From Candidatus Aminicenantota bacterium (GTDB taxonomy: Bacteria > Acidobacteriota > Aminicenantia > Aminicenantales > Aminicenantaceae), in assembly GCA_029882525.1 (NCBI GenBank), contig JAOUKO010000003.1, positions 1-49,621 of the forward strand: a stretch of 49,621 bases of DNA, written 5' to 3'. The notes beneath the pieces are model-generated. The model was not told where the DNA came from, searched no databases, and was given only the letters and a program-made list of their open reading frames with translations. Position numbers and translations under genes: made by a program. Below, one piece after another: positions 1 to 49,621 of the stretch; the first letter of the stretch is position 1; each line of letters starts with the position of its first letter.

Positions 1-871
1 CGGTCGGGACCATGCCCCTCTTCTCGGTGGAAACGTCGACTTCTCGAAAATGAGGTCTGCCCTTTCGGTTGTAAGACACCAAAGCCTGAACCACTTCCCA
101 GCCGAGTTTGCCCTTCTTGGCCATCTCTGTGATCTCTTCCAGGGCTGTCCTGTTGTCATACGGAGTGGGCCGGTGAGGCCGGGGTGAAAGGAGGGCATCA
201 TAGATGTCGCAGACAGCAATGATCTCTATCATCTGATCTTCCAACCGGATTCCGAGAGGGTAACCGGACCCATCTCTTCGTTCATGGTGTTCCTTGGCTG
301 CCCAGGCGGCGAATCGCCCGTGATCTTTAAGAAAATAGCTGAGCAGCACAAAACCGGCTAAAGTATGATGTTCAACGATGATCCTTTCCACATTAGTCAG
401 CGCTTCTGTCTTATTCAAAATCTTTGAGGGAACGCTGACTTTGCCATAATCATGTATGGTCCCGGCCATGACATCTATGATCCAGTCCTCGGGTTCTCCC
501 AGCAGGTCTCCAGCCATGAGCACGGACAGGGCAAACACCAGCAGCGTGTGGCGGTAGGTGTAGGCATCCTTCACTTTAAAGAAGTCAAAAAACTGAAGAA
601 GAGGCGGAATAAAAGGGATCTTATTCATCAGGGTCAAGGCATTGGCTCTGTTTATTCCCTGGAAGATCACGTCATAGGGGGGATTCTGGAGAAAACGGCG
701 CAGGTCTTGAAAAAGAGTGCCGTGCTCCAGAAAGGCAAGCTTCTTATAAGTTGTGTCCTTATTCGTGGCGATCAATTTGTCCAGGACATCAGGCGTCAGC
801 TCCGTACCGCCGGCGAGAAGCTGTTTGTATTCCAAAGTATAAACGGGACAGACGAGCTTAGGAGCTTTCAT
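1..871 (-). CDS. HD-GYP domain protein, copy 1 (3' end outside window)
   Basis: The frame is open from the ATG at 871 to the window edge, giving 290 residues with no stop, so the C-terminus is missing. AAAGGA lies about 10 nt before the ATG. The protein carries the HD-GYP signature: IHDYGK, then EHH, then HHERRDGSGYP. HD-GYP proteins are metal-dependent phosphodiesterases that usually degrade cyclic di-GMP; that activity is inferred here. It is a close paralogue of the gene at 4354-5409 along its whole visible length, and both begin with a K-LVCPVYTL-type segment. The copy at 4354 ends in a zinc ribbon; whether this one does cannot be seen. There is no receiver domain in front of the HD-GYP part. 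The N-terminal 90 or so residues are an unrecognised region shared only with the paralogue. Confidence 0.85.
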   Translation of the reverse strand, partial: MKAPKLVCPVYTLEYKQLLAGGTELTPDVLDKLIATNKDTTYKKLAFLEHGTLFQDLRRFLQNPPYDVIFQGINRANALTLMNKIPFIPPLLQFFDFFKVKDAYTYRHTLLVFALSVLMAGDLLGEPEDWIIDVMAGTIHDYGKVSVPSKILNKTEALTNVERIIVEHHTLAGFVLLSYFLKDHGRFAAWAAKEHHERRDGSGYPLGIRLEDQMIEIIAVCDIYDALLSPRPHRPTPYDNRTALEEITEMAKKGKLGWEVVQALVSYNRKGRPHFREVDVSTEKRGMVPT

Positions 872-1083
872 CAATCTCGGTCCTTTCTGTTCCGGTTAAA
901 CAGGATATGAAATTTCATTCTCACAGGATTTGATCTTCTCCCGGGCCTCGGTTTTTCACTTTTCTATCCGGTATCCACCGCTAAGCTTATCCTCTCATTT
1001 CTACCACAGTGAACAGGCGGGGTCAATTATAAAAGAAAAAATTTGTCGAATGAATATAACGGCAGTGACCAGATGCCAACCGC

Positions 1084-1112
1084 TTGACTTTTGGATTCCT
1101 GTCTCCTACTAT
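1084..1112 (+). promoter_or_regulatory. sigma-70-type promoter for the GH106-like gene
   Basis: TTGACT at 1084-1089, a 17-nt spacer and TACTAT at 1107-1112 lie in the 341-bp gap between the divergent HD-GYP and GH106-like genes. Transcription would start near 1119, leaving a leader of about 95 nt. The rest of this gap (872-1083 and 1113-1212) shows nothing else convincing; a short open frame at 930-1133 has no coding support. Confidence 0.55.
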
Positions 1113-1212
1113 CTAACCAGTTTTATAATCTGACATAAAGCTATAGCGACTGATACAAATCCACGCCAATTCAAGGAGCAGGAAGGCCTTCAATCAGGAG
1201 GGAAAAAATCAA

Positions 1213-4200
1213 ATGAAAAGATTATTCATCTTCTTACCTCTGCCCGTTTTTATCTGTGTTTTTTCTTTGAGCTGCCAGAATAGACAAACTTCTGATCACT
1301 ATGAGGAAGTTTTAAAAAATTTTCAGAATCCTCCTTCGGACTTTCGCAGCGCGCCGCTCTGGGTATGGAATGACAGGGTGACCCGCGAGCAGGTTGATTC
1401 ACAGCTGGCTGATTTCAAGGAACACGGAATCGGCGGAGTTTTTATTCATCCCCGGCCCGGACTCATCACTCCTTACCTATCAGAGGAATGGATGACATTA
1501 TGCCGCTGCGCTGTTGAAGTCGGCAGACAATTGGGCATGAAGATCTGGCTTTACGATGAGAACTCCTACCCCTCCGGTTTTGCTGGCGGTCACGTGCCTG
1601 CTGCTATGCCTGATGCATCTGGCAGGGGACTCATGGTAACCCAGGTTCAAAAGCTTCCAGAGAAATTCGCTTCTCCCCCCTTACTTGTCCTGAAAGAGAC
1701 TGCCTCTGGTTTCGAAGACATAACTCAGGCAGTATCAAATCAAAGCTTTTCTGAGGGAGAATATTTCATTTTTGACCTCAAAGAGGCGAATCCCTCTCCT
1801 TGGTTTGGCGGGTATACTTATGTGGACCTGATGCGCCGCGATGTGACCGATAAGTTTCTGGATGTCACTTTGAATGCCTACAGGAAGGTCATCGGCGATG
1901 AATTCGGAGCCACGGTCCCAGGCGTTTTCCAGGATGAGGCTCACATCCTGCCTGTCGGAGGAAGGGATGTTGTCAACTTCACTCCGGCTCTTTTCGATGA
2001 GTTCAGGAACAGATGGGGATACGATTTAAAGCGGCATTTGCCTTCTCTCTTCTGGGAAAAAGGGGATTGGAAGCGTGTCCGGCACAATTATTATGCCACT
2101 CTGCTTGAGTTGTTCATCGAAAACTGGGCTAAGCCCTACTATGATTACTGCGCTCAGAATAATCTTGTGTTCACCGGCCACTACTGGGAGCACGAATGGC
2201 CCAGGCCGCGCCTCTCCCCAGATAATATGGCCCTGTGCGCTTACGCCCACATGCCAGGCATCGATTGCCTCATGAACGAATGGGAGACTGACGCCCATGC
2301 CCAGTTCGGAAACACCAGGGCTGTTAAAGAAATTCGCAGCGCTGCCAACCAACTGGGAAAACGGCGAACACTGTCCGAGACATACGGAGCGAGCGGCTGG
2401 GATTTGACCTTCTTTGACCAGAAGCGGATCGGGGACTGGGAGTATGTTCTGGGAGTGAATTTTCTCAACCAGCATCTTTCCTATGTCACGATTAAAGGGG
2501 CCAGAAAACGTGATCATCCCCTCTCCTTTTCCTATCATGAGCCTTGGTGGCATTCCTATAAAATTCTCGCTGACTATTTTGGACGGCTTTCATTGGTCAT
2601 GAGCAGCGGCCTGCAGCAAAACCGCATCCTGGTCCTTGAGCCAACGTCCACGGCCTGGATGTATTACTCGCCAGATAAATCTTCCGATCGTCTGGAAGCA
2701 CTGGGCAGTGATTTCCAGGATTTTCTCCACAAACTGGAAGCCGGCCAGGTGGAATACGACCTGGCAAGCGAGGCGATCCTTAAAGACTACGGTAAGGTGC
2801 GCGGAAATAAATTGGCTGTGGGGGAATGCAAGTATGATCTGGCTGTGCTGCCTCCAGGGATTGAAAACTTGAACAAGGTAACCTTGAACCTCATCGAGGA
2901 TTACTTAGCGGGGGGCGGCCAGGTTTTCTCCCTGGCAGATCCTCCAAAATTTGTCGATGGGCAGCAAACTGATCAGGTTGAGAAGCTGGCTTCCCAGTAT
3001 AAGTCTAGCTGGCATTCCGGCTCAGCCTCAACCCTCCTGGAAAAAATAAATGCAATATGCCCTCCGGATTTGGTTTTCATCCAGCCAGAAAAATTTTCAG
3101 GATTACTCTTCCACCACCGTCGGAAGCTCAAAGACGCGGAATTCATCTTTCTCGCCAACAGCAGTGACAAAGAGACTTCCAACGGGAGATTTACAGCCGA
3201 GTCCCGACACGTGGAATCCTGGGACCTTTTTACTGGATCAGTATCAACCTATCCTGCTGAGGATAAAGACGGAAGGTTAGAGGTGAGCTTCTCTCTGCCG
3301 GCCGGCGGGAGTCTGCTGCTCTGTCTTCGCCAGGGCCGTCCAGATAAGAGAGAAGAGCAAATGTACTCAAGGACCGAATTGATCCCTCTGCCCGAAGAAA
3401 AGATAAGCCCTCTTGCCCCGAATGTATTGATTCTCGATTACTGCGACCTGACTCTCAACGGAAAGGTTGAAAAAGACCTGTATTTCTACGAGGCCCAGCA
3501 CAAAATCTTCACGCATCATGGACTGCCGAGGAATCCCTGGGACAGCGCTGTCCAGTTCAAAACGAATATCATTGACCAGGACAAATTCCCGGATGATTCT
3601 GGCTTTGAGGCCTCTTTCTGGTTCACTTGCGATGCAGGCCTCAATTTCTCCTCGCTTCGGCTCGTGGTTGAACAGCCCGATCTTTTCCAGGTTCTCGTCA
3701 ACGGCAGGCCCGTCGAGCGGCTCGAAGGGGAATGGTGGCTCGATCGAGCTTTCGGCACGTTCAAGACCGGAGAAGCCGTCACAACAGGAAAAAATAGAAT
3801 ATCACTCAAGGTATCGCCGTTTTCCATCTTTGCCGAGCTTGAGCCGGTCTATCTATTGGGTGATTTCAAGCTGGAGAGCGAGGACAAAGGATTCAAGCTT
3901 GTGCCCAGCAGACAGCTTGAAATCGGACCATGGGATAAACAGGGCATGCCATTCTATTCAAACGGAGTAAACTATCAGAAAACCTACACCATTCAAACAT
4001 TGAATCCTCAGAAAGAACGTTTCCTGGTGAAGCTCGGGAACTGGAAAGGCTCGATGGCGGAGGTTCGGGTGAGAAAGAGTATGGCTGGCTTGATCGCATT
4101 TCCGCCTTTTGAGCTGGATATCACCGACTTTCTGGCTCCGGGCAAGAACCTCATCGAGGTCATCGTCTATGGAACCTTAAAAAATACACTCGGGCCCCAT

Positions 4201-4344
4201 CACAATAATCCTCAACTTGGCCGCGCCTGGCCAAGCGCCTTTCAGAGAGGTGCTGTGGGTGGCTATCCTCCGGGCTCTGAGTATAGTGTGGTGAGCTATG
4301 GCTTGTTGGAGGATTTCAAGATGATATCGAGAAAGACGGATTAA
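1213..4344 (+). CDS. exported GH106-like glycoside hydrolase
   Basis: 1043 residues. The ATG is preceded by AGGAGGG at about 10 nt. The N-terminus is a signal peptide ending near LSC (Cys21), so it may be a lipoprotein, although position -3 of the lipobox is not ideal. Residues about 45-125 contain APLWVWND, GGVFIHPRPGL and LYDENSYPSGFAGG. Further on are QDEAH, GHYWEHEWP and SETYGASGWDLT. This pattern is that of the large proteins grouped with GH106 (alpha-L-rhamnosidase family), with a TIM-barrel core followed by beta-sandwich domains. The C-terminal third (about 760-1040) looks like carbohydrate-binding or jelly-roll modules. Substrate cannot be read from sequence; rhamnosides or related deoxy sugars are only a family-based guess. 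The gene stands alone on the plus strand between two minus-strand HD-GYP paralogues, and its stop is 9 bp from the end of the second one. Confidence 0.75.
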   Translation: MKRLFIFLPLPVFICVFSLSCQNRQTSDHYEEVLKNFQNPPSDFRSAPLWVWNDRVTREQVDSQLADFKEHGIGGVFIHPRPGLITPYLSEEWMTLCRCAVEVGRQLGMKIWLYDENSYPSGFAGGHVPAAMPDASGRGLMVTQVQKLPEKFASPPLLVLKETASGFEDITQAVSNQSFSEGEYFIFDLKEANPSPWFGGYTYVDLMRRDVTDKFLDVTLNAYRKVIGDEFGATVPGVFQDEAHILPVGGRDVVNFTPALFDEFRNRWGYDLKRHLPSLFWEKGDWKRVRHNYYATLLELFIENWAKPYYDYCAQNNLVFTGHYWEHEWPRPRLSPDNMALCAYAHMPGIDCLMNEWETDAHAQFGNTRAVKEIRSAANQLGKRRTLSETYGASGWDLTFFDQKRIGDWEYVLGVNFLNQHLSYVTIKGARKRDHPLSFSYHEPWWHSYKILADYFGRLSLVMSSGLQQNRILVLEPTSTAWMYYSPDKSSDRLEALGSDFQDFLHKLEAGQVEYDLASEAILKDYGKVRGNKLAVGECKYDLAVLPPGIENLNKVTLNLIEDYLAGGGQVFSLADPPKFVDGQQTDQVEKLASQYKSSWHSGSASTLLEKINAICPPDLVFIQPEKFSGLLFHHRRKLKDAEFIFLANSSDKETSNGRFTAESRHVESWDLFTGSVSTYPAEDKDGRLEVSFSLPAGGSLLLCLRQGRPDKREEQMYSRTELIPLPEEKISPLAPNVLILDYCDLTLNGKVEKDLYFYEAQHKIFTHHGLPRNPWDSAVQFKTNIIDQDKFPDDSGFEASFWFTCDAGLNFSSLRLVVEQPDLFQVLVNGRPVERLEGEWWLDRAFGTFKTGEAVTTGKNRISLKVSPFSIFAELEPVYLLGDFKLESEDKGFKLVPSRQLEIGPWDKQGMPFYSNGVNYQKTYTIQTLNPQKERFLVKLGNWKGSMAEVRVRKSMAGLIAFPPFELDITDFLAPGKNLIEVIVYGTLKNTLGPHHNNPQLGRAWPSAFQRGAVGGYPPGSEYSVVSYGLLEDFKMISRKTD

Positions 4345-4353
4345 TTTGGTGTT

Positions 4354-5409
4354 CTAATTTAAGTCCAATTCCATGTCCAACAGATCATCCTCAGTAAATT
4401 CCATTCCGCAGCTCCGACAGGCATAGGCCAGATGCTGCTTACCGTCCCTAACAATTTTTCTCTCTCTGGCTGTACCATGGCAGTTGGGACAATCTATTTT
4501 TCTCTCAACATTGACTCGGCATAAATCGACTGCCAGGAGTCTGCCCCTCTTCTCGGCGGAAACTTTGCATTCTTGAAAATGAGGTCTATCCTTTCGGTTA
4601 TAAGCCACCAAAGCCTGGACCACTTCCCAGCTTAGTTTTCCCTGCTCTGCCATTTCGGTGATCTCTTCCAGTGCTGACCTGTTGTCATACGGAGTAGGTC
4701 GATGAGGCCTGGGCGAAAGAAGAGCATCATAGATATCGCAGACAGAGATGATCTCTATCATCCTGTCTCTCATCAGGATGCCCAGAGGGTAGCCCGACCC
4801 GTCCCTTCGCTCGTGGTGTTCCTTGGCCGCCCAAGCCGCGAATCTTCCGTGGTCCTGAAGGAAGTAACTGAGAAGCACAAAGCCCGCCAAAGCATGGTGT
4901 TCCAGGATGATCTTGTCAACCTGGGTCAGCGGTTCCTTCTTTTTCAATATCTTCAGGGGAACGTTCATCTTGCCAAAATCATGTATGGTCCCGGCCATGA
5001 CATCTCTGATCCAGTCTTCGGGCTCTTCCAGCAGCTCCTGAGCCATGAGCACTGACATGGCGAACACGACCAGAGAGTGACGGTAGGTATAGAAGTCGTT
5101 CTCTTTGAAATAATCAAAAAACTTCAGCAGGGGTGGGATGAAGCTGATCTCATTCATCAGGGTCAAGACACCTGACCTATCCGATTGGTCGAAGCTTAAG
5201 TTGTATGGTGACTCCTGAAGAAAGCGGCGTAAATCTTGAAAAATGGTGCCGTACTTCAAAAGGGGACAGGCTGGATAAGAGGTGCCTTTAGTGGTTGCGA
5301 TCAACTCATCCAGGACCTCTGGCGTTATCTCCTTGCCGCCCGGGAGAAGCTGTTTAAAGTCCAAGGTATAGACCGGACAGACAAGCCTAGCACTTTTTAC
5401 GGGTTTCAA
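4354..5409 (-). CDS. HD-GYP domain protein with C-terminal zinc ribbon, copy 2
   Basis: 351 residues from a TTG start chosen because it aligns with the ATG of the paralogue at 871. The HD-GYP core has TIHDFGK (His143, Asp144), EHH (171-172), HHE (198-200) and RRDGSGYP (201-208), so metal ligands and the GYP loop are intact. Cyclic di-GMP phosphodiesterase activity is likely by family. Residues 307-334 hold CPNC and CRSC, a four-Cys zinc ribbon, which is not part of the standard HD-GYP fold and may bind nucleic acid or protein. No receiver, PAS or membrane segment is present, so the input is not obvious; the conserved Cys-containing N-terminus (CPVYTLDF) may be the sensor. Likely cytoplasmic. 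It is transcribed toward the GH106-like gene and convergent with it. Confidence 0.85.
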   Translation of the reverse strand: MKPVKSARLVCPVYTLDFKQLLPGGKEITPEVLDELIATTKGTSYPACPLLKYGTIFQDLRRFLQESPYNLSFDQSDRSGVLTLMNEISFIPPLLKFFDYFKENDFYTYRHSLVVFAMSVLMAQELLEEPEDWIRDVMAGTIHDFGKMNVPLKILKKKEPLTQVDKIILEHHALAGFVLLSYFLQDHGRFAAWAAKEHHERRDGSGYPLGILMRDRMIEIISVCDIYDALLSPRPHRPTPYDNRSALEEITEMAEQGKLSWEVVQALVAYNRKDRPHFQECKVSAEKRGRLLAVDLCRVNVERKIDCPNCHGTARERKIVRDGKQHLAYACRSCGMEFTEDDLLDMELDLN

Positions 5410-5537
5410 TCTTTCACGCCCTGGTTAATGCGAGATAAAAGATAAAATAGTCCACTAAAGGGATTTTTTCCTTAAACAGTCTCAATTTCTTCCTTTTCCT
5501 AATTAATCCGATATTCGCTGACTAATATTCGTTATTT

Positions 5538-5566
5538 TTTGTATCACAACGAAACCGCTCAGTCAA
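5538..5566 (-). promoter_or_regulatory. sigma-70-type promoter for HD-GYP copy 2
   Basis: Read on the minus strand: TTGACT (5566-5561), a 17-nt spacer, TACAAA (5543-5538). The predicted start near 5531 gives a leader of about 120 nt before the TTG start at 5409. The surrounding gap 5410-5590 is AT-rich and otherwise empty. Confidence 0.5.
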
Positions 5567-5590
5567 TAATAAAAATGGACTGTGAATTGA

Positions 5591-6943
5591 TCATTTATTG
5601 ACGCGAAATCCAGGGTCCTTTTTCTCATCAAATTTAAGCTTGTCTCTATTCAGAATCTTTCCTTCGAGGATCACCATTTCTATGTTGCGTGTCTGTCTGA
5701 TGTCTTTATCCGGCCGGCCGTCGACTACCAGGAAGTTGGCCAACCTTCCGGATGATAAAGTCCCCCACTCTTTTTCATCCTCGATCAACACCGCGGCGTT
5801 CTTTGTTGCCAGAGTGATGGCCTGGAGGGGCGTTAAACCCGCTTCAACAAGCAATCCCAGCTCCCTGTGGATTCCTTCTCCGAGAAAAACACCTGGATGA
5901 GGAGCATCTGTCCCAGCCGCCAAAACAATCCCAGAGTCAAACATCTTTTTGGTGTTCCTCTGGGCGCGCTTCAAAACCTGCTCCCGTTGGGCATATATCG
6001 AATGCGAGTTGCTGTTTGTGTTGATCGTCCGGGAAACCCAGGACTTCAAATCCTTGAGAAACCAGGGAGGCGTGGTATGCTCCACAAGAGGGTCATCGAG
6101 GAAGCTGAGGTCGACGAACCTTCGTCCGATACCGCTTTCGGTGACAGCGAGAGTGGTGATACAGCGAATTCCCTTTGCTTTCATCAGCCTCATAAAATCT
6201 TCACTGATATCCTCGTCGAACATATGGGCATAGGCCGTGATTCCCAAATCTGCCAATTCCTTAGAAGATTGATGAACGAAAACCCGCAGTCCTTCTCTAT
6301 CCGCTGCGCTAGCCAGAGCGTAGACCATCTGATTAGAAAGCCCAGAGTAAGCTTTGACCACATCCACTCCGACCCTTTTCAAACGTGCGACCATTTTCGG
6401 GATTTGATGGACCGACGACAAGGCATAAGAGATAGAAGGCCAGCTGGGGTCAGCCCCGTTGATGAGCGGCCCGGCACAGTAGATACGGGGGCCTGGGATA
6501 CGTCCTTCGCCTACCTCCTGTCGGAGTTGAAGGATATATTCGAGATTATTGCCCAGGTCCAGAACAGTTGTTACCCCGGAGTACAAAAGGGAGTTCAGAT
6601 ACCTTTGATAACCCAGCATATCTGTCGACATCCCGTCCCAGCCGCCGCACAGATGGACGTGCATATCAGCAAGGCCGGGCATAACCGTCTTTCCTTTGAG
6701 GTTGATCATCCGGGCATCCGACGGAACCTTCAACTGGTCCAGGTACCCGACAGCTTCGATCCTGTCCCCGCTTATGACTATAGAGCCGTCCTCAAGGGGT
6801 GCCCCTCCGTTACCGTCGATGATCACGGCATGATTGAAGCACAGGGGTTTCTGCTGTTGAGTGTTTGAGGGACTGGGCAAAAACAGAATCAGGAGAATAA
6901 ACAACACCGCTGTCAATAAGCGTCCTGTAAAGCCCTCTTTCAT
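5591..6943 (-). CDS. exported metal-dependent amidohydrolase
   Basis: 450 residues; ATG with GGGAG upstream. Residues 1-28 form a signal peptide (basic start, long Leu/Ile stretch), so the enzyme acts outside the cytoplasm. The amidohydrolase superfamily metal site is complete: DMHVH (His95, His97), Lys197 in VVKAYSGL as the probable carboxylated lysine, His224 in VFVHQ, His240 in AYAHMFDE and Asp346 in AAGTDAPH. This arrangement is that of the imidazolonepropionase / Xaa-Pro-dipeptidase-like branch, where exported members are often peptidases or cyclic-imide hydrolases. The exact substrate is unknown. It lies downstream of, and in the same direction as, the membrane protein at 7041-7649, but has its own promoter candidate. 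Confidence 0.85.
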   Translation of the reverse strand: MKEGFTGRLLTAVLFILLILFLPSPSNTQQQKPLCFNHAVIIDGNGGAPLEDGSIVISGDRIEAVGYLDQLKVPSDARMINLKGKTVMPGLADMHVHLCGGWDGMSTDMLGYQRYLNSLLYSGVTTVLDLGNNLEYILQLRQEVGEGRIPGPRIYCAGPLINGADPSWPSISYALSSVHQIPKMVARLKRVGVDVVKAYSGLSNQMVYALASAADREGLRVFVHQSSKELADLGITAYAHMFDEDISEDFMRLMKAKGIRCITTLAVTESGIGRRFVDLSFLDDPLVEHTTPPWFLKDLKSWVSRTINTNSNSHSIYAQREQVLKRAQRNTKKMFDSGIVLAAGTDAPHPGVFLGEGIHRELGLLVEAGLTPLQAITLATKNAAVLIEDEKEWGTLSSGRLANFLVVDGRPDKDIRQTRNIEMVILEGKILNRDKLKFDEKKDPGFRVNK

Positions 6944-7015
6944 TTCAGGCTTCTCCCTTTATTCAGTGCAGAGAGAGTATCTCTATCCCCAACAGAAAAT
7001 CTTCCCTGCGAGAAT

Positions 7016-7043
7016 CCTATAACATCAATGTATGAATTGTCTA
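7016..7043 (-). promoter_or_regulatory. promoter candidate for the amidohydrolase gene
   Basis: On the minus strand TAGACA (7043-7038) is followed after 16 nt by TATAGG (7021-7016). The -35 hexamer overlaps the stop codon of the gene at 7041. Leader about 65 nt. Confidence 0.4.
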
Positions 7044-7649
7044 CTTGTTGCCGATACCCATGGCTTCTGCCTGGGGGCATTTGAACTTCGCTCTGCAGTG
7101 AAGACAAGCAATCTTAGGAAAAATCACAAAGAACCGGAACAGAAGCAATCCCACCAGGACAATAAAGATGGCCAGCAAGAGGAATGAAAAATTGATGATG
7201 AGAGCAGGAATCACTGCAATTATGGGAATGACCAGGGAGCCCATGTATAGATTGTTACTGGACAACAGCCCCTTGGCTCGGTTCGAAAAGTTTTCAGGCT
7301 TCCCTTCTCGGGCAATCATCTTCGCCACCACATTCAGGCCTGATACGCAGACCGATCTTTCCAACCTGAAATAGACGCAGCAAGGACAGACTTTCAGGGG
7401 CATGATCAAGTACATTTCCAGGAAGGAAAATGCAAAATAGAGATAAGCAAAAATCATGCTGACTGAAGAAAAATTATAGCCGACCATGATCCCAGCTCCA
7501 CCCAGAAGAAAATGGAGGACAGTCGTGCCGTTATACACGAGAATGCTGGATACAGGGTACCTCGTGTGGAGTTTTGCCTTTGTCACTTCTTTCAGACCCA
7601 AAAATGATTTCCTCTTTTTAGCCTTGTCAAGCGTTCGTATCCATAACAC
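7041..7649 (-). CDS. multi-pass membrane protein with Cys motifs, unknown function
   Basis: 202 residues from a GTG start that has no clear Shine-Dalgarno site, so the 5' end is uncertain and could be truncated. About four hydrophobic segments are visible, roughly residues 36-58, 63-85, 135-155 and 155-175. Two cysteine clusters sit on the loops or ends: CPCC with a further Cys at +10 in the middle, and CLHCRAKFKC near the C-terminus. Such paired clusters could bind a metal ion. I do not recognise the family. It lies just upstream of the exported amidohydrolase in the same direction; no functional link is evident. Confidence 0.6.
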   Translation of the reverse strand: MLWIRTLDKAKKRKSFLGLKEVTKAKLHTRYPVSSILVYNGTTVLHFLLGGAGIMVGYNFSSVSMIFAYLYFAFSFLEMYLIMPLKVCPCCVYFRLERSVCVSGLNVVAKMIAREGKPENFSNRAKGLLSSNNLYMGSLVIPIIAVIPALIINFSFLLLAIFIVLVGLLLFRFFVIFPKIACLHCRAKFKCPQAEAMGIGNK

Positions 7650-7782
7650 ACAAAATTATTCGAGTCAAAAAAAATCATACTTCTCCATCCAGTTCGAAGG
7701 AACGCCACAAACAAGTAGGATATTATCAAATCCAAAATGTATATACGAAGACCCGTCTATCGATAAGGAAATTCTCGGAATA

Positions 7783-7809
7783 TTGACTAATTCGATAAAC
7801 TGATATAGA
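7783..7809 (+). promoter_or_regulatory. weak promoter candidate for the small lipoprotein gene
   Basis: TTGACT at 7783-7788 and TATAGA at 7804-7809, but with a 15-nt spacer, shorter than the 17 nt of the other candidates here. It would leave a leader of only about 14 nt before the ATG at 7830. Confidence 0.3.
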
Positions 7810-7829
7810 CTTTAAGTGGGGTTTGATTC

Positions 7830-8126
7830 ATGAGTAAGCAGAAAGCATTCATTCTTCTTAGTCTGTTCCTGCTATTATTTCTAATTACCCAAAACTGTTC
7901 AAATCCTTGGATTACAGGTAGAGGGAGAATCGTATTCCTCGGTTTTGAAGGAGGATTTTATGGAATTGAAGCTGATAACGGAGAGCATTATGATCCAACC
8001 AATCTGCCTGCAAATTATATGATTGACGGTTTGCGAGTTAAATTCACCGTGAAAATTTTGTCCGATGTCGGAAGCATTCATATGTGGGGGGATGTTGTAG
8101 AAATCATATCAATAAAAAAAATATAG
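7830..8126 (+). CDS. small exported or lipoprotein-like protein, unknown
   Basis: 98 residues starting at an ATG. The first 25 residues are a typical hydrophobic export signal ending in a Cys (ITQNC), which resembles but does not match a strict lipobox. The mature part (GRGRIVFLGFEGGFYGIEADNG onward, quoted only in part) looks like a small beta-barrel: a compact run of beta strands of the OB-like type, ending in WGDVVEIISIKKI. No family recognised. Base composition is AT-richer than the neighbours, as is the following stretch to 8540, which suggests an island of less conserved DNA. Confidence 0.55.
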   Translation: MSKQKAFILLSLFLLLFLITQNCSNPWITGRGRIVFLGFEGGFYGIEADNGEHYDPTNLPANYMIDGLRVKFTVKILSDVGSIHMWGDVVEIISIKKI

Positions 8127-8172
8127 CGCTCACCGAAGAACTCTATGGTTTTCCTGTTTTAAACCAAATTCT

Positions 8173-8400
8173 TTAAAAGAAAAGCGACATCCCGATCATG
8201 ATATTATTATCAATGCGATTCAGCTCATATGTGAATGTTTCTCCCCAGGGGTAAGTCACGGTTCTTTTTCCCCAATATTTCGCAAGCCTGTATTCCACTC
8301 TAAAGGCAACTGAGTCACTCAAGAGACATTTTACTCCTGCTCCAAGATTTAGCGCCGCAACACCTATTTCCATGCCAAGTCCCAATAAGATGAAAAGAAT
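8173..8400 (-). pseudogene. C-terminal fragment of an outer-membrane beta-barrel protein
   Basis: The open frame from an in-frame stop at 8401-8403 down to 8173 encodes about 75 residues with alternating hydrophobic residues (AFRVEYRLAKYW, NIMIGMSLFF) and a C-terminal Phe. This is the signature of the last strands of a small outer-membrane barrel (OmpA/opacity-type). No signal peptide or earlier strands exist upstream; the sequence beyond 8400 is AT-rich and stop-filled. Start codons TTG (8385) or ATG (8373) exist, but a 70-residue product could not form a barrel. It is best read as the 3' remnant of a deleted gene. Confidence 0.55.
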
Positions 8401-8541
8401 TTACTAAAAATATGATAAATTCTATTGAAAAAATTGAAAACTCTTTTTAAAATGCTTTATGCCCTTCGTTTCATGAAGCATATCCATGGCATTTTTCAAA
8501 TCATTCTTTCAAATCATAATCCTTAAAAAAGGAGGTTCATA

Positions 8542-10935
8542 ATGATTTCTCTGCGTCACATCTTCCGGCAGCGGACATTATTTGTTGTCCTGTGTTTGAC
8601 AGCCACAGTATTGCTCCTTTCTCCGCTGCTGGCCCAGAAAAAAGCAAAAACACCACAAAGGATCCATTCCACCGACCCAGCCCTGAGGATGAAATGGTTC
8701 GACCAGCATCTGGATATGAAAAAGAACTCCCCCTATAAAGACATGAACTGGCAGCACATCGGTCCCCAGAATATCAGCGGCAGATGCACCGACATCGCTG
8801 TGGTCACCCCAAAGGGAGGGAACTACATCATCTACGTGGCCACAGCCTCCGGAGGTGTCTGGAAGACATCAAACGAGGGTACGACCTGGGAGCCCTTCTT
8901 CGACCAGGAAGCTTCGACCTCGATCGGCGATGTGACCATCGCTCCTTCGAACCCGGATATCGTCTGGATCGGAACCGGGGAGGCGAACATCTTCCGCAGC
9001 TCGATGGCAGGAAGCGGAGTGTACAAATCCACAGACGCTGGAAAGACATGGAAGCACATGGGTCTGACCGGGACCCATACTATTCCCCGAATCGTCATTC
9101 ATCCTCAAAACCCGGATATCGTCTATGTGGCGGCCTCAGGACATGAATGGACCCATAACACAGAGCGCGGAGTCTACAAGACCACAGACGGCGGAAAGAC
9201 CTGGGAAAAGATTCTCTATATCAACGAGCAAACAGGGGCTATTGACCTGGTCATGGACCCCGCAGATTTCAACACGCTCTATGCTGCCACCTGGCAGAGA
9301 ATCCGGAAAAAATGGAACGATCCCCGGAACGAGCCCCAGTATACGGGAAGCGGTATCCACAAGACCACTGACGCCGGCAAGACCTGGAAACCCATGAACA
9401 ACGGCCTGCCTGAGGCCAAATACAGGGGCCGCATCGGCATCGACCTCTGCCTCTCCAAGCCTAACGTGCTCTATGCCCTGGTTGACAGTTATGAGATCGC
9501 CCGGGAGATTACAGGTGCGGATAGAGCCGATACCTACGGCGTCCCTTCGAGCGGTTTTATAAAGGGAGCGACAGTCTACCGCTCCGATGACAGCGGCGCG
9601 AGCTGGACACAGACGAGCGGACTGACTCCTGAACAAAAACAATTCATGGAGCGACACTCCAACACCTACGGCTGGGTTTTCGGACAGATCCGTGTCGACC
9701 CCAGCAACGAAAACACCGTCTACATCATGGGTGTTCCTTTGAGCGTTTCCGAGGACGGGGGAAAGACCTTCCGGACGATCGGCAGGGGAGTGCATGGCGA
9801 CCATCACGGCATGTGGATCGACCCGGAAAATTCCGACTATATCGTCAATGTCAACGACGGCGGGATCGTGATCTCCTACGACAAGGGAAAAACCTGGAGG
9901 CAGTTCAGGGATAACCTCCCGGTCTGCCAGTTTTTCAACATTGCCTATGATATGGACACACCTTTCCGTGTCTACGGCTCCATGCAGGACCACGGCAGCT
10001 TCAGAGGTATCGTCGACCTCAGTGAGGGCAGAGACCAGATCCCGACCGTGGATTTTGAGGAGGCCCCCGGCGGCGAAGGCAGCAGCCACGCCATCGACCC
10101 GACCGACCCGAGAGTTGTCTATTCGGCGGGCTTCTACGGGCATATCAACAGGTCAACCCTCACCGAATCTGGCAGATGGCAGAGCAAATATCTCCTTCCC
10201 CGCCAGTACGAAGGCGAGCCGAGGCTGCGGGGACAGTGGGTCGCGCCATTTATCCTCTCGCCCCACAACTCCAACATAATCTACCACGGCATGCAGTACA
10301 TCTTCCGTTCCCTGGACCGGGGAGATACCTGGGAGAGGATCAGCCCGGACATGACCTACAACATCCAATCCGAGCTGGGGGATATCCCGTACCAGACGAT
10401 CTTTGCGATCTCCGAGTCTCCTCTCAAGTACGGCCTGGTCTACGTGGGCACCGACGACGGCAAAGCCCATGTCACCAAGGATGGCGGCAAGACCTGGAAA
10501 GAGATCATGAAGGGACTGCCCTACAGAAAATGGGTGTCCAGGATGGTCGCCTCTGCTTTTGATATGAGCACAGTCTACATGACACAGAACGGGAAACGGG
10601 ATGACGACTTTGCGGCTTACGTCTGGAAATCCACGGACTACGGTGAGAACTGGCAGGATATCTCCGGCAATATCCCTCTCGGCCCGGTCAACGTGATCAG
10701 AGAGCATCCGAGGAACAAGGATGTCCTGTTTGTCGGCACGGATATAGGCGTTTACGTCACCACGGACGGCGGCAAGACCTGGAATGTCCTGGGAGGCAAC
10801 CTCCCCTCAACCTTTGTTCATGACCTGATCGTTCATCCCCGCGATAACATACTGGTGATTGCTACCCATGGCCGCGGGATGTGGGCTATGGATGTCGACA
10901 AGTTCAATCCTCCGCAGAGAAAACGCCGCAGATAA
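8542..10935 (+). CDS. exported Asp-box (BNR / VPS10-like) beta-propeller protein
   Basis: 797 residues; ATG with a perfect AGGAGG 7 nt upstream. Signal peptide of about 32 residues ending in LLAQ. At least ten Asp-box motifs (S/T-x-D-x-G-x-T-W) are visible along the chain, for example STDAGKTW, TTDGGKTW, TTDAGKTW, SDDSGASW, SEDGGKTF, SLDRGDTW and TKDGGKTW. These mark blades of one or two beta-propellers, as in sortilin/VPS10 domains and sialidases. Large exported proteins of this type are common in Acidobacteriota and Bacteroidota and are often called glycosyl hydrolases; no catalytic set of a sialidase is evident, so binding or scaffolding is as likely as hydrolysis. Stands alone; convergent with the redoxin gene. 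The 124-bp gap after its stop holds no clear terminator. Confidence 0.8.
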   Translation: MISLRHIFRQRTLFVVLCLTATVLLLSPLLAQKKAKTPQRIHSTDPALRMKWFDQHLDMKKNSPYKDMNWQHIGPQNISGRCTDIAVVTPKGGNYIIYVATASGGVWKTSNEGTTWEPFFDQEASTSIGDVTIAPSNPDIVWIGTGEANIFRSSMAGSGVYKSTDAGKTWKHMGLTGTHTIPRIVIHPQNPDIVYVAASGHEWTHNTERGVYKTTDGGKTWEKILYINEQTGAIDLVMDPADFNTLYAATWQRIRKKWNDPRNEPQYTGSGIHKTTDAGKTWKPMNNGLPEAKYRGRIGIDLCLSKPNVLYALVDSYEIAREITGADRADTYGVPSSGFIKGATVYRSDDSGASWTQTSGLTPEQKQFMERHSNTYGWVFGQIRVDPSNENTVYIMGVPLSVSEDGGKTFRTIGRGVHGDHHGMWIDPENSDYIVNVNDGGIVISYDKGKTWRQFRDNLPVCQFFNIAYDMDTPFRVYGSMQDHGSFRGIVDLSEGRDQIPTVDFEEAPGGEGSSHAIDPTDPRVVYSAGFYGHINRSTLTESGRWQSKYLLPRQYEGEPRLRGQWVAPFILSPHNSNIIYHGMQYIFRSLDRGDTWERISPDMTYNIQSELGDIPYQTIFAISESPLKYGLVYVGTDDGKAHVTKDGGKTWKEIMKGLPYRKWVSRMVASAFDMSTVYMTQNGKRDDDFAAYVWKSTDYGENWQDISGNIPLGPVNVIREHPRNKDVLFVGTDIGVYVTTDGGKTWNVLGGNLPSTFVHDLIVHPRDNILVIATHGRGMWAMDVDKFNPPQRKRRR

Positions 10936-11059
10936 TCAGGAAGAGCGAGGGTAAAGAGAAGGCTCCAGCTCAAAGATAAATAAGAAAAAAGACAGTAGAA
11001 GACTTTTCCCCGGATTTCTCCTGTCTCCTCAACCAGCTAGAGACTAAGCCTATCCGAGC

Positions 11060-11680
11060 CTACTTGTACTTCACCGAACAGCCATAAGGTTGGCTGGTTT
11101 TGACAGTGACTTCCTTTCCGGCCAGCAGCTCATCCAGAGCCATCTGAACATAATTTTTGGCTTTATCGATATCGGCTGGATTGGCGGAACGGATATCGTC
11201 TATCCCTCCGTTGTAAACCAAAACTCCATCGGAATTGATTATGAACATGTGGGGCGTTGTTTTGGCACCGTACAGCTTTCCGACTGTCCCCTCAGGGTCG
11301 AGAAGCACACCTGTGGGGGACGCTTTTTTCTGTTTGACTGCTTCTGTGGCTTCTTCTGGTGTCATGTAACCCTGTTTTCCGGGAGCTGAGGAGATGACCG
11401 AAAACCAGATGATTCCCTTGTCGGTGTAAATCTTCTGGAGCTTCTGCATGTTGCCGGAGTTGTAATGCTTCTGGACGAACGGACAACCGTGATTCAGCCA
11501 TTCCAGGACAACGATCTTCCCCTTGTAACCAGAGAGAGAATGGGCTTTGCCGTTGGAATCGGGAAGCGTGAAATCAGGCGCTGTCTCTCCCACCGATGTC
11601 TCCGCGGCTTGAGTCAACAGGCTCAAGGCAAGGAAAAATCCTGCCAGGATCATTCCCGTGAAATAAAGATATCTTTTCAT
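11060..11680 (-). CDS. exported thioredoxin-fold (AhpC/TSA-type) protein
   Basis: 206 residues; ATG preceded by a near-perfect AAGGAGGTGAT. Signal peptide 1-25 ending in TQAAE. The redoxin core starts at GETAPDFTLPDSNG; the peroxidatic-type Cys66 is in HGCPFVQKHY, with Pro67 following and no second Cys in a CxxC. A second Cys (Cys201, YGCSVKY) lies at the extreme C-terminus and could be the resolving cysteine. The family (redoxin-domain proteins with a GCPFV motif) is exported and probably reduces peroxides or disulfides. It follows the DsbD-N-like gene by 26 bp in the same direction, so the two are probably one redox operon. Confidence 0.8.
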   Translation of the reverse strand: MKRYLYFTGMILAGFFLALSLLTQAAETSVGETAPDFTLPDSNGKAHSLSGYKGKIVVLEWLNHGCPFVQKHYNSGNMQKLQKIYTDKGIIWFSVISSAPGKQGYMTPEEATEAVKQKKASPTGVLLDPEGTVGKLYGAKTTPHMFIINSDGVLVYNGGIDDIRSANPADIDKAKNYVQMALDELLAGKEVTVKTSQPYGCSVKYK

Positions 11681-11706
11681 TGTATCACCTCCTTGGGCGA
11701 TTGGGT

Positions 11707-12645
11707 TTATTCCTGTTGATGCAGGGGCAAATCTATGTAAAAGGCACGCTCTTGCCCGGCCTGGCTCCAGCCCTTCGGAGAAAACAGAATCCCGTGAAGG
11801 CGCTGCGGAAGGCTCACGGACAAAACCGACCTCCGGATTTCGAGGACGTATCCATTCCCGGATTTTTTCAGACTTTGCGTTTTGGAATAATCGATCATCC
11901 CCTCCTGCTCGGGAAAAAAGGCCAGGCCAGTCAGTTCGTCTTTAAACCAGGGAGGGGGATCTACCTGAATAAGAATGTTGCTGCTTCCCGCCGAGGCCCT
12001 TATCTTCCAATCAGGAAATGCTCGAGGTAAATTCATTCGGGTCTCAACAAAACGACCAGCCCATCGCATGTCAAGATCAGGGATAATGTCTTTAACCGGC
12101 AGGCTTAATGATAATTCCGCGGAGCCCGGAATGCAGCTTTCTTTGCAGGCCAGCCACTCTACTATGGCTGTAATTTTGACTTCAGTGCCGGGTTTCGTGT
12201 TCTCTTCTGCTATGACCTCAGTGATGAGAAAAGCCTCACCTGCGTAGCCAAAGCTCACCACCGGAGGCTCCCCGAATTTCTGGGGACAAGGCCATCGGAC
12301 CTCTCCAACCGTAAAGCCATCCGGGAGCTGCCAGGTGATCTTGGTCGGCATCCCGGAATCCCCGGGATTTCTCCAGTAAGTGTGCCAGTGCTCGTCCATC
12401 TTGAGCCGGACAGCAACACTAAAGGCCCGTCCTGGCTGGATGGACCTGACCTCAGAAACCAACTCCGCTTCCACATGGACTGAGCTGCTGCATCCGTTGA
12501 GGATGATGAAGACGATAGAGAGCGCGATGAGGAACACGCTGTGAATCGTATTATGAACATTCTGGAAAGCTTTTTTCACACAAAAGCCTGTTTTCATGTT
12601 CTCAACCTGTCTTCTGGAAGAATAACATCCGCCAAGGAACTCCAT
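11707..12645 (-). CDS. lipoprotein with DsbD N-terminal-like domain
   Basis: 312 residues from the ATG at 12645, which has AAAGGTGA a few bases upstream. An in-frame ATG at 12597 would give a shorter, more usual signal peptide and is a good alternative. The hydrophobic stretch FLIALSIVFIILNGC ends in a convincing lipobox (LNGC), so the mature protein is lipid-anchored. The domain after it, with HWHTYWRNPGDSGMPT, WPCPQKF and GYAGEAFL, is the one found at the periplasmic N-terminus of thiol:disulfide interchange protein DsbD (also named disulfide-bond-corrector domain). A Cys pair (ACKESC) is in the second half. The DsbD membrane and thioredoxin domains are absent. With the redoxin downstream it may form a minimal envelope thiol relay; the electron source is not visible. 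Confidence 0.75.
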   Translation of the reverse strand: MEFLGGCYSSRRQVENMKTGFCVKKAFQNVHNTIHSVFLIALSIVFIILNGCSSSVHVEAELVSEVRSIQPGRAFSVAVRLKMDEHWHTYWRNPGDSGMPTKITWQLPDGFTVGEVRWPCPQKFGEPPVVSFGYAGEAFLITEVIAEENTKPGTEVKITAIVEWLACKESCIPGSAELSLSLPVKDIIPDLDMRWAGRFVETRMNLPRAFPDWKIRASAGSSNILIQVDPPPWFKDELTGLAFFPEQEGMIDYSKTQSLKKSGNGYVLEIRRSVLSVSLPQRLHGILFSPKGWSQAGQERAFYIDLPLHQQE

Positions 12646-12704
12646 CTTTCACCTTTACGCCGGCGAAACACATTTTCTTTTTGAACATTTCTTACTTATA
12701 TCAT

Positions 12705-12733
12705 AGGAATAATCAGTTATCAACCCTATTTAA
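12705..12733 (-). promoter_or_regulatory. sigma-70-type promoter for the DsbD-N/redoxin operon
   Basis: On the minus strand TTGATA (12733-12728), a 17-nt spacer and TATAAG (12710-12705). A start near 12698 leaves about 53 nt before the ATG at 12645, and more than 100 nt before the alternative ATG at 12597. Confidence 0.6.
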
Positions 12734-12780
12734 GGAACATTCCCCAGAAGGGCAGCCCTTCTCTCCGATTTCTTTTTCAC

Positions 12781-12862
12781 TGTTCTCTTCCAGATAGTGG
12801 GGGTAAATGCACGGGAATGGATAAAGCAACCTTCCCTATTTAGCCTTCCCGAACCGTTCCCG
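12781..12862 (+). repeat. R3 repeat, left end only
   Basis: Matches the left end of the full R3 copy at 28575: TTCTCTTCCAGATAGTG, then GCACGGGAATGGA, then a segment with TTTAGCCTTCCCGA. The similarity then stops, so the element is truncated. The remainder of this gap (12863-13055) contains nothing recognised. Confidence 0.6.
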
Positions 12863-13151
12863 ACCGCACGATGCTCCCAGGCTCAATAGTCCCCAACCAT
12901 CTATAATATCTTTTATAAACGCGCAAAAATCAACCGTTGCCGGAGCAATCTCTAAAACCCGGGCCTTTTTATCCTGAACCCCATCTCAACATAAGGGAGC
13001 CGCTGGATGTAAAATTATTTTACTGATTGGAAAAGATCTTTCTCGTGACCATATCTTGATTTTAAAAATTCCTGCCAAATCAAGGCAGAAACCTGGCTTT
13101 AAGAGTCTATTTGGCACGGAAGTTGCTCCTTCATTTATTGACCTAAAGAGG

Positions 13152-14672
13152 ATGGCGGAAAATGGTTTCAACCGGACTTCAAACTATCACTCATCTGCTG
13201 TGTCCAAACATACTATCCGGAGTTTCTTTCCTATCTCTGATCCTCTGCCTAAAAGCATCCCCAGTTTCGCCATTCCGTTGGTCCTGGCGCTTCTCGTCTG
13301 TCTCTGCTTCCCCCCAGGCCTCCGGTCACAAAAGGAGGCTGAGCTGCACCAGAGACAGTTCAACACTCTCTACATCGAAGGTAAATGCCTTTTCTACGAA
13401 ATCTTGAAGAGAGAGGCTGAACACGTGCAAATCTTGGACAAAGACAGAAAAATGCTGGTAAAAGCTCAAAAGAAAATACCCGGCCTCTACGAGCACTTGA
13501 TGAATTTCTACTACTGCCACACAAGACCAGACGAGAAGAGAGGCGTCAACTTCCGCTCTCACCTCCTGGATTTCACCAAAAACATGGCCGGAGAATTCAT
13601 CCAATCCATCACCGAATTCACTCCCAACGAAAAAGCGTCTCCTCTGGAATCCGTTCTCTACTCGACCGGATATTTCTCGAGGCAAATGTTTCCTATCTTC
13701 CGCGACTACCGAAGGCCAGTCAGCAGACGTGCAAAGGCGAACTGGGCCCTTGAGGAATTGAAGGTCAGTGAAGCCCATTCTTTTTCCAGAGGCGAGGGCA
13801 TAAAACTGGCCATAATCGATTCGGGCGTTGACCCGACTTTACAAGAGCTAAGATCAAGGATCACAGCGTTGAAAAACTTCCTTGACGGCTCAAAACCAGC
13901 TTTCGATAAAGGAAAATTTCCGTATGACTGGAGCGGCCACGGAACATCAATCGCAACGGTGGTCTTTCAAGTTGCACCAGGAGTCGAACTGGCCATTGTC
14001 AAAGTCTACGACAATGAAACCATGAGCACCGTCCCCCCCAGCCGATGGAGTACCTATCTCTTCGCTGCAGGGATGATCTGGGCAACTCAGAATGGGGCAA
14101 ACATCATCAATCTCAGCGCAGCGTTCCAAGTAGACACCAAGGCCATAAGGGAAGCATCCCAGTACTGCTGGGAGAATAATGTAGTGGTGGTCTCCCCCAT
14201 AGCCAATGTCACCGAAGACGAGCACGAGAAAACCTTGTATTTCCCGGCGGCTTATCCCTGGACAATTGCTGTTGGCGGCGTTGAGAAATCCAACGGAAAG
14301 CTTCGAGTATCCGCACTTTCCTCAGAAGCAGTCTATCTGGATGTGGTCGCTCCAGCCTCAGGTTTTGTTGTGGAAATGCCTTCCTACCTTGACCGGAGAA
14401 GAAGACCTGCTATGGCTTTCGGAAATTCATTAGCCGTGCCCTTTGTTGCGGGCACGGCAGCCCTCATCTTGTCCGCCATGGAAGATCAGACTCTCCTCAA
14501 GCTCAAGGAAAAACCAGGACAGCTGGTCGAGGCTGTCCGCGAAATATTGAGGCAAACCTCATCCAACACCATCCTCGGCTTTGATGAGCCGAACCCGGTC
14601 TCGGGCTACGGCTGTATTGACATCATCAAAGCAGTGGAGGCTGCACAAAACCTGAAGGTGAAAAACAGGTAG
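13152..14672 (+). CDS. subtilisin-family (S8) serine protease, membrane-anchored or exported
   Basis: The reading frame is open from 13056, but the first start there is a TTG with no Shine-Dalgarno; the ATG at 13152 is preferred, though its AAAGAGG is too close, so the start is uncertain. Numbering from 13056, a hydrophobic segment at 72-86 (FAIPLVLALLVCLCF) is a signal or anchor. The catalytic triad is complete: Asp255 in IIDSGVD, His295 in SGHGTS and Ser458 in FGNSLAVPFVAG, with Asn384 as the oxyanion residue. The Ser motif has GNS where most family members have GTS. About 150 residues before the catalytic domain form an unrecognised region that may be a propeptide. Convergent with the GH116 gene, only 15 bp away. 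Peptide scavenging or processing is likely. Confidence 0.8.
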   Translation: MAENGFNRTSNYHSSAVSKHTIRSFFPISDPLPKSIPSFAIPLVLALLVCLCFPPGLRSQKEAELHQRQFNTLYIEGKCLFYEILKREAEHVQILDKDRKMLVKAQKKIPGLYEHLMNFYYCHTRPDEKRGVNFRSHLLDFTKNMAGEFIQSITEFTPNEKASPLESVLYSTGYFSRQMFPIFRDYRRPVSRRAKANWALEELKVSEAHSFSRGEGIKLAIIDSGVDPTLQELRSRITALKNFLDGSKPAFDKGKFPYDWSGHGTSIATVVFQVAPGVELAIVKVYDNETMSTVPPSRWSTYLFAAGMIWATQNGANIINLSAAFQVDTKAIREASQYCWENNVVVVSPIANVTEDEHEKTLYFPAAYPWTIAVGGVEKSNGKLRVSALSSEAVYLDVVAPASGFVVEMPSYLDRRRRPAMAFGNSLAVPFVAGTAALILSAMEDQTLLKLKEKPGQLVEAVREILRQTSSNTILGFDEPNPVSGYGCIDIIKAVEAAQNLKVKNR

Positions 14673-14687
14673 GAACTCAGCAGGAGA

Positions 14688-17462
14688 TCATCTGTCGAAG
14701 ACTATCTCTATCTGGTCGCCCGGCTTAAGCATGACGGGCCCATCCAGATAAACAACGGCCAAATCCTTTTCTAACTTCAGGTTTGCCCCCGCTTTTCCTG
14801 AACGGACACGGAGGGTCTTGATGGAACGAAAACCATATCCTCGGGACAATCCGAGCTTGGCCAGCTTAAAGCTCCCATACTCCACTTTTAGGACGACCTC
14901 ATTCCCCTTCAGGTTAAAACTCCCCCATCCAGTCCCCGAAGACCAGAAGGTGGAGAAGTCGTCTGTGTTAATCTTCGGGGAAAAGGCGATAAAACCTGTA
15001 GTCCCGTCATACTGGTAACCGGAAAGGGCGAGCAGCACTGCCCAGCTGGCCATGGCTCGGGCATAATGATGGCCGCACTCGAGCTCATCCCAGGGATTGC
15101 GGTTAAAGCCGCAGTATCTCTCTCTCAAAGCCTTGACAATTGTCAACCCTTCATCTATATGGCCGGAATAGATCAGGCTGGCTGCCACCTGGTACTCGAT
15201 TCCTGTCCAGACCTCATCCGAATAGACAAAAGGAAGCGCAGGTCTCTCTCCTTTCGGCCAGGAACAAAGGAGAAGCCCTGCCTCATCATTCAGAGCATAG
15301 ACTCTTTGCACATTCGAAAATCGGCTCAAATCCTTTAGAAAATTGTACTGAAAAATGGACTTCACAGCCTTATCCACGTTTTCTTTGGGGAGGACATACC
15401 CTAAACCAGCCGCATGGGCCAGATACTGCCCCAGAAGCTGGTCAGAGAGGCAGCCTTCTCCGTACTGATATTTGGGGACAATGTCGCCTTTTTCTAAAGC
15501 GTCCTTCCTGCCACCCGGGGATTCCTTTCCTTTGCAGGCAGGATTCTCGCATTTCTTCTCGGGCGTACGCAGGTATTCCGGAACTACAAGACCTTCCATG
15601 ACATCGACCTTCTGGATGTAATACTCCCCATTCCAGAGCAGGGAATCATACTGTTTTGAGCCTTTCTGGAAGATCTTGAGATATTCATCTGCTTTTTTCT
15701 TATCTCCCACTCCTTCTGCCATATCGGAGGCTGCCCTGAGAGCCGCCAGATACAACGATCCGGTCATGGTGTTGGGGCCGTAAAATTCAATATCATAGGT
15801 ATTGTGCTGCTCACCCTCCATGACCCCATCTTTGTCAGGATCCCAGGGCAGATGCAGACGGTCCTTCTGCCATTTCAAGTCCTCGCTCACCTCACCCACG
15901 CCTTCCCAGGCAAATTCCAGGGCCGCTTTCACCTTGGGCCAGAGCTTCCTGAGCCATTCCGTATCCCCGGATAACTTCCACTCCCGGTAGACCCTGACGA
16001 CGTTCCCCATCTGGCCATCAGCGCAGGGCTTATACGTCCACCAGTACTTTCCGAGAGGCATGAGCGTCCTGAACACCTGGTATCCGTTGGCAAACGTGTT
16101 ATGAAGGAAATCTGTTTCCCGCATTGTCCTCTCCAGAGAAGGAAAGAGATAAGCCAAAGTCTGCTCATAGTTCCAGACATGGGTGCAGTTCATCGGGCAG
16201 CAGCCTGAATCATCCGTCAAGCCCTCAAACCCAAATAATTTGCCGTCTTCGGTACGCATCACCAGATTCGTCTTTAAAGAAGACGCCTGGGAAGACAAGG
16301 CATCAAGCACATATGAAGGATAGGTAGAACCAAAAAGTACATGATGGTATGTTTGCGTATCCCGATACAGCTCTTCTCCATTCTTGATCAAACTGCGGGC
16401 CACATCCCAGGCATCCTGGAATTTCATCGCGAAAAAGTTCTTGAATCTCTTCCCCTTAACCTCCTCTTCTCTGTTCCAGTAATTCTCTCTGTTCGGGAAA
16501 TGCCAGGTGAGATAAAAAGGAACAATCCTTTCCTCTCCGGGCTTGAGCTCGATATGGACCAAGAGCGTCGCCACGTCGCTTCTTCCTTCGGGAGACTCCT
16601 CACTGTCCGTTACGTTTTCTATCCGGCCATCATCCGAGAAATCATCCCAGAAAATGTGGGCATTATCCCACCAGCCTCCCCTGTACCAGCGGGTCTGAGC
16701 ATCCACATCTTTTTCCGTGACGATAAAGGCCAGGCTTCCGTACTCAAGGGCGTCCTCATCTCCCCTGTTTGACCACATCTTGACTCCTCTGAATCCTCCC
16801 TCATCGATATACTGGTTCAGATTCTTCCCGAAGCTCTGCCGGCTGGATGGGTCCAGTGTCTTGATGGGATTCAGCATGCTGAACGCCAGCGAGACTTTGA
16901 CTGAAGACGTGGTCACGTTCTTGATCTTCCAGTTGAAAATAGCTGCCGGGAAACCGCTCTTATCAGGGGCTAAGGGAATAAAGGGATTGTAAGCCTCAAG
17001 CTTCACTTCAAGTGGGACTGCTTCATCCTCAAAAGTTAGATAGGCAAAGGGGTATTCCCCTTTGAAAATCACTTCGTTGAAGCGGGAAACGCCTGGAAGT
17101 TGATTCCTCGGAATGCCCATCCAGGAAACATAAGGCGGGAAATACTGGCGTTCCAGAATCTTGGCCACGGATTCCTTCCCCTGCTCCTGGGCCCAGATGG
17201 AGAAAAAGGTGGAATCCGGGGCTTTTCCCTTGGCAGGCCGGTTAAAGATCTCCAGTTCTCTGATCTCACCCCTGCCGCCCAGGGTGATGTTTCCTGTCCC
17301 CAGGCCGCCGATGGGGAAAGCGATCATTTTCAAACCCTCACCTGTTAACTCTTTTATTTTTCCGGAATCGTAAAGTTTCTCTTTCTCCATAACCTGACCT
17401 CTGCCGATAAGAAAGCTACAAAGAAAAAATATTCCCAAAGTGCAGAAAATAAATTTTTTCAT
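14688..17462 (-). CDS. exported GH116 family beta-glycosidase
   Basis: 924 residues; ATG with GGGGG close upstream. Signal peptide 1-22. The N-terminal domain has the family opening MIAFPIGGLGTGNITLGGRGEIRELE (only its pattern matters) and the C-terminal (alpha/alpha)6 barrel is typical of the GBA2 / bile-acid beta-glucosidase family, GH116. By analogy with the human and Thermoanaerobacterium enzymes, Glu413 (in FGFEG) is the likely nucleophile and Asp557 (in HNTYD) the likely acid/base; this alignment was made by eye. GH116 enzymes release glucose, xylose or GlcNAc from beta-linked glycosides or glycolipids. The cytosolic mammalian homologue lacks a signal peptide, so this one is adapted for envelope use. 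It has its own promoter and lies downstream of repeat R1 copy A. Confidence 0.85.
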   Translation of the reverse strand: MKKFIFCTLGIFFLCSFLIGRGQVMEKEKLYDSGKIKELTGEGLKMIAFPIGGLGTGNITLGGRGEIRELEIFNRPAKGKAPDSTFFSIWAQEQGKESVAKILERQYFPPYVSWMGIPRNQLPGVSRFNEVIFKGEYPFAYLTFEDEAVPLEVKLEAYNPFIPLAPDKSGFPAAIFNWKIKNVTTSSVKVSLAFSMLNPIKTLDPSSRQSFGKNLNQYIDEGGFRGVKMWSNRGDEDALEYGSLAFIVTEKDVDAQTRWYRGGWWDNAHIFWDDFSDDGRIENVTDSEESPEGRSDVATLLVHIELKPGEERIVPFYLTWHFPNRENYWNREEEVKGKRFKNFFAMKFQDAWDVARSLIKNGEELYRDTQTYHHVLFGSTYPSYVLDALSSQASSLKTNLVMRTEDGKLFGFEGLTDDSGCCPMNCTHVWNYEQTLAYLFPSLERTMRETDFLHNTFANGYQVFRTLMPLGKYWWTYKPCADGQMGNVVRVYREWKLSGDTEWLRKLWPKVKAALEFAWEGVGEVSEDLKWQKDRLHLPWDPDKDGVMEGEQHNTYDIEFYGPNTMTGSLYLAALRAASDMAEGVGDKKKADEYLKIFQKGSKQYDSLLWNGEYYIQKVDVMEGLVVPEYLRTPEKKCENPACKGKESPGGRKDALEKGDIVPKYQYGEGCLSDQLLGQYLAHAAGLGYVLPKENVDKAVKSIFQYNFLKDLSRFSNVQRVYALNDEAGLLLCSWPKGERPALPFVYSDEVWTGIEYQVAASLIYSGHIDEGLTIVKALRERYCGFNRNPWDELECGHHYARAMASWAVLLALSGYQYDGTTGFIAFSPKINTDDFSTFWSSGTGWGSFNLKGNEVVLKVEYGSFKLAKLGLSRGYGFRSIKTLRVRSGKAGANLKLEKDLAVVYLDGPVMLKPGDQIEIVFDR

Positions 17463-17514
17463 ATTTCCCCCTGAAAAGATTATTTTTGATATTCACGATC
17501 TCGCGCTTTTTCAG

Positions 17515-17543
17515 CTTATAACAAAGGCAGCTATCGATGTCAA
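17515..17543 (-). promoter_or_regulatory. strong sigma-70-type promoter for the GH116 gene
   Basis: On the minus strand TTGACA (17543-17538), exactly 17 nt, then TATAAG (17520-17515). The start near 17508 leaves a 46-nt leader. Confidence 0.65.
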
Positions 17544-17613
17544 ACACATGGAATAAAAAAAAGGAGTTCTGATTATTTGAACACGAATGGATCTAAAGCT
17601 GAGGAGTGATCAG

Positions 17614-17786
17614 GTCAACTTGGAGGGGGAACTGACTTCCCCCTTCCAACGCTCGCTTCCGCTCGCTGCCTCCCCTTCTCGGGCGGGGCATGAACCCACG
17701 CCCTGCGACCAAGGAGGCATATCCCCTTTCATTCCCCGACGATCGTTTCCCCGCGGCAAGCCGCGGGGCATATCTTCCGATCGTCA
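17614..17786 (+). repeat. R1 repeat, copy A (four hairpins)
   Basis: About 173 bp, nearly identical to copies at 19124 and 23180. It begins GTCAACTTGG and ends near GATCGTCAAGG. Hairpins in order: TTGGAGGGGGAA with TTCCCCCTTCCAA; a stem of GGGCG/CGCCC type at about 17690; a degenerate form of the CCAAGG-CATA hairpin; and CCCCGCGG-CAAG-CCGCGGGG at 17749-17768, itself flanked by GACGATCG and CGATCGTC. It lies between the stop of the VWFA-related gene (17791) and the GH116 promoter. The sequence from 17463 to 17613 holds only that promoter. Confidence 0.85.
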
Positions 17787-17790
17787 AGGA

Positions 17791-19080
17791 CTAACGGGCA
17801 AAATAGCCAAGCCGATGCTCGACTCTGAAGTTTTTATCTTTCACCTTCACTTTGATCTCTTTAAACTTCCCGTCGCTTTTGTAGTTTTGGGGTGTATAGT
17901 AAAGAAGGTAGTAATTCTCAGATGCCCCCAAAGCCTGCTGGAATAAGAAGGCTGAATTTGCAGAACTTGCTGAATATCCGCCCGTTGCTTTCGCCATCTC
18001 ATGAAAAACTGAGAATATGTCTTCAGAATGTTCTTCCATGCGGATTCCGAATACATGTTGAGGCGGTCTGGAAATAAACAGAAAATGAATGGAAATGGAT
18101 GAATCTGCGTAAGCCTGCTTTATGCGTTCCACATCCAGAGTGATTTCTCGCCTATAAAAATCAAAAAGCCCTGAAATGGTATGAATAATATTCGGTCTGT
18201 CCTGGAATATAGCCAAATACTGATCGAGGATTTTCGGGTCAATCTGGGGGATGTATTCCTTTTCATAGAACATGAAAATATATTTCTGCCCCTCTTTATC
18301 TTTAATCAAATCCGAAAATTCTAAAAATTTCTTCTGTTCGAAACTCCTTATGTTTTCCAGCCTCCCCAGGAGGTCCGCATACCTCGTGATTTGTTCATCG
18401 ATGGACATGCCTTCGTATTGGCCGGTTGAAAAACCGTCCACATACCTAGTTGTGAATGCTACGCTTCCAGCTTCTGTCCCTTCTGTTGCTTCATCCGTAA
18501 CAGCCCCGAATGACTGGATAGCTGAAGCTAATGACTTTGCTAAGCGAACCATGTCATCGAGTATATCCCTGTACTCTGAGTTCCCGATCATGGCATCCCT
18601 TCTCAGTATCCCTTTAAGCTGATTCACAATATCTTCTTTGGATAAAACCTCTAATGTCTTGCCCTTCAGCCTGTATGTTTTCATGGAAGTGATAACTGTC
18701 AGATTATCACCGGGAACCAGTATCTCATGGACAAAATACTCGACTGCATCTCCAAGCTTAGCCGTGTATTCGTTGATCTCGAAGAAAAGATAGAAATTTC
18801 TTGAGGTCTCGGGTGCAAACCTCTTGTTTTCCTCCCTTCTTTCTATACTCCTCTTTTTTACAAGATAAACAGCCTCTACCCTCTGAGGAATCCCGTCCTC
18901 TAATACTTCAAAATCATTGAGGGTGAGGTCATCGATGAACCTGTTACCCTGAAAGACTCTTACAGGGACTTCCACATTGATGACCATGGTCTCTTCAGAA
19001 AGTTTTTGATCAGAGACCTGTTGAGAAAAAACAGAAAGGCCAAGGATGACTATTGCGCCTATTATTGTCAATTTTTTCAT
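17791..19080 (-). CDS. VWFA-related secreted protein, paralogue 1
   Basis: 429 residues; ATG with AGGGG upstream. Signal peptide 1-19 ending FSQQ. The N-terminal segment INVEVPVRVFQGNRF, LNDFEVLEDGIPQRVEAVYLV is the opening of the 'VWFA-related, Acidobacterial' family, followed by a von Willebrand A-like fold (FYLFFEINEY, PGDNLTVITS) and a C-terminal region ending NYYLLYYTP then KVKDKNFRVEHRLGYF. The classic DxSxS metal site is not intact, so metal-dependent adhesion is doubtful. Function is unknown; these proteins are exported and often multicopy. A 67-bp-spaced paralogue lies upstream (19348-20553) beyond repeat R1. The gene is bracketed by two direct copies of R1. Confidence 0.8.
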   Translation of the reverse strand: MKKLTIIGAIVILGLSVFSQQVSDQKLSEETMVINVEVPVRVFQGNRFIDDLTLNDFEVLEDGIPQRVEAVYLVKKRSIERREENKRFAPETSRNFYLFFEINEYTAKLGDAVEYFVHEILVPGDNLTVITSMKTYRLKGKTLEVLSKEDIVNQLKGILRRDAMIGNSEYRDILDDMVRLAKSLASAIQSFGAVTDEATEGTEAGSVAFTTRYVDGFSTGQYEGMSIDEQITRYADLLGRLENIRSFEQKKFLEFSDLIKDKEGQKYIFMFYEKEYIPQIDPKILDQYLAIFQDRPNIIHTISGLFDFYRREITLDVERIKQAYADSSISIHFLFISRPPQHVFGIRMEEHSEDIFSVFHEMAKATGGYSASSANSAFLFQQALGASENYYLLYYTPQNYKSDGKFKEIKVKVKDKNFRVEHRLGYFAR

Positions 19081-19099
19081 TTCTAACCCCTACTTTTAT

Positions 19100-19128
19100 T
19101 AAATAGCAGAGAGAGACAGGCAAGTCAA
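19100..19128 (-). promoter_or_regulatory. promoter candidate for VWFA-related gene 1, -35 supplied by R1
   Basis: On the minus strand TTGACT (19128-19123) lies at the very end of repeat R1 copy B, followed by 17 nt and TATTTA (19105-19100). The leader would be about 13 nt and still include the Shine-Dalgarno site. Confidence 0.4.
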
Positions 19129-19280
19129 CTTGGAGGGGGAACTGACTTCCCCCTTCCAACGCTCGCTTCCGCTCGCTGCCTCCCCTTCTCGGGCGGGGCA
19201 TCAACCCACGCCCTGCGACCAAGGGGACATACCCCCTTGGATCCCCCCGACGATCGTTCCGATCGTCAACTTGGAGGGGA
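19124..19280 (+). repeat. R1 repeat, copy B, internally deleted and joined to an R2-like tail
   Basis: Starts with the same GTCAACTTGGAGGGGGAA as copy A and keeps hairpins 1, 2 and 3 (CCAAGGGG/CCCCTTGG). The CCCCGCGG hairpin is lost: the flanking GATCG motifs are fused as CGATCGTTCCGATCG, consistent with deletion between short direct repeats. At 19265 a second GTCAACTTGGAGGGG begins but changes at once into GAGGGTCTTGGCAAGGA and GGAGGAACC (to about 19310), which resembles the inside of R2. The rest, up to 19347, holds nothing recognised. Confidence 0.8.
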
Positions 19281-19347
19281 GAGGGTCTTGGCAAGGACGC
19301 GGAGGAACCCGGGCTTTATCAGGTATAAAGAAGATTTGAGTCGGCCT

Positions 19348-20553
19348 CTAATCGGCAAAATAGCCAGACCGGTGAAGTATCCTGAAGTCTTTATCCTTGA
19401 CCCTGATCTTTATCTCCCTGAATTTTCCGTCCTTCCTGTAACTCGACGGACTATAATAAAGGAGATAGTAGTTTTCAGATGCCTCAACAGCATTCTGGAA
19501 CAAGGAAACGGGATTAGCAGAACTCTCGGAAAGACCTCCTGTCGCCTTCGCTATCTCATTGAAGGCGTTGAATATATCTTCAGAATGCTCAACCATGAGG
19601 ACGCCCGGGATATAAGCTGCGGGCTTGGCGAAGAATAAAAAGTGGATAGAAATCGAAGAATCCGCATACGCTTGTTTGACTTTATCAATATCGAAAGAAA
19701 TCTCTCTCCTGTAAAAATCAAAAAGCCCCGCCAGAGTGTGGCTTATATCCTCCCTGTCTTGATTCAAACTCATGATTTGGTTCAAAACCCGGCGCTCGAT
19801 CTGGGGAATGTATTCTCTCTGGTAGAAGAGAAAGACGTACTTCTGTCCTTCCTTATCCCGTAAATATTCTGCAAATTCTAGGAGCTTTTTCTGGTCGACC
19901 GTTCTGATCTGTTCTAATTTTTTCAGGAGCTCGGCATACATCGAGATTTGGACGTCAAGCTCCAACCCCTGGTATTCAGCCGTGCTGAATTCATCCTGGT
20001 TGCTCGAGGCAGACGAGAGCGCCTTTGCCAAACCGGCAAGGTCATGGACAGCATTCCTGTATTCAGAGCTTCCTGCGAGAGTATCCCTTCTCAATATTCC
20101 GATGATCTGACTCACGATTTTCTCCCTGGGAAGGGTGTCCAAAATGTCCGGCTTCATCCTGTAGGTCTTCATCGGAGTAATGACCGAGAGGTTATCCCCG
20201 GGGAAGAGGACGTTATTCACAAAATAATCCACTGCCTTGCCGATTCTTGGAGTGTATTCGGTGACCTCAAAAAAGAGATAAAAATTTCTCGTTGTCTCGG
20301 GCACGAATCTTTTCTTTTCCTCCCTTCTCTCAATGGTTCTCTTCTTTATCAAGTAGACCGCTTCTACTTTCTGAGGGATTCCATCCTCGAAGACCTCAAA
20401 ATCGTCTATAGTCAAGCTGTCAATGAAGATATTTCCGTTGAACACCCTGACCGGGACTTCAATGTTTATCACCAATGATTCGTGAGTGATCTCTTGGGCA
20501 AAAATTGTTAGGCCAAAAGCAAGTATTCCGATAACAATTATCTTCTTTAACAA
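19348..20553 (-). CDS. VWFA-related secreted protein, paralogue 2
   Basis: 401 residues from a TTG start supported by AAGGAG 9 nt upstream; no ATG fits. Signal peptide 1-20 (FGLTIFAQ). It aligns with paralogue 1 throughout: VINIEVPVRVFNGNIF, DDFEVFEDGIPQKVEAVYLI, NFYLFFEVTEYTP, PGDNLSVITPMKTYR, and a closing NYYLLYYSP and RVKDKDFRI. The main difference is a shorter middle, where paralogue 1 has an extra acidic stretch near residues 190-205. The family is exported with unknown function. Gene order and orientation (paralogue 2, R1, paralogue 1, R1) suggest duplication of a gene-plus-repeat unit. Confidence 0.8.
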   Translation of the reverse strand: MLKKIIVIGILAFGLTIFAQEITHESLVINIEVPVRVFNGNIFIDSLTIDDFEVFEDGIPQKVEAVYLIKKRTIERREEKKRFVPETTRNFYLFFEVTEYTPRIGKAVDYFVNNVLFPGDNLSVITPMKTYRMKPDILDTLPREKIVSQIIGILRRDTLAGSSEYRNAVHDLAGLAKALSSASSNQDEFSTAEYQGLELDVQISMYAELLKKLEQIRTVDQKKLLEFAEYLRDKEGQKYVFLFYQREYIPQIERRVLNQIMSLNQDREDISHTLAGLFDFYRREISFDIDKVKQAYADSSISIHFLFFAKPAAYIPGVLMVEHSEDIFNAFNEIAKATGGLSESSANPVSLFQNAVEASENYYLLYYSPSSYRKDGKFREIKIRVKDKDFRILHRSGYFAD

Positions 20554-20598
20554 TCCAAGGCTCCTTGTTCTTCAAATCTAAATCTATGGAATATGGAT

Positions 20599-20628
20599 AT
20601 TATAGAGTAGAGATGAAAAAGTTAGCAA
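20599..20628 (-). promoter_or_regulatory. promoter for VWFA-related gene 2
   Basis: On the minus strand TTGCTA (20628-20623), 18 nt, then a consensus TATAAT (20604-20599). The start near 20592 leaves a leader of about 39 nt. Confidence 0.55.
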
Positions 20629-20653
20629 TCTATTTCCTCAGAATCAAGAAAAA

Positions 20654-20716
20654 AAGGTCAGGTCCCCATTCGCCACTTTCTTATCATGAAAATTGGGGAC
20701 AGTCTCCAATTCGCCC
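20654..20716. repeat. R4-like foldback remnant
   Basis: GGTCAGGTCCCCATTCGCC and, 25 bp later, ATTGGGGACAGTCTCCAATTCGCC. The GTCCCC/GGGGAC parts can pair, and the wording GGGGACAGTC resembles the other R4 palindromes in this window. It separates VWFA-related gene 2 from the flavoprotein gene. Confidence 0.4.
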
Positions 20717-20725
20717 AGGGAAACC

Positions 20726-22105
20726 TCAGCCTTTTTTCCTCAGCTCCTGGAGGTTTCCGAGGGTCGATTGGATCACTTCCGGCAGGGCCGGATGAATATG
20801 CATCCCGTTGATGATGGGCCTCACGGTTCCATCTATCGACATGGCGTTGATCACTTCTTGAATGAGGATGGGCGCATAAGGTCCGATCACGTGGAATCCT
20901 AAAATCCTCCCGCTGTTTTTCTCGATGATGATCTTGGCAAAGCTATCCTCCTCCATCATTGCCTCTCCCTTGGCTACTTCTGAGTATTTCGCCTTGCCGA
21001 CCAGGATATCATGATTTTTCCTGGCTTCTTCCTCTCCTAACCCGACAGAAGCGACCTGCGGATAGGAAAACACGGCATGTGGAACTTTATCATAATCCAC
21101 CTTGTTCCTCTCGCCGTGTATGGCGTTGTGCCAGACGAGATCAGCTTCTCTGTTGGCCGAATGTCTGAACATTTTCTTTCCGATCGCGTCTCCGAAGGCC
21201 CAGATATTCACCTTGCTTGTCTCCAGGTAATCATTGACTGCGATGTATCCCCTCTGATCCACTTTCACTCCAGTTTTCTCAACTTTCAAGAGGTCCGCGT
21301 TGGACTTTCTTCCAGCAGCCAATAAGATCCTTTCGGCGCTGAATTCCCTCTCTTCTCCTGAAACCTTATCCCTGGTGATAACTTTCATCTCCTCTTTTCC
21401 CCTTTTGACTTCCCGGGCCTCAGTGTTGGTGAAGATATCCATGCGTTTTCCCATTTTCGTCTTCAACAGCTCAGAAACCTCTGGCTCTTCATCGCGCACC
21501 AGTCTCCCCGCCCGCTGGAGGATGGTGACTTTGGTCCTCATTGAAGCGAAGAAATGCCCGAATTCAGCAGCGATGTATCCTCCGCCGATGATGATCAGGC
21601 TCTCTGGTTTCCGGGTGAGATCCAGGACATTCTCGTTGGTCAAATAATCAACATTCTCTATTCCCTTTATCGGAGGTATCAGCGGTCTGGCCCCAGAGGT
21701 GATAAATATCTTCCTTCCTTTTATCCTCTCCCCTTCAACTTCCAGAGTGTAATCGTCTGCGAAGGAGCCCAAACCCTCATAAAAATCCAATTCCTCCGTG
21801 TGTTCAATACCTTCTCTGATATGAGTCTGACTTTTCTCGATCGTTCTTTTCATCCTCTCCATTATGGCCTGAAAATCGACCTGTTTTATTTCAGCATGAA
21901 TACCCAGCTTTGCCGCTTCCTGAATCTCGACCACTCTATCTGCCGGAAAAATCAACATCTTGGTCGGAATGCATCCCACATTCAAACAGGTTCCTCCCAG
22001 AGGACCCTTGTCCACCAGGGCGACGCTCAAGCCATGGGCCAACGCTTGCTCGACAACGATCGCCCCTGCTCCGGAACCGATCACGATCACATCATACTCT
22101 TTCAT
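20726..22105 (-). CDS. dihydrolipoyl dehydrogenase-family flavoprotein
   Basis: 459 residues; ATG start. FAD-binding motif IGSGAGA (10-15) at the N-terminus, redox-active disulfide Cys40/Cys45 in GTCLNVGCIPTKM, NAD-binding IIIGGGYIAAEFG in the middle, and the C-terminal His438-x4-Glu443 couple (HIHPALPE) that acts as the proton relay in lipoamide dehydrogenase. Length fits the family (about 460). It probably oxidises dihydrolipoamide or a related dithiol with NAD+. No 2-oxoacid dehydrogenase E1/E2 or glycine-cleavage gene is next to it, so a mercuric-reductase-like or other disulfide reductase role cannot be excluded. Upstream lies repeat R2. Confidence 0.8.
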   Translation of the reverse strand: MKEYDVIVIGSGAGAIVVEQALAHGLSVALVDKGPLGGTCLNVGCIPTKMLIFPADRVVEIQEAAKLGIHAEIKQVDFQAIMERMKRTIEKSQTHIREGIEHTEELDFYEGLGSFADDYTLEVEGERIKGRKIFITSGARPLIPPIKGIENVDYLTNENVLDLTRKPESLIIIGGGYIAAEFGHFFASMRTKVTILQRAGRLVRDEEPEVSELLKTKMGKRMDIFTNTEAREVKRGKEEMKVITRDKVSGEEREFSAERILLAAGRKSNADLLKVEKTGVKVDQRGYIAVNDYLETSKVNIWAFGDAIGKKMFRHSANREADLVWHNAIHGERNKVDYDKVPHAVFSYPQVASVGLGEEEARKNHDILVGKAKYSEVAKGEAMMEEDSFAKIIIEKNSGRILGFHVIGPYAPILIQEVINAMSIDGTVRPIINGMHIHPALPEVIQSTLGNLQELRKKG

Positions 22106-22143
22106 CCCGTTCTCCCTAAATGGATTCTGCCATTATGGAAGGT

Positions 22144-22321
22144 AAGCATTTCTATCCCCGTGACAGATAATTATGAAGGTGTAATCTGCCACAGCGCCGG
22201 TTCCCCTCCATCCAAGCCAGGACCCTCCTACCCTCCTCCACGGGCTTCAGATGAAGAGAAACCGTCGCTCCACTTCTGAATAAAGTCAGATGTTTCCCTC
22301 ATCACAGAAATGGAGATTCTT
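22144..22321 (-). repeat. R2 repeat, copy 1
   Basis: About 178 bp with imperfect inverted ends (AAGCATTTCTATCCCCGTGACA against AAGAATCTCCATTTCTGTGAT; shorter cores align). The centre folds back: AGCGCCGGTT with AACCGTCGCT, one mismatch. Same family as 33580, 41185 and 42870; reverse orientation relative to the last two. Confidence 0.75.
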
Positions 22322-22402
22322 ACATATGGCAATTTTTTATGGACGAATGAATTTCATTTTGTTAGAATATGTGATACTATTAATATTACTATTATGAACG
22401 AA

Positions 22403-22479
22403 GGGCGTCAGCGTGAGCGGTGGTTATTCATAATTAACTCCTTACCATCCTCCTTTTCCCCTCGGAAAAGCTGACGCCC
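22403..22479. other. 77-nt foldback, possible structured RNA
   Basis: GGGCGTCAG (22403-22411) pairs perfectly with CTGACGCCC (22471-22479). Directly next to the right arm is a second perfect hairpin, CTTTTCC-CCTC-GGAAAAG (22453-22470). The region lies in the 418-bp gap between the flavoprotein and NYN genes. It matches none of the R1-R4 families. No T-tract follows on either strand. Confidence 0.45.
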
Positions 22480-22523
22480 AATACCTTCAATAAGGGGAAA
22501 TTTAACCAGAATTTAATGAAGCC

Positions 22524-23057
22524 TTAGCGGCTGCTCCGGATCAAATACTTCTGAGGATTCTTGTCCATATCTATGAAATTATCCGCTTCCTCGATCAGCT
22601 TCTGTGAGCTGGATTTGCCGAAGGCCAGGATTTCCACGTAGCAGCCCAGGGCATGCTTGAGATGCTGGACCAAAGGCACATAGTCTCCGTCTCCGCTGAC
22701 CAGGACGATGGCATCCAATTTTGAGGCCAGCTCTATGGTGTCCATGGCTATCCCGATATCCCAGTCGCCCTTCTTGGCCCCACCGAAAAACACCTGAAGG
22801 TCTTTTGCTTTGACTTCATAGCCCAAACCCTTCAGCGCTTCAAAAAAATTGACTTCATCCTTGACATCTGCCTTTATGACGTAAGCAATGGCCCTGATCA
22901 AACTCCTCCCCCTGACAGCTTCCTTGAGCAGCGTTTTGAAATTGACCTTGGCTTTGTATATGTTTCTGGCGGAATAATACATATTCTGCACGTCCACGAA
23001 GATTCCCACTCGCTGTTCCTTGTAGAGTTCGGGCGTTGATTTTTTACTCATTGACAA
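22524..23057 (-). CDS. NYN-domain (LabA/DUF88-type) PIN-like nuclease
   Basis: About 177 residues. TTG at 23057 has GAGAGG 5 nt before it; an ATG at 23051 is the other option. The NYN fold is clear: GIFVDVQNMYYSA (first acidic residue), KGDWDIGIAMDTIELA, and VLVSGDGDYVPLVQHL, giving the acidic cluster of PIN/FLAP-like RNases. Members of this family are predicted or shown to cleave RNA, or act in regulatory complexes such as LabA. The protein is soluble and single-domain. Promoter candidate at 23156-23184, whose -35 box is the end of R1 copy C. Divergent from the sigma factor gene. Confidence 0.85.
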   Translation of the reverse strand: MSMSKKSTPELYKEQRVGIFVDVQNMYYSARNIYKAKVNFKTLLKEAVRGRSLIRAIAYVIKADVKDEVNFFEALKGLGYEVKAKDLQVFFGGAKKGDWDIGIAMDTIELASKLDAIVLVSGDGDYVPLVQHLKHALGCYVEILAFGKSSSQKLIEEADNFIDMDKNPQKYLIRSSR

Positions 23058-23155
23058 TCCATCCTCTCGATGAATGCACAGGCTTTGCCGATATTCCCAC
23101 CTGCTTTTTCAGGGGGGCAATGCAGCCATCTTCCTTATCTCGGAAAGACACCTGT

Positions 23156-23184
23156 TTTATATCACCGCTTTTCTCTCAAGTCAA
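23156..23184 (-). promoter_or_regulatory. strong promoter for the NYN gene, -35 supplied by R1
   Basis: On the minus strand TTGACT (23184-23179) at the end of R1 copy C, exactly 17 nt, then TATAAA (23161-23156). The start near 23149 leaves a leader of about 92 nt. Confidence 0.6.
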
Positions 23185-23352
23185 CTTGGAAGGGGAACTG
23201 ACTTCCCCCTTCCAACGCTCGCTTCTGCTCGCTGCCTCCCCTTCTCGGGCGGGACATGAACCCACGCCCTGCGACCAAGGGGGCATACCCCCTTGGATCC
23301 CCCGACGATCGATTCCCCGCGGAAAGCCGCGGGGCATACCATCCGATCGCCA
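23180..23352 (+). repeat. R1 repeat, copy C (complete)
   Basis: The best-preserved copy. Hairpin 1: TTGGAAGGGGAA (23186-23197) with TTCCCCCTTCCAA (23203-23215). Hairpin 2: GGGCG to CGCCC (23247-23269), with a one-base bulge. Hairpin 3: CCAAGGGGG-CATA-CCCCCTTGG (23275-23296), 9 bp perfect. Hairpin 4: CCCCGCGG-AAAG-CCGCGGGG (23315-23334), 8 bp perfect. It lies between the divergent NYN and sigma-factor genes and is followed by a short R4-like GCCTGACCCCAAT. Confidence 0.85.
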
Positions 23353-23390
23353 ATCAGCCTGACCCCAATGGTAAATTTTTATTTTTTCGT

Positions 23391-23416
23391 GTAACCTTTT
23401 CTAATAAGCGCAGTCT
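23391..23416 (+). promoter_or_regulatory. possible ECF-type promoter before the sigma gene
   Basis: GTAACC (23391-23396) resembles the AAC-containing -35 box of ECF sigma factors, with GTCT 16 nt further on. If real, it would be the sigma factor's own autoregulated promoter. Transcription would begin close to the ATG at 23424, which would favour one of the downstream starts (GTG 23454 or ATG 23481). Confidence 0.25.
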
Positions 23417-23423
23417 TTAATAA

Positions 23424-24011
23424 ATGAACACACTCAAAGAAGGAAAAATTCAGGTGAATCCCCACCCGGACAGAGAAATCATGGAAGAAGTCAAGGAAGG
23501 AAAAGTGGAAAAACTGGCCATTCTTTTCGAAAGGCATCATGTGCCTCTTTATAATTTTTTCCTGCGCCTGACCGGCAGCCAGAACTTCAGCGAAGACCTG
23601 GTCCAGGACGTCTTCTACCGGATCTTGAAATACCGCCATACCTACCAGGGACAGAGCAAGTTCACGATCTGGATGTACCAAATCGCCCGCAACGCCCATA
23701 TCGATCATCTGAGAAAAAGGAAGGAAGAATTGCCTTTAGAAGAGCAGTGGGATGAGGCGGCTGCCAGGGAGCCATCCCCTTATGAAGAGGTGGAAAAGGG
23801 ACAGGACATCGCCCTCCTGAACCAGGCACTGGCCAGACTGCCTCTGAAGAAAAGGGAAATTCTGGTGCTCAGCCGCTTCCAGAACATGAAATACAGGGAA
23901 ATTGCCGAGCTTTTCGGCTGGCAGATAGGCACGGTGAAGGCTTCTGTCCATCGAGCCATCAAAGACCTGGGAAAAATCTACTTTGAGCTTTCAGGAGGTG
24001 CTGCCTCATGA
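23424..24011 (+). CDS. ECF-family RNA polymerase sigma factor
   Basis: 195 residues from the ATG at 23424; that start lacks a strong Shine-Dalgarno, and GTG at 23454 (after AGAAGGA) or ATG at 23481 are alternatives. Region 2 covers about residues 25-95 (LFERHHVPLYNFFLRLTG, EDLVQDVFYRIL, FTIWMYQIARNAHIDHLR), and region 4 about 130-185 (LPLKKREILVLSRFQNMKYREIAELF, GTVKASVHRAIK). Region 3 is absent, as in extracytoplasmic-function sigma factors. It directs RNA polymerase to a small regulon, probably for envelope stress. It overlaps the anti-sigma gene by 4 bp (ATGA), so the two are translationally coupled, and two DUF4097-like genes follow. Confidence 0.9.
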   Translation: MNTLKEGKIQVNPHPDREIMEEVKEGKVEKLAILFERHHVPLYNFFLRLTGSQNFSEDLVQDVFYRILKYRHTYQGQSKFTIWMYQIARNAHIDHLRKRKEELPLEEQWDEAAAREPSPYEEVEKGQDIALLNQALARLPLKKREILVLSRFQNMKYREIAELFGWQIGTVKASVHRAIKDLGKIYFELSGGAAS

Positions 24012-24826
24012 ATTGCAAAAAGATACAGGAAAAATTCCCCGATTTCCTGGTCGGGGATATCGATCAAAAATCCAAAGAGCAGATCCAGGCGCACATCGCA
24101 TCCTGCGCCTCATGTCGCGAGGAGCTGGAAAGTTTGAGCGCGATCTGGACCAAACTGGGAGTCCTCCCAGAAGAAAGGCCGAGCAACGGGCTGCGGAACA
24201 GATTCTACACCATGCTGGAAAGCTATAAACAGGAGCTGGAGAAAGAACGACCCGTATTCAGCCTGAAAAAGCTCTTCACCGGCTGGTCTACAGCCTGGTG
24301 GCCGCGGCGCCCTGTCTTCCAGCTCTCGCTAGCGCTGGTTCTTCTCGTGGTCGGCCTGGCTTCCGGCTATCTCCTGAATTCCGCCCGAGGAAGCAGCGCG
24401 GAGCTTACCCAGCTGCAGCAGGAGGTCCGCGACATGCGCCAGGTTGTGGCTACCGCTCTTCTTGAGAAGCCGTCTCCAAGCGAAAGACTCAGGGGAGTGA
24501 GCTGGAGCTCTCAGGTCAAGCATCCTGACGCTGGAATGCTCGAAAAGTTGATGACCACCCTGAACAACGACCCCAACGTCAATGTCCGTCTCTCGGTCGT
24601 CGATGCCCTCTACCTTTTCTACGACAACCAGATAGTCAAGAAAGGAATCATCGAGTCTCTTTCCAGCCAGACTTCACCTCTGGTGCAGGTGGCCATCATC
24701 GACCTTATCACCGATATGCGGGAAAGGAAAGCGGTCGAATCGCTCAAGACTCTGATCCAGACAGAAGAGTTCAACCCTCAGGTCAAACAGCATGCTGAAC
24801 TTAGCATCCAGAGGATAAGCTTTTAG
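24008..24826 (+). CDS. zinc-finger anti-sigma factor with periplasmic HEAT-like repeats
   Basis: 272 residues, starting within the last codons of the sigma gene. The N-terminus has the anti-sigma zinc motif His29-x3-Cys33-x2-Cys36 (AHIASCASC). One membrane span at about 105-124 (LSLALVLLVVGLASGYLL) divides a cytosolic N-terminus from an outside C-terminus. After a short coiled segment (LTQLQQEVRDMRQVV), residues about 175-272 form helical pairs like HEAT repeats (VNVRLSVVDAL, SPLVQVAIIDLI, QVKQHAELSIQRI). By family it sequesters the upstream sigma factor and releases it on signal. The HEAT-like domain is an unusual sensor: it may read protein partners, perhaps the two downstream products. Confidence 0.85.
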   Translation: MNCKKIQEKFPDFLVGDIDQKSKEQIQAHIASCASCREELESLSAIWTKLGVLPEERPSNGLRNRFYTMLESYKQELEKERPVFSLKKLFTGWSTAWWPRRPVFQLSLALVLLVVGLASGYLLNSARGSSAELTQLQQEVRDMRQVVATALLEKPSPSERLRGVSWSSQVKHPDAGMLEKLMTTLNNDPNVNVRLSVVDALYLFYDNQIVKKGIIESLSSQTSPLVQVAIIDLITDMRERKAVESLKTLIQTEEFNPQVKQHAELSIQRISF

Positions 24827-24832
24827 GAGGAA

Positions 24833-25696
24833 ATGATGAGAAAGATACTTTCCGCTTTAGGCATGATATGCCTTCTGAGCTTCCCCCTCGGGCTCATCGG
24901 ACACGATCCCGGATACAAAGTTGAAGAGAAAGAGGAGATCCAGAAGACCTTGAAGTTCGAGGACCCATCCCAGCCAAAGGAGCTTCTGGTGGACAACATA
25001 TTCGGGTCCATAAAAGCGGAGGGGTACGACGGTCCTGATGTCCAGCTTGTCGTCCACAAGACCATCAAAGCCCGGACAAAAGACAGGATCCAGAAAGCGA
25101 AGGAAGAAGTGGAGCTCGTGATCACCGAGGAAAAAAACGCCATCGACCTCTACGTGGACGGACCTTTCCGCAACAGCCACAAAAATCGAAGCTGGCGTGA
25201 TCCCGGCTACGCGGTCCATTACGACTTTGAGCTCAAGGTGCCTCATAAAACGAACCTTTGCCTCAAAACAGTCACCGAAGGAAACATCACTGTTAAAAAT
25301 ATCGAAGGAGAGTTCGAGGTCCAAAACGTCAACGGCTGGATCGAAATGACAGATGTGGCCGGAGCCGGCACGGCCCATACGGTCAACGGAAGGGTCGAGG
25401 TGCATTTCACCCGAAATCCCCAGTCCGACTGCTCCTTCCGGACCATAAACGGAGATATCGAAGTCTCCTTTCTTGATAATCTATCGGCTGACTTCCGGCT
25501 GAAAACATTCAGCGGTGACGCTTACTCTGACTTCCCCATGACCTACCTGCCGCGCCAGGCTGCGGAAGTGAAGCGCGACAAAGGAAAATATCTCTATAAA
25601 AGCGATCGCTCCGTGGGTATCCGGGTTCAGAAGGGCGGACCCAAGATTGAAATGGATACCATGAACGGCGATCTCATTATCAGCAAAAAAAAATAA
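24833..25696 (+). CDS. exported DUF4097-like (putative adhesin) protein A
   Basis: 287 residues; GGAGG 4 nt before the ATG, 6 bp after the anti-sigma stop. Signal peptide about 1-22. The rest is a run of short beta strands with repeating G-x-I/V patterns: VDNIFGSIKAEGYDG, TVTEGNITVKNIEGEFEVQNVNG in part, HTVNGRVEVHF, RTINGDIEVSF and a closing MNGDLIISKKK. This is the beta-solenoid-like DUF4097 family, often found with sigma/anti-sigma genes. Role unknown; envelope-associated. No cysteine or catalytic motif is apparent beyond single Cys residues. Confidence 0.8.
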   Translation: MMRKILSALGMICLLSFPLGLIGHDPGYKVEEKEEIQKTLKFEDPSQPKELLVDNIFGSIKAEGYDGPDVQLVVHKTIKARTKDRIQKAKEEVELVITEEKNAIDLYVDGPFRNSHKNRSWRDPGYAVHYDFELKVPHKTNLCLKTVTEGNITVKNIEGEFEVQNVNGWIEMTDVAGAGTAHTVNGRVEVHFTRNPQSDCSFRTINGDIEVSFLDNLSADFRLKTFSGDAYSDFPMTYLPRQAAEVKRDKGKYLYKSDRSVGIRVQKGGPKIEMDTMNGDLIISKKK

Positions 25697-25719
25697 ATGA
25701 ATATCAAGGAGGATAGAAA

Positions 25720-26694
25720 ATGAACAAAATCACCAAATATCTTGGAGTCATCACCATCCTGCTTTTCGCAGGGACATTCCTCTATACCCAGGAACAGGCT
25801 GTTGACCGGGTGACCGTGCCCTTCAGCAATCCCTCCAAGCCCGGTAAACTGGATGTCAGCGTCCAAAACGGAGGAATCGCCATCAAGGGTTACAATGGGA
25901 AGGAAGTCATCATCGAAGCTCGAGTGCGCGAGAGAAAGGTCGAAGCCAAATTGGCCGAAGGGATTCCAGTCAAGCCGGATGAAAAAAGACTGAGATTAGC
26001 CGTACGACTCCCGAAGAAAGAAGAAGAGAAAAAGTCCAAGGAGGTCGACATCGATAAACTCGATATCCCCGACCAAGTGAAAGAAGCCATCAAATCCGGG
26101 CGTATCCCGAATGTAGAAGGGCTGCGCCGCATTCCGGTTCCGGGAGGAACAGGACTGGAAGTCGAGGAAGAAGACAACGTTATGGAAGTGCGCACAAGTA
26201 CGTTTCAACAGGCGGTTGACGTCGTTATCCAGGCCCCTTACAACACCACTCTCGAGCTCAGCTCCATGAACAACGGCACGATCACGGTCGAGAATATCAC
26301 CGGTGAGGTCGAAGTCAGCAACATGAATGGGCCGATAAAGCTCACCGGGATCTCCGGAACCGTTGTCGCTCATTCGATGAACGGCTGGATCACAGTCGCC
26401 CTGGAAAGCGTGACCCCGAACAAGCCGATGTCCTTCAGCACCATGAACGGAGATATCGACGTGACACTCCCGGCCAGCGTCAAAGCCAAAGTGAAGATTA
26501 AATCCGATATGGGAGAGGTCTACAGTGATTTCGATATCCAGGTAGACACCGTGCCTCAAAAGATAGAGGAAAAAGACGAAGGAAGGTACCGGGTCAGTTT
26601 CGAAAAATACATCATGGGCACGATCAACGGCGGCGGACCAGAGTACACATTCAAGACATACCACGGAGATATCATCATCCGCAAAGCGAAATAA
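25720..26694 (+). CDS. exported DUF4097-like protein B
   Basis: 324 residues; AAGGAGG about 8 nt before the ATG, 23 bp after protein A. Signal peptide about 1-23 (LLFAGTFLYTQEQ). Same architecture as protein A: DVSVQNGGIAIKGYNG near the start, then SSMNNGTITVENITGE, SNMNGPIKLTGI, HSMNGWITVAL, STMNGDIDVTL and a final YHGDIIIRKAK. A charged insert at about residues 85-150 (KKEEEKKSKEVDIDKLD onward) is missing from protein A and may be a flexible linker or interaction arm. Last gene of the operon, ended by a strong terminator. The two paralogues probably work together in the envelope. Confidence 0.8.
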   Translation: MNKITKYLGVITILLFAGTFLYTQEQAVDRVTVPFSNPSKPGKLDVSVQNGGIAIKGYNGKEVIIEARVRERKVEAKLAEGIPVKPDEKRLRLAVRLPKKEEEKKSKEVDIDKLDIPDQVKEAIKSGRIPNVEGLRRIPVPGGTGLEVEEEDNVMEVRTSTFQQAVDVVIQAPYNTTLELSSMNNGTITVENITGEVEVSNMNGPIKLTGISGTVVAHSMNGWITVALESVTPNKPMSFSTMNGDIDVTLPASVKAKVKIKSDMGEVYSDFDIQVDTVPQKIEEKDEGRYRVSFEKYIMGTINGGGPEYTFKTYHGDIIIRKAK

Positions 26695-26762
26695 CAGCGG
26701 AGAGGGCTGAGCAAAGCCTGAAGAGCGAAGTCCGAAGCATCCGAAGCATAGGAAAGAAAAAA

Positions 26763-26790
26763 GGGGGCCTTGAAGGCCCCCATTTTTTTT
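26763..26790 (+). terminator. intrinsic terminator of the sigma operon
   Basis: GGGGGCC-TTGAA-GGCCCCC, a perfect 7-bp GC stem, followed after one A by eight T. It is 68 bp after the stop of DUF4097-like protein B. Confidence 0.9.
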
Positions 26791-26876
26791 GCTTCAATCT
26801 ATGACTCTGGAACCACAACCAGTGTGATCCTTTTTGAGCTGAAGTCACTTGCCCGAACAAAAGACAACACAAAAAA

Positions 26877-26972
26877 TGGCCAGGTCCTCTTTTTGGGGAC
26901 TGTCCCATTCAGTCCTTATATTAAAGAAGAAGAGGGACTGTCCCTTTTTCTTAAAAAAAGAGAACCTGGCCC
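26877..26972. repeat. R4 foldback with two inner GGGACTGTCCC palindromes
   Basis: Outer arms GGCCAGGTCCTCTTTTT (from 26878) and the complement ending ACCTGGCC (26971) pair with one mismatch over 17 bp. Inside lie two copies of GGGACTGTCCC (26896-26906 and 26934-26944) separated by 27 nt. A T-rich run follows to 26989. Shares its 49-bp core with the element at 30833. Confidence 0.8.
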
Positions 26973-26998
26973 TCTTTTTATTTTTTTTTAAAACATTA

Positions 26999-27200
26999 TC
27001 AGGTGCGGCCGCGGAGAAAGCTGACCATCTTGGGGACAGCCAGAGGCACGACACCGGGAAGCATGTGGGGCATCAGGTTATCCATAACTTTGGGCATCAT
27101 ATCCGGCATCTGCTCCCGCATGTAATCGGGCATGGGGACAGCTTTGGCTATCCGATCCAGCAGGGTGGGCAAGACTTTGGGCATCATTTTTGGAAGCAGT
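26999..27200 (-). pseudogene. Met/Pro-rich C-terminal gene remnant
   Basis: The frame encodes about 66 residues dominated by repeats of M-P-x-x-M/L (LLPKMMPKVLPTLLDRI, YMREQMPDMMPKVMDN, HMLPGVVPLAVPKM) and ends SFLRGRT. Such Met/Pro tails occur at the C-terminus of larger proteins; I could not name the family with confidence. The 5' side runs directly into repeat R3 at about 27203, with no promoter or Shine-Dalgarno site, so it looks like the tail of a gene cut off by that repeat. Confidence 0.45.
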
Positions 27201-27202
27201 CT

Positions 27203-27303
27203 GGGTGAAATGCACGGGAATGACCGTAAAAATCTGAGGGGGAGCGCTGCTATTCCCGTCTATTTCATCCATCAAATTACCCACATAAAACGGAAGGGAA
27301 CCG
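27203..27303 (+). repeat. R3 repeat, short derivative
   Basis: Contains the left end (TGCACGGGAATGACC) joined directly to the right end (AAAAATCTGAGGGGGAGCG, TATTCCCGTCTATTTCATC, AAATTACCCACA) of R3. The interior of about 190 bp is missing. The two ends are inverted relative to each other. The following 84 bp, to the end of the enolase-superfamily gene, show nothing. Confidence 0.65.
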
Positions 27304-27387
27304 TTCAACAATTCAATTAATTTTAAAGAAACTTTGCTTTACCAACAGCTTGCCCTGAAAAACTGTCACTCATTCTCCGCTTGAGTC

Positions 27388-28503
27388 TTAATCCTTAAAT
27401 ACCTCTCGCTTAAGAGTGGCCTTTTCAATCCTGTCTTCCTGGGGAGAAACGCCGATCCCGGGCAATTCTGGGGCTACTATCGTTCCTCTGGGAGTGATTT
27501 CCACGGGGGGCTCTATCAAATCTTCCGCATAGTATCTTTTGCTCGCAGACAGGTCATTGGGAAGCTGGAAGTTGGGAAGAGTAGCCAGGTGGATGTTGTG
27601 GGCGCGTCCTATCCCCGATTCCAGCATCCCGCCGCACCAGACCGGAATCCGCTTTTCCTGGCAGAAATCATGAATTTTTCTTGACTCGACGATCCCTCCG
27701 ACTCTTCCCACTTTGATGTTGACAATCCTGCAGCTCTCCATTTCGTAAGCTTTCCGCGCAGTATCGACCGAAAGAATGCTCTCGTCCAGGCAAAGAGATG
27801 TCCTCATCTCTTTCTGCAGGCGGCTGTGGTCCCAGAGATCATAAGGCGGGAAAGGCTGCTCGAGCATGAGGAGGTGGAATTCATCAAATCTTTTTAAAAG
27901 CTCTTTTTGGGCAGGGCTGTAGCTGCCGTTAGCGTCTGCCTGCAGGGGAATATCCGGAAATTTTTTCCGTATCTCTTCCAGGACTTCGATATCCCATCCG
28001 GGCTTCACTTTTATCTTGATCCTCTGGTAGCCTTCCTCCAGAAAGGACTGAATCCTCTCCAGCAGCCCGGGAATAGAATCCTGGATCCCGACGCTGACTC
28101 CGGAGGGAATTTCCGTCCTCACTCCTCCGTACAGTTTCCAAAGAGGCCTGTCTTCCTTTTTGCCCTGGATATCCCAGAGAGCGAGCTCTAATCCGGCTTT
28201 AGCCATGGGGTGGCCGCGATATTTTTTAGCTTCCTTGAAAAAAACCTCTGGCCTTGAGATCGATTTCTCAAAAATAAGGGGAATCAAAAAATCCTTCAGA
28301 ACGTGCCAGGCCGTGGATGTCGTCTCGTAGCTGTAGAAAGGACTCCTATCCGCAACAACCTCTCCGTAGCCCCAGATCCCTTCGCTGTAGACTTTGACCA
28401 GGATGAACTCTCTTTCCTCTTCCCGGCCCAAGCTGGTCTCAAAATAATGGACATAAGGAAGTCTCAAAATCAGCAGCTCCAGCCTCTCAATATCTTGGTT
28501 CAT
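27388..28503 (-). CDS. enolase-superfamily enzyme: o-succinylbenzoate synthase / N-succinylamino acid racemase type
   Basis: 371 residues; ATG with GAAGGG upstream. N-terminal capping domain (FETSLGREEEREFILVKV) and a beta/alpha barrel with the full acid-base set: Lys163 and Lys165 in RIKIKVKPGWD, metal ligands Asp190 (QADANGSY), Glu215 (LEQPF) and Asp240 (CLDES), and Lys264 in NIKVGRVGG. This is the MenC/NSAR subgroup. With no other menaquinone gene nearby, o-succinylbenzoate synthase and N-acylamino acid racemase activity are both possible. The gene stands alone between R3 elements. Confidence 0.8.
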   Translation of the reverse strand: MNQDIERLELLILRLPYVHYFETSLGREEEREFILVKVYSEGIWGYGEVVADRSPFYSYETTSTAWHVLKDFLIPLIFEKSISRPEVFFKEAKKYRGHPMAKAGLELALWDIQGKKEDRPLWKLYGGVRTEIPSGVSVGIQDSIPGLLERIQSFLEEGYQRIKIKVKPGWDIEVLEEIRKKFPDIPLQADANGSYSPAQKELLKRFDEFHLLMLEQPFPPYDLWDHSRLQKEMRTSLCLDESILSVDTARKAYEMESCRIVNIKVGRVGGIVESRKIHDFCQEKRIPVWCGGMLESGIGRAHNIHLATLPNFQLPNDLSASKRYYAEDLIEPPVEITPRGTIVAPELPGIGVSPQEDRIEKATLKREVFKD

Positions 28504-28574
28504 TTCCCTTCTTTTCGGTTGAATAGGCCTCTATAAGCCCACAAGAAAAGCAAACTCTCCCGAATTACAAAAAA

Positions 28575-28884
28575 GATTCTCTTCCAGATAGTGTGGGCAA
28601 AATACACGGGAATGGAAGAAGCGACCTTGAAGATTTAGCCTTCCCGAGTCGTCCACCGAGGGAAGCCGATGAAATCGGCCGCCGAGTATGTTTGAGCACG
28701 TGAGGATCAAACTGATGAAAAATAATAAAGTACGGACATCCGGTTGAAAGTGACATGTCTTGAGTGCGGAGTTACGCAGGCGCCGAGGGGGACGGTGAGG
28801 GAATGGCGTTAAAAATCTGAAGGGAGCGATGCCATTTCCGTGTATTTTAGTCATTAAATTACCCGCACAAAATGAAAGAGAACC
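28575..28884 (+). repeat. R3 repeat, full-length copy
   Basis: 310 bp. Left end GATTCTCTTCCAGATAGTG, AAAATACACGGGAATGG; right end, read in reverse, GGTTCTCTTTCATTTTGTG, AAAATACACGGAAATGG. The inverted ends match over about 35-40 bp, with a 12-bp extra segment in the right one. The 200-bp interior has no coding capacity that I trust. Partial copies: 12781, 27203 and 35540. It fits a non-autonomous (MITE-like) mobile element; no transposase is seen. Confidence 0.75.
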
Positions 28885-28925
28885 ACAAAAATCCAAGATA
28901 CAAAAAATCTCTAATATTATCAGGG

Positions 28926-30044
28926 TCAAGCCTGCTCATGGAGGTTGATCCATTTTCTCAACCCCAGGTCTTCATACAGAAGGACAATCTTCTCAGCCAT
29001 GGCCTCGGCTGAAAATTTTTGATGGACGACTTCATGCCCTCTCTGCCCGAGGCGCGAGGTCAGCTCTCTATCGTTATAAAGCTTCAAGATGGCTTTGGCC
29101 AGAGCTGAGGGATTCCGAGGAGGAACCAGAAGCCCGGTTTCCCTGTGGATGACGACCTCGGGTATACCGCCCACCTTGGTGGCGACCACTGGAAGGCGGC
29201 AGGCCATGGCATCGAGAATACTGCTCCCCATTCCTTCAAGATAGGAAGAAAGGACAAACAGGTCTAGAGAACAAAGGATCTGAGGCACATCCTCACGGAA
29301 ACCGAGAAAAAAGACAATATCCTGGACGTTGGACTCCTCAGCCTGCCTGGTCAATTCCATGTATAAAGGTCCGCCGCCGACAATAATGACCTTGATCTTG
29401 GAAGAATGCTCCTTGAGGATCTTCGTCGCTTGAATCAGATAGCGGTGTCCTTTATGGTCAGCCAGATGGGCTACTATCCCCACCAGAAAATCATCGGGCT
29501 TAAAAGAGAGCTCCCGGCGGAGATAATCGCTGTCAGAAGCCTTCTCGTAAGGCGAGAAGTCGATCCCTGAAGGTATAACCGTGATCCGGTTGGGATCAAT
29601 TCCCCCTTTAACCAGAACCTCTTTTACACCATCTGAGATGGCAATGATCGCATCTACGTTCTTTCGGTATTTCCTTCGGGAAAAATAATTCTTTTTTAGA
29701 GGGAAATCGACGCGCCTGGAAATGATCCGGTAGGGAACCTTGGCCAGAGAAGCCGCCATCGACCCGACCGAGACAGAATGGGCATCGTGGAAATGAGCCA
29801 GGAGACACTTCTGACGTCTCATGGCCCTGGCCAAACGCAGCACAGCCGCAAGGTCGAATTCGCTCTTGATTCTGAGGGGGAGAACGGAAAGCTCTTCCTC
29901 CTGAGCCTTCTGATGAAGCGGGCTGTCAGGCTGGACGACAAAAAAGTAAGGAAGGCCTCTCCTTTTTAAAACTCTTGCGAGGAACAGGGACTGCCGCTGT
30001 CCGCCCCTCCATTCTTTTCCTGCATCAATATGGAAAAGGCTCAA
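28926..30044 (-). CDS. GT4-type glycosyltransferase
   Basis: 372 residues from a TTG start with AGGAGAG upstream, 20 bp inside the end of the GT2 gene. N-terminal KEWRGGQRQSLFLA is the donor-side loop of GT-B enzymes such as lipopolysaccharide transferases; the C-terminal half has VGIVAHLADHKGHRYLI, KVIIVGGGPLYMELT, FLGFREDVPQIL and VLSSYLEGMGSSILDAMACRLPVVATKVGGIPE (quoted in parts), the classic GT4 donor-binding site with its E-x7-E-like pattern. It transfers an activated sugar to a lipid or glycan precursor in the cytoplasm or at the inner membrane. With the GT2 gene it forms a two-gene cell-surface polysaccharide or LPS unit. Confidence 0.85.
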   Translation of the reverse strand: MSLFHIDAGKEWRGGQRQSLFLARVLKRRGLPYFFVVQPDSPLHQKAQEEELSVLPLRIKSEFDLAAVLRLARAMRRQKCLLAHFHDAHSVSVGSMAASLAKVPYRIISRRVDFPLKKNYFSRRKYRKNVDAIIAISDGVKEVLVKGGIDPNRITVIPSGIDFSPYEKASDSDYLRRELSFKPDDFLVGIVAHLADHKGHRYLIQATKILKEHSSKIKVIIVGGGPLYMELTRQAEESNVQDIVFFLGFREDVPQILCSLDLFVLSSYLEGMGSSILDAMACRLPVVATKVGGIPEVVIHRETGLLVPPRNPSALAKAILKLYNDRELTSRLGQRGHEVVHQKFSAEAMAEKIVLLYEDLGLRKWINLHEQA

Positions 30045-30807
30045 TCCTCTCTCCTTTTTTCCATATCTCCCTCAGCTTCGCATAGCGAAGAAAAAGCGCA
30101 TAACTGTGAAGGACGGAAATAACGAGACCGGCAAATCCATCCAAAAATCCCGCTCTCCAGAAAAAAGACTTCACAAACCTGGAAAACGGAATAAAGACCA
30201 GATGGTACCATCTGCACTTCTTTCCCTGAGAGTAGAGTTTTTGAGCGCCGAGCTGGGAAAAATGATTGATCCGATCCAGGTGGTCAGAGATATTGCGGTA
30301 GGTGAAGTGGTGGATCGACCCGTTAAACTTCTGGACTTTTCCTTCGACAACGAGTTTTTCATGAACGTACTCACCTTCCCAACGCGCTCTGTTCTTCAGG
30401 AAAAGACGGATCTTTCGGTCCGGATACCAGCCTGAATGGCGGATCCACCTGTTGAGATAAAAGACTTTCCTGGGCATGGAAAAACCCGAGCAATCCGGTT
30501 CCTGATCCTTCAAATTGAGAATTTCCTGGCGAAGCTCAGGGGAAATCCTCTCATCCGCATCCAGCGACAGGATCCAGGGGGATGAGGCTTTATTGTTGGC
30601 GTAGTTCTTCTGGTCAGCGAAATCAGTCCATTTCCGCTGGTAAACCTTGCTCGTGTATTTCTTGGCAAGCCTGACCGTATCATCGGTGCTGAAGCTGTCC
30701 ATAACCACGATTTCAGAAACCAAACCCTCCAGGCTCTTTAAGGCCGGCTCAAGCCTCGTCTCTTCATTATAAGTGATGATGACCGCTGAGATTTTCATCG
30801 ACCCCAT
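30025..30807 (-). CDS. GT2-type glycosyltransferase (LPS core glucosyltransferase-like)
   Basis: 260 residues from an ATG at 30807; a second ATG four codons later also fits. The GT-A core is clear: ISAVIITYNEE at the N-terminus, VVMDSFSTDDTVRLA (acidic donor site), and SLDADERISPEL (DxD-type metal site), then WIRHSGWYPDRKIRLF and GEYVHEKLVVEG, typical of the WaaE/KdtX beta-1,4-glucosyltransferase subgroup. A hydrophobic C-terminal part (FLDGFAGLVISVLHSYAL) suggests membrane contact. Acts on LPS core or a related glycan. Overlaps the GT4 gene by 20 bp, so the pair is co-expressed. Preceded by an R4 foldback. Confidence 0.85.
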   Translation of the reverse strand: MGSMKISAVIITYNEETRLEPALKSLEGLVSEIVVMDSFSTDDTVRLAKKYTSKVYQRKWTDFADQKNYANNKASSPWILSLDADERISPELRQEILNLKDQEPDCSGFSMPRKVFYLNRWIRHSGWYPDRKIRLFLKNRARWEGEYVHEKLVVEGKVQKFNGSIHHFTYRNISDHLDRINHFSQLGAQKLYSQGKKCRWYHLVFIPFSRFVKSFFWRAGFLDGFAGLVISVLHSYALFLRYAKLREIWKKGERIEPFPY

Positions 30808-30832
30808 ATTAGCACAATTCTAAGAAAAAGAG

Positions 30833-30924
30833 GACTGGCTGCTTTTTTGAATAGGGACTGTCCCTTTCAGTCCTTTTGTGAAGAGAGAGAGGGACTGTCC
30901 CCGTTTTTCAAAAAGCAGCCAGTC
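30833..30924. repeat. R4 foldback with conserved core and different arms
   Basis: Arms GACTGGCTGCTTTTT (30833-30847) and AAAAAGCAGCCAGTC (30910-30924), 15 bp perfect. Inside: GGGACTGTCCC, then TTTCAGTCCTTTTGTGAAG, then GAGGGACTGTCCC, almost the same core as at 26896-26944. The arms, however, are unrelated to those of that copy. It ends 6 bp before the stop codon of the next gene. Confidence 0.8.
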
Positions 30925-30929
30925 CCCTT

Positions 30930-31934
30930 TTAAAGAGCGGCAATAGGAGGAGGAAGGTCTTTCATGACTATGACTCCAGGCGGCGCTTCAACTGCTCTGG
31001 GAATGGTATTGACAGTCACGGCGACTGTCCCGGTATCTCCATGGATACCTCCGATTATCTTCTGGTGAAGGTTAGGCTCGCCTCTGATGATGATCTCATC
31101 ATACTCCTCATCCACAGCTGCATTGGCACAGAACTCGAGGGTGATGACCTCCTTTCCTCTGACTTTTCCAAAGGCGATACTGGTCAACCCGATCACATTC
31201 CCCGGTTTGACCTTGCCCAGAGCGGTCTTTATCTCCTTATCATCTATCACCGGCTCCGGAGGCAGTTCAACAGCCTCATCCAACTTCCAGCCGAGCCCCG
31301 CAGCAATCATGTTGATCGACTCCAGAAGCCCCACATGTCCGGTGATGACCTTATTCTCGATCTTTTCATGGAATTCATCCTGCGTCAGACCTGTTCCGAC
31401 CTTCTTCTGGAACGGGACCCGCCTCTTTGCCGAATTCATCATCCGGATCACCTTGACCGAGCTTACCTTGAGACAGGGAGCGGTCAGGACAAGGGGAAGC
31501 ACATCCATCAAAAAACCGGGATTGATCCCGGTGCCGACCACCGTCACACCATTTTTTTTCGCCATTTCATCCAGCTCTCGAGTAAGACCTGGATGGCGCT
31601 TCCAGGGAAAGGAAAGCTCTTCACAGGTGGAGACGACGTTCAGGCCGGCCTCCAGGCATTGTCTGACCTGAGGAGCTACTTTCTCCAGATGTGAGCTCGT
31701 CGTGAGCACCACAGCATGCGCCTTGACTCTCGAGAAAAGCGCGACGGGGTCCTTCTCGATGACAATGCCTAATTTTTCTGGATTATCCAGAACCTCTCCA
31801 AGGTCCTTTCCGACAAGCTCCGGGTCTATATCCAGAGCCCCAACGACTTCAAGGCTCTCCTTTTTCAGAAGAGCCTGGGCTGTCTTCCGGCCCATCACAC
31901 CGCATCCATAAATAATGACATCATACTTTTCCAT
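30930..31934 (-). CDS. 2,4-diaminopentanoate dehydrogenase-like oxidoreductase
   Basis: 334 residues. The ATG at 31934 is chosen because GGAGG lies 8 nt upstream and the protein then opens with the Rossmann motif YDVIIYGCGVMG; the open frame continues upstream, but only across the neighbouring gene. Downstream motifs: VVGALDIDPELVGKDLG, VVLTTSSHLEKV, STCEELSFPW, VVGTGINPGFLMD, VKVIRMMNSAKRR. This is the dihydrodipicolinate-reductase-like fold with a 2,4-diaminopentanoate dehydrogenase C-terminal domain, known from ornithine fermentation (Ord). None of the other ornithine-fermentation genes is here, so the true substrate may differ. It follows the class III aminotransferase by 43 bp. Confidence 0.8.
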   Translation of the reverse strand: MEKYDVIIYGCGVMGRKTAQALLKKESLEVVGALDIDPELVGKDLGEVLDNPEKLGIVIEKDPVALFSRVKAHAVVLTTSSHLEKVAPQVRQCLEAGLNVVSTCEELSFPWKRHPGLTRELDEMAKKNGVTVVGTGINPGFLMDVLPLVLTAPCLKVSSVKVIRMMNSAKRRVPFQKKVGTGLTQDEFHEKIENKVITGHVGLLESINMIAAGLGWKLDEAVELPPEPVIDDKEIKTALGKVKPGNVIGLTSIAFGKVRGKEVITLEFCANAAVDEEYDEIIIRGEPNLHQKIIGGIHGDTGTVAVTVNTIPRAVEAPPGVIVMKDLPPPIAAL

Positions 31935-31977
31935 CTTTTCAGCCTCCGGTTGAAAAATGAAGGGACAGTTATCCGGG

Positions 31978-33366
31978 TTATTTATACCTGAGCCATTTTT
32001 TAACCACTCTTTCCACCGCATCCAGAGAATCCTGGATTTCCCTCTCTGTGTGAGCAGCGGAAATCGCTCCATAGCCATGAAATGTGTTGAATCCCTCTTC
32101 GAGCATTGACAATTTAAAAATCTTCTCCCTGAGCTCAAAATCACAGACTTCCGGGTTCCAAACCTGTTCGGGATGGGAAATCCGGTCAATATTCTCCTTG
32201 AGAAACTGAACTCCTACCAGGGAGCTGTTCTCCGTGACCGAGTCACCGTAGCCAGTACACCTGACGTTGATGCCATGAGCGGCAAAGATCTCTTCAATTC
32301 CTTTCCGGACCTTGCTGCCAAGCCGACCTATCCTGGGGTAGATCTCTGATTCATTGTCTATTAAGTAACTCAGAAAGCTTAATCCCGCCAGCATCGCGGC
32401 CGGGTGAGCGGAAAACGTCCCCCCCTCAAACTTCACCTTCTGCTCCGGTTTTGCCTCAGGGCCACAGAGAGCTATCACGTCCTCTCTGCCCGCCACCGCG
32501 CTGACAGGCATTCCCCCTCCGATTGCTTTTCCGAGCACTGTCAGATCTGGCTTTATCCCGTACAAACTCTGCACTCCTCCCGGATGAAAACGGAAGCCTG
32601 AGACAACCTCATCAAAAATGAGCAAAGAACCATGCTGCTGGGTCAATTCCCTCGCTCGCCGGAGATAATCTTTATGGGAAAAAATGAAACCACCTGCCCC
32701 GATGAAAGGCTCCAGGATGAAACAGGCGATCCTCTCTCCATGTTCTTTGAACCTATCCTCAAGGTCCTGGATATCATTGAACTTGGTCACGACGATCATC
32801 TTCTCAATTCCCGCTGGAAGCCCGGCGGACTCGATGTGGTCCATCCCTCGATCATAGACAGCGATTCCTCTCAAAACATAAGGATGAGCACCGTGCCAGC
32901 CTCCCCCCACTTTCATGACCAATTCTTTTTTAGAGAAGGCTTTGGCCAGCATGATAGCATACATCGTGGCCAGAGTTCCGCTGGTGGTGAACCGGATTTT
33001 ATCTGCACCTATCTGTCCCAAAATCAGCTCGGCCAGTTCACTCTGGTGGCTGCCCGGAAAACCTGTTGTCAGCCCCTGGCTCTTTTTAAAATAATCCTGT
33101 AGAGCTTTGATCACGACTCTCGGGTTGTGTCCCAGGACATTGGCAAAATGACCCTGCCAGAAATCGATGTACATGTTCCCGTCTGCATCCCACACTTTTG
33201 AGCCACTGCATTGAAGGTCATAAAACGGAAAGGGACTGAATAACCTGAGGTTATGGCTGCCTCCGGTAATCAAGTACCGGGAAGCCTTCTTAAAGATAGC
33301 CTCTGACTTTTTATGCTTTGACCTGAAATTCTGGATTAAATCATTGAGCAGCCTTTGTTTATCCAT
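31978..33366 (-). CDS. class III aminotransferase (glutamate-1-semialdehyde aminomutase-like)
   Basis: 462 residues. The ATG at 33366 is preferred because GAGAGGG lies 6 nt upstream; an ATG two codons earlier and a TTG further up have worse spacing. PLP-enzyme features: ITGGSHNLRLFSPFPFYD opening, TTSGTLATMYAIMLA (phosphate-binding), LLIFDEVVSGFRF (Asp for the PLP ring nitrogen), VLGKAIGGGMPVSAVAG (Schiff-base Lys) and GGTFSAHPAAMLAG. It resembles HemL and related aminomutases, but the heme pathway is not otherwise represented here. In an operon with the diaminopentanoate dehydrogenase-like gene, it could act on the same diamino acid or amino-ketone. Promoter candidate at 33532-33560. Confidence 0.8.
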   Translation of the reverse strand: MDKQRLLNDLIQNFRSKHKKSEAIFKKASRYLITGGSHNLRLFSPFPFYDLQCSGSKVWDADGNMYIDFWQGHFANVLGHNPRVVIKALQDYFKKSQGLTTGFPGSHQSELAELILGQIGADKIRFTTSGTLATMYAIMLAKAFSKKELVMKVGGGWHGAHPYVLRGIAVYDRGMDHIESAGLPAGIEKMIVVTKFNDIQDLEDRFKEHGERIACFILEPFIGAGGFIFSHKDYLRRARELTQQHGSLLIFDEVVSGFRFHPGGVQSLYGIKPDLTVLGKAIGGGMPVSAVAGREDVIALCGPEAKPEQKVKFEGGTFSAHPAAMLAGLSFLSYLIDNESEIYPRIGRLGSKVRKGIEEIFAAHGINVRCTGYGDSVTENSSLVGVQFLKENIDRISHPEQVWNPEVCDFELREKIFKLSMLEEGFNTFHGYGAISAAHTEREIQDSLDAVERVVKKWLRYK

Positions 33367-33531
33367 GACCATCCCTCTCAAGCCTCAGGAAACAAGAACC
33401 TGAAGTCCAACCCCAATGTCTGATAAAAGAGAGTCATTGATTGATAAGCCCGTTTAATGGTTGAGCTAAGGCTAATTTTCCTGACCTGTATTTCTTTCAT
33501 AATCTTGCTTTTCGACAGCCAGGTATTGCAT

Positions 33532-33560
33532 AGATTAGAACAACACAAAGAAATAGTCAA
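33532..33560 (-). promoter_or_regulatory. promoter candidate for the aminotransferase/dehydrogenase pair
   Basis: On the minus strand TTGACT (33560-33555), 17 nt, then TAATCT (33537-33532). Leader about 160 nt. The leader region 33367-33531 holds nothing recognised. Confidence 0.5.
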
Positions 33561-33579
33561 AAAAAAAGTGAGCGCCAGC

Positions 33580-33757
33580 AAGCACCTCTATCTCCGTAAC
33601 ATTTTATTATGAAAGTGTAATTGTTAGCAGCGGCGGTTCTGCTTCATCCTGGCCAAGACCCTCCCACCCACCACCATGGGCCTCGGATGGAACAGAACCG
33701 CCGCCGCACTTCTCCATCAGGCCAGATGTTTCCCTTATCACGGAAATAAAGATGCTT
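33580..33757 (-). repeat. R2 repeat, copy 2
   Basis: About 178 bp. Ends AAGCACCTCTATCTCCGTAAC and, in reverse, AAGCATCTTTATTTCCGTGA. The foldback stem is GCGGCGGTTCTG (33630-33641) with CAGAACCGCCGC (33693-33704), 12 bp perfect. Compared with copy 3, an A-T pair is replaced by G-C on both arms. Its end lies 20 bp upstream of the -35 box at 33560. Confidence 0.8.
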
Positions 33758-33793
33758 TTTGAGCGTCCTGTCTTACGAAAGATAAACGAGATT

Positions 33794-33821
33794 AAAAAGG
33801 GTGTCCCTCCAGGCAACACCC
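33794..33821 (-). terminator. intrinsic terminator after tolC-like gene
   Basis: On the minus strand GGGTGT, loop TGCCTGGAGGG, ACACCC, then TTTTT. It lies 29 bp after the stop of the TolC-family gene. Confidence 0.75.
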
Positions 33822-33849
33822 CCATGATTAGGGAACTTCCCTAAAATGA

Positions 33850-35409
33850 TCACTCTCCGATGAACTGCGATATGGTGATTTTCCTCTTCTCCAGGCTTGT
33901 TCCCAGAGCTTTCTCCAGCCTGGCCAAAGCAAGATTATAATCAACCAAAGACTTCAGCTCCAGAGACCTTTCCTTGGCCAGTTCATCCTGGTACTGAAGG
34001 ACAAAATAGTTGGTGGTCAGCCCGACATTCAGCTTTTTCACCTCAGCCTCCAGTCTTTTTTCAGCCAACTCGCGGGCAACGCGGTAAGCCTCAACTCTCT
34101 TGAAGTTGGTCTCGATATCCCTGAGCGCGTCTTTCACATCCAGGTAGACCTGTTTTTCCAGGTTTTTTAACTCCAGCTGGCTCTTTTCCATTTCCATCCT
34201 GGCCTTGACGACATCGGCTTTGGTCGTAAAATTGCTCAGGGGAAGGGAGAGAGTCAAGCCAACAGTCCAGTTGTCGTATTTAAACCCGAAAGCATCCTTC
34301 AAGGCATCGGAAGGAGGATGGGTAATCGTATCAATCGGAGGGCCAAAGGGGTCCAGGGGATTAAAAACATTTTCTGTTCCTGAAAGCCCGGGACTCCAGT
34401 AGGAAAACTCCAGATCCAGGTTGGGAAGAAGCTGATTCCGGGCAATATTCAGATTCAGCTCATTGGTCTCGATAGTCTTCTTCCTCATTTCTAAATCCGG
34501 ACTCTTTTCTAAAGCCTTTCTCAGCGCTTCTCCCAGTGAGATCTCTTCCTGAATAAAACTCGGCTTGTCCAAGGGGATTATCTTTTTCTGGCTCATCTCC
34601 CCTTCTTCTGTCAGGTTGAGCAAGTCTCTTAGCAAATCCTCACTTCTTCGGATAAGAGCCTCGGCTGCAAGTATATCCGCTTCTCGTGAGGCCACAACAG
34701 CCTCGGCATTCAGAATCTCGATCTGTGCCAATTTGCCCACTTCAACTTCTTTCCTATTCTTAGCCAGGAGGTCCTGCGCAAGCTCCAAGGACTGCTGTTT
34801 GACCTTGTAATCCTCGATGGCGTAGACGAGATTCCAGTAAGCCTCCTGCACCCTGTAGACCGTATCTATGAGGACCTTCTCGAACTGACTGTAAGAAATG
34901 TCCAGGTTGTTGCGGGCAATGAGAATTTCTCTCCGGCTGACCTTTGTGCCGAAATTCTTCAGCAGAGGCTGAGTTAGACTGAAGCGCAACGAGCTTCCGT
35001 AACGGGGGTTGATGACCTGAAAGCCTGCAGTCGTTTCATATCTGTTATTGTATAGAGTGAGAGAAAAGTTGCCTCCCGTGGGAATCTGCTGAACCAAGGT
35101 TGCAGAGTAATCCAAATCCTTGTTGGTAACGGTGTCTGCCTGTTCGAGCCACCAGTAGGAAGGACTTTCCGTTCGTTCGTTTCCGAACCCGATGTCAAGC
35201 CGGGGCATGAAAAACTCCTTGGCTTTTATCAGGGATGCATCGGCCAGCTCAGGGTTGATAACTTCCACCGCGACGTTAAGGTTATCCTTCAAAGTCCTGA
35301 TGATGCATTCTTCGAGAGACAGAGAGAGTGTTTCCTCCTCTCCAGAGAAACAGGGCTTGAAGAACAAGATGAAAACCAGGGCTGGAATAAAAATTGTTTT
35401 TATCCTCAT
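33850..35409 (-). CDS. TolC-family outer-membrane efflux channel protein
   Basis: 519 residues. The ATG at 35409 is chosen because AGGAGG is 6-7 nt upstream and the product then starts with a signal peptide (MRIKTIFIPALVFILFFKPC). Two related halves of long helices plus short strands: LSLEECIIRTLKDNLNVAVE, then RRSEDLLRDLLN, LEMRKKTIETNELNLNIARNQLLPNL, and a second half ending YNLALARLEKALGTS. These are the outer-membrane efflux protein repeats (Pfam OEP). It would form the trimeric exit duct of an export pump. No membrane-fusion or inner-membrane pump gene is adjacent, so the partner must be elsewhere. A clear terminator follows. Confidence 0.85.
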   Translation of the reverse strand: MRIKTIFIPALVFILFFKPCFSGEEETLSLSLEECIIRTLKDNLNVAVEVINPELADASLIKAKEFFMPRLDIGFGNERTESPSYWWLEQADTVTNKDLDYSATLVQQIPTGGNFSLTLYNNRYETTAGFQVINPRYGSSLRFSLTQPLLKNFGTKVSRREILIARNNLDISYSQFEKVLIDTVYRVQEAYWNLVYAIEDYKVKQQSLELAQDLLAKNRKEVEVGKLAQIEILNAEAVVASREADILAAEALIRRSEDLLRDLLNLTEEGEMSQKKIIPLDKPSFIQEEISLGEALRKALEKSPDLEMRKKTIETNELNLNIARNQLLPNLDLEFSYWSPGLSGTENVFNPLDPFGPPIDTITHPPSDALKDAFGFKYDNWTVGLTLSLPLSNFTTKADVVKARMEMEKSQLELKNLEKQVYLDVKDALRDIETNFKRVEAYRVARELAEKRLEAEVKKLNVGLTTNYFVLQYQDELAKERSLELKSLVDYNLALARLEKALGTSLEKRKITISQFIGE

Positions 35410-35539
35410 TATAGGCCTCCTGAAAAAAATATGGACATGGACAGAAAACCTCCTCATTCATCCAGTCTCATTTTAATCAATGCTTCAACCAAATAATACG
35501 AATATTTGTGTCTATTGGTTCAAATCCAGGTGAATTGAC

Positions 35540-35612
35540 CCTCTCTCATTTTATGTGAGTGGAATACACGGGAATGGAAGAAACGAGCTTGATGATTTAG
35601 CCTTACCTAACC
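35540..35612 (+). repeat. R3 repeat, left-end fragment overlapping the tsaD stop
   Basis: CTCTCTCATTTTATGTGAG, AATACACGGGAATGGAAG, and ATTTAGCCTTACCT follow the R3 left-end order. The last part covers the tsaD stop codon (35603-35605). The rest of the gap up to 35409 shows nothing else. Confidence 0.55.
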
Positions 35613-36637
35613 TCCCTGGAAGGGGAACAAGGTAAAGAAACACGGGGATAAGCGTTTAAATCCAGGTCTAGAGACGGTGTCATTCCCTTTTTGAGCTTCT
35701 CCAAAGCCAGGGCTGCCACCATGGCGGCATTATCGGTACAGAATTCAGGCGAAGGAACGGCAGGAGTCAAGCGCTGCTTCCGGGCAAACTCCTCGAAGTG
35801 ATGCCTGAGCTTTTTATTCCTGGCAACTCCGCCACAGAGAATGAGCGCCTTGGGTTTGAGATTCTCTGCGGCCTGAGCCAGGTTGGCCAACAGGGCCCGG
35901 ATCACAGCCATCTCGAAGCTGGCCAGAAAATCATAGAAATGAGGATGGCTCTTGGCAATCTTGAGTTCTTTAATCAGCTTTAAAGCCGCCGTCTTCAGCC
36001 CGCTGAAACTGAAGTCAAGGCTTCCATCTGTCATATGCGGCAAGCCAAAAACGAACTTCCGAGGGTCTCCTCTTTCGGCCAATTCATCAATAACCGGCCC
36101 TCCCGGATATCCCAGGTCAAGGAATTTGGAGATTTTATCCAGGGCTTCTCCTGCCGCATCATCTCGTGTTCTTCCGATGAGCCGATAATCCATCTTCTTC
36201 TTCATGAAAAAGGTGGAGGTGTGACCTCCTGAGGCGACAAGAGCCAAGGCGGGAAAGGGAATCCTGCGATTTTCAAGAAAGACGGATTCAATGTGGGCTT
36301 CGATATGGTCGACCGTGATCAGGGGTTTTCCAAAATAATAGGCCAGGCCTTTGGCAAAGGATAGGCCAACCAACAAAGAACCGATCAATCCAGGCCCCTG
36401 AGTCACGGCATAGGCATCGACATCCTCGAGCTTCAGCTTTGCCCGGCTTAAGCACTCCTGGACGACATAGATAATAGAGGTGATGTGCTGCCGTGAAGCC
36501 AGTTCAGGAACAACTCCTCCATAAGGAGCGTGGATCTCGTCTTGAGTGAGAACCACGTTGCCCAGTATCTTGAAATTTTCATCGAGGACCGAAGCGGAAG
36601 TTTCATCGCAGGATGTCTCAATTCCCAAGACACGCAT
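35603..36637 (-). CDS. tsaD: tRNA N6-adenosine threonylcarbamoyltransferase TsaD
   Basis: 344 residues from the ATG at 36637, which gives the family N-terminus MRVLGIETSCDET; an ATG 15 nt earlier (36652) adds MRKET and is possible. TsaD moves the threonylcarbamoyl group onto A37 of tRNAs that read ANN codons, together with TsaB and TsaE. Metal ligands His111 and His115 are in DHIEAH; GPGLIGSLLVG, ASGGHTS and LILCGGVARN are the ATP-binding parts. Length is normal for the family. It follows mtnA by 4 to 19 bp and is the last gene of the operon. The last residues and the stop codon run into repeat R3, so the C-terminal tail may be recent. Confidence 0.93.
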   Translation of the reverse strand: MRVLGIETSCDETSASVLDENFKILGNVVLTQDEIHAPYGGVVPELASRQHITSIIYVVQECLSRAKLKLEDVDAYAVTQGPGLIGSLLVGLSFAKGLAYYFGKPLITVDHIEAHIESVFLENRRIPFPALALVASGGHTSTFFMKKKMDYRLIGRTRDDAAGEALDKISKFLDLGYPGGPVIDELAERGDPRKFVFGLPHMTDGSLDFSFSGLKTAALKLIKELKIAKSHPHFYDFLASFEMAVIRALLANLAQAAENLKPKALILCGGVARNKKLRHHFEEFARKQRLTPAVPSPEFCTDNAAMVAALALEKLKKGMTPSLDLDLNAYPRVSLPCSPSREVR

Positions 36638-36656
36638 CGTCTCTTTTCTCATCCTT

Positions 36657-37700
36657 TCACTTTTTGTATTTGTTGAGCAGTCTTTCCAGGCTTTTCGCGT
36701 AAGGCGGCCTGGATATCCCTTTCTCAGTGATTATGCCTGAGATGTAGCCAGCAGGAGTGACATCAAAGGCTGGATTCTCGACGCCGACATGAGGCAAGGT
36801 CACGCATCGTCCAGCGAACTCCCTGACCTCCTCAGCGCTTCTCTCTTCGATGGGAATCTGCTCTCCCTCAGACAGTCCCGGATCAATGGTACTTGTCGGA
36901 GCCGCGATGTAGAACGGGAGGTTATGTTCCTTGGCCAGGACAGCCAGAGTGTAGGTGCCGATTTTATTGGCCGTATCCCCATTGCGGGCGATCCTGTCCG
37001 CCCCGGTCAGGACCGCTGAGACCTCTCCCTTTTTCATCAGATGCCCGGCCATACTGTCCGTGATCAAAGTCACGGGAATCTTCTCTCTATCCAGCTCCCA
37101 GCAGGTGAGCCTTGCACCCTGAAGGAGAGGCCTTGTTTCATCCACGTAAACATGAATTCTCTTGCCTTCCTGGAAGGCTGATCGTATAACGCCCAGGGCT
37201 GTCCCGTATCCGGCTGTAGCCAGGTCTCCGGTATTGCAGTGCGTCAGGACAGAATCTCCGTCTTTAAGAAGGCTCTTCCCCCAGAAACCGATCTTCCTGT
37301 TGATCTCCACGTCCTCTCTCTCGATCGCCTCTGCCTCTTTGATCAATCTCCGCTGGAGCTCAGGGAAAGCAAGACCCCTGCTCTCATCGAAGGTTCTTTT
37401 CATCCTTTCCAGAGCCCAGAATAAATTGCGGGCCGTCGGCCTGGTTTTTTCAAGCCTCTTAAGAATCCGGGAGAACTCTTTTTCCAAACCCGTGTCACTC
37501 TTCATCCGGAGTAGGCCCAGAGCCGCTCCGTAGGCAGCGGCAACTCCGATAGCAGGAGCTCCCCGGATGACCATCTTCTCGATCGCCTCCGCCACCTGGT
37601 TGTATTCCCGGCACTCCACGTAGACCTCCTCATCCGGGAGCTTTCTCTGGTCAATCATCACCAGCCTGTCTCTATCCCACTTGACTGCTGGCAGCATCAT
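36657..37700 (-). CDS. mtnA: S-methyl-5-thioribose-1-phosphate isomerase
   Basis: 347 residues; ATG overlapping the stop of the upstream gene by 4 bp (ATGA). It isomerises methylthioribose-1-phosphate to methylthioribulose-1-phosphate in the methionine salvage pathway. Family marks: VIRGAPAIGVAAAYG near residue 46, the catalytic Cys155 in THCNTGDLATAGYGTALG and catalytic Asp235 in LTGADRIARNGDTANKIG. The eIF-2B-type fold covers the whole length. No other salvage gene is adjacent, so it may serve nucleoside or purine recycling instead. Translationally coupled to the TPR lipoprotein gene. Confidence 0.93.
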   Translation of the reverse strand: MMLPAVKWDRDRLVMIDQRKLPDEEVYVECREYNQVAEAIEKMVIRGAPAIGVAAAYGAALGLLRMKSDTGLEKEFSRILKRLEKTRPTARNLFWALERMKRTFDESRGLAFPELQRRLIKEAEAIEREDVEINRKIGFWGKSLLKDGDSVLTHCNTGDLATAGYGTALGVIRSAFQEGKRIHVYVDETRPLLQGARLTCWELDREKIPVTLITDSMAGHLMKKGEVSAVLTGADRIARNGDTANKIGTYTLAVLAKEHNLPFYIAAPTSTIDPGLSEGEQIPIEERSAEEVREFAGRCVTLPHVGVENPAFDVTPAGYISGIITEKGISRPPYAKSLERLLNKYKK

Positions 37701-38581
37701 CCTTGCCTTTCCTTTTGCCAGGAAGGAGCCTCAGGACCCTTCCATTTCCATTTTTTCACCCACTCCATGTACTTCTCTCGAAAATCTTCCCACTCTTTTG
37801 AGGAGAGCTCTTCTTTCAACCTCTGGTAGCAATACACGATCTGGAGGTCATTATCCCTTAAAATCTCTTCTGTGGGGAGCCCGAGCTCTTTGGCCATCAA
37901 GGCTGACTCAAAGCTCTTCCCGTAGTCGGCGAGGTGGCTCAGGATCTGCGACCGGAGATAGTGGTAAAAACCACAGCTGAGGTCCTCATCAGAGAGCTTT
38001 TGGGCTGTCTTTAGGGCAGATGCCAAAAGCTTTTCTCTCTCCTTTCCCTCTTGATGAATTGCCTTCTTCAGCATCGCATCCGTGTATCTTTGGGCGGCCA
38101 GGATCGTAACGGGTGAAAACTTGGATTTTTCGATAAGGAAGATGTAGATCCTGAGCGATGAGTCCTCGACCCAGAGCTCCTCCAGCGAGAGAGCCAATCC
38201 CAAAAGAGAAACCTGCTGGGCCCATTCCTCGCCTTTTTCAAACCCATGGGAATGGGCAAGACGGAAACTCTCTTCAGCATCCTGCCAGAGTTTGAGCTTC
38301 AATTCGGTCATCCCCTTTAACATGTAAGCCTGGGATGAGGGGCGCTTCGAAACCTCATGCTCCGCTTCTTCCAGAGCTCTTTTGAAGGAGCCCAGGGCAT
38401 CTTCGGTCTGATAGAGTCGGGAATACTTCTGGCCCTGGGTGTAATGAAGTTTGGCCTCCCTAAGATGGGAAACGCATGAGGAGAATAAGGCAAAACAGAA
38501 CATAAATAGCAGGAGGAGGAAAAAATCCACAGGGCCTTTCTTCAATCCGACTGCTTTCTCCCGTGGGCACACCTTATCCAT
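37697..38581 (-). CDS. TPR-like lipoprotein, unknown function
   Basis: 294 residues. Its ATG overlaps the stop of the preceding gene by 8 bp, and its stop overlaps mtnA by 4 bp. A long n-region is followed by FFLLLLFMFCFALFSSC, whose LFSSC ending is a fair lipobox, so the mature part is probably anchored in the envelope. The rest is helical with TPR-like pairs: YSRLYQTEDALGSFKRALEEAE, AYMLKGMTELKLKLWQDAEESF and ESALMAKELGLPTEEIL. TPR domains hold protein partners; none is known here. It probably does not share a pathway with mtnA or tsaD despite the tight coupling. Confidence 0.7.
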   Translation of the reverse strand: MDKVCPREKAVGLKKGPVDFFLLLLFMFCFALFSSCVSHLREAKLHYTQGQKYSRLYQTEDALGSFKRALEEAEHEVSKRPSSQAYMLKGMTELKLKLWQDAEESFRLAHSHGFEKGEEWAQQVSLLGLALSLEELWVEDSSLRIYIFLIEKSKFSPVTILAAQRYTDAMLKKAIHQEGKEREKLLASALKTAQKLSDEDLSCGFYHYLRSQILSHLADYGKSFESALMAKELGLPTEEILRDNDLQIVYCYQRLKEELSSKEWEDFREKYMEWVKKWKWKGPEAPSWQKERQG

Positions 38582-39161
38582 TTTTACTCCTTACATGCTT
38601 TTTTATGATCTCAGCAATAACTTTCTGCACTTTTTCCTGCGAGATGAGTTCCAGGCTGAGGGATACCATCTCACCCGCAAAATCCTTCAGACCCCTGATA
38701 AGCTTGGATTGATTCTTTAACTCACTGATATCCTTTTCCGCCTGAATGACTTTCTGATCGAACTCCTTGACGATCTTTCTGTAATCGCCGGATTCCATTT
38801 CTTCGTGAAAAAGGGCTGAGAGAAAAGGATCTTCGAGCCCAAGGATGGGATAGAGCCTGGCAAACGATCCTCTTAAAGAGGCCATGTCTTTTTTTCTTAT
38901 TTCAGGTTCAAAACACCTCATCAAAGCGCGATTATCACTGAAGAAACTGAGGATAAAATCATCGGGTTTTAACTTGACGCGCTCTGGATCAAGCCAGACT
39001 TTCCAGGAAAAGATCTTCTCTTTCCATTCTTTTGTTCTTTTTATGGCCCAGAAGAGGGAAGCATTAAGAAGGGGGAAATAGAGATAACTCTGTAAAGGAA
39101 AGATTTTGGAGAGAAAGCTTATGCCGCTTTCCACCGTCTTTTCAAGAGAAGACTTGGGCAT
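38574..39161 (-). CDS. hypothetical protein, first gene of the tsaD operon
   Basis: 195 residues, no recognised family. No signal peptide is convincing; a mild hydrophobic stretch (LQSYLYFPLLNASLFWAI) near the N-terminus could associate with the membrane. The C-terminal third is charged and helical (EKDISELKNQSKLIRGLKD), with coiled-coil character. The ATG has no Shine-Dalgarno site and coincides with the predicted transcription start from the promoter at 39168-39196, so it may be translated from a leaderless mRNA. It overlaps the TPR lipoprotein gene by 8 bp. Confidence 0.65.
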   Translation of the reverse strand: MPKSSLEKTVESGISFLSKIFPLQSYLYFPLLNASLFWAIKRTKEWKEKIFSWKVWLDPERVKLKPDDFILSFFSDNRALMRCFEPEIRKKDMASLRGSFARLYPILGLEDPFLSALFHEEMESGDYRKIVKEFDQKVIQAEKDISELKNQSKLIRGLKDFAGEMVSLSLELISQEKVQKVIAEIIKKHVRSKNG

Positions 39162-39167
39162 GGTAAT

Positions 39168-39196
39168 ATAATAAGAATTAAACCGGTTGGAGTAAA
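39168..39196 (-). promoter_or_regulatory. promoter candidate for the tsaD operon
   Basis: On the minus strand TTTACT (39196-39191), 17 nt, then TATTAT (39173-39168). The start would fall at about 39161, the A of the first ATG. Confidence 0.5.
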
Positions 39197-39202
39197 GAAA
39201 AA

Positions 39203-39314
39203 ATGGGGTCAGGGCTCGACATTAGACTTCAGATCATTAAGAAAATCAGAATATGAGTTCTTGAGCAAAGCAAGCAATGAATAAAAAATGTCTAATGTCG
39301 AGCCCTGACCCCAT
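39203..39314. repeat. R4-type foldback with 25-bp perfect arms
   Basis: Arms 39203-39227 (beginning ATGGGGTCAGGGCTCGACA) and 39290-39314 (ending GAGCCCTGACCCCAT) are exact complements over 25 bp, with a 62-nt AT-rich loop. The GGGGTCAGG / CCTGACCCC wording recurs as traces near 23355 and 48981. It lies between lepA and the tsaD operon. Confidence 0.85.
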
Positions 39315-39333
39315 CTATTCTAAAGCCTGGAAG

Positions 39334-41124
39334 TCACTTAATCTCAAGTAGGGCAAGGAAAGCTTCCTGCGGGACCTCCACCTGGCCGATCTTTTTCATC
39401 CTCCTTTTACCCACCTTCTGTTTTCCCAGCAGCTTCATCTTTCTTGTGTAATCTCCTCCGTACAGTTTGGCCAGGACATCTTTCCTGTAGGGCTTGATGG
39501 TCTCCCGGGCAATCACCCTTTTGCCGATCGCTGCCTGGAGAGAAACCTCAAACTGCTGTCGGGGGATGAGCTCCCTCATCCTCTGGACAAGCGTCTTTCC
39601 CCGTGAATAAACACTATCTTCATGGACAACCAGTGAAAAAGCATCCACAACCTCCCTGTTGATCAAAATATCGAGCTTGACCAGTGGGGCTTCCCTGAAA
39701 CCTATAAACTCGTAATCCATGGACGCATAGCCCTGCGAAACCGATTTCAACTGGTTGTAGAAATCCACGACGATTTCGTTCAGAGGAAGATGATAAGTCA
39801 GGAAGATGCGCTGCGTGCTGATGTACTCCATTTTCTGCTGCTCACCGCGCCGTCTTTCCAGAAGCCTGAGGACAGAGCCCAGATATTTTTCAGGAGTGAT
39901 AATCAGGGCTTCGATGAGCGGTTCCTCGATCTTCAGAATCTCGTGAGGCGGAGGAATCTGGGAGGGGTTATGGAATTCCAATACCTGACCGTCTTTCCTG
40001 GTGACTCTGAAGTTGACACTCGGAGCAGTGGTGACCAGGTTCAGGTCAAACTCGCGTTCCAGCCGCTCCTGGATTATTTCCCTGTGAAGCAATCCTAAGA
40101 AGCCGCCCCTGAAACCCAATCCCAAAGCCGGCGAGTTTTCGGGTTCGTAATGGAAGGAAGAATCATTGAGCCTCAGCTTCTCCAGAGCCTTTCGCAAATC
40201 TTCCACACTGCTTTCTCCGGCAGGGAACATCCCGCAAAACACCATGGATTTCGCCTCCTGAAAACCGGGAAGGGCCAGGGAGGTCCTCCTGTATCTCTCG
40301 GTGACCGTGTCACCTATCCGGGCGTGGCTCAATTCCCTTATACCAGCGATCATGTAGCCCACTTCGCCTGTCTCCAATCGATTCACCTTCTTAGGCTTCG
40401 GTGTTAAATAGCCGAGTTCTTCGACTTCATAGGTGGCTCCGCTGGACATCAGCTCAACCTTGGCTCCGGTGCGGATAGCTCCTTCAAAAATCCTGACCAG
40501 GATGATCACTCCCCGATAGGAATCAAACCAGGAATCGAAGACCAGGGCTCTCAGAGGGGAATCTGGATCTCCATCCGGCGGCGGGATACGGCTGACGATA
40601 TTTTCCAGGACCTGGTCGATACCCGTTCCTTTCTTTGCGCTCACCAGAATCGCTTCCTCCCTGTCTATGCCGATGATGTTTTCCATCTGTTCCAGAGTGA
40701 GCTCCGGGCTGGCTTGATACAGGTCTATCTTGTTGATGACAGGAATAAGCACAAGGTCATTCTGGAGGGCAAGATAGGTATTGGCCAATGTCTGGGCTTC
40801 AACTCCTTGAGAGGCATCAATGACCAGGAGTGCGCCCTCACAAGCAGCCAGACTCCGCGAAACTTCGTAGGTGAAATCCACATGCCCTGGAGTATCGATC
40901 AAGTTGAGGAAGTACTCTCTTCCGTCTTCGCTTGTATACAGGAGCCGGGCTGTCTGAGCTTTTATGGTGATTCCCTTCTCCCTCTCCAGGTCCATGGTAT
41001 CCAGCACCTGGTCTTTAAATTCCCGGGGAGAGATCGCCCCGGTTCTCTCCAGGAGCCGGTCCGCTAAGGTAGACTTCCCATGATCAATGTGGGCTATAAT
41101 CGAAAAATTCCTGATATTTTCCAT
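39334..41124 (-). CDS. lepA: elongation factor 4 (LepA), back-translocating GTPase
   Basis: 596 residues from the ATG at 41124 ([20 protein letters not shown]). The frame continues upstream to an ATG at 41190, but that codon lies inside repeat R2, so it is not used here. GTPase motifs: AHIDHGKST (P-loop), [13 protein letters not shown]; then the elongation-factor domains and the LepA-specific C-terminus ([26 protein letters not shown]). It acts on stalled or mis-translocated ribosomes. A TATAAT at 41142-41137 lies so close that the leader would be about 6 nt; no Shine-Dalgarno is present, so it may be leaderless. Confidence 0.93.
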
Positions 41125-41184
41125 CTGAAGAAGATAATTATATCTCAAAAATTGGGAAGGTTCTATTTTTCTTTTTTCAAGAGT

Positions 41185-41354
41185 AAGCATCTTCTATGAT
41201 GGGAAATATCTGACTAATTGAGAAGTGCAGCGACGCTTCTACTCCATCCGAAGCCCATGGTGGAGGGTGGGAGGGTCTTGGCTAGGATGGAGGGGAACCG
41301 TCGCTGTAACAGATTACACCTTCATTATTAATTGTCACGGAAATAGAGATGCTT
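41185..41354 (+). repeat. R2 repeat, copy 3
   Basis: 170 bp, inverted ends AAGCATC...TCTAT and, in reverse, AAGCATCTCTATTTCCGTGA. Foldback: CAGCGACG (41228-41235) with CGTCGCTG (41299-41306), and inside it CTCCATCC (41242-41249) with GGATGGAG (41285-41292). It fills most of the gap between lepA and tatA. Confidence 0.85.
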
Positions 41355-41429
41355 CTTTTTTAAGAGGAAGAATACCCTGATCTACGGGCATTAAAGCGAA
41401 CGGGAATGCCTGCGGGATTTAATACTGAC

Positions 41430-41458
41430 TTGACTTTTCCCCTTGACTCGAGTAACTT
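41430..41458 (+). promoter_or_regulatory. promoter candidate for tatA
   Basis: TTGACT (41430-41435), 17 nt, TAACTT (41453-41458). The -10 box is weak. A second TTGACT 14 nt further has no good partner. Leader about 46 nt. Confidence 0.4.
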
Positions 41459-41510
41459 TTCTAAGAGTAGTCAAGATAAATAAGACCTTGATCCTCAATA
41501 GGAGGCTTTA

Positions 41511-41714
41511 ATGTTTTTACTGGGACCTGTCGGACCGATGGAACTTCTGCTCATCGTTTTGATCATTATCATCATATTTGGTGCACGGAGACTTCCAGAA
41601 CTCGGAAAATCCTTAGGTGAAGGGATAAAGAATTTTCGAAAATCCATAAGCGGCAAAGAAAAAAACACTGAACCCCCTTCAGATAAACCGCAGCCCCCAG
41701 CCAAGGAAGAATGA
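41511..41714 (+). CDS. tatA: twin-arginine translocase subunit TatA
   Basis: 67 residues; ATG with AGGAGG 8 nt upstream. One short N-terminal membrane helix ([15 protein letters not shown]), the family hinge [24 protein letters not shown] forming the amphipathic helix (quoted in part), and a charged Pro/Lys tail. TatA builds the pore that exports folded Tat substrates with TatC. No tatC is next to it, so TatC must be elsewhere. Short length is normal for the family. Confidence 0.92.
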
Positions 41715-41837
41715 GCGGTAACATTGAGAATTCTGCTCATGAACGTAAAGATGAAAACGGAAATTTCCTTTTTATAAATCTCCCTGCCAAAAAAATCCAC
41801 CCTTTTCTGCTATCAACCTGACCGGGAAAAAGCTGAA

Positions 41838-42749
41838 ATGTCTCTTTATGCCGGGTTCGACCTTGGAGGTACCCAGCTCAAATACGGCCTAATAGACTCC
41901 AAGGGGAAAATACTCGTTCAAGAGAAAACAGCCACACCCTCCACAATCCAGGGACTTATCCAGCTTCTGGAAAGGATTTGGGATGCTTTGAGGAGCAGAG
42001 AAAAAAGACGCATAGAGGCTGTCGGCTTTGGATTTCCGGGAATATTCAGCCTGGAGGAACAAAAAATCCTTCAATCTCCAAACTATCCTGAACTGGACAA
42101 TTTCGACCTCATTCCTGCTCTTTCCAGATTCATAGAGGTCCCCTTATGGGTGAATAACGACGCCAACATGGCTGCTTTCGGAGAATACAAGCTTGGAGGC
42201 GGCAAGGGAGCTCAAAGCCTGATCTTCTTGACCATCGGCACAGGCGTCGGGTCAGGTATCATCCTCGAGGGAGAGCTCTGGCGGGGCAAATGCGGTTTTG
42301 CTGGAGAACTGGGCCATGTGACTGTCAACCCGGACGGAGAAATCTGCAACTGCGGAAGCCAGGGCTGTTTGGAGACAGAGGTCTCAGCTTCCAAGATCGT
42401 GAAGAACTACGCGGACATGAAAAAAAAGGAAGAAAAAATATCAGCAGAAGAGGTTTATCGACGCGCAAAAAGTAATGACGGACATGCCCGTGAGGCCTTT
42501 GCTCTGGCAGGTCACTTTCTGGGAAGGGGCCTGGGAATAGCCATCAATTTGATCAACCCGGAGAAGATTCTTCTGGGTGGCGCCGTCATGGCCGCGGGTG
42601 AATTTCTCCTTCCTGCTGCTCTTGATGAGGTGAAGAAAAGGTCTTACAAGGCCGCTCTCCAGTGCTGCAGTATTGAGAAAGCCACTCTCGGAAATAAAGC
42701 TGGCTTTCTGGGAGCAGCCCTCTGGGCCAAAAAACAGAACAAAGGATGA
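41838..42749 (+). CDS. ROK-family sugar kinase (glucokinase-type)
   Basis: 303 residues from an ATG about 120 bp after tatA. ATP-binding motif DLGGTQLKYGLID at the N-terminus, VNNDANMAAFGEY with the catalytic Asp, IGTGVGSGI, and the ROK zinc site GELGHVTVNPDG then CNCGSQGCLE (Cys-x-Cys-x4-Cys with the preceding His). The last part (GGAVMAAGEFLLPAA) is normal for the family. It phosphorylates glucose, N-acetyl sugars or mannose in the cytoplasm; glucose is the commonest substrate. It would use monosaccharides released by the exported glycosidases in this window. Confidence 0.88.
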   Translation: MSLYAGFDLGGTQLKYGLIDSKGKILVQEKTATPSTIQGLIQLLERIWDALRSREKRRIEAVGFGFPGIFSLEEQKILQSPNYPELDNFDLIPALSRFIEVPLWVNNDANMAAFGEYKLGGGKGAQSLIFLTIGTGVGSGIILEGELWRGKCGFAGELGHVTVNPDGEICNCGSQGCLETEVSASKIVKNYADMKKKEEKISAEEVYRRAKSNDGHAREAFALAGHFLGRGLGIAINLINPEKILLGGAVMAAGEFLLPAALDEVKKRSYKAALQCCSIEKATLGNKAGFLGAALWAKKQNKG

Positions 42750-42869
42750 GATATGGCATCCTCACCTGAAAAGTTTTATCTCCACACATTCTTCCTGTCT
42801 TTCTTATCCCTTAATCTGGAATATGTCCACTCAATGTATGGCGCTCCTGGAATCGACAAATCATCATAA

Positions 42870-42945
42870 AAGCATCTTCTGTGATGAGGGAACATCTGAC
42901 CTAATGGAGAAGTGCGGAGACGGTTCCTCTCCATCAGAAGCCCCA
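42870..42945 (+). repeat. R2 repeat, copy 4, left half only
   Basis: AAGCATCTTCTGTGATG, GAACATCTGACC and GGAGAAGTGCGGAGACGG follow the R2 left half, then TCTCCATCAGAAGCCCC ends the match. The right half is missing. A good promoter (42961) begins 16 bp later. Confidence 0.7.
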
Positions 42946-42960
42946 AGCTTTCCTTGAATC

Positions 42961-42989
42961 TTGACTCTTACAAGGGAGTCTATTATTGT
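42961..42989 (+). promoter_or_regulatory. promoter candidate for the TonB-dependent receptor gene
   Basis: TTGACT (42961-42966), 17 nt, TATTGT (42984-42989). It starts where the truncated R2 copy ends. Leader about 93 nt to the preferred GTG start. Confidence 0.5.
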
Positions 42990-43088
42990 ATGAAGTTGAA
43001 TCTAAATTTGAGGAAAAGGAGTTATTCCCTATAAAGACACGGAATAAAGAGCCGATCCAGAAGGATGAGTGAAAGAAGGAGGCACGAA

Positions 43089-46000
43089 GTGGTCAGGAAG
43101 ATATTCAGGTCATTTTGGATAATCATTTTCATCATGGGATTCACCTCGCTTTCTTTGGCCTACACCACTACAGGCACTTTAAAAGGAAAGATAATCGACT
43201 CCGAAGGACTTCCCTTACCCGATGCTTTCATTTACTTGTCCTCACCGGCCATGCTGGGGATCCGGATTTACATCACTTCAGAGACGGGCAATATCTTTTT
43301 CCCGTATCTTCCGCCGGGGATATACAGAATCATGGTGGAAATGCCCGGGTTTAAGACAATCTCCGTTGAAAATGTCATCATCAGGGCCGGCAAAACCATC
43401 GACCTCCATATCCCCATGGAGATAACTACGATCGAAGAAGAAATCTCAACAGAAATTCCCACTCCTACCCTGGATGTGTATTCAGTAAAAACTGCGACTA
43501 GTATAGAACAGGAGTTTCTCAGCCATATTCCTTTTCCCCGAACCCTTGAGGACGTTATCGCTTCGGCTCCAGGCGTCATCACGGAGAGAGTTCCCTTCCA
43601 AAAAAAGTCCTTCCTGCACGGCTCCCCTTCCAGCGCCAACACCTATAGCTATGAAGGCTTTTCTATGAGCGACTCTGCGGACCGCCATCTTCTTGTTAAC
43701 CTTAATGTTGATACCTTCGAAGAGATAGAAGTGGAGGCCGCAGCTCATCCTGCAGAGGCCGGGCTGACTGACGGTGGATTCATCAACATCGTGACAAAAT
43801 CCGGAAGCAATAAAATGGATGGATCCATCAATATCTATCATACCAGCGAAAATCTCTCCAGCTCACTCAGGCCTGAGGACGAACTCAGCGGAGCGGGCAT
43901 CTCCCCGCCTGCAATCGATAAAGGGCTATGGGACACCTCTCTCTCCCTCAGCGGCATGATATTCGAAGATATCGTCTGGTTCTTTGGAAACGCTCGCATC
44001 ATCTCCCAGAAACAGAGCACCCCTTTCATCCCCTGGACCGATCCTCTCGGGAACGAGCATCCGGCCTTTAACAGGACCAATGAAGATATAATGGGATCTT
44101 TTAAGCTATCCGGTCGATACATCCCTCAGCTCAACTCAACGCTCCTCTTCAACTACAGCAACCGCTATCGTTCAGTCTATGAGTCTGGATTGGACTGGAA
44201 TACCCCCGAAGAGTCGACTCATATTTCTGACCGTGAAATAAACTACACCGGCATCGGAATAGTCAGTTATGCCCTTGACCAGAACACATACGCTGAGCTC
44301 AAAGCTGGCTACACCTACCACAAACTTCCTCTTCGCCTGAAAGAAAGCCAAATCGGGAATCCGCAGTACTTCGATGCTGGAACAGGGCATCCCTGGGGAA
44401 ATGTGGGATTCAACGAAAACAGGCTGCAGAGAAAATTTCAGGCCACAGCCTCCATAACGCGATTTCAGGAAAGCATCTTGGGAGGAGACCACGAACTCAA
44501 AGCCGGTGCCGAATATGAGTATGCATTGAGAGAGAGCTCCGTATGGAGAATAAACAACCTGTTCATTAACTACTTCTTCGGGAATCAGAATTACTTCGGA
44601 CAGGATGTTTCTCCCTCCTCCGGCTTTCTCGTGGATAAGGGACTGGTTTCTTTTTTCCTCGTCGGCGGAAGCCAATCAGAGTCCAATCCCCAAAACGAGC
44701 TCCATCGTTTTAGTTTTTACGCCCAGGACTCAATGACATTCCTGAAGAGGCTGACTATTTATCTGGGACTCAGGTTTGATAGAAGCCAAAGCGAGCTCAC
44801 ATCTCATACAAAATCACAGAGCGGCAATTACGTCTCTTACAGTATCGGCGAAAACATCATTGAATCCGTCCAAGACATCAATCCTTATGACGAAGTATCC
44901 ACCCCAAGATGGAAGAACGTGATAGTCTGGAACACCCTCTCCCCTCGGGTTGGGTTGAGCTTCGACATCTTTGGAAAGGGAAGATCCGTCCTCAAAGCTT
45001 CCTTCGCGCGCTACAAAGAAGCTCTCCTCCTGGACTATCTTACCGATCTGAATCCTGTCAATCCTTACCGGTCTCATCAGTTTATCTGGTTCGACGAGGA
45101 TATGGACAGCGAGGTGGATGGTACAGATACATATGTCCCTTATCCTGATGACTTTCGCCTGTATTCCGCAGACAACTACAAAAGGCAAATCGCTTCGGGG
45201 ACCCACCCTCCCTACACAGACGAATGGACCGTCGGACTTCACCAGGAACTCTTCCCTGATTTCTCCTTCCGTGTGAGCTACATTCACAAGGCCACAAAAA
45301 ATATCCTGGCAAGCGTCCTCTATGCCTTAGACCAGGACAGGGACTGGTACACCGCCGAGCAGGATGAGGAAAATTGGTGGGTGCCTTTTAATACCATTGT
45401 CCCGGGTGTAGATGATTTTTCCGATACGCCAGTCACCGTGTATTACTTATCGAATAATGCACCTGACCTTTTTTACAGAATAAAGAATGTACCGGAGCTC
45501 GAACATAATTACCAGGCGGTTGAGGTTGCCTTCACAAAAAGAATGTCTCACAAATGGCAGCTCAGCGGCTCTGTTGTTTTCAGCAAGACAACAGGGAACA
45601 CAGGTTTGAACTTCGATGGATACTCCGGATTTTCGCTAGCCCGGCGAGATCCCAACTCTTTTGTCAACCTTCCTGAGGATTCAAGGCTTGGCTATGATAC
45701 ACCCCTTTCCGTAAAATTAATGGGAACCTTCGAAATTCCCCTCGGTTTCTTCCTGAGCTTCTATTACAGATATTTGAGCGGGTCTATCTGGACCAGGAGT
45801 GTCACCATCACCCCCCCCTCAGCCTGGACTCAATCGAATGATGCCTTCAGCATGCCGGTGACAGTCCTTCTGGAAAAACCTGGGGAAAGAAGGACCGAAC
45901 CCTACAGCACATTAGACCTGAGAATCGAGAAGAAATTCAGGGCAGGCCGCTCAGGGTCCCTGAGTTTTTATGCAGACATCATGAACGTTTTTGGTTACAA

Positions 46001-46154
46001 ATCTGATTTTCTCCACCAAAACGACGGAGGCTTCTGGTTTCCAGACGATGAAAACACCGATCAAGGCACACGGATCCAGAGCTCAAGCTACAGGAACATC
46101 ACCTCACTACTCGGGATAAGGACACTCAGATTATGCCTTCGCCTCAATTTTTAA
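43089..46154 (+). CDS. TonB-dependent outer-membrane receptor with carboxypeptidase-like N-domain
   Basis: About 1021 residues. GTG at 43089 is preferred because AGGAGG lies 6 nt upstream and the signal peptide (FWIIIFIMGFTSLSLAY) then starts near its usual place; an ATG at 43065 adds eight residues without a good Shine-Dalgarno. Mature order: an about 90-residue carboxypeptidase-regulatory-like beta-sandwich (GTLKGKIIDSEGLPLPDAFI, LPPGIYRIMVEMPGF), a plug domain, then a 22-strand-type barrel ending in RLCLRLNF, with the C-terminal Phe needed for barrel assembly. It takes up a large ligand using TonB energy; partner SusD-type or TonB genes are not adjacent. The domain order resembles that of SusC/RagA-like and Acidobacteriota oligosaccharide or peptide receptors. 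Confidence 0.85.
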   Translation: MVRKIFRSFWIIIFIMGFTSLSLAYTTTGTLKGKIIDSEGLPLPDAFIYLSSPAMLGIRIYITSETGNIFFPYLPPGIYRIMVEMPGFKTISVENVIIRAGKTIDLHIPMEITTIEEEISTEIPTPTLDVYSVKTATSIEQEFLSHIPFPRTLEDVIASAPGVITERVPFQKKSFLHGSPSSANTYSYEGFSMSDSADRHLLVNLNVDTFEEIEVEAAAHPAEAGLTDGGFINIVTKSGSNKMDGSINIYHTSENLSSSLRPEDELSGAGISPPAIDKGLWDTSLSLSGMIFEDIVWFFGNARIISQKQSTPFIPWTDPLGNEHPAFNRTNEDIMGSFKLSGRYIPQLNSTLLFNYSNRYRSVYESGLDWNTPEESTHISDREINYTGIGIVSYALDQNTYAELKAGYTYHKLPLRLKESQIGNPQYFDAGTGHPWGNVGFNENRLQRKFQATASITRFQESILGGDHELKAGAEYEYALRESSVWRINNLFINYFFGNQNYFGQDVSPSSGFLVDKGLVSFFLVGGSQSESNPQNELHRFSFYAQDSMTFLKRLTIYLGLRFDRSQSELTSHTKSQSGNYVSYSIGENIIESVQDINPYDEVSTPRWKNVIVWNTLSPRVGLSFDIFGKGRSVLKASFARYKEALLLDYLTDLNPVNPYRSHQFIWFDEDMDSEVDGTDTYVPYPDDFRLYSADNYKRQIASGTHPPYTDEWTVGLHQELFPDFSFRVSYIHKATKNILASVLYALDQDRDWYTAEQDEENWWVPFNTIVPGVDDFSDTPVTVYYLSNNAPDLFYRIKNVPELEHNYQAVEVAFTKRMSHKWQLSGSVVFSKTTGNTGLNFDGYSGFSLARRDPNSFVNLPEDSRLGYDTPLSVKLMGTFEIPLGFFLSFYYRYLSGSIWTRSVTITPPSAWTQSNDAFSMPVTVLLEKPGERRTEPYSTLDLRIEKKFRAGRSGSLSFYADIMNVFGYKSDFLHQNDGGFWFPDDENTDQGTRIQSSSYRNITSLLGIRTLRLCLRLNF

Positions 46155-46257
46155 TTCACTGCGTTTTTTCTTGAATCATCGTGATTATGACACGATAAGC
46201 CTGATCCCTCATGAAGCCGGAATGCCTAAGGTTCTTTAATATTTACTGACCCGCTTC

Positions 46258-47307
46258 TCAAAAATTGAACTCTATGACCTTTTTCAATTCCTCATCTCCA
46301 GTCCTGTTTTTAAGGAGCGCGTGCAGCTTGCTTTTTTCCTGCCGGAGCCCTGCTATATCGCCCTCTATGGTATAAGGCACTTCGATTTTATACTTCTCCC
46401 TCTGTTTCTCTTTGAGCGCAGACTCTCTCAACTTCACCTCATAAACATCATCATAATCCCAGATAAGCCGGCCCTCAAGATCCTTCAATTCCAGGTGGAG
46501 TTCAAGAGTGGTCTTCAGCCATTCATCCTCTGCTTTAAACCAGATGCCCTTATAGGGGACCTCAACCAGAATCATCCCCTCAGCCCGGTTTGGTTCAATC
46601 AATGTCTTCTTCACATCCAGGCTGAAATCAAAAATACCCTTCTCTTCTAAAAAAGTCTCTTGAGCCACAGCAAGACGTCGACTTAAATCGTGTAAATACT
46701 CGACATCATGCCCATAACTCAGGTCGAGATGACTAAAAGGGGATAAGTCATACGTCGCCAGCCTGTAATCGCCGGTGCAGTTTGAATCGACAAAGACAAC
46801 CGGAAAACGGCCGTAATACCAGACCTCACCGCATTTCCTGTAGAGCGGACTTAGGGGATCTCTGTTTTCAGTGAGGTGGATTTCTCTGTATTGAGGAGGA
46901 CCAAAAAGAACAAAGATCCTTCCCCTGTCAGTCAAATATCCTTCTTTCCTTTCATCCCTGAAGAGCTCGTTGGCTGCATCCAGGCGCTTGTAATATTCCG
47001 TCCTGAATTCATTCTCTTCTGTGTCCGGGGTCGGATCCCGCCGCTTCCAGAAATCCTCTTTGAATTGTTCTCTTTCTGAATCCGGAAGCTCAAGAAAAAT
47101 CTTTCTTTCTTTTCTGGTCATAATATAATCGACTTGATACAAGAACCGGGCATCCTCCGCACCCAACTTTCTCTCCAGTCTGATTATTCGACTCGTGCAT
47201 GATGTGTATATGGCAGGCAGAAGGAAAAACGATAGAAAGACAGGCAAGAAAAAGATAGAGAAATTCCAAAAACGGGAGCGCATCCTCCAGTCTCCAAAAA
47301 TACTCAT
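46258..47307 (-). CDS. GWxTD-domain exported protein
   Basis: 349 residues; ATG with GGAGGAGG about 6 nt upstream. The N-terminus has a long hydrophobic run (FFLPVFLSFFLLPAIYTSC) that ends in a Cys, so it may be a lipoprotein. The defining motif is EGYLTDRGRIFVLFGPP, the GWxTD-type motif with Tyr-Leu replacing the usual Trp, found mostly in Acidobacteriota and related groups. The preceding part (LPDSEREQFKEDFWKRRDPTPDT) is also typical. The C-terminal half is a beta-rich domain (LVEVPYKGIWF, KTTLELHLELKDLEGRLIWDYDDVYE). Function is unknown; the proteins are envelope-bound. Convergent with the TonB receptor gene; the 103-bp gap holds only a weak ATCGTG/CACGAT hairpin. Confidence 0.8.
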   Translation of the reverse strand: MSIFGDWRMRSRFWNFSIFFLPVFLSFFLLPAIYTSCTSRIIRLERKLGAEDARFLYQVDYIMTRKERKIFLELPDSEREQFKEDFWKRRDPTPDTEENEFRTEYYKRLDAANELFRDERKEGYLTDRGRIFVLFGPPQYREIHLTENRDPLSPLYRKCGEVWYYGRFPVVFVDSNCTGDYRLATYDLSPFSHLDLSYGHDVEYLHDLSRRLAVAQETFLEEKGIFDFSLDVKKTLIEPNRAEGMILVEVPYKGIWFKAEDEWLKTTLELHLELKDLEGRLIWDYDDVYEVKLRESALKEKQREKYKIEVPYTIEGDIAGLRQEKSKLHALLKNRTGDEELKKVIEFNF

Positions 47308-47420
47308 TTATCCTCCTCCCAGACTTTACCATAAACAGCAATTTTTATGCCAATATTGACTCTGTCCTTCAGCCTGTTCCCCTGCACTGGTTTTGCTTCA
47401 AGTAAAGACACAGGGCATAA

Positions 47421-47463
47421 AGGGGACAGGATTTTTTAGGAAACAGCAGCCTGTCCCTTTTTT
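47421..47463. repeat. R4-like hairpin overlapping the radical SAM stop codon
   Basis: GGGACAGG (47423-47430) pairs with CCTGTCCC (47450-47457), followed by seven T. The stop codon of the radical SAM gene (47436-47438) is inside the loop and its last residues are encoded by the right arm. The wording AACAGCAGCCTGTCCC resembles the right arm at 30910. It may also act as a terminator. Confidence 0.6.
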
Positions 47464-48800
47464 TCATCTGTCAGTTCTTTCAGCAGCTTCAAATCCCGGG
47501 GAGAAATATCTCCCATCAAAAACATGAAAGCGAGTTTATTATGAAGGAGGGGATCGGCATCTTGAGCGATATAACCTCCCTTTACGAGGTCTTTCCACTC
47601 ACAAGTGCCTGGCACAGGAGAAAAGTAAGCCAGCCGGGGCACCGCGCCCAGTCTTTGGACATGAAGGACACTCTCTTTCATGCTGGAATAAGTCTGGCCA
47701 AGCAATCCCACCATAAGGTAGACGTTGATCTCCTGACGCCTGTAACCGGCTCTCTCGAGATGGACAATCGCCCTTTCCAGATCACCTTCTGAAACTTTGG
47801 AGCCAGCTTTAGCCAGAACTCCAGCATCGGTGGATTCCTGACTGAGAAAGAGAGATTGAACGTTCGCTTTCTTGAAAAGAGAGGCCAGTTCAGAGTCAAT
47901 CTCTCTTACATGAAGGCCATTCGGAGTATGGAAGAAAACAGAAAGATCTCGCTGGATAACTCCTTTCAATAGAGGAACGATATGGTTTTCCTTCTTCAGG
48001 AGAAGGGCATCATCATAAAAAGCGAAATTCTGGGTTCTGTACCTCCGATGGTGATATTCAATTTCAGACACGACAGATGAAGGAGGCCTCTGTTCAAATT
48101 TTTTGCAAAGCAGAGGGCTGGCACAAAAAGAACATTCAAAAAGACACCCTCTTGAAGTGAGGACCGGCAGAACATCTTGTCCCGGTATTAAATCAAACGC
48201 AGGCCAGGGAATCTCATCCAGGGTTTCAACCTGAATATCCGGTGAATAACCGTCGCCAAAAATCTCCCTGATGAGGGGGAGGAATCCCCTTTCGCCCATG
48301 CCTTGAAAAATGACATCGGCTCCGGAAGTGCTTCTGGCGTGCTCCGGCAGCAGGGTGGCGTAGATTCCGCCCAGAACCACAGGAACCTGGCCGAATTTCC
48401 TCCGGATAAGCTCCACTACCAATTGAACTCCTGGATACCAGTAAGTCATGGTGCAGGTCAAAAGGACAAGGTCAGGGAACGGGACCTCTTCCAGCTCGTG
48501 AAGAAAAAGCTCGATGGGAATTCCGTAGCGTGAATATTTCCGGGGGACCTCTTTCAGGACAGAAGGCTTGGGGACTTCCTTTTTGAGAAAAGGTCCTCTC
48601 CCGTCCGGCTTCGTTTTTATAATTTTTTCAAGAGCAGGATGACGGCGGCTTAAACAGTCGATCAAGTGCAAACGGAACCGCGTGTATTTCTGAAGGAGCG
48701 ATGCGATATAGAGAAGGCCCAAAGGCCTCAGCCAAAAATCATAGGCCGTGAAATCGTAGATCCAGGGATTTATGAGAAGGATGTTCTTTGCTTTGGACAT
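47436..48800 (-). CDS. B12-binding-type radical SAM protein
   Basis: 454 residues; ATG with a weak upstream GGAC. Residues about 1-160 resemble the cobalamin-binding domain of B12-type radical SAM proteins (ILLINPWIYDF, LGLLYIASLL, VVLGGIYATLLPEH). Residues 219-226 hold the 4Fe-4S motif CLFECSFC (Cys-x3-Cys-x2-Cys), with QGMGERGFLPLIREI before it and FYDDALLLKKENH after it. Members of this family methylate, rearrange or couple unreactive carbon positions in lipids, cofactors or peptides; the substrate is unknown. Its C-terminus is written by repeat R4. It lies in the same direction as tRNA-Leu and may be read from the same promoter. Confidence 0.82.
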   Translation of the reverse strand: MSKAKNILLINPWIYDFTAYDFWLRPLGLLYIASLLQKYTRFRLHLIDCLSRRHPALEKIIKTKPDGRGPFLKKEVPKPSVLKEVPRKYSRYGIPIELFLHELEEVPFPDLVLLTCTMTYWYPGVQLVVELIRRKFGQVPVVLGGIYATLLPEHARSTSGADVIFQGMGERGFLPLIREIFGDGYSPDIQVETLDEIPWPAFDLIPGQDVLPVLTSRGCLFECSFCASPLLCKKFEQRPPSSVVSEIEYHHRRYRTQNFAFYDDALLLKKENHIVPLLKGVIQRDLSVFFHTPNGLHVREIDSELASLFKKANVQSLFLSQESTDAGVLAKAGSKVSEGDLERAIVHLERAGYRRQEINVYLMVGLLGQTYSSMKESVLHVQRLGAVPRLAYFSPVPGTCEWKDLVKGGYIAQDADPLLHNKLAFMFLMGDISPRDLKLLKELTDEKKGQAAVS

Positions 48801-48852
48801 ATGTCCATTTTATGTTCAACGGCCGCAGGAGGCCTCTGTCCTTGTGTTGAGC

Positions 48853-48940
48853 TGGTGCGGAAGGTGGGACTCGAACCCACACGGTCTTAAAGACCATAAA
48901 CTCCTGAGGCTTACGCGTCTACCAATTCCGCCACTTCCGC
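48853..48940 (-). tRNA. tRNA-Leu (anticodon CAG)
   Basis: Acceptor stem GCGGAAG with CTTCCGC, an encoded CCA (included), anticodon stem TAAGC/GTTTA with loop CTCAGGA (anticodon CAG), a long variable arm (GGTCTTTAAGACC) and the T-arm GTGGGTTCGAGTCCCAC. The long variable arm is normal for leucine tRNAs. Driven by a near-consensus promoter with a leader of only about 4 nt. Confidence 0.95.
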
Positions 48941-48950
48941 AGGTTGTCAT

Positions 48951-48979
48951 ATTATAATAATAAGCTTAGCAAGAGTCAA
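48951..48979 (-). promoter_or_regulatory. near-consensus promoter for tRNA-Leu
   Basis: On the minus strand TTGACT (48979-48974), exactly 17 nt, TATAAT (48956-48951). Transcription would begin near 48944, just before the tRNA. It is the best promoter in the window. Confidence 0.75.
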
Positions 48980-49114
48980 TCTGGGGTCTGACCTTGAAAA
49001 CTTGACAAAATCGGGTTCTGTTCTTATTTTATCAAGCGGTGACACCTTCCAACTTCTGTCATACCTTTCAACTCAACCTTAGCCATTCATCTCAATCTCA
49101 GATAAGGAGGTCTG

Positions 49115-49621
49115 ATGAAACTTTCAAGCCAGGAGCAAGTTGAAAAGCTTTCCCAATTTCAGAGTGAAAATTTTCTAACCACCTCTTTTTACTTCGACAC
49201 GGACAAGGGCAGGATGCGGAAAAAGGAGATCAATCTCTCTTTGAAGAACCTGCTCAACACAAGTAAAACCCGAATAGAACAAATGGAAGTCAGTAAGAAG
49301 AAAAAGGGCTCGCTCAATAAAGACCTGGAGAAGATCAAGCATTTTTGCTCACAAAATCTTCCTTTGAATCATTCTTCAGGGCTGGCCATTTTTTCCTGCA
49401 GCAACCAGGACTTTTGGGAGTTCTTCAACCTGCCCAGCTCTCCGCCCAACAGAATTATATTTGACAAAAATCCCTATGTCCGGCCGCTCTCAGCGATCCT
49501 GGATGATCACCACCGCATTTTTGCCCTGACTCTGGACCGGAAAGAAGCCAAATGGTACGACATTTTCATGGATGAGATCTCGCTGCTGGACAGTCATGAA
49601 GAGGACGTTCCCAGTAAAGTC
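49115..49621 (+). CDS. baeRF (bacterial eRF1-like) protein, 5' part only
   Basis: 169 residues to the window edge, with no stop. AAGGAGG lies about 4 nt before the ATG. Visible parts: FYFDTDKGRMRKKEINLSLK near the start, a charged helical region, GLAIFSCSNQDFWEFFNLP, and NPYVRPLSAILDDHHRIFAL. This is the layout of bacterial archaeo-eukaryotic release-factor homologues, which resemble eRF1 domain 2/3 and may rescue stalled ribosomes or bind other ribosome factors. The catalytic GGQ-like region is not visible in the part present. Bases 48941-49114 hold the tRNA promoter and R4-like traces only. Confidence 0.7.
   Translation, partial: MKLSSQEQVEKLSQFQSENFLTTSFYFDTDKGRMRKKEINLSLKNLLNTSKTRIEQMEVSKKKKGSLNKDLEKIKHFCSQNLPLNHSSGLAIFSCSNQDFWEFFNLPSSPPNRIIFDKNPYVRPLSAILDDHHRIFALTLDRKEAKWYDIFMDEISLLDSHEEDVPSKV

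Follow-up and report, generated by a model that had tools for sequence, protein, structure and literature searches.

A putative composite IS200/IS605-type element of Aminicenantia whose own end may restore the −35 box of the promoters it enters

R1 is a short repeat present three times in the window, as we call the whole stretch of 49,621 nucleotides of contig JAOUKO010000003.1 (Candidatus Aminicenantota bacterium) that was analysed. We concluded that R1 is very probably an IS200/IS605-type element mobilised in trans, which enters existing promoters at TTGAC/T (slashes mark the points of insertion) and restores the −35 box with its own end. The type of transposition, that of a non-autonomous single-strand element served by a Y1 transposase, is well supported by the sequence comparisons. 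R1 would be a composite member of the IS200 type with the −35 box as its target; the identity of its transposase and the activity of the rebuilt promoters are presumed. The ends of R1, its target, the absence of target duplication, the preference for one base at position +1, the hairpin and target held in common with IS200 elements and the pre-existing promoters were established in this analysis.

In its own genome (G000, Candidatus Aminicenantes; an assembly of 3.5 Mb in 508 contigs, 91.6% complete) R1 occurs as approx. 30 sharp-ended copies, most of them 92–99% identical to a consensus of 174 nt, and apart from the ends the flanks of the copies are unrelated to one another. Exact matches in GTDB genomes were found on contigs mostly from Candidatus Aminicenantes or Candidatus Saccharicenans. 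The minus strand of the element runs from TTGAC/GATCGG over the hairpins to GTTGAC/T; R1 is 169 nt long and contains no gene. In 28 of 30 copies a T follows the right end. On the plus strand GTCAAC opens nearly every copy with that end; one copy has ATCAAC and a few are cut or altered. Among 15 full copies these first six plus-strand nucleotides did not vary at all, whereas the last five, GTCAA, varied by 6.7% per base, twice the rate of the interior. This difference suggests that only one of the two pentamers is part of the element, the other being target.

To define the insertion at the level of single bases we used R3, a dispersed repeat that forms an inverted-repeat family of the window (near 22144, 33580 and 41217). 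Two R1 copies sit inside R3, and other R3 copies represent base-exact empty sites. At the first site TTAACT/GTCACGGAAATAG (..TTAACT/GTCACGG..) became TTAACA/GTCAAC-R1-GATC/GTCACGGAAATAG, at the second one TTAATATGA/GTTGAGAAG became TTAATATGA/GTCAAC-R1-GATC/GTTGAGAAG. Neither site shows a target duplication, and the target remains on the left-end side of R1. When the joined flanks of R1 were compared with all DNA retrieved, empty sites were found only within R3. In full copies a TTGAC-like pentamer, with variants, adjoins GATCGG, which is the target kept at the left end. The terminal TTGAC that reads as a −35 box is the right cleavage site of R1, equal in sequence to its target.

The earlier note had placed three copies in one shared orientation at 17614, 19124 and 23180, and there they are; all lie on the minus strand. 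Chance does not account for the pattern, given the approx. 30 occurrences of the block in the assembly and the peak of −10 spacings described below. Copy A (17614–17782, 169 nt, boundaries taken from the empty sites) has its left end at 17782 and its right end at 17614. The TTGAC adjoining the left end (17783–17787) is genomic target and lies outside the element. Its left-end hairpin CCCCGCGGCTTGCCGCGGGG (17749–17768) is identical to hairpins of IS200 elements in relatives, and its right-end hairpin TTGGAAGGGGGAA-gtcag-TTCCCCCTCCAA (17620–17649) lies immediately inside GTTGAC. Copy C (23180–23348) is full length with 169 nt, and its target at 23349–23353 now reads TTGGC (consensus TTGAC). Copy B (19124–19264) measures 141 nt due to an internal deletion at the left-end hairpin, and its TTGAC target (19265–19285) belongs to an older R1-like fragment, whose right end it forms (CTCCAAGTTGAC). 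This −35 box seems to have received two insertions and to have been restored after each, a tandem reuse of one site. Tandem copies sharing one TTGAC are copy B, L043 and L044, and beyond copy B they were found in genomes G057 and G042.

A link to autonomous elements came from the left-end hairpin of R1, for which a search of 60 relatives returned perfect matches of 23–25 nt, paired approx. 560 nt apart. In G055, G045 and G044 such pairs flank Y1_Tnp (IS200) genes (E approx. 1e-40); the autonomous IS200 elements of this order bear one and the same hairpin at either end. IS200 copies in G056 and G052 have the left end TTGAC/GAA, i.e. the target TTGAC, and others have the target TTTAC. Their right ends read hairpin-NNN-TTGAC (or TTTAC, TTCAC, TTGAT), and the +1 base was T in 12 of 12 distinct right ends. 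Having hairpin, target, end and +1 base in common ties R1 to the autonomous IS200 elements of its order. The left hairpin of R1 matches the IS200 hairpin, the right one does not; matching hairpins at both ends are expected of a derivative made of the ends only, and the differing right hairpin counts against our reading of R1, as does the observation that in G055 the hairpin of R1 and that of the IS200 in the same genome differ by compensating changes. Against it also stands that no Y1 transposase was found in the G000 assembly (91.6% complete, 508 contigs); R1 is presumably mobilised in trans. A Y1 TnpA was present in 10 of 14 genomes examined, among them G002 of the same genus, which has the longer, REP-flanked type. 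TnpB (PF07282) was not found in the 14 genomes, nor was R1 sequence found in the RAYT loci L056–L072.

Each of the three window copies has a minus-strand gene on its GTCAAC side, namely GH116 at copy A, a VWFA-like gene at copy B and NYN at copy C, as the earlier note had described. The promoters it had read from the end of R1 are present exactly as given: TTGACT, 17 nt, TATTTA at 19128–19100 for the VWFA-like gene, which is moderately supported, and TTGACT, 17 nt, TATAAA at 23184–23156 for NYN, both on the minus strand and both composed of TTGAC from R1 plus a T from the flank. Copy A is not in a promoter; GH116 has its own one, TTGACA-17-TATAAG at 17543–17515 (minus strand), which is independent of copy A, lies outside it and is also present in G012. 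That the end of R1 forms the −35 hexamer of predicted promoters is supported for copies B and C and for at least four other copies of the genome.

To determine where these promoters came from, we compared the downstream genes with those of relatives lacking R1 at the site (six promoter comparisons, shuffle test with n=20000). For NYN the window has TTGACTTGAGAGAAAAGCGGTGATATAAAACAGGT and the uninterrupted G007 has TTGACTTGATAGAGAAGGAGTGATATAAAACAGGT (TTGACT-17-TATAAA); 25 of 29 bases outside the hexamer are identical, a match reached by 0 of 20000 shuffles. Upstream of rpsP, TTGACTt-aaaattt-TATTATC occurs in nearly all of the 29 family members listed. In G000 R1 is fused at that box, with 44 of 53 positions matching G001 (0/20000 shuffles). 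For cysS, TTGACTCTGAAGATAGGAATCTTTAATAATA of G002 and TTGACTCTTGAGATAGTAATCTTTAATAATA of G000 agree at 36 of 41 positions (0/20000), and for a small gene on contig C64 the agreement with G002 was 22 of 34 (1/20000). The comparisons of the VWFA-like gene at copy B with the R1-free G012 (TTGACA-17-TATTTT) and of a gene on contig C363 with G007 were moderate, approx. 1 in 100 each. Uninterrupted orthologous promoters are thus clearly indicated for NYN, rpsP and cysS, well for the small gene and moderately for the VWFA-like and C363 genes. That two of the six comparisons are only moderately significant counts against the mechanism proposed below. Since R1-free orthologs have the same −35 and −10, the promoters predate R1, which entered at TTGAC/T and rebuilt the box with its end. 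The promoter signals at copies B and C are real but belong to the genes, with moderate support at copy B; after rebuilding they are presumably active.

The earlier note had proposed that R1 ends in a portable −35 box and is always placed upstream of a minus-strand gene. On this reading R1 would bring half a promoter to a new place, recruit a −10 by chance and be kept or placed upstream of genes to drive them. In favour of this, R1 ends do form the −35 of predicted promoters, and in all seven copies with a −10 match of at least 5/6 the neighbouring gene points away from that end. Among the 30 copies that have this end, outward −10 hexamers also peaked at a spacing of 17, with five copies matching in at least 5/6; each of the other spacings between 5 and 60 gave 0–2. 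L028 and L032 are strong −10 copies as well. However, R1-free relatives already possess the same −35/−10 pair in the same register, and R1 did not bring it. Gene orientation, taken from ORF calling on the contigs carrying R1, also speaks against placement: the GTCAAC-side gene points away in 19 copies and towards R1 in 11 (P=0.20; 16 and 11 when the window copies are left out), and among copies within 150 bp of genes the split was 8:8. No significant genome-wide bias was therefore seen, the very outcome that the note had set against its own reading, and a role of R1 in driving genes is unsupported. Finally, a good −10 was found at 7 of 30 R1 copies, not clearly above the 21 of 169 intergenic TTGAC sites (P=0.10); for intergenic TTGACT it was 6 of 59 (P=0.09), and for TTGAC sites in coding sequence 6 of 661. 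A null model drawn from flanks at random offsets is misleading for −10 matches, because an ordinary intergenic TTGAC often is a −35 box. Insertion at any intergenic TTGAC, together with loss of insertions in coding sequence, accounts for the data, and an extra preference for promoters beyond this background is suggestive only. The portable reading is largely refuted and we consider it unlikely.

Three further origins were weighed. R1 might be mainly a structured RNA or a terminator that spread as a repeat, its mobility being incidental. It folds far better than shuffled sequences, on either strand as DNA and on the minus strand as RNA (z −6.4 to −7.5), with subterminal hairpins at both ends, and its interior is common to diverged elements of many genera, where 10 of 29 consensus pairs have changed in a compensating way that keeps the stems. 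The kept interior stems may serve either as single-stranded DNA or as RNA. Against such an RNA stand the unbiased orientation to genes, the lack of a T-run at the end and an Rfam search of the window, in which one tRNA was the sole match and R1 fitted no family; moreover, IS200-type elements need single-stranded DNA hairpins anyway. We judge this origin improbable. The note had also suggested that R1 ends one transcript and starts the next, its other side lying just after a gene stop; this holds for copy A (3 bp) and fits copy B poorly (87 bp), and the terminator half of the dual role is unsupported. IS91-like Y2 elements have hairpin ends and make no target duplication, and G000 contains an intact Y2_Tnp gene (C92:10684-11172), so R1 might be a rolling-circle derivative moved by that enzyme. 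The Y2 loci L237–L241 had no R1-like match, with the ends of those elements not delimited, and R1 has its hairpin, target and +1 base in common with the IS200 copies instead; a Y2 origin is accordingly doubtful in the extreme. If R1 were a MITE of a DDE transposon with a 5-bp target duplication, GTCAA at both ends of most copies would be explained, but both empty sites hold one target copy, no terminal inverted repeats were seen, and the ends of the filled sites differ (GTCAA with GTCAC, GTCAA with GTTGA), so that the left GTCAA belongs to the element. The two empty sites led us to reject this origin, to which we give next to no credence. R1 was also rejected as a REP or REPIN, being 169 nt long with GATC and GTTGAC ends and not a short GTAG- or CGTC-tagged palindrome.

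For R1 as an IS200-type element we propose the following course. Supplied in trans, a Y1 transposase would cut a single strand at two points, behind the target TTGAC at the left end and behind R1's own terminal TTGAC at the right end. The single-stranded R1 would then insert 3' of another TTGAC, sites with T as the next base being preferred, and no target duplication would result. As TTGAC/T reads as a −35 hexamer, some insertions would land in promoters, between bases 5 and 6 of the box. There the original T, spacer and −10 would again be preceded by a TTGAC, now that of the right end; the core promoter would be kept and only the DNA upstream of the −35 replaced by R1.

Known systems resemble R1 in part. 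The same-order IS200 elements (Y1_Tnp L053–L055, copies L246–L257) have the hairpin CCCCGCGGCTTGCCGCGGGG, the target TTGAC (or TTTAC), a left end starting with G and a right end in TTNAC with T as the next base; unlike R1 they encode TnpA and carry the same hairpin at both ends around an unrelated interior, whereas R1 has a different right-end hairpin and no gene. The insertion point of IS608 is 3' of TTAC (TTAC/C approx. 70%), a target that remains in the left flank, and ISDra2 integrates at TTGAT/G with approx. 90% specificity (PMC5934647, PMC2806898). Both are similar to R1 in their fixed left-flank target of 4–5 nt, strong +1 preference and subterminal hairpins, but their targets are other ones, and rebuilding of a promoter is not described in these papers (PMC5934647, PMC2806898). 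PATEs are short and gene-less, with palindromic IS200/IS605-type ends, and are moved in trans; they keep both parental ends, while of the hairpins of R1 only one is shared and its interior is conserved and structured (PMC7290912). REP/REPIN sequences with their RAYT transposases are, like R1, short intergenic hairpin repeats tied to Y1 proteins, but they are 20–40 nt long and GTAG/CGTC-tagged (PMC3733652), in contrast to the 169 nt and the fixed TTGAC target of R1.

In the literature searched, which covered subscription journals little, restoration of a −35 box by an IS200-type element was nowhere described. Hybrid promoters are known from IS elements whose terminal repeat contains a −35 facing outward; these create a new promoter together with a chance −10. 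The end of such elements reads as a −35 just as that of R1 does, but R1 would restore a promoter that existed already. The promoter would survive the insertion because target, element end and −35 box have the same sequence. This would explain why the promoter of a gene that is probably essential can harbour a transposon and not be destroyed. What looked like a regulatory module thereby becomes an effect of target specificity, and repeat-borne −35 boxes should not be taken as new promoters. We suggest, as a tentative idea that may well prove wrong, that in Aminicenantia an IS200-type lineage has come to target the −35 hexamer itself, with a replica of this hexamer at its right end. Promoters that receive an insertion, among them those of rpsP and cysS, would then suffer almost no harm in their core, and only their upstream regulatory DNA would be replaced. 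If true, the elements would spare promoters by a strategy whose logic resembles that of self-splicing IStrons, and where a site is used repeatedly, as at copy B, several elements could be stacked behind a single −35. In IS608 the choice of target is set by base pairing, and R1 offers a testable case in which the target choice of an IS200-type element coincides with the recognition site of a sigma factor.

At the loci L024:7035-7056 and L012:6652, two copies of the non-coding repeat R1 were found to border on a gene's 3' end or to extend into it, such that the gene's stop codon (GGGGGAACTGA, or TA|G) is contributed by R1. Two inserted R1 copies had a second dispersed repeat, R3, as their host site. 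R3 is a partial palindrome which occurs in both orientations and in numerous copies in the genome, including positions 22144-22281, 33580-33720 and 41217-41354 of the window. A third repeat family with the pattern ..CACGGGAATGGAAGAAGCGACCTT..TTTAGCCTTCCCGA.. was located in the window at 12784-12850, 28579-28645 and 35541-35607, and also at the loci L014:12617-12793, L015 and L016. At some sites a diverged R1-like core whose ends are different comes after it, and a repeat of the third-family type is also present in the relative G007.

In the same-genus genome G002 a RAYT-like Y1 transposase gene (L056) carries REP-like GGGGCC(T/A)GGCCCC hairpins on its flanks, and in the own genome this hairpin adjoins truncated R1 copies (L017, L041). 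A solo derivative of approx. 45 nt in a further relative (L255, G052:C110) consists of an IS200 left end, one hairpin and the right end TTGAT, with nothing separating the three. Transposase genes of the Y2 (IS91) type were found in the own genome at G000:C92:10684-11172 and G000:C55:15515-17363; the C92 gene is intact and the C55 gene is broken.

The two VWFA-like paralogues lying in tandem at 17791-20553 of the window gave no Pfam match. Their proteins are 57% identical to each other, and the tandem is kept as a pair in the relative G012.

R1 was also present in JARYMI01 (L076, L081), a MAG entitled 'Clostridiales bacterium'. Its contig of 224,639 bases is equal in size to G045:C55 from a same-order genome, thus the title looks wrong.
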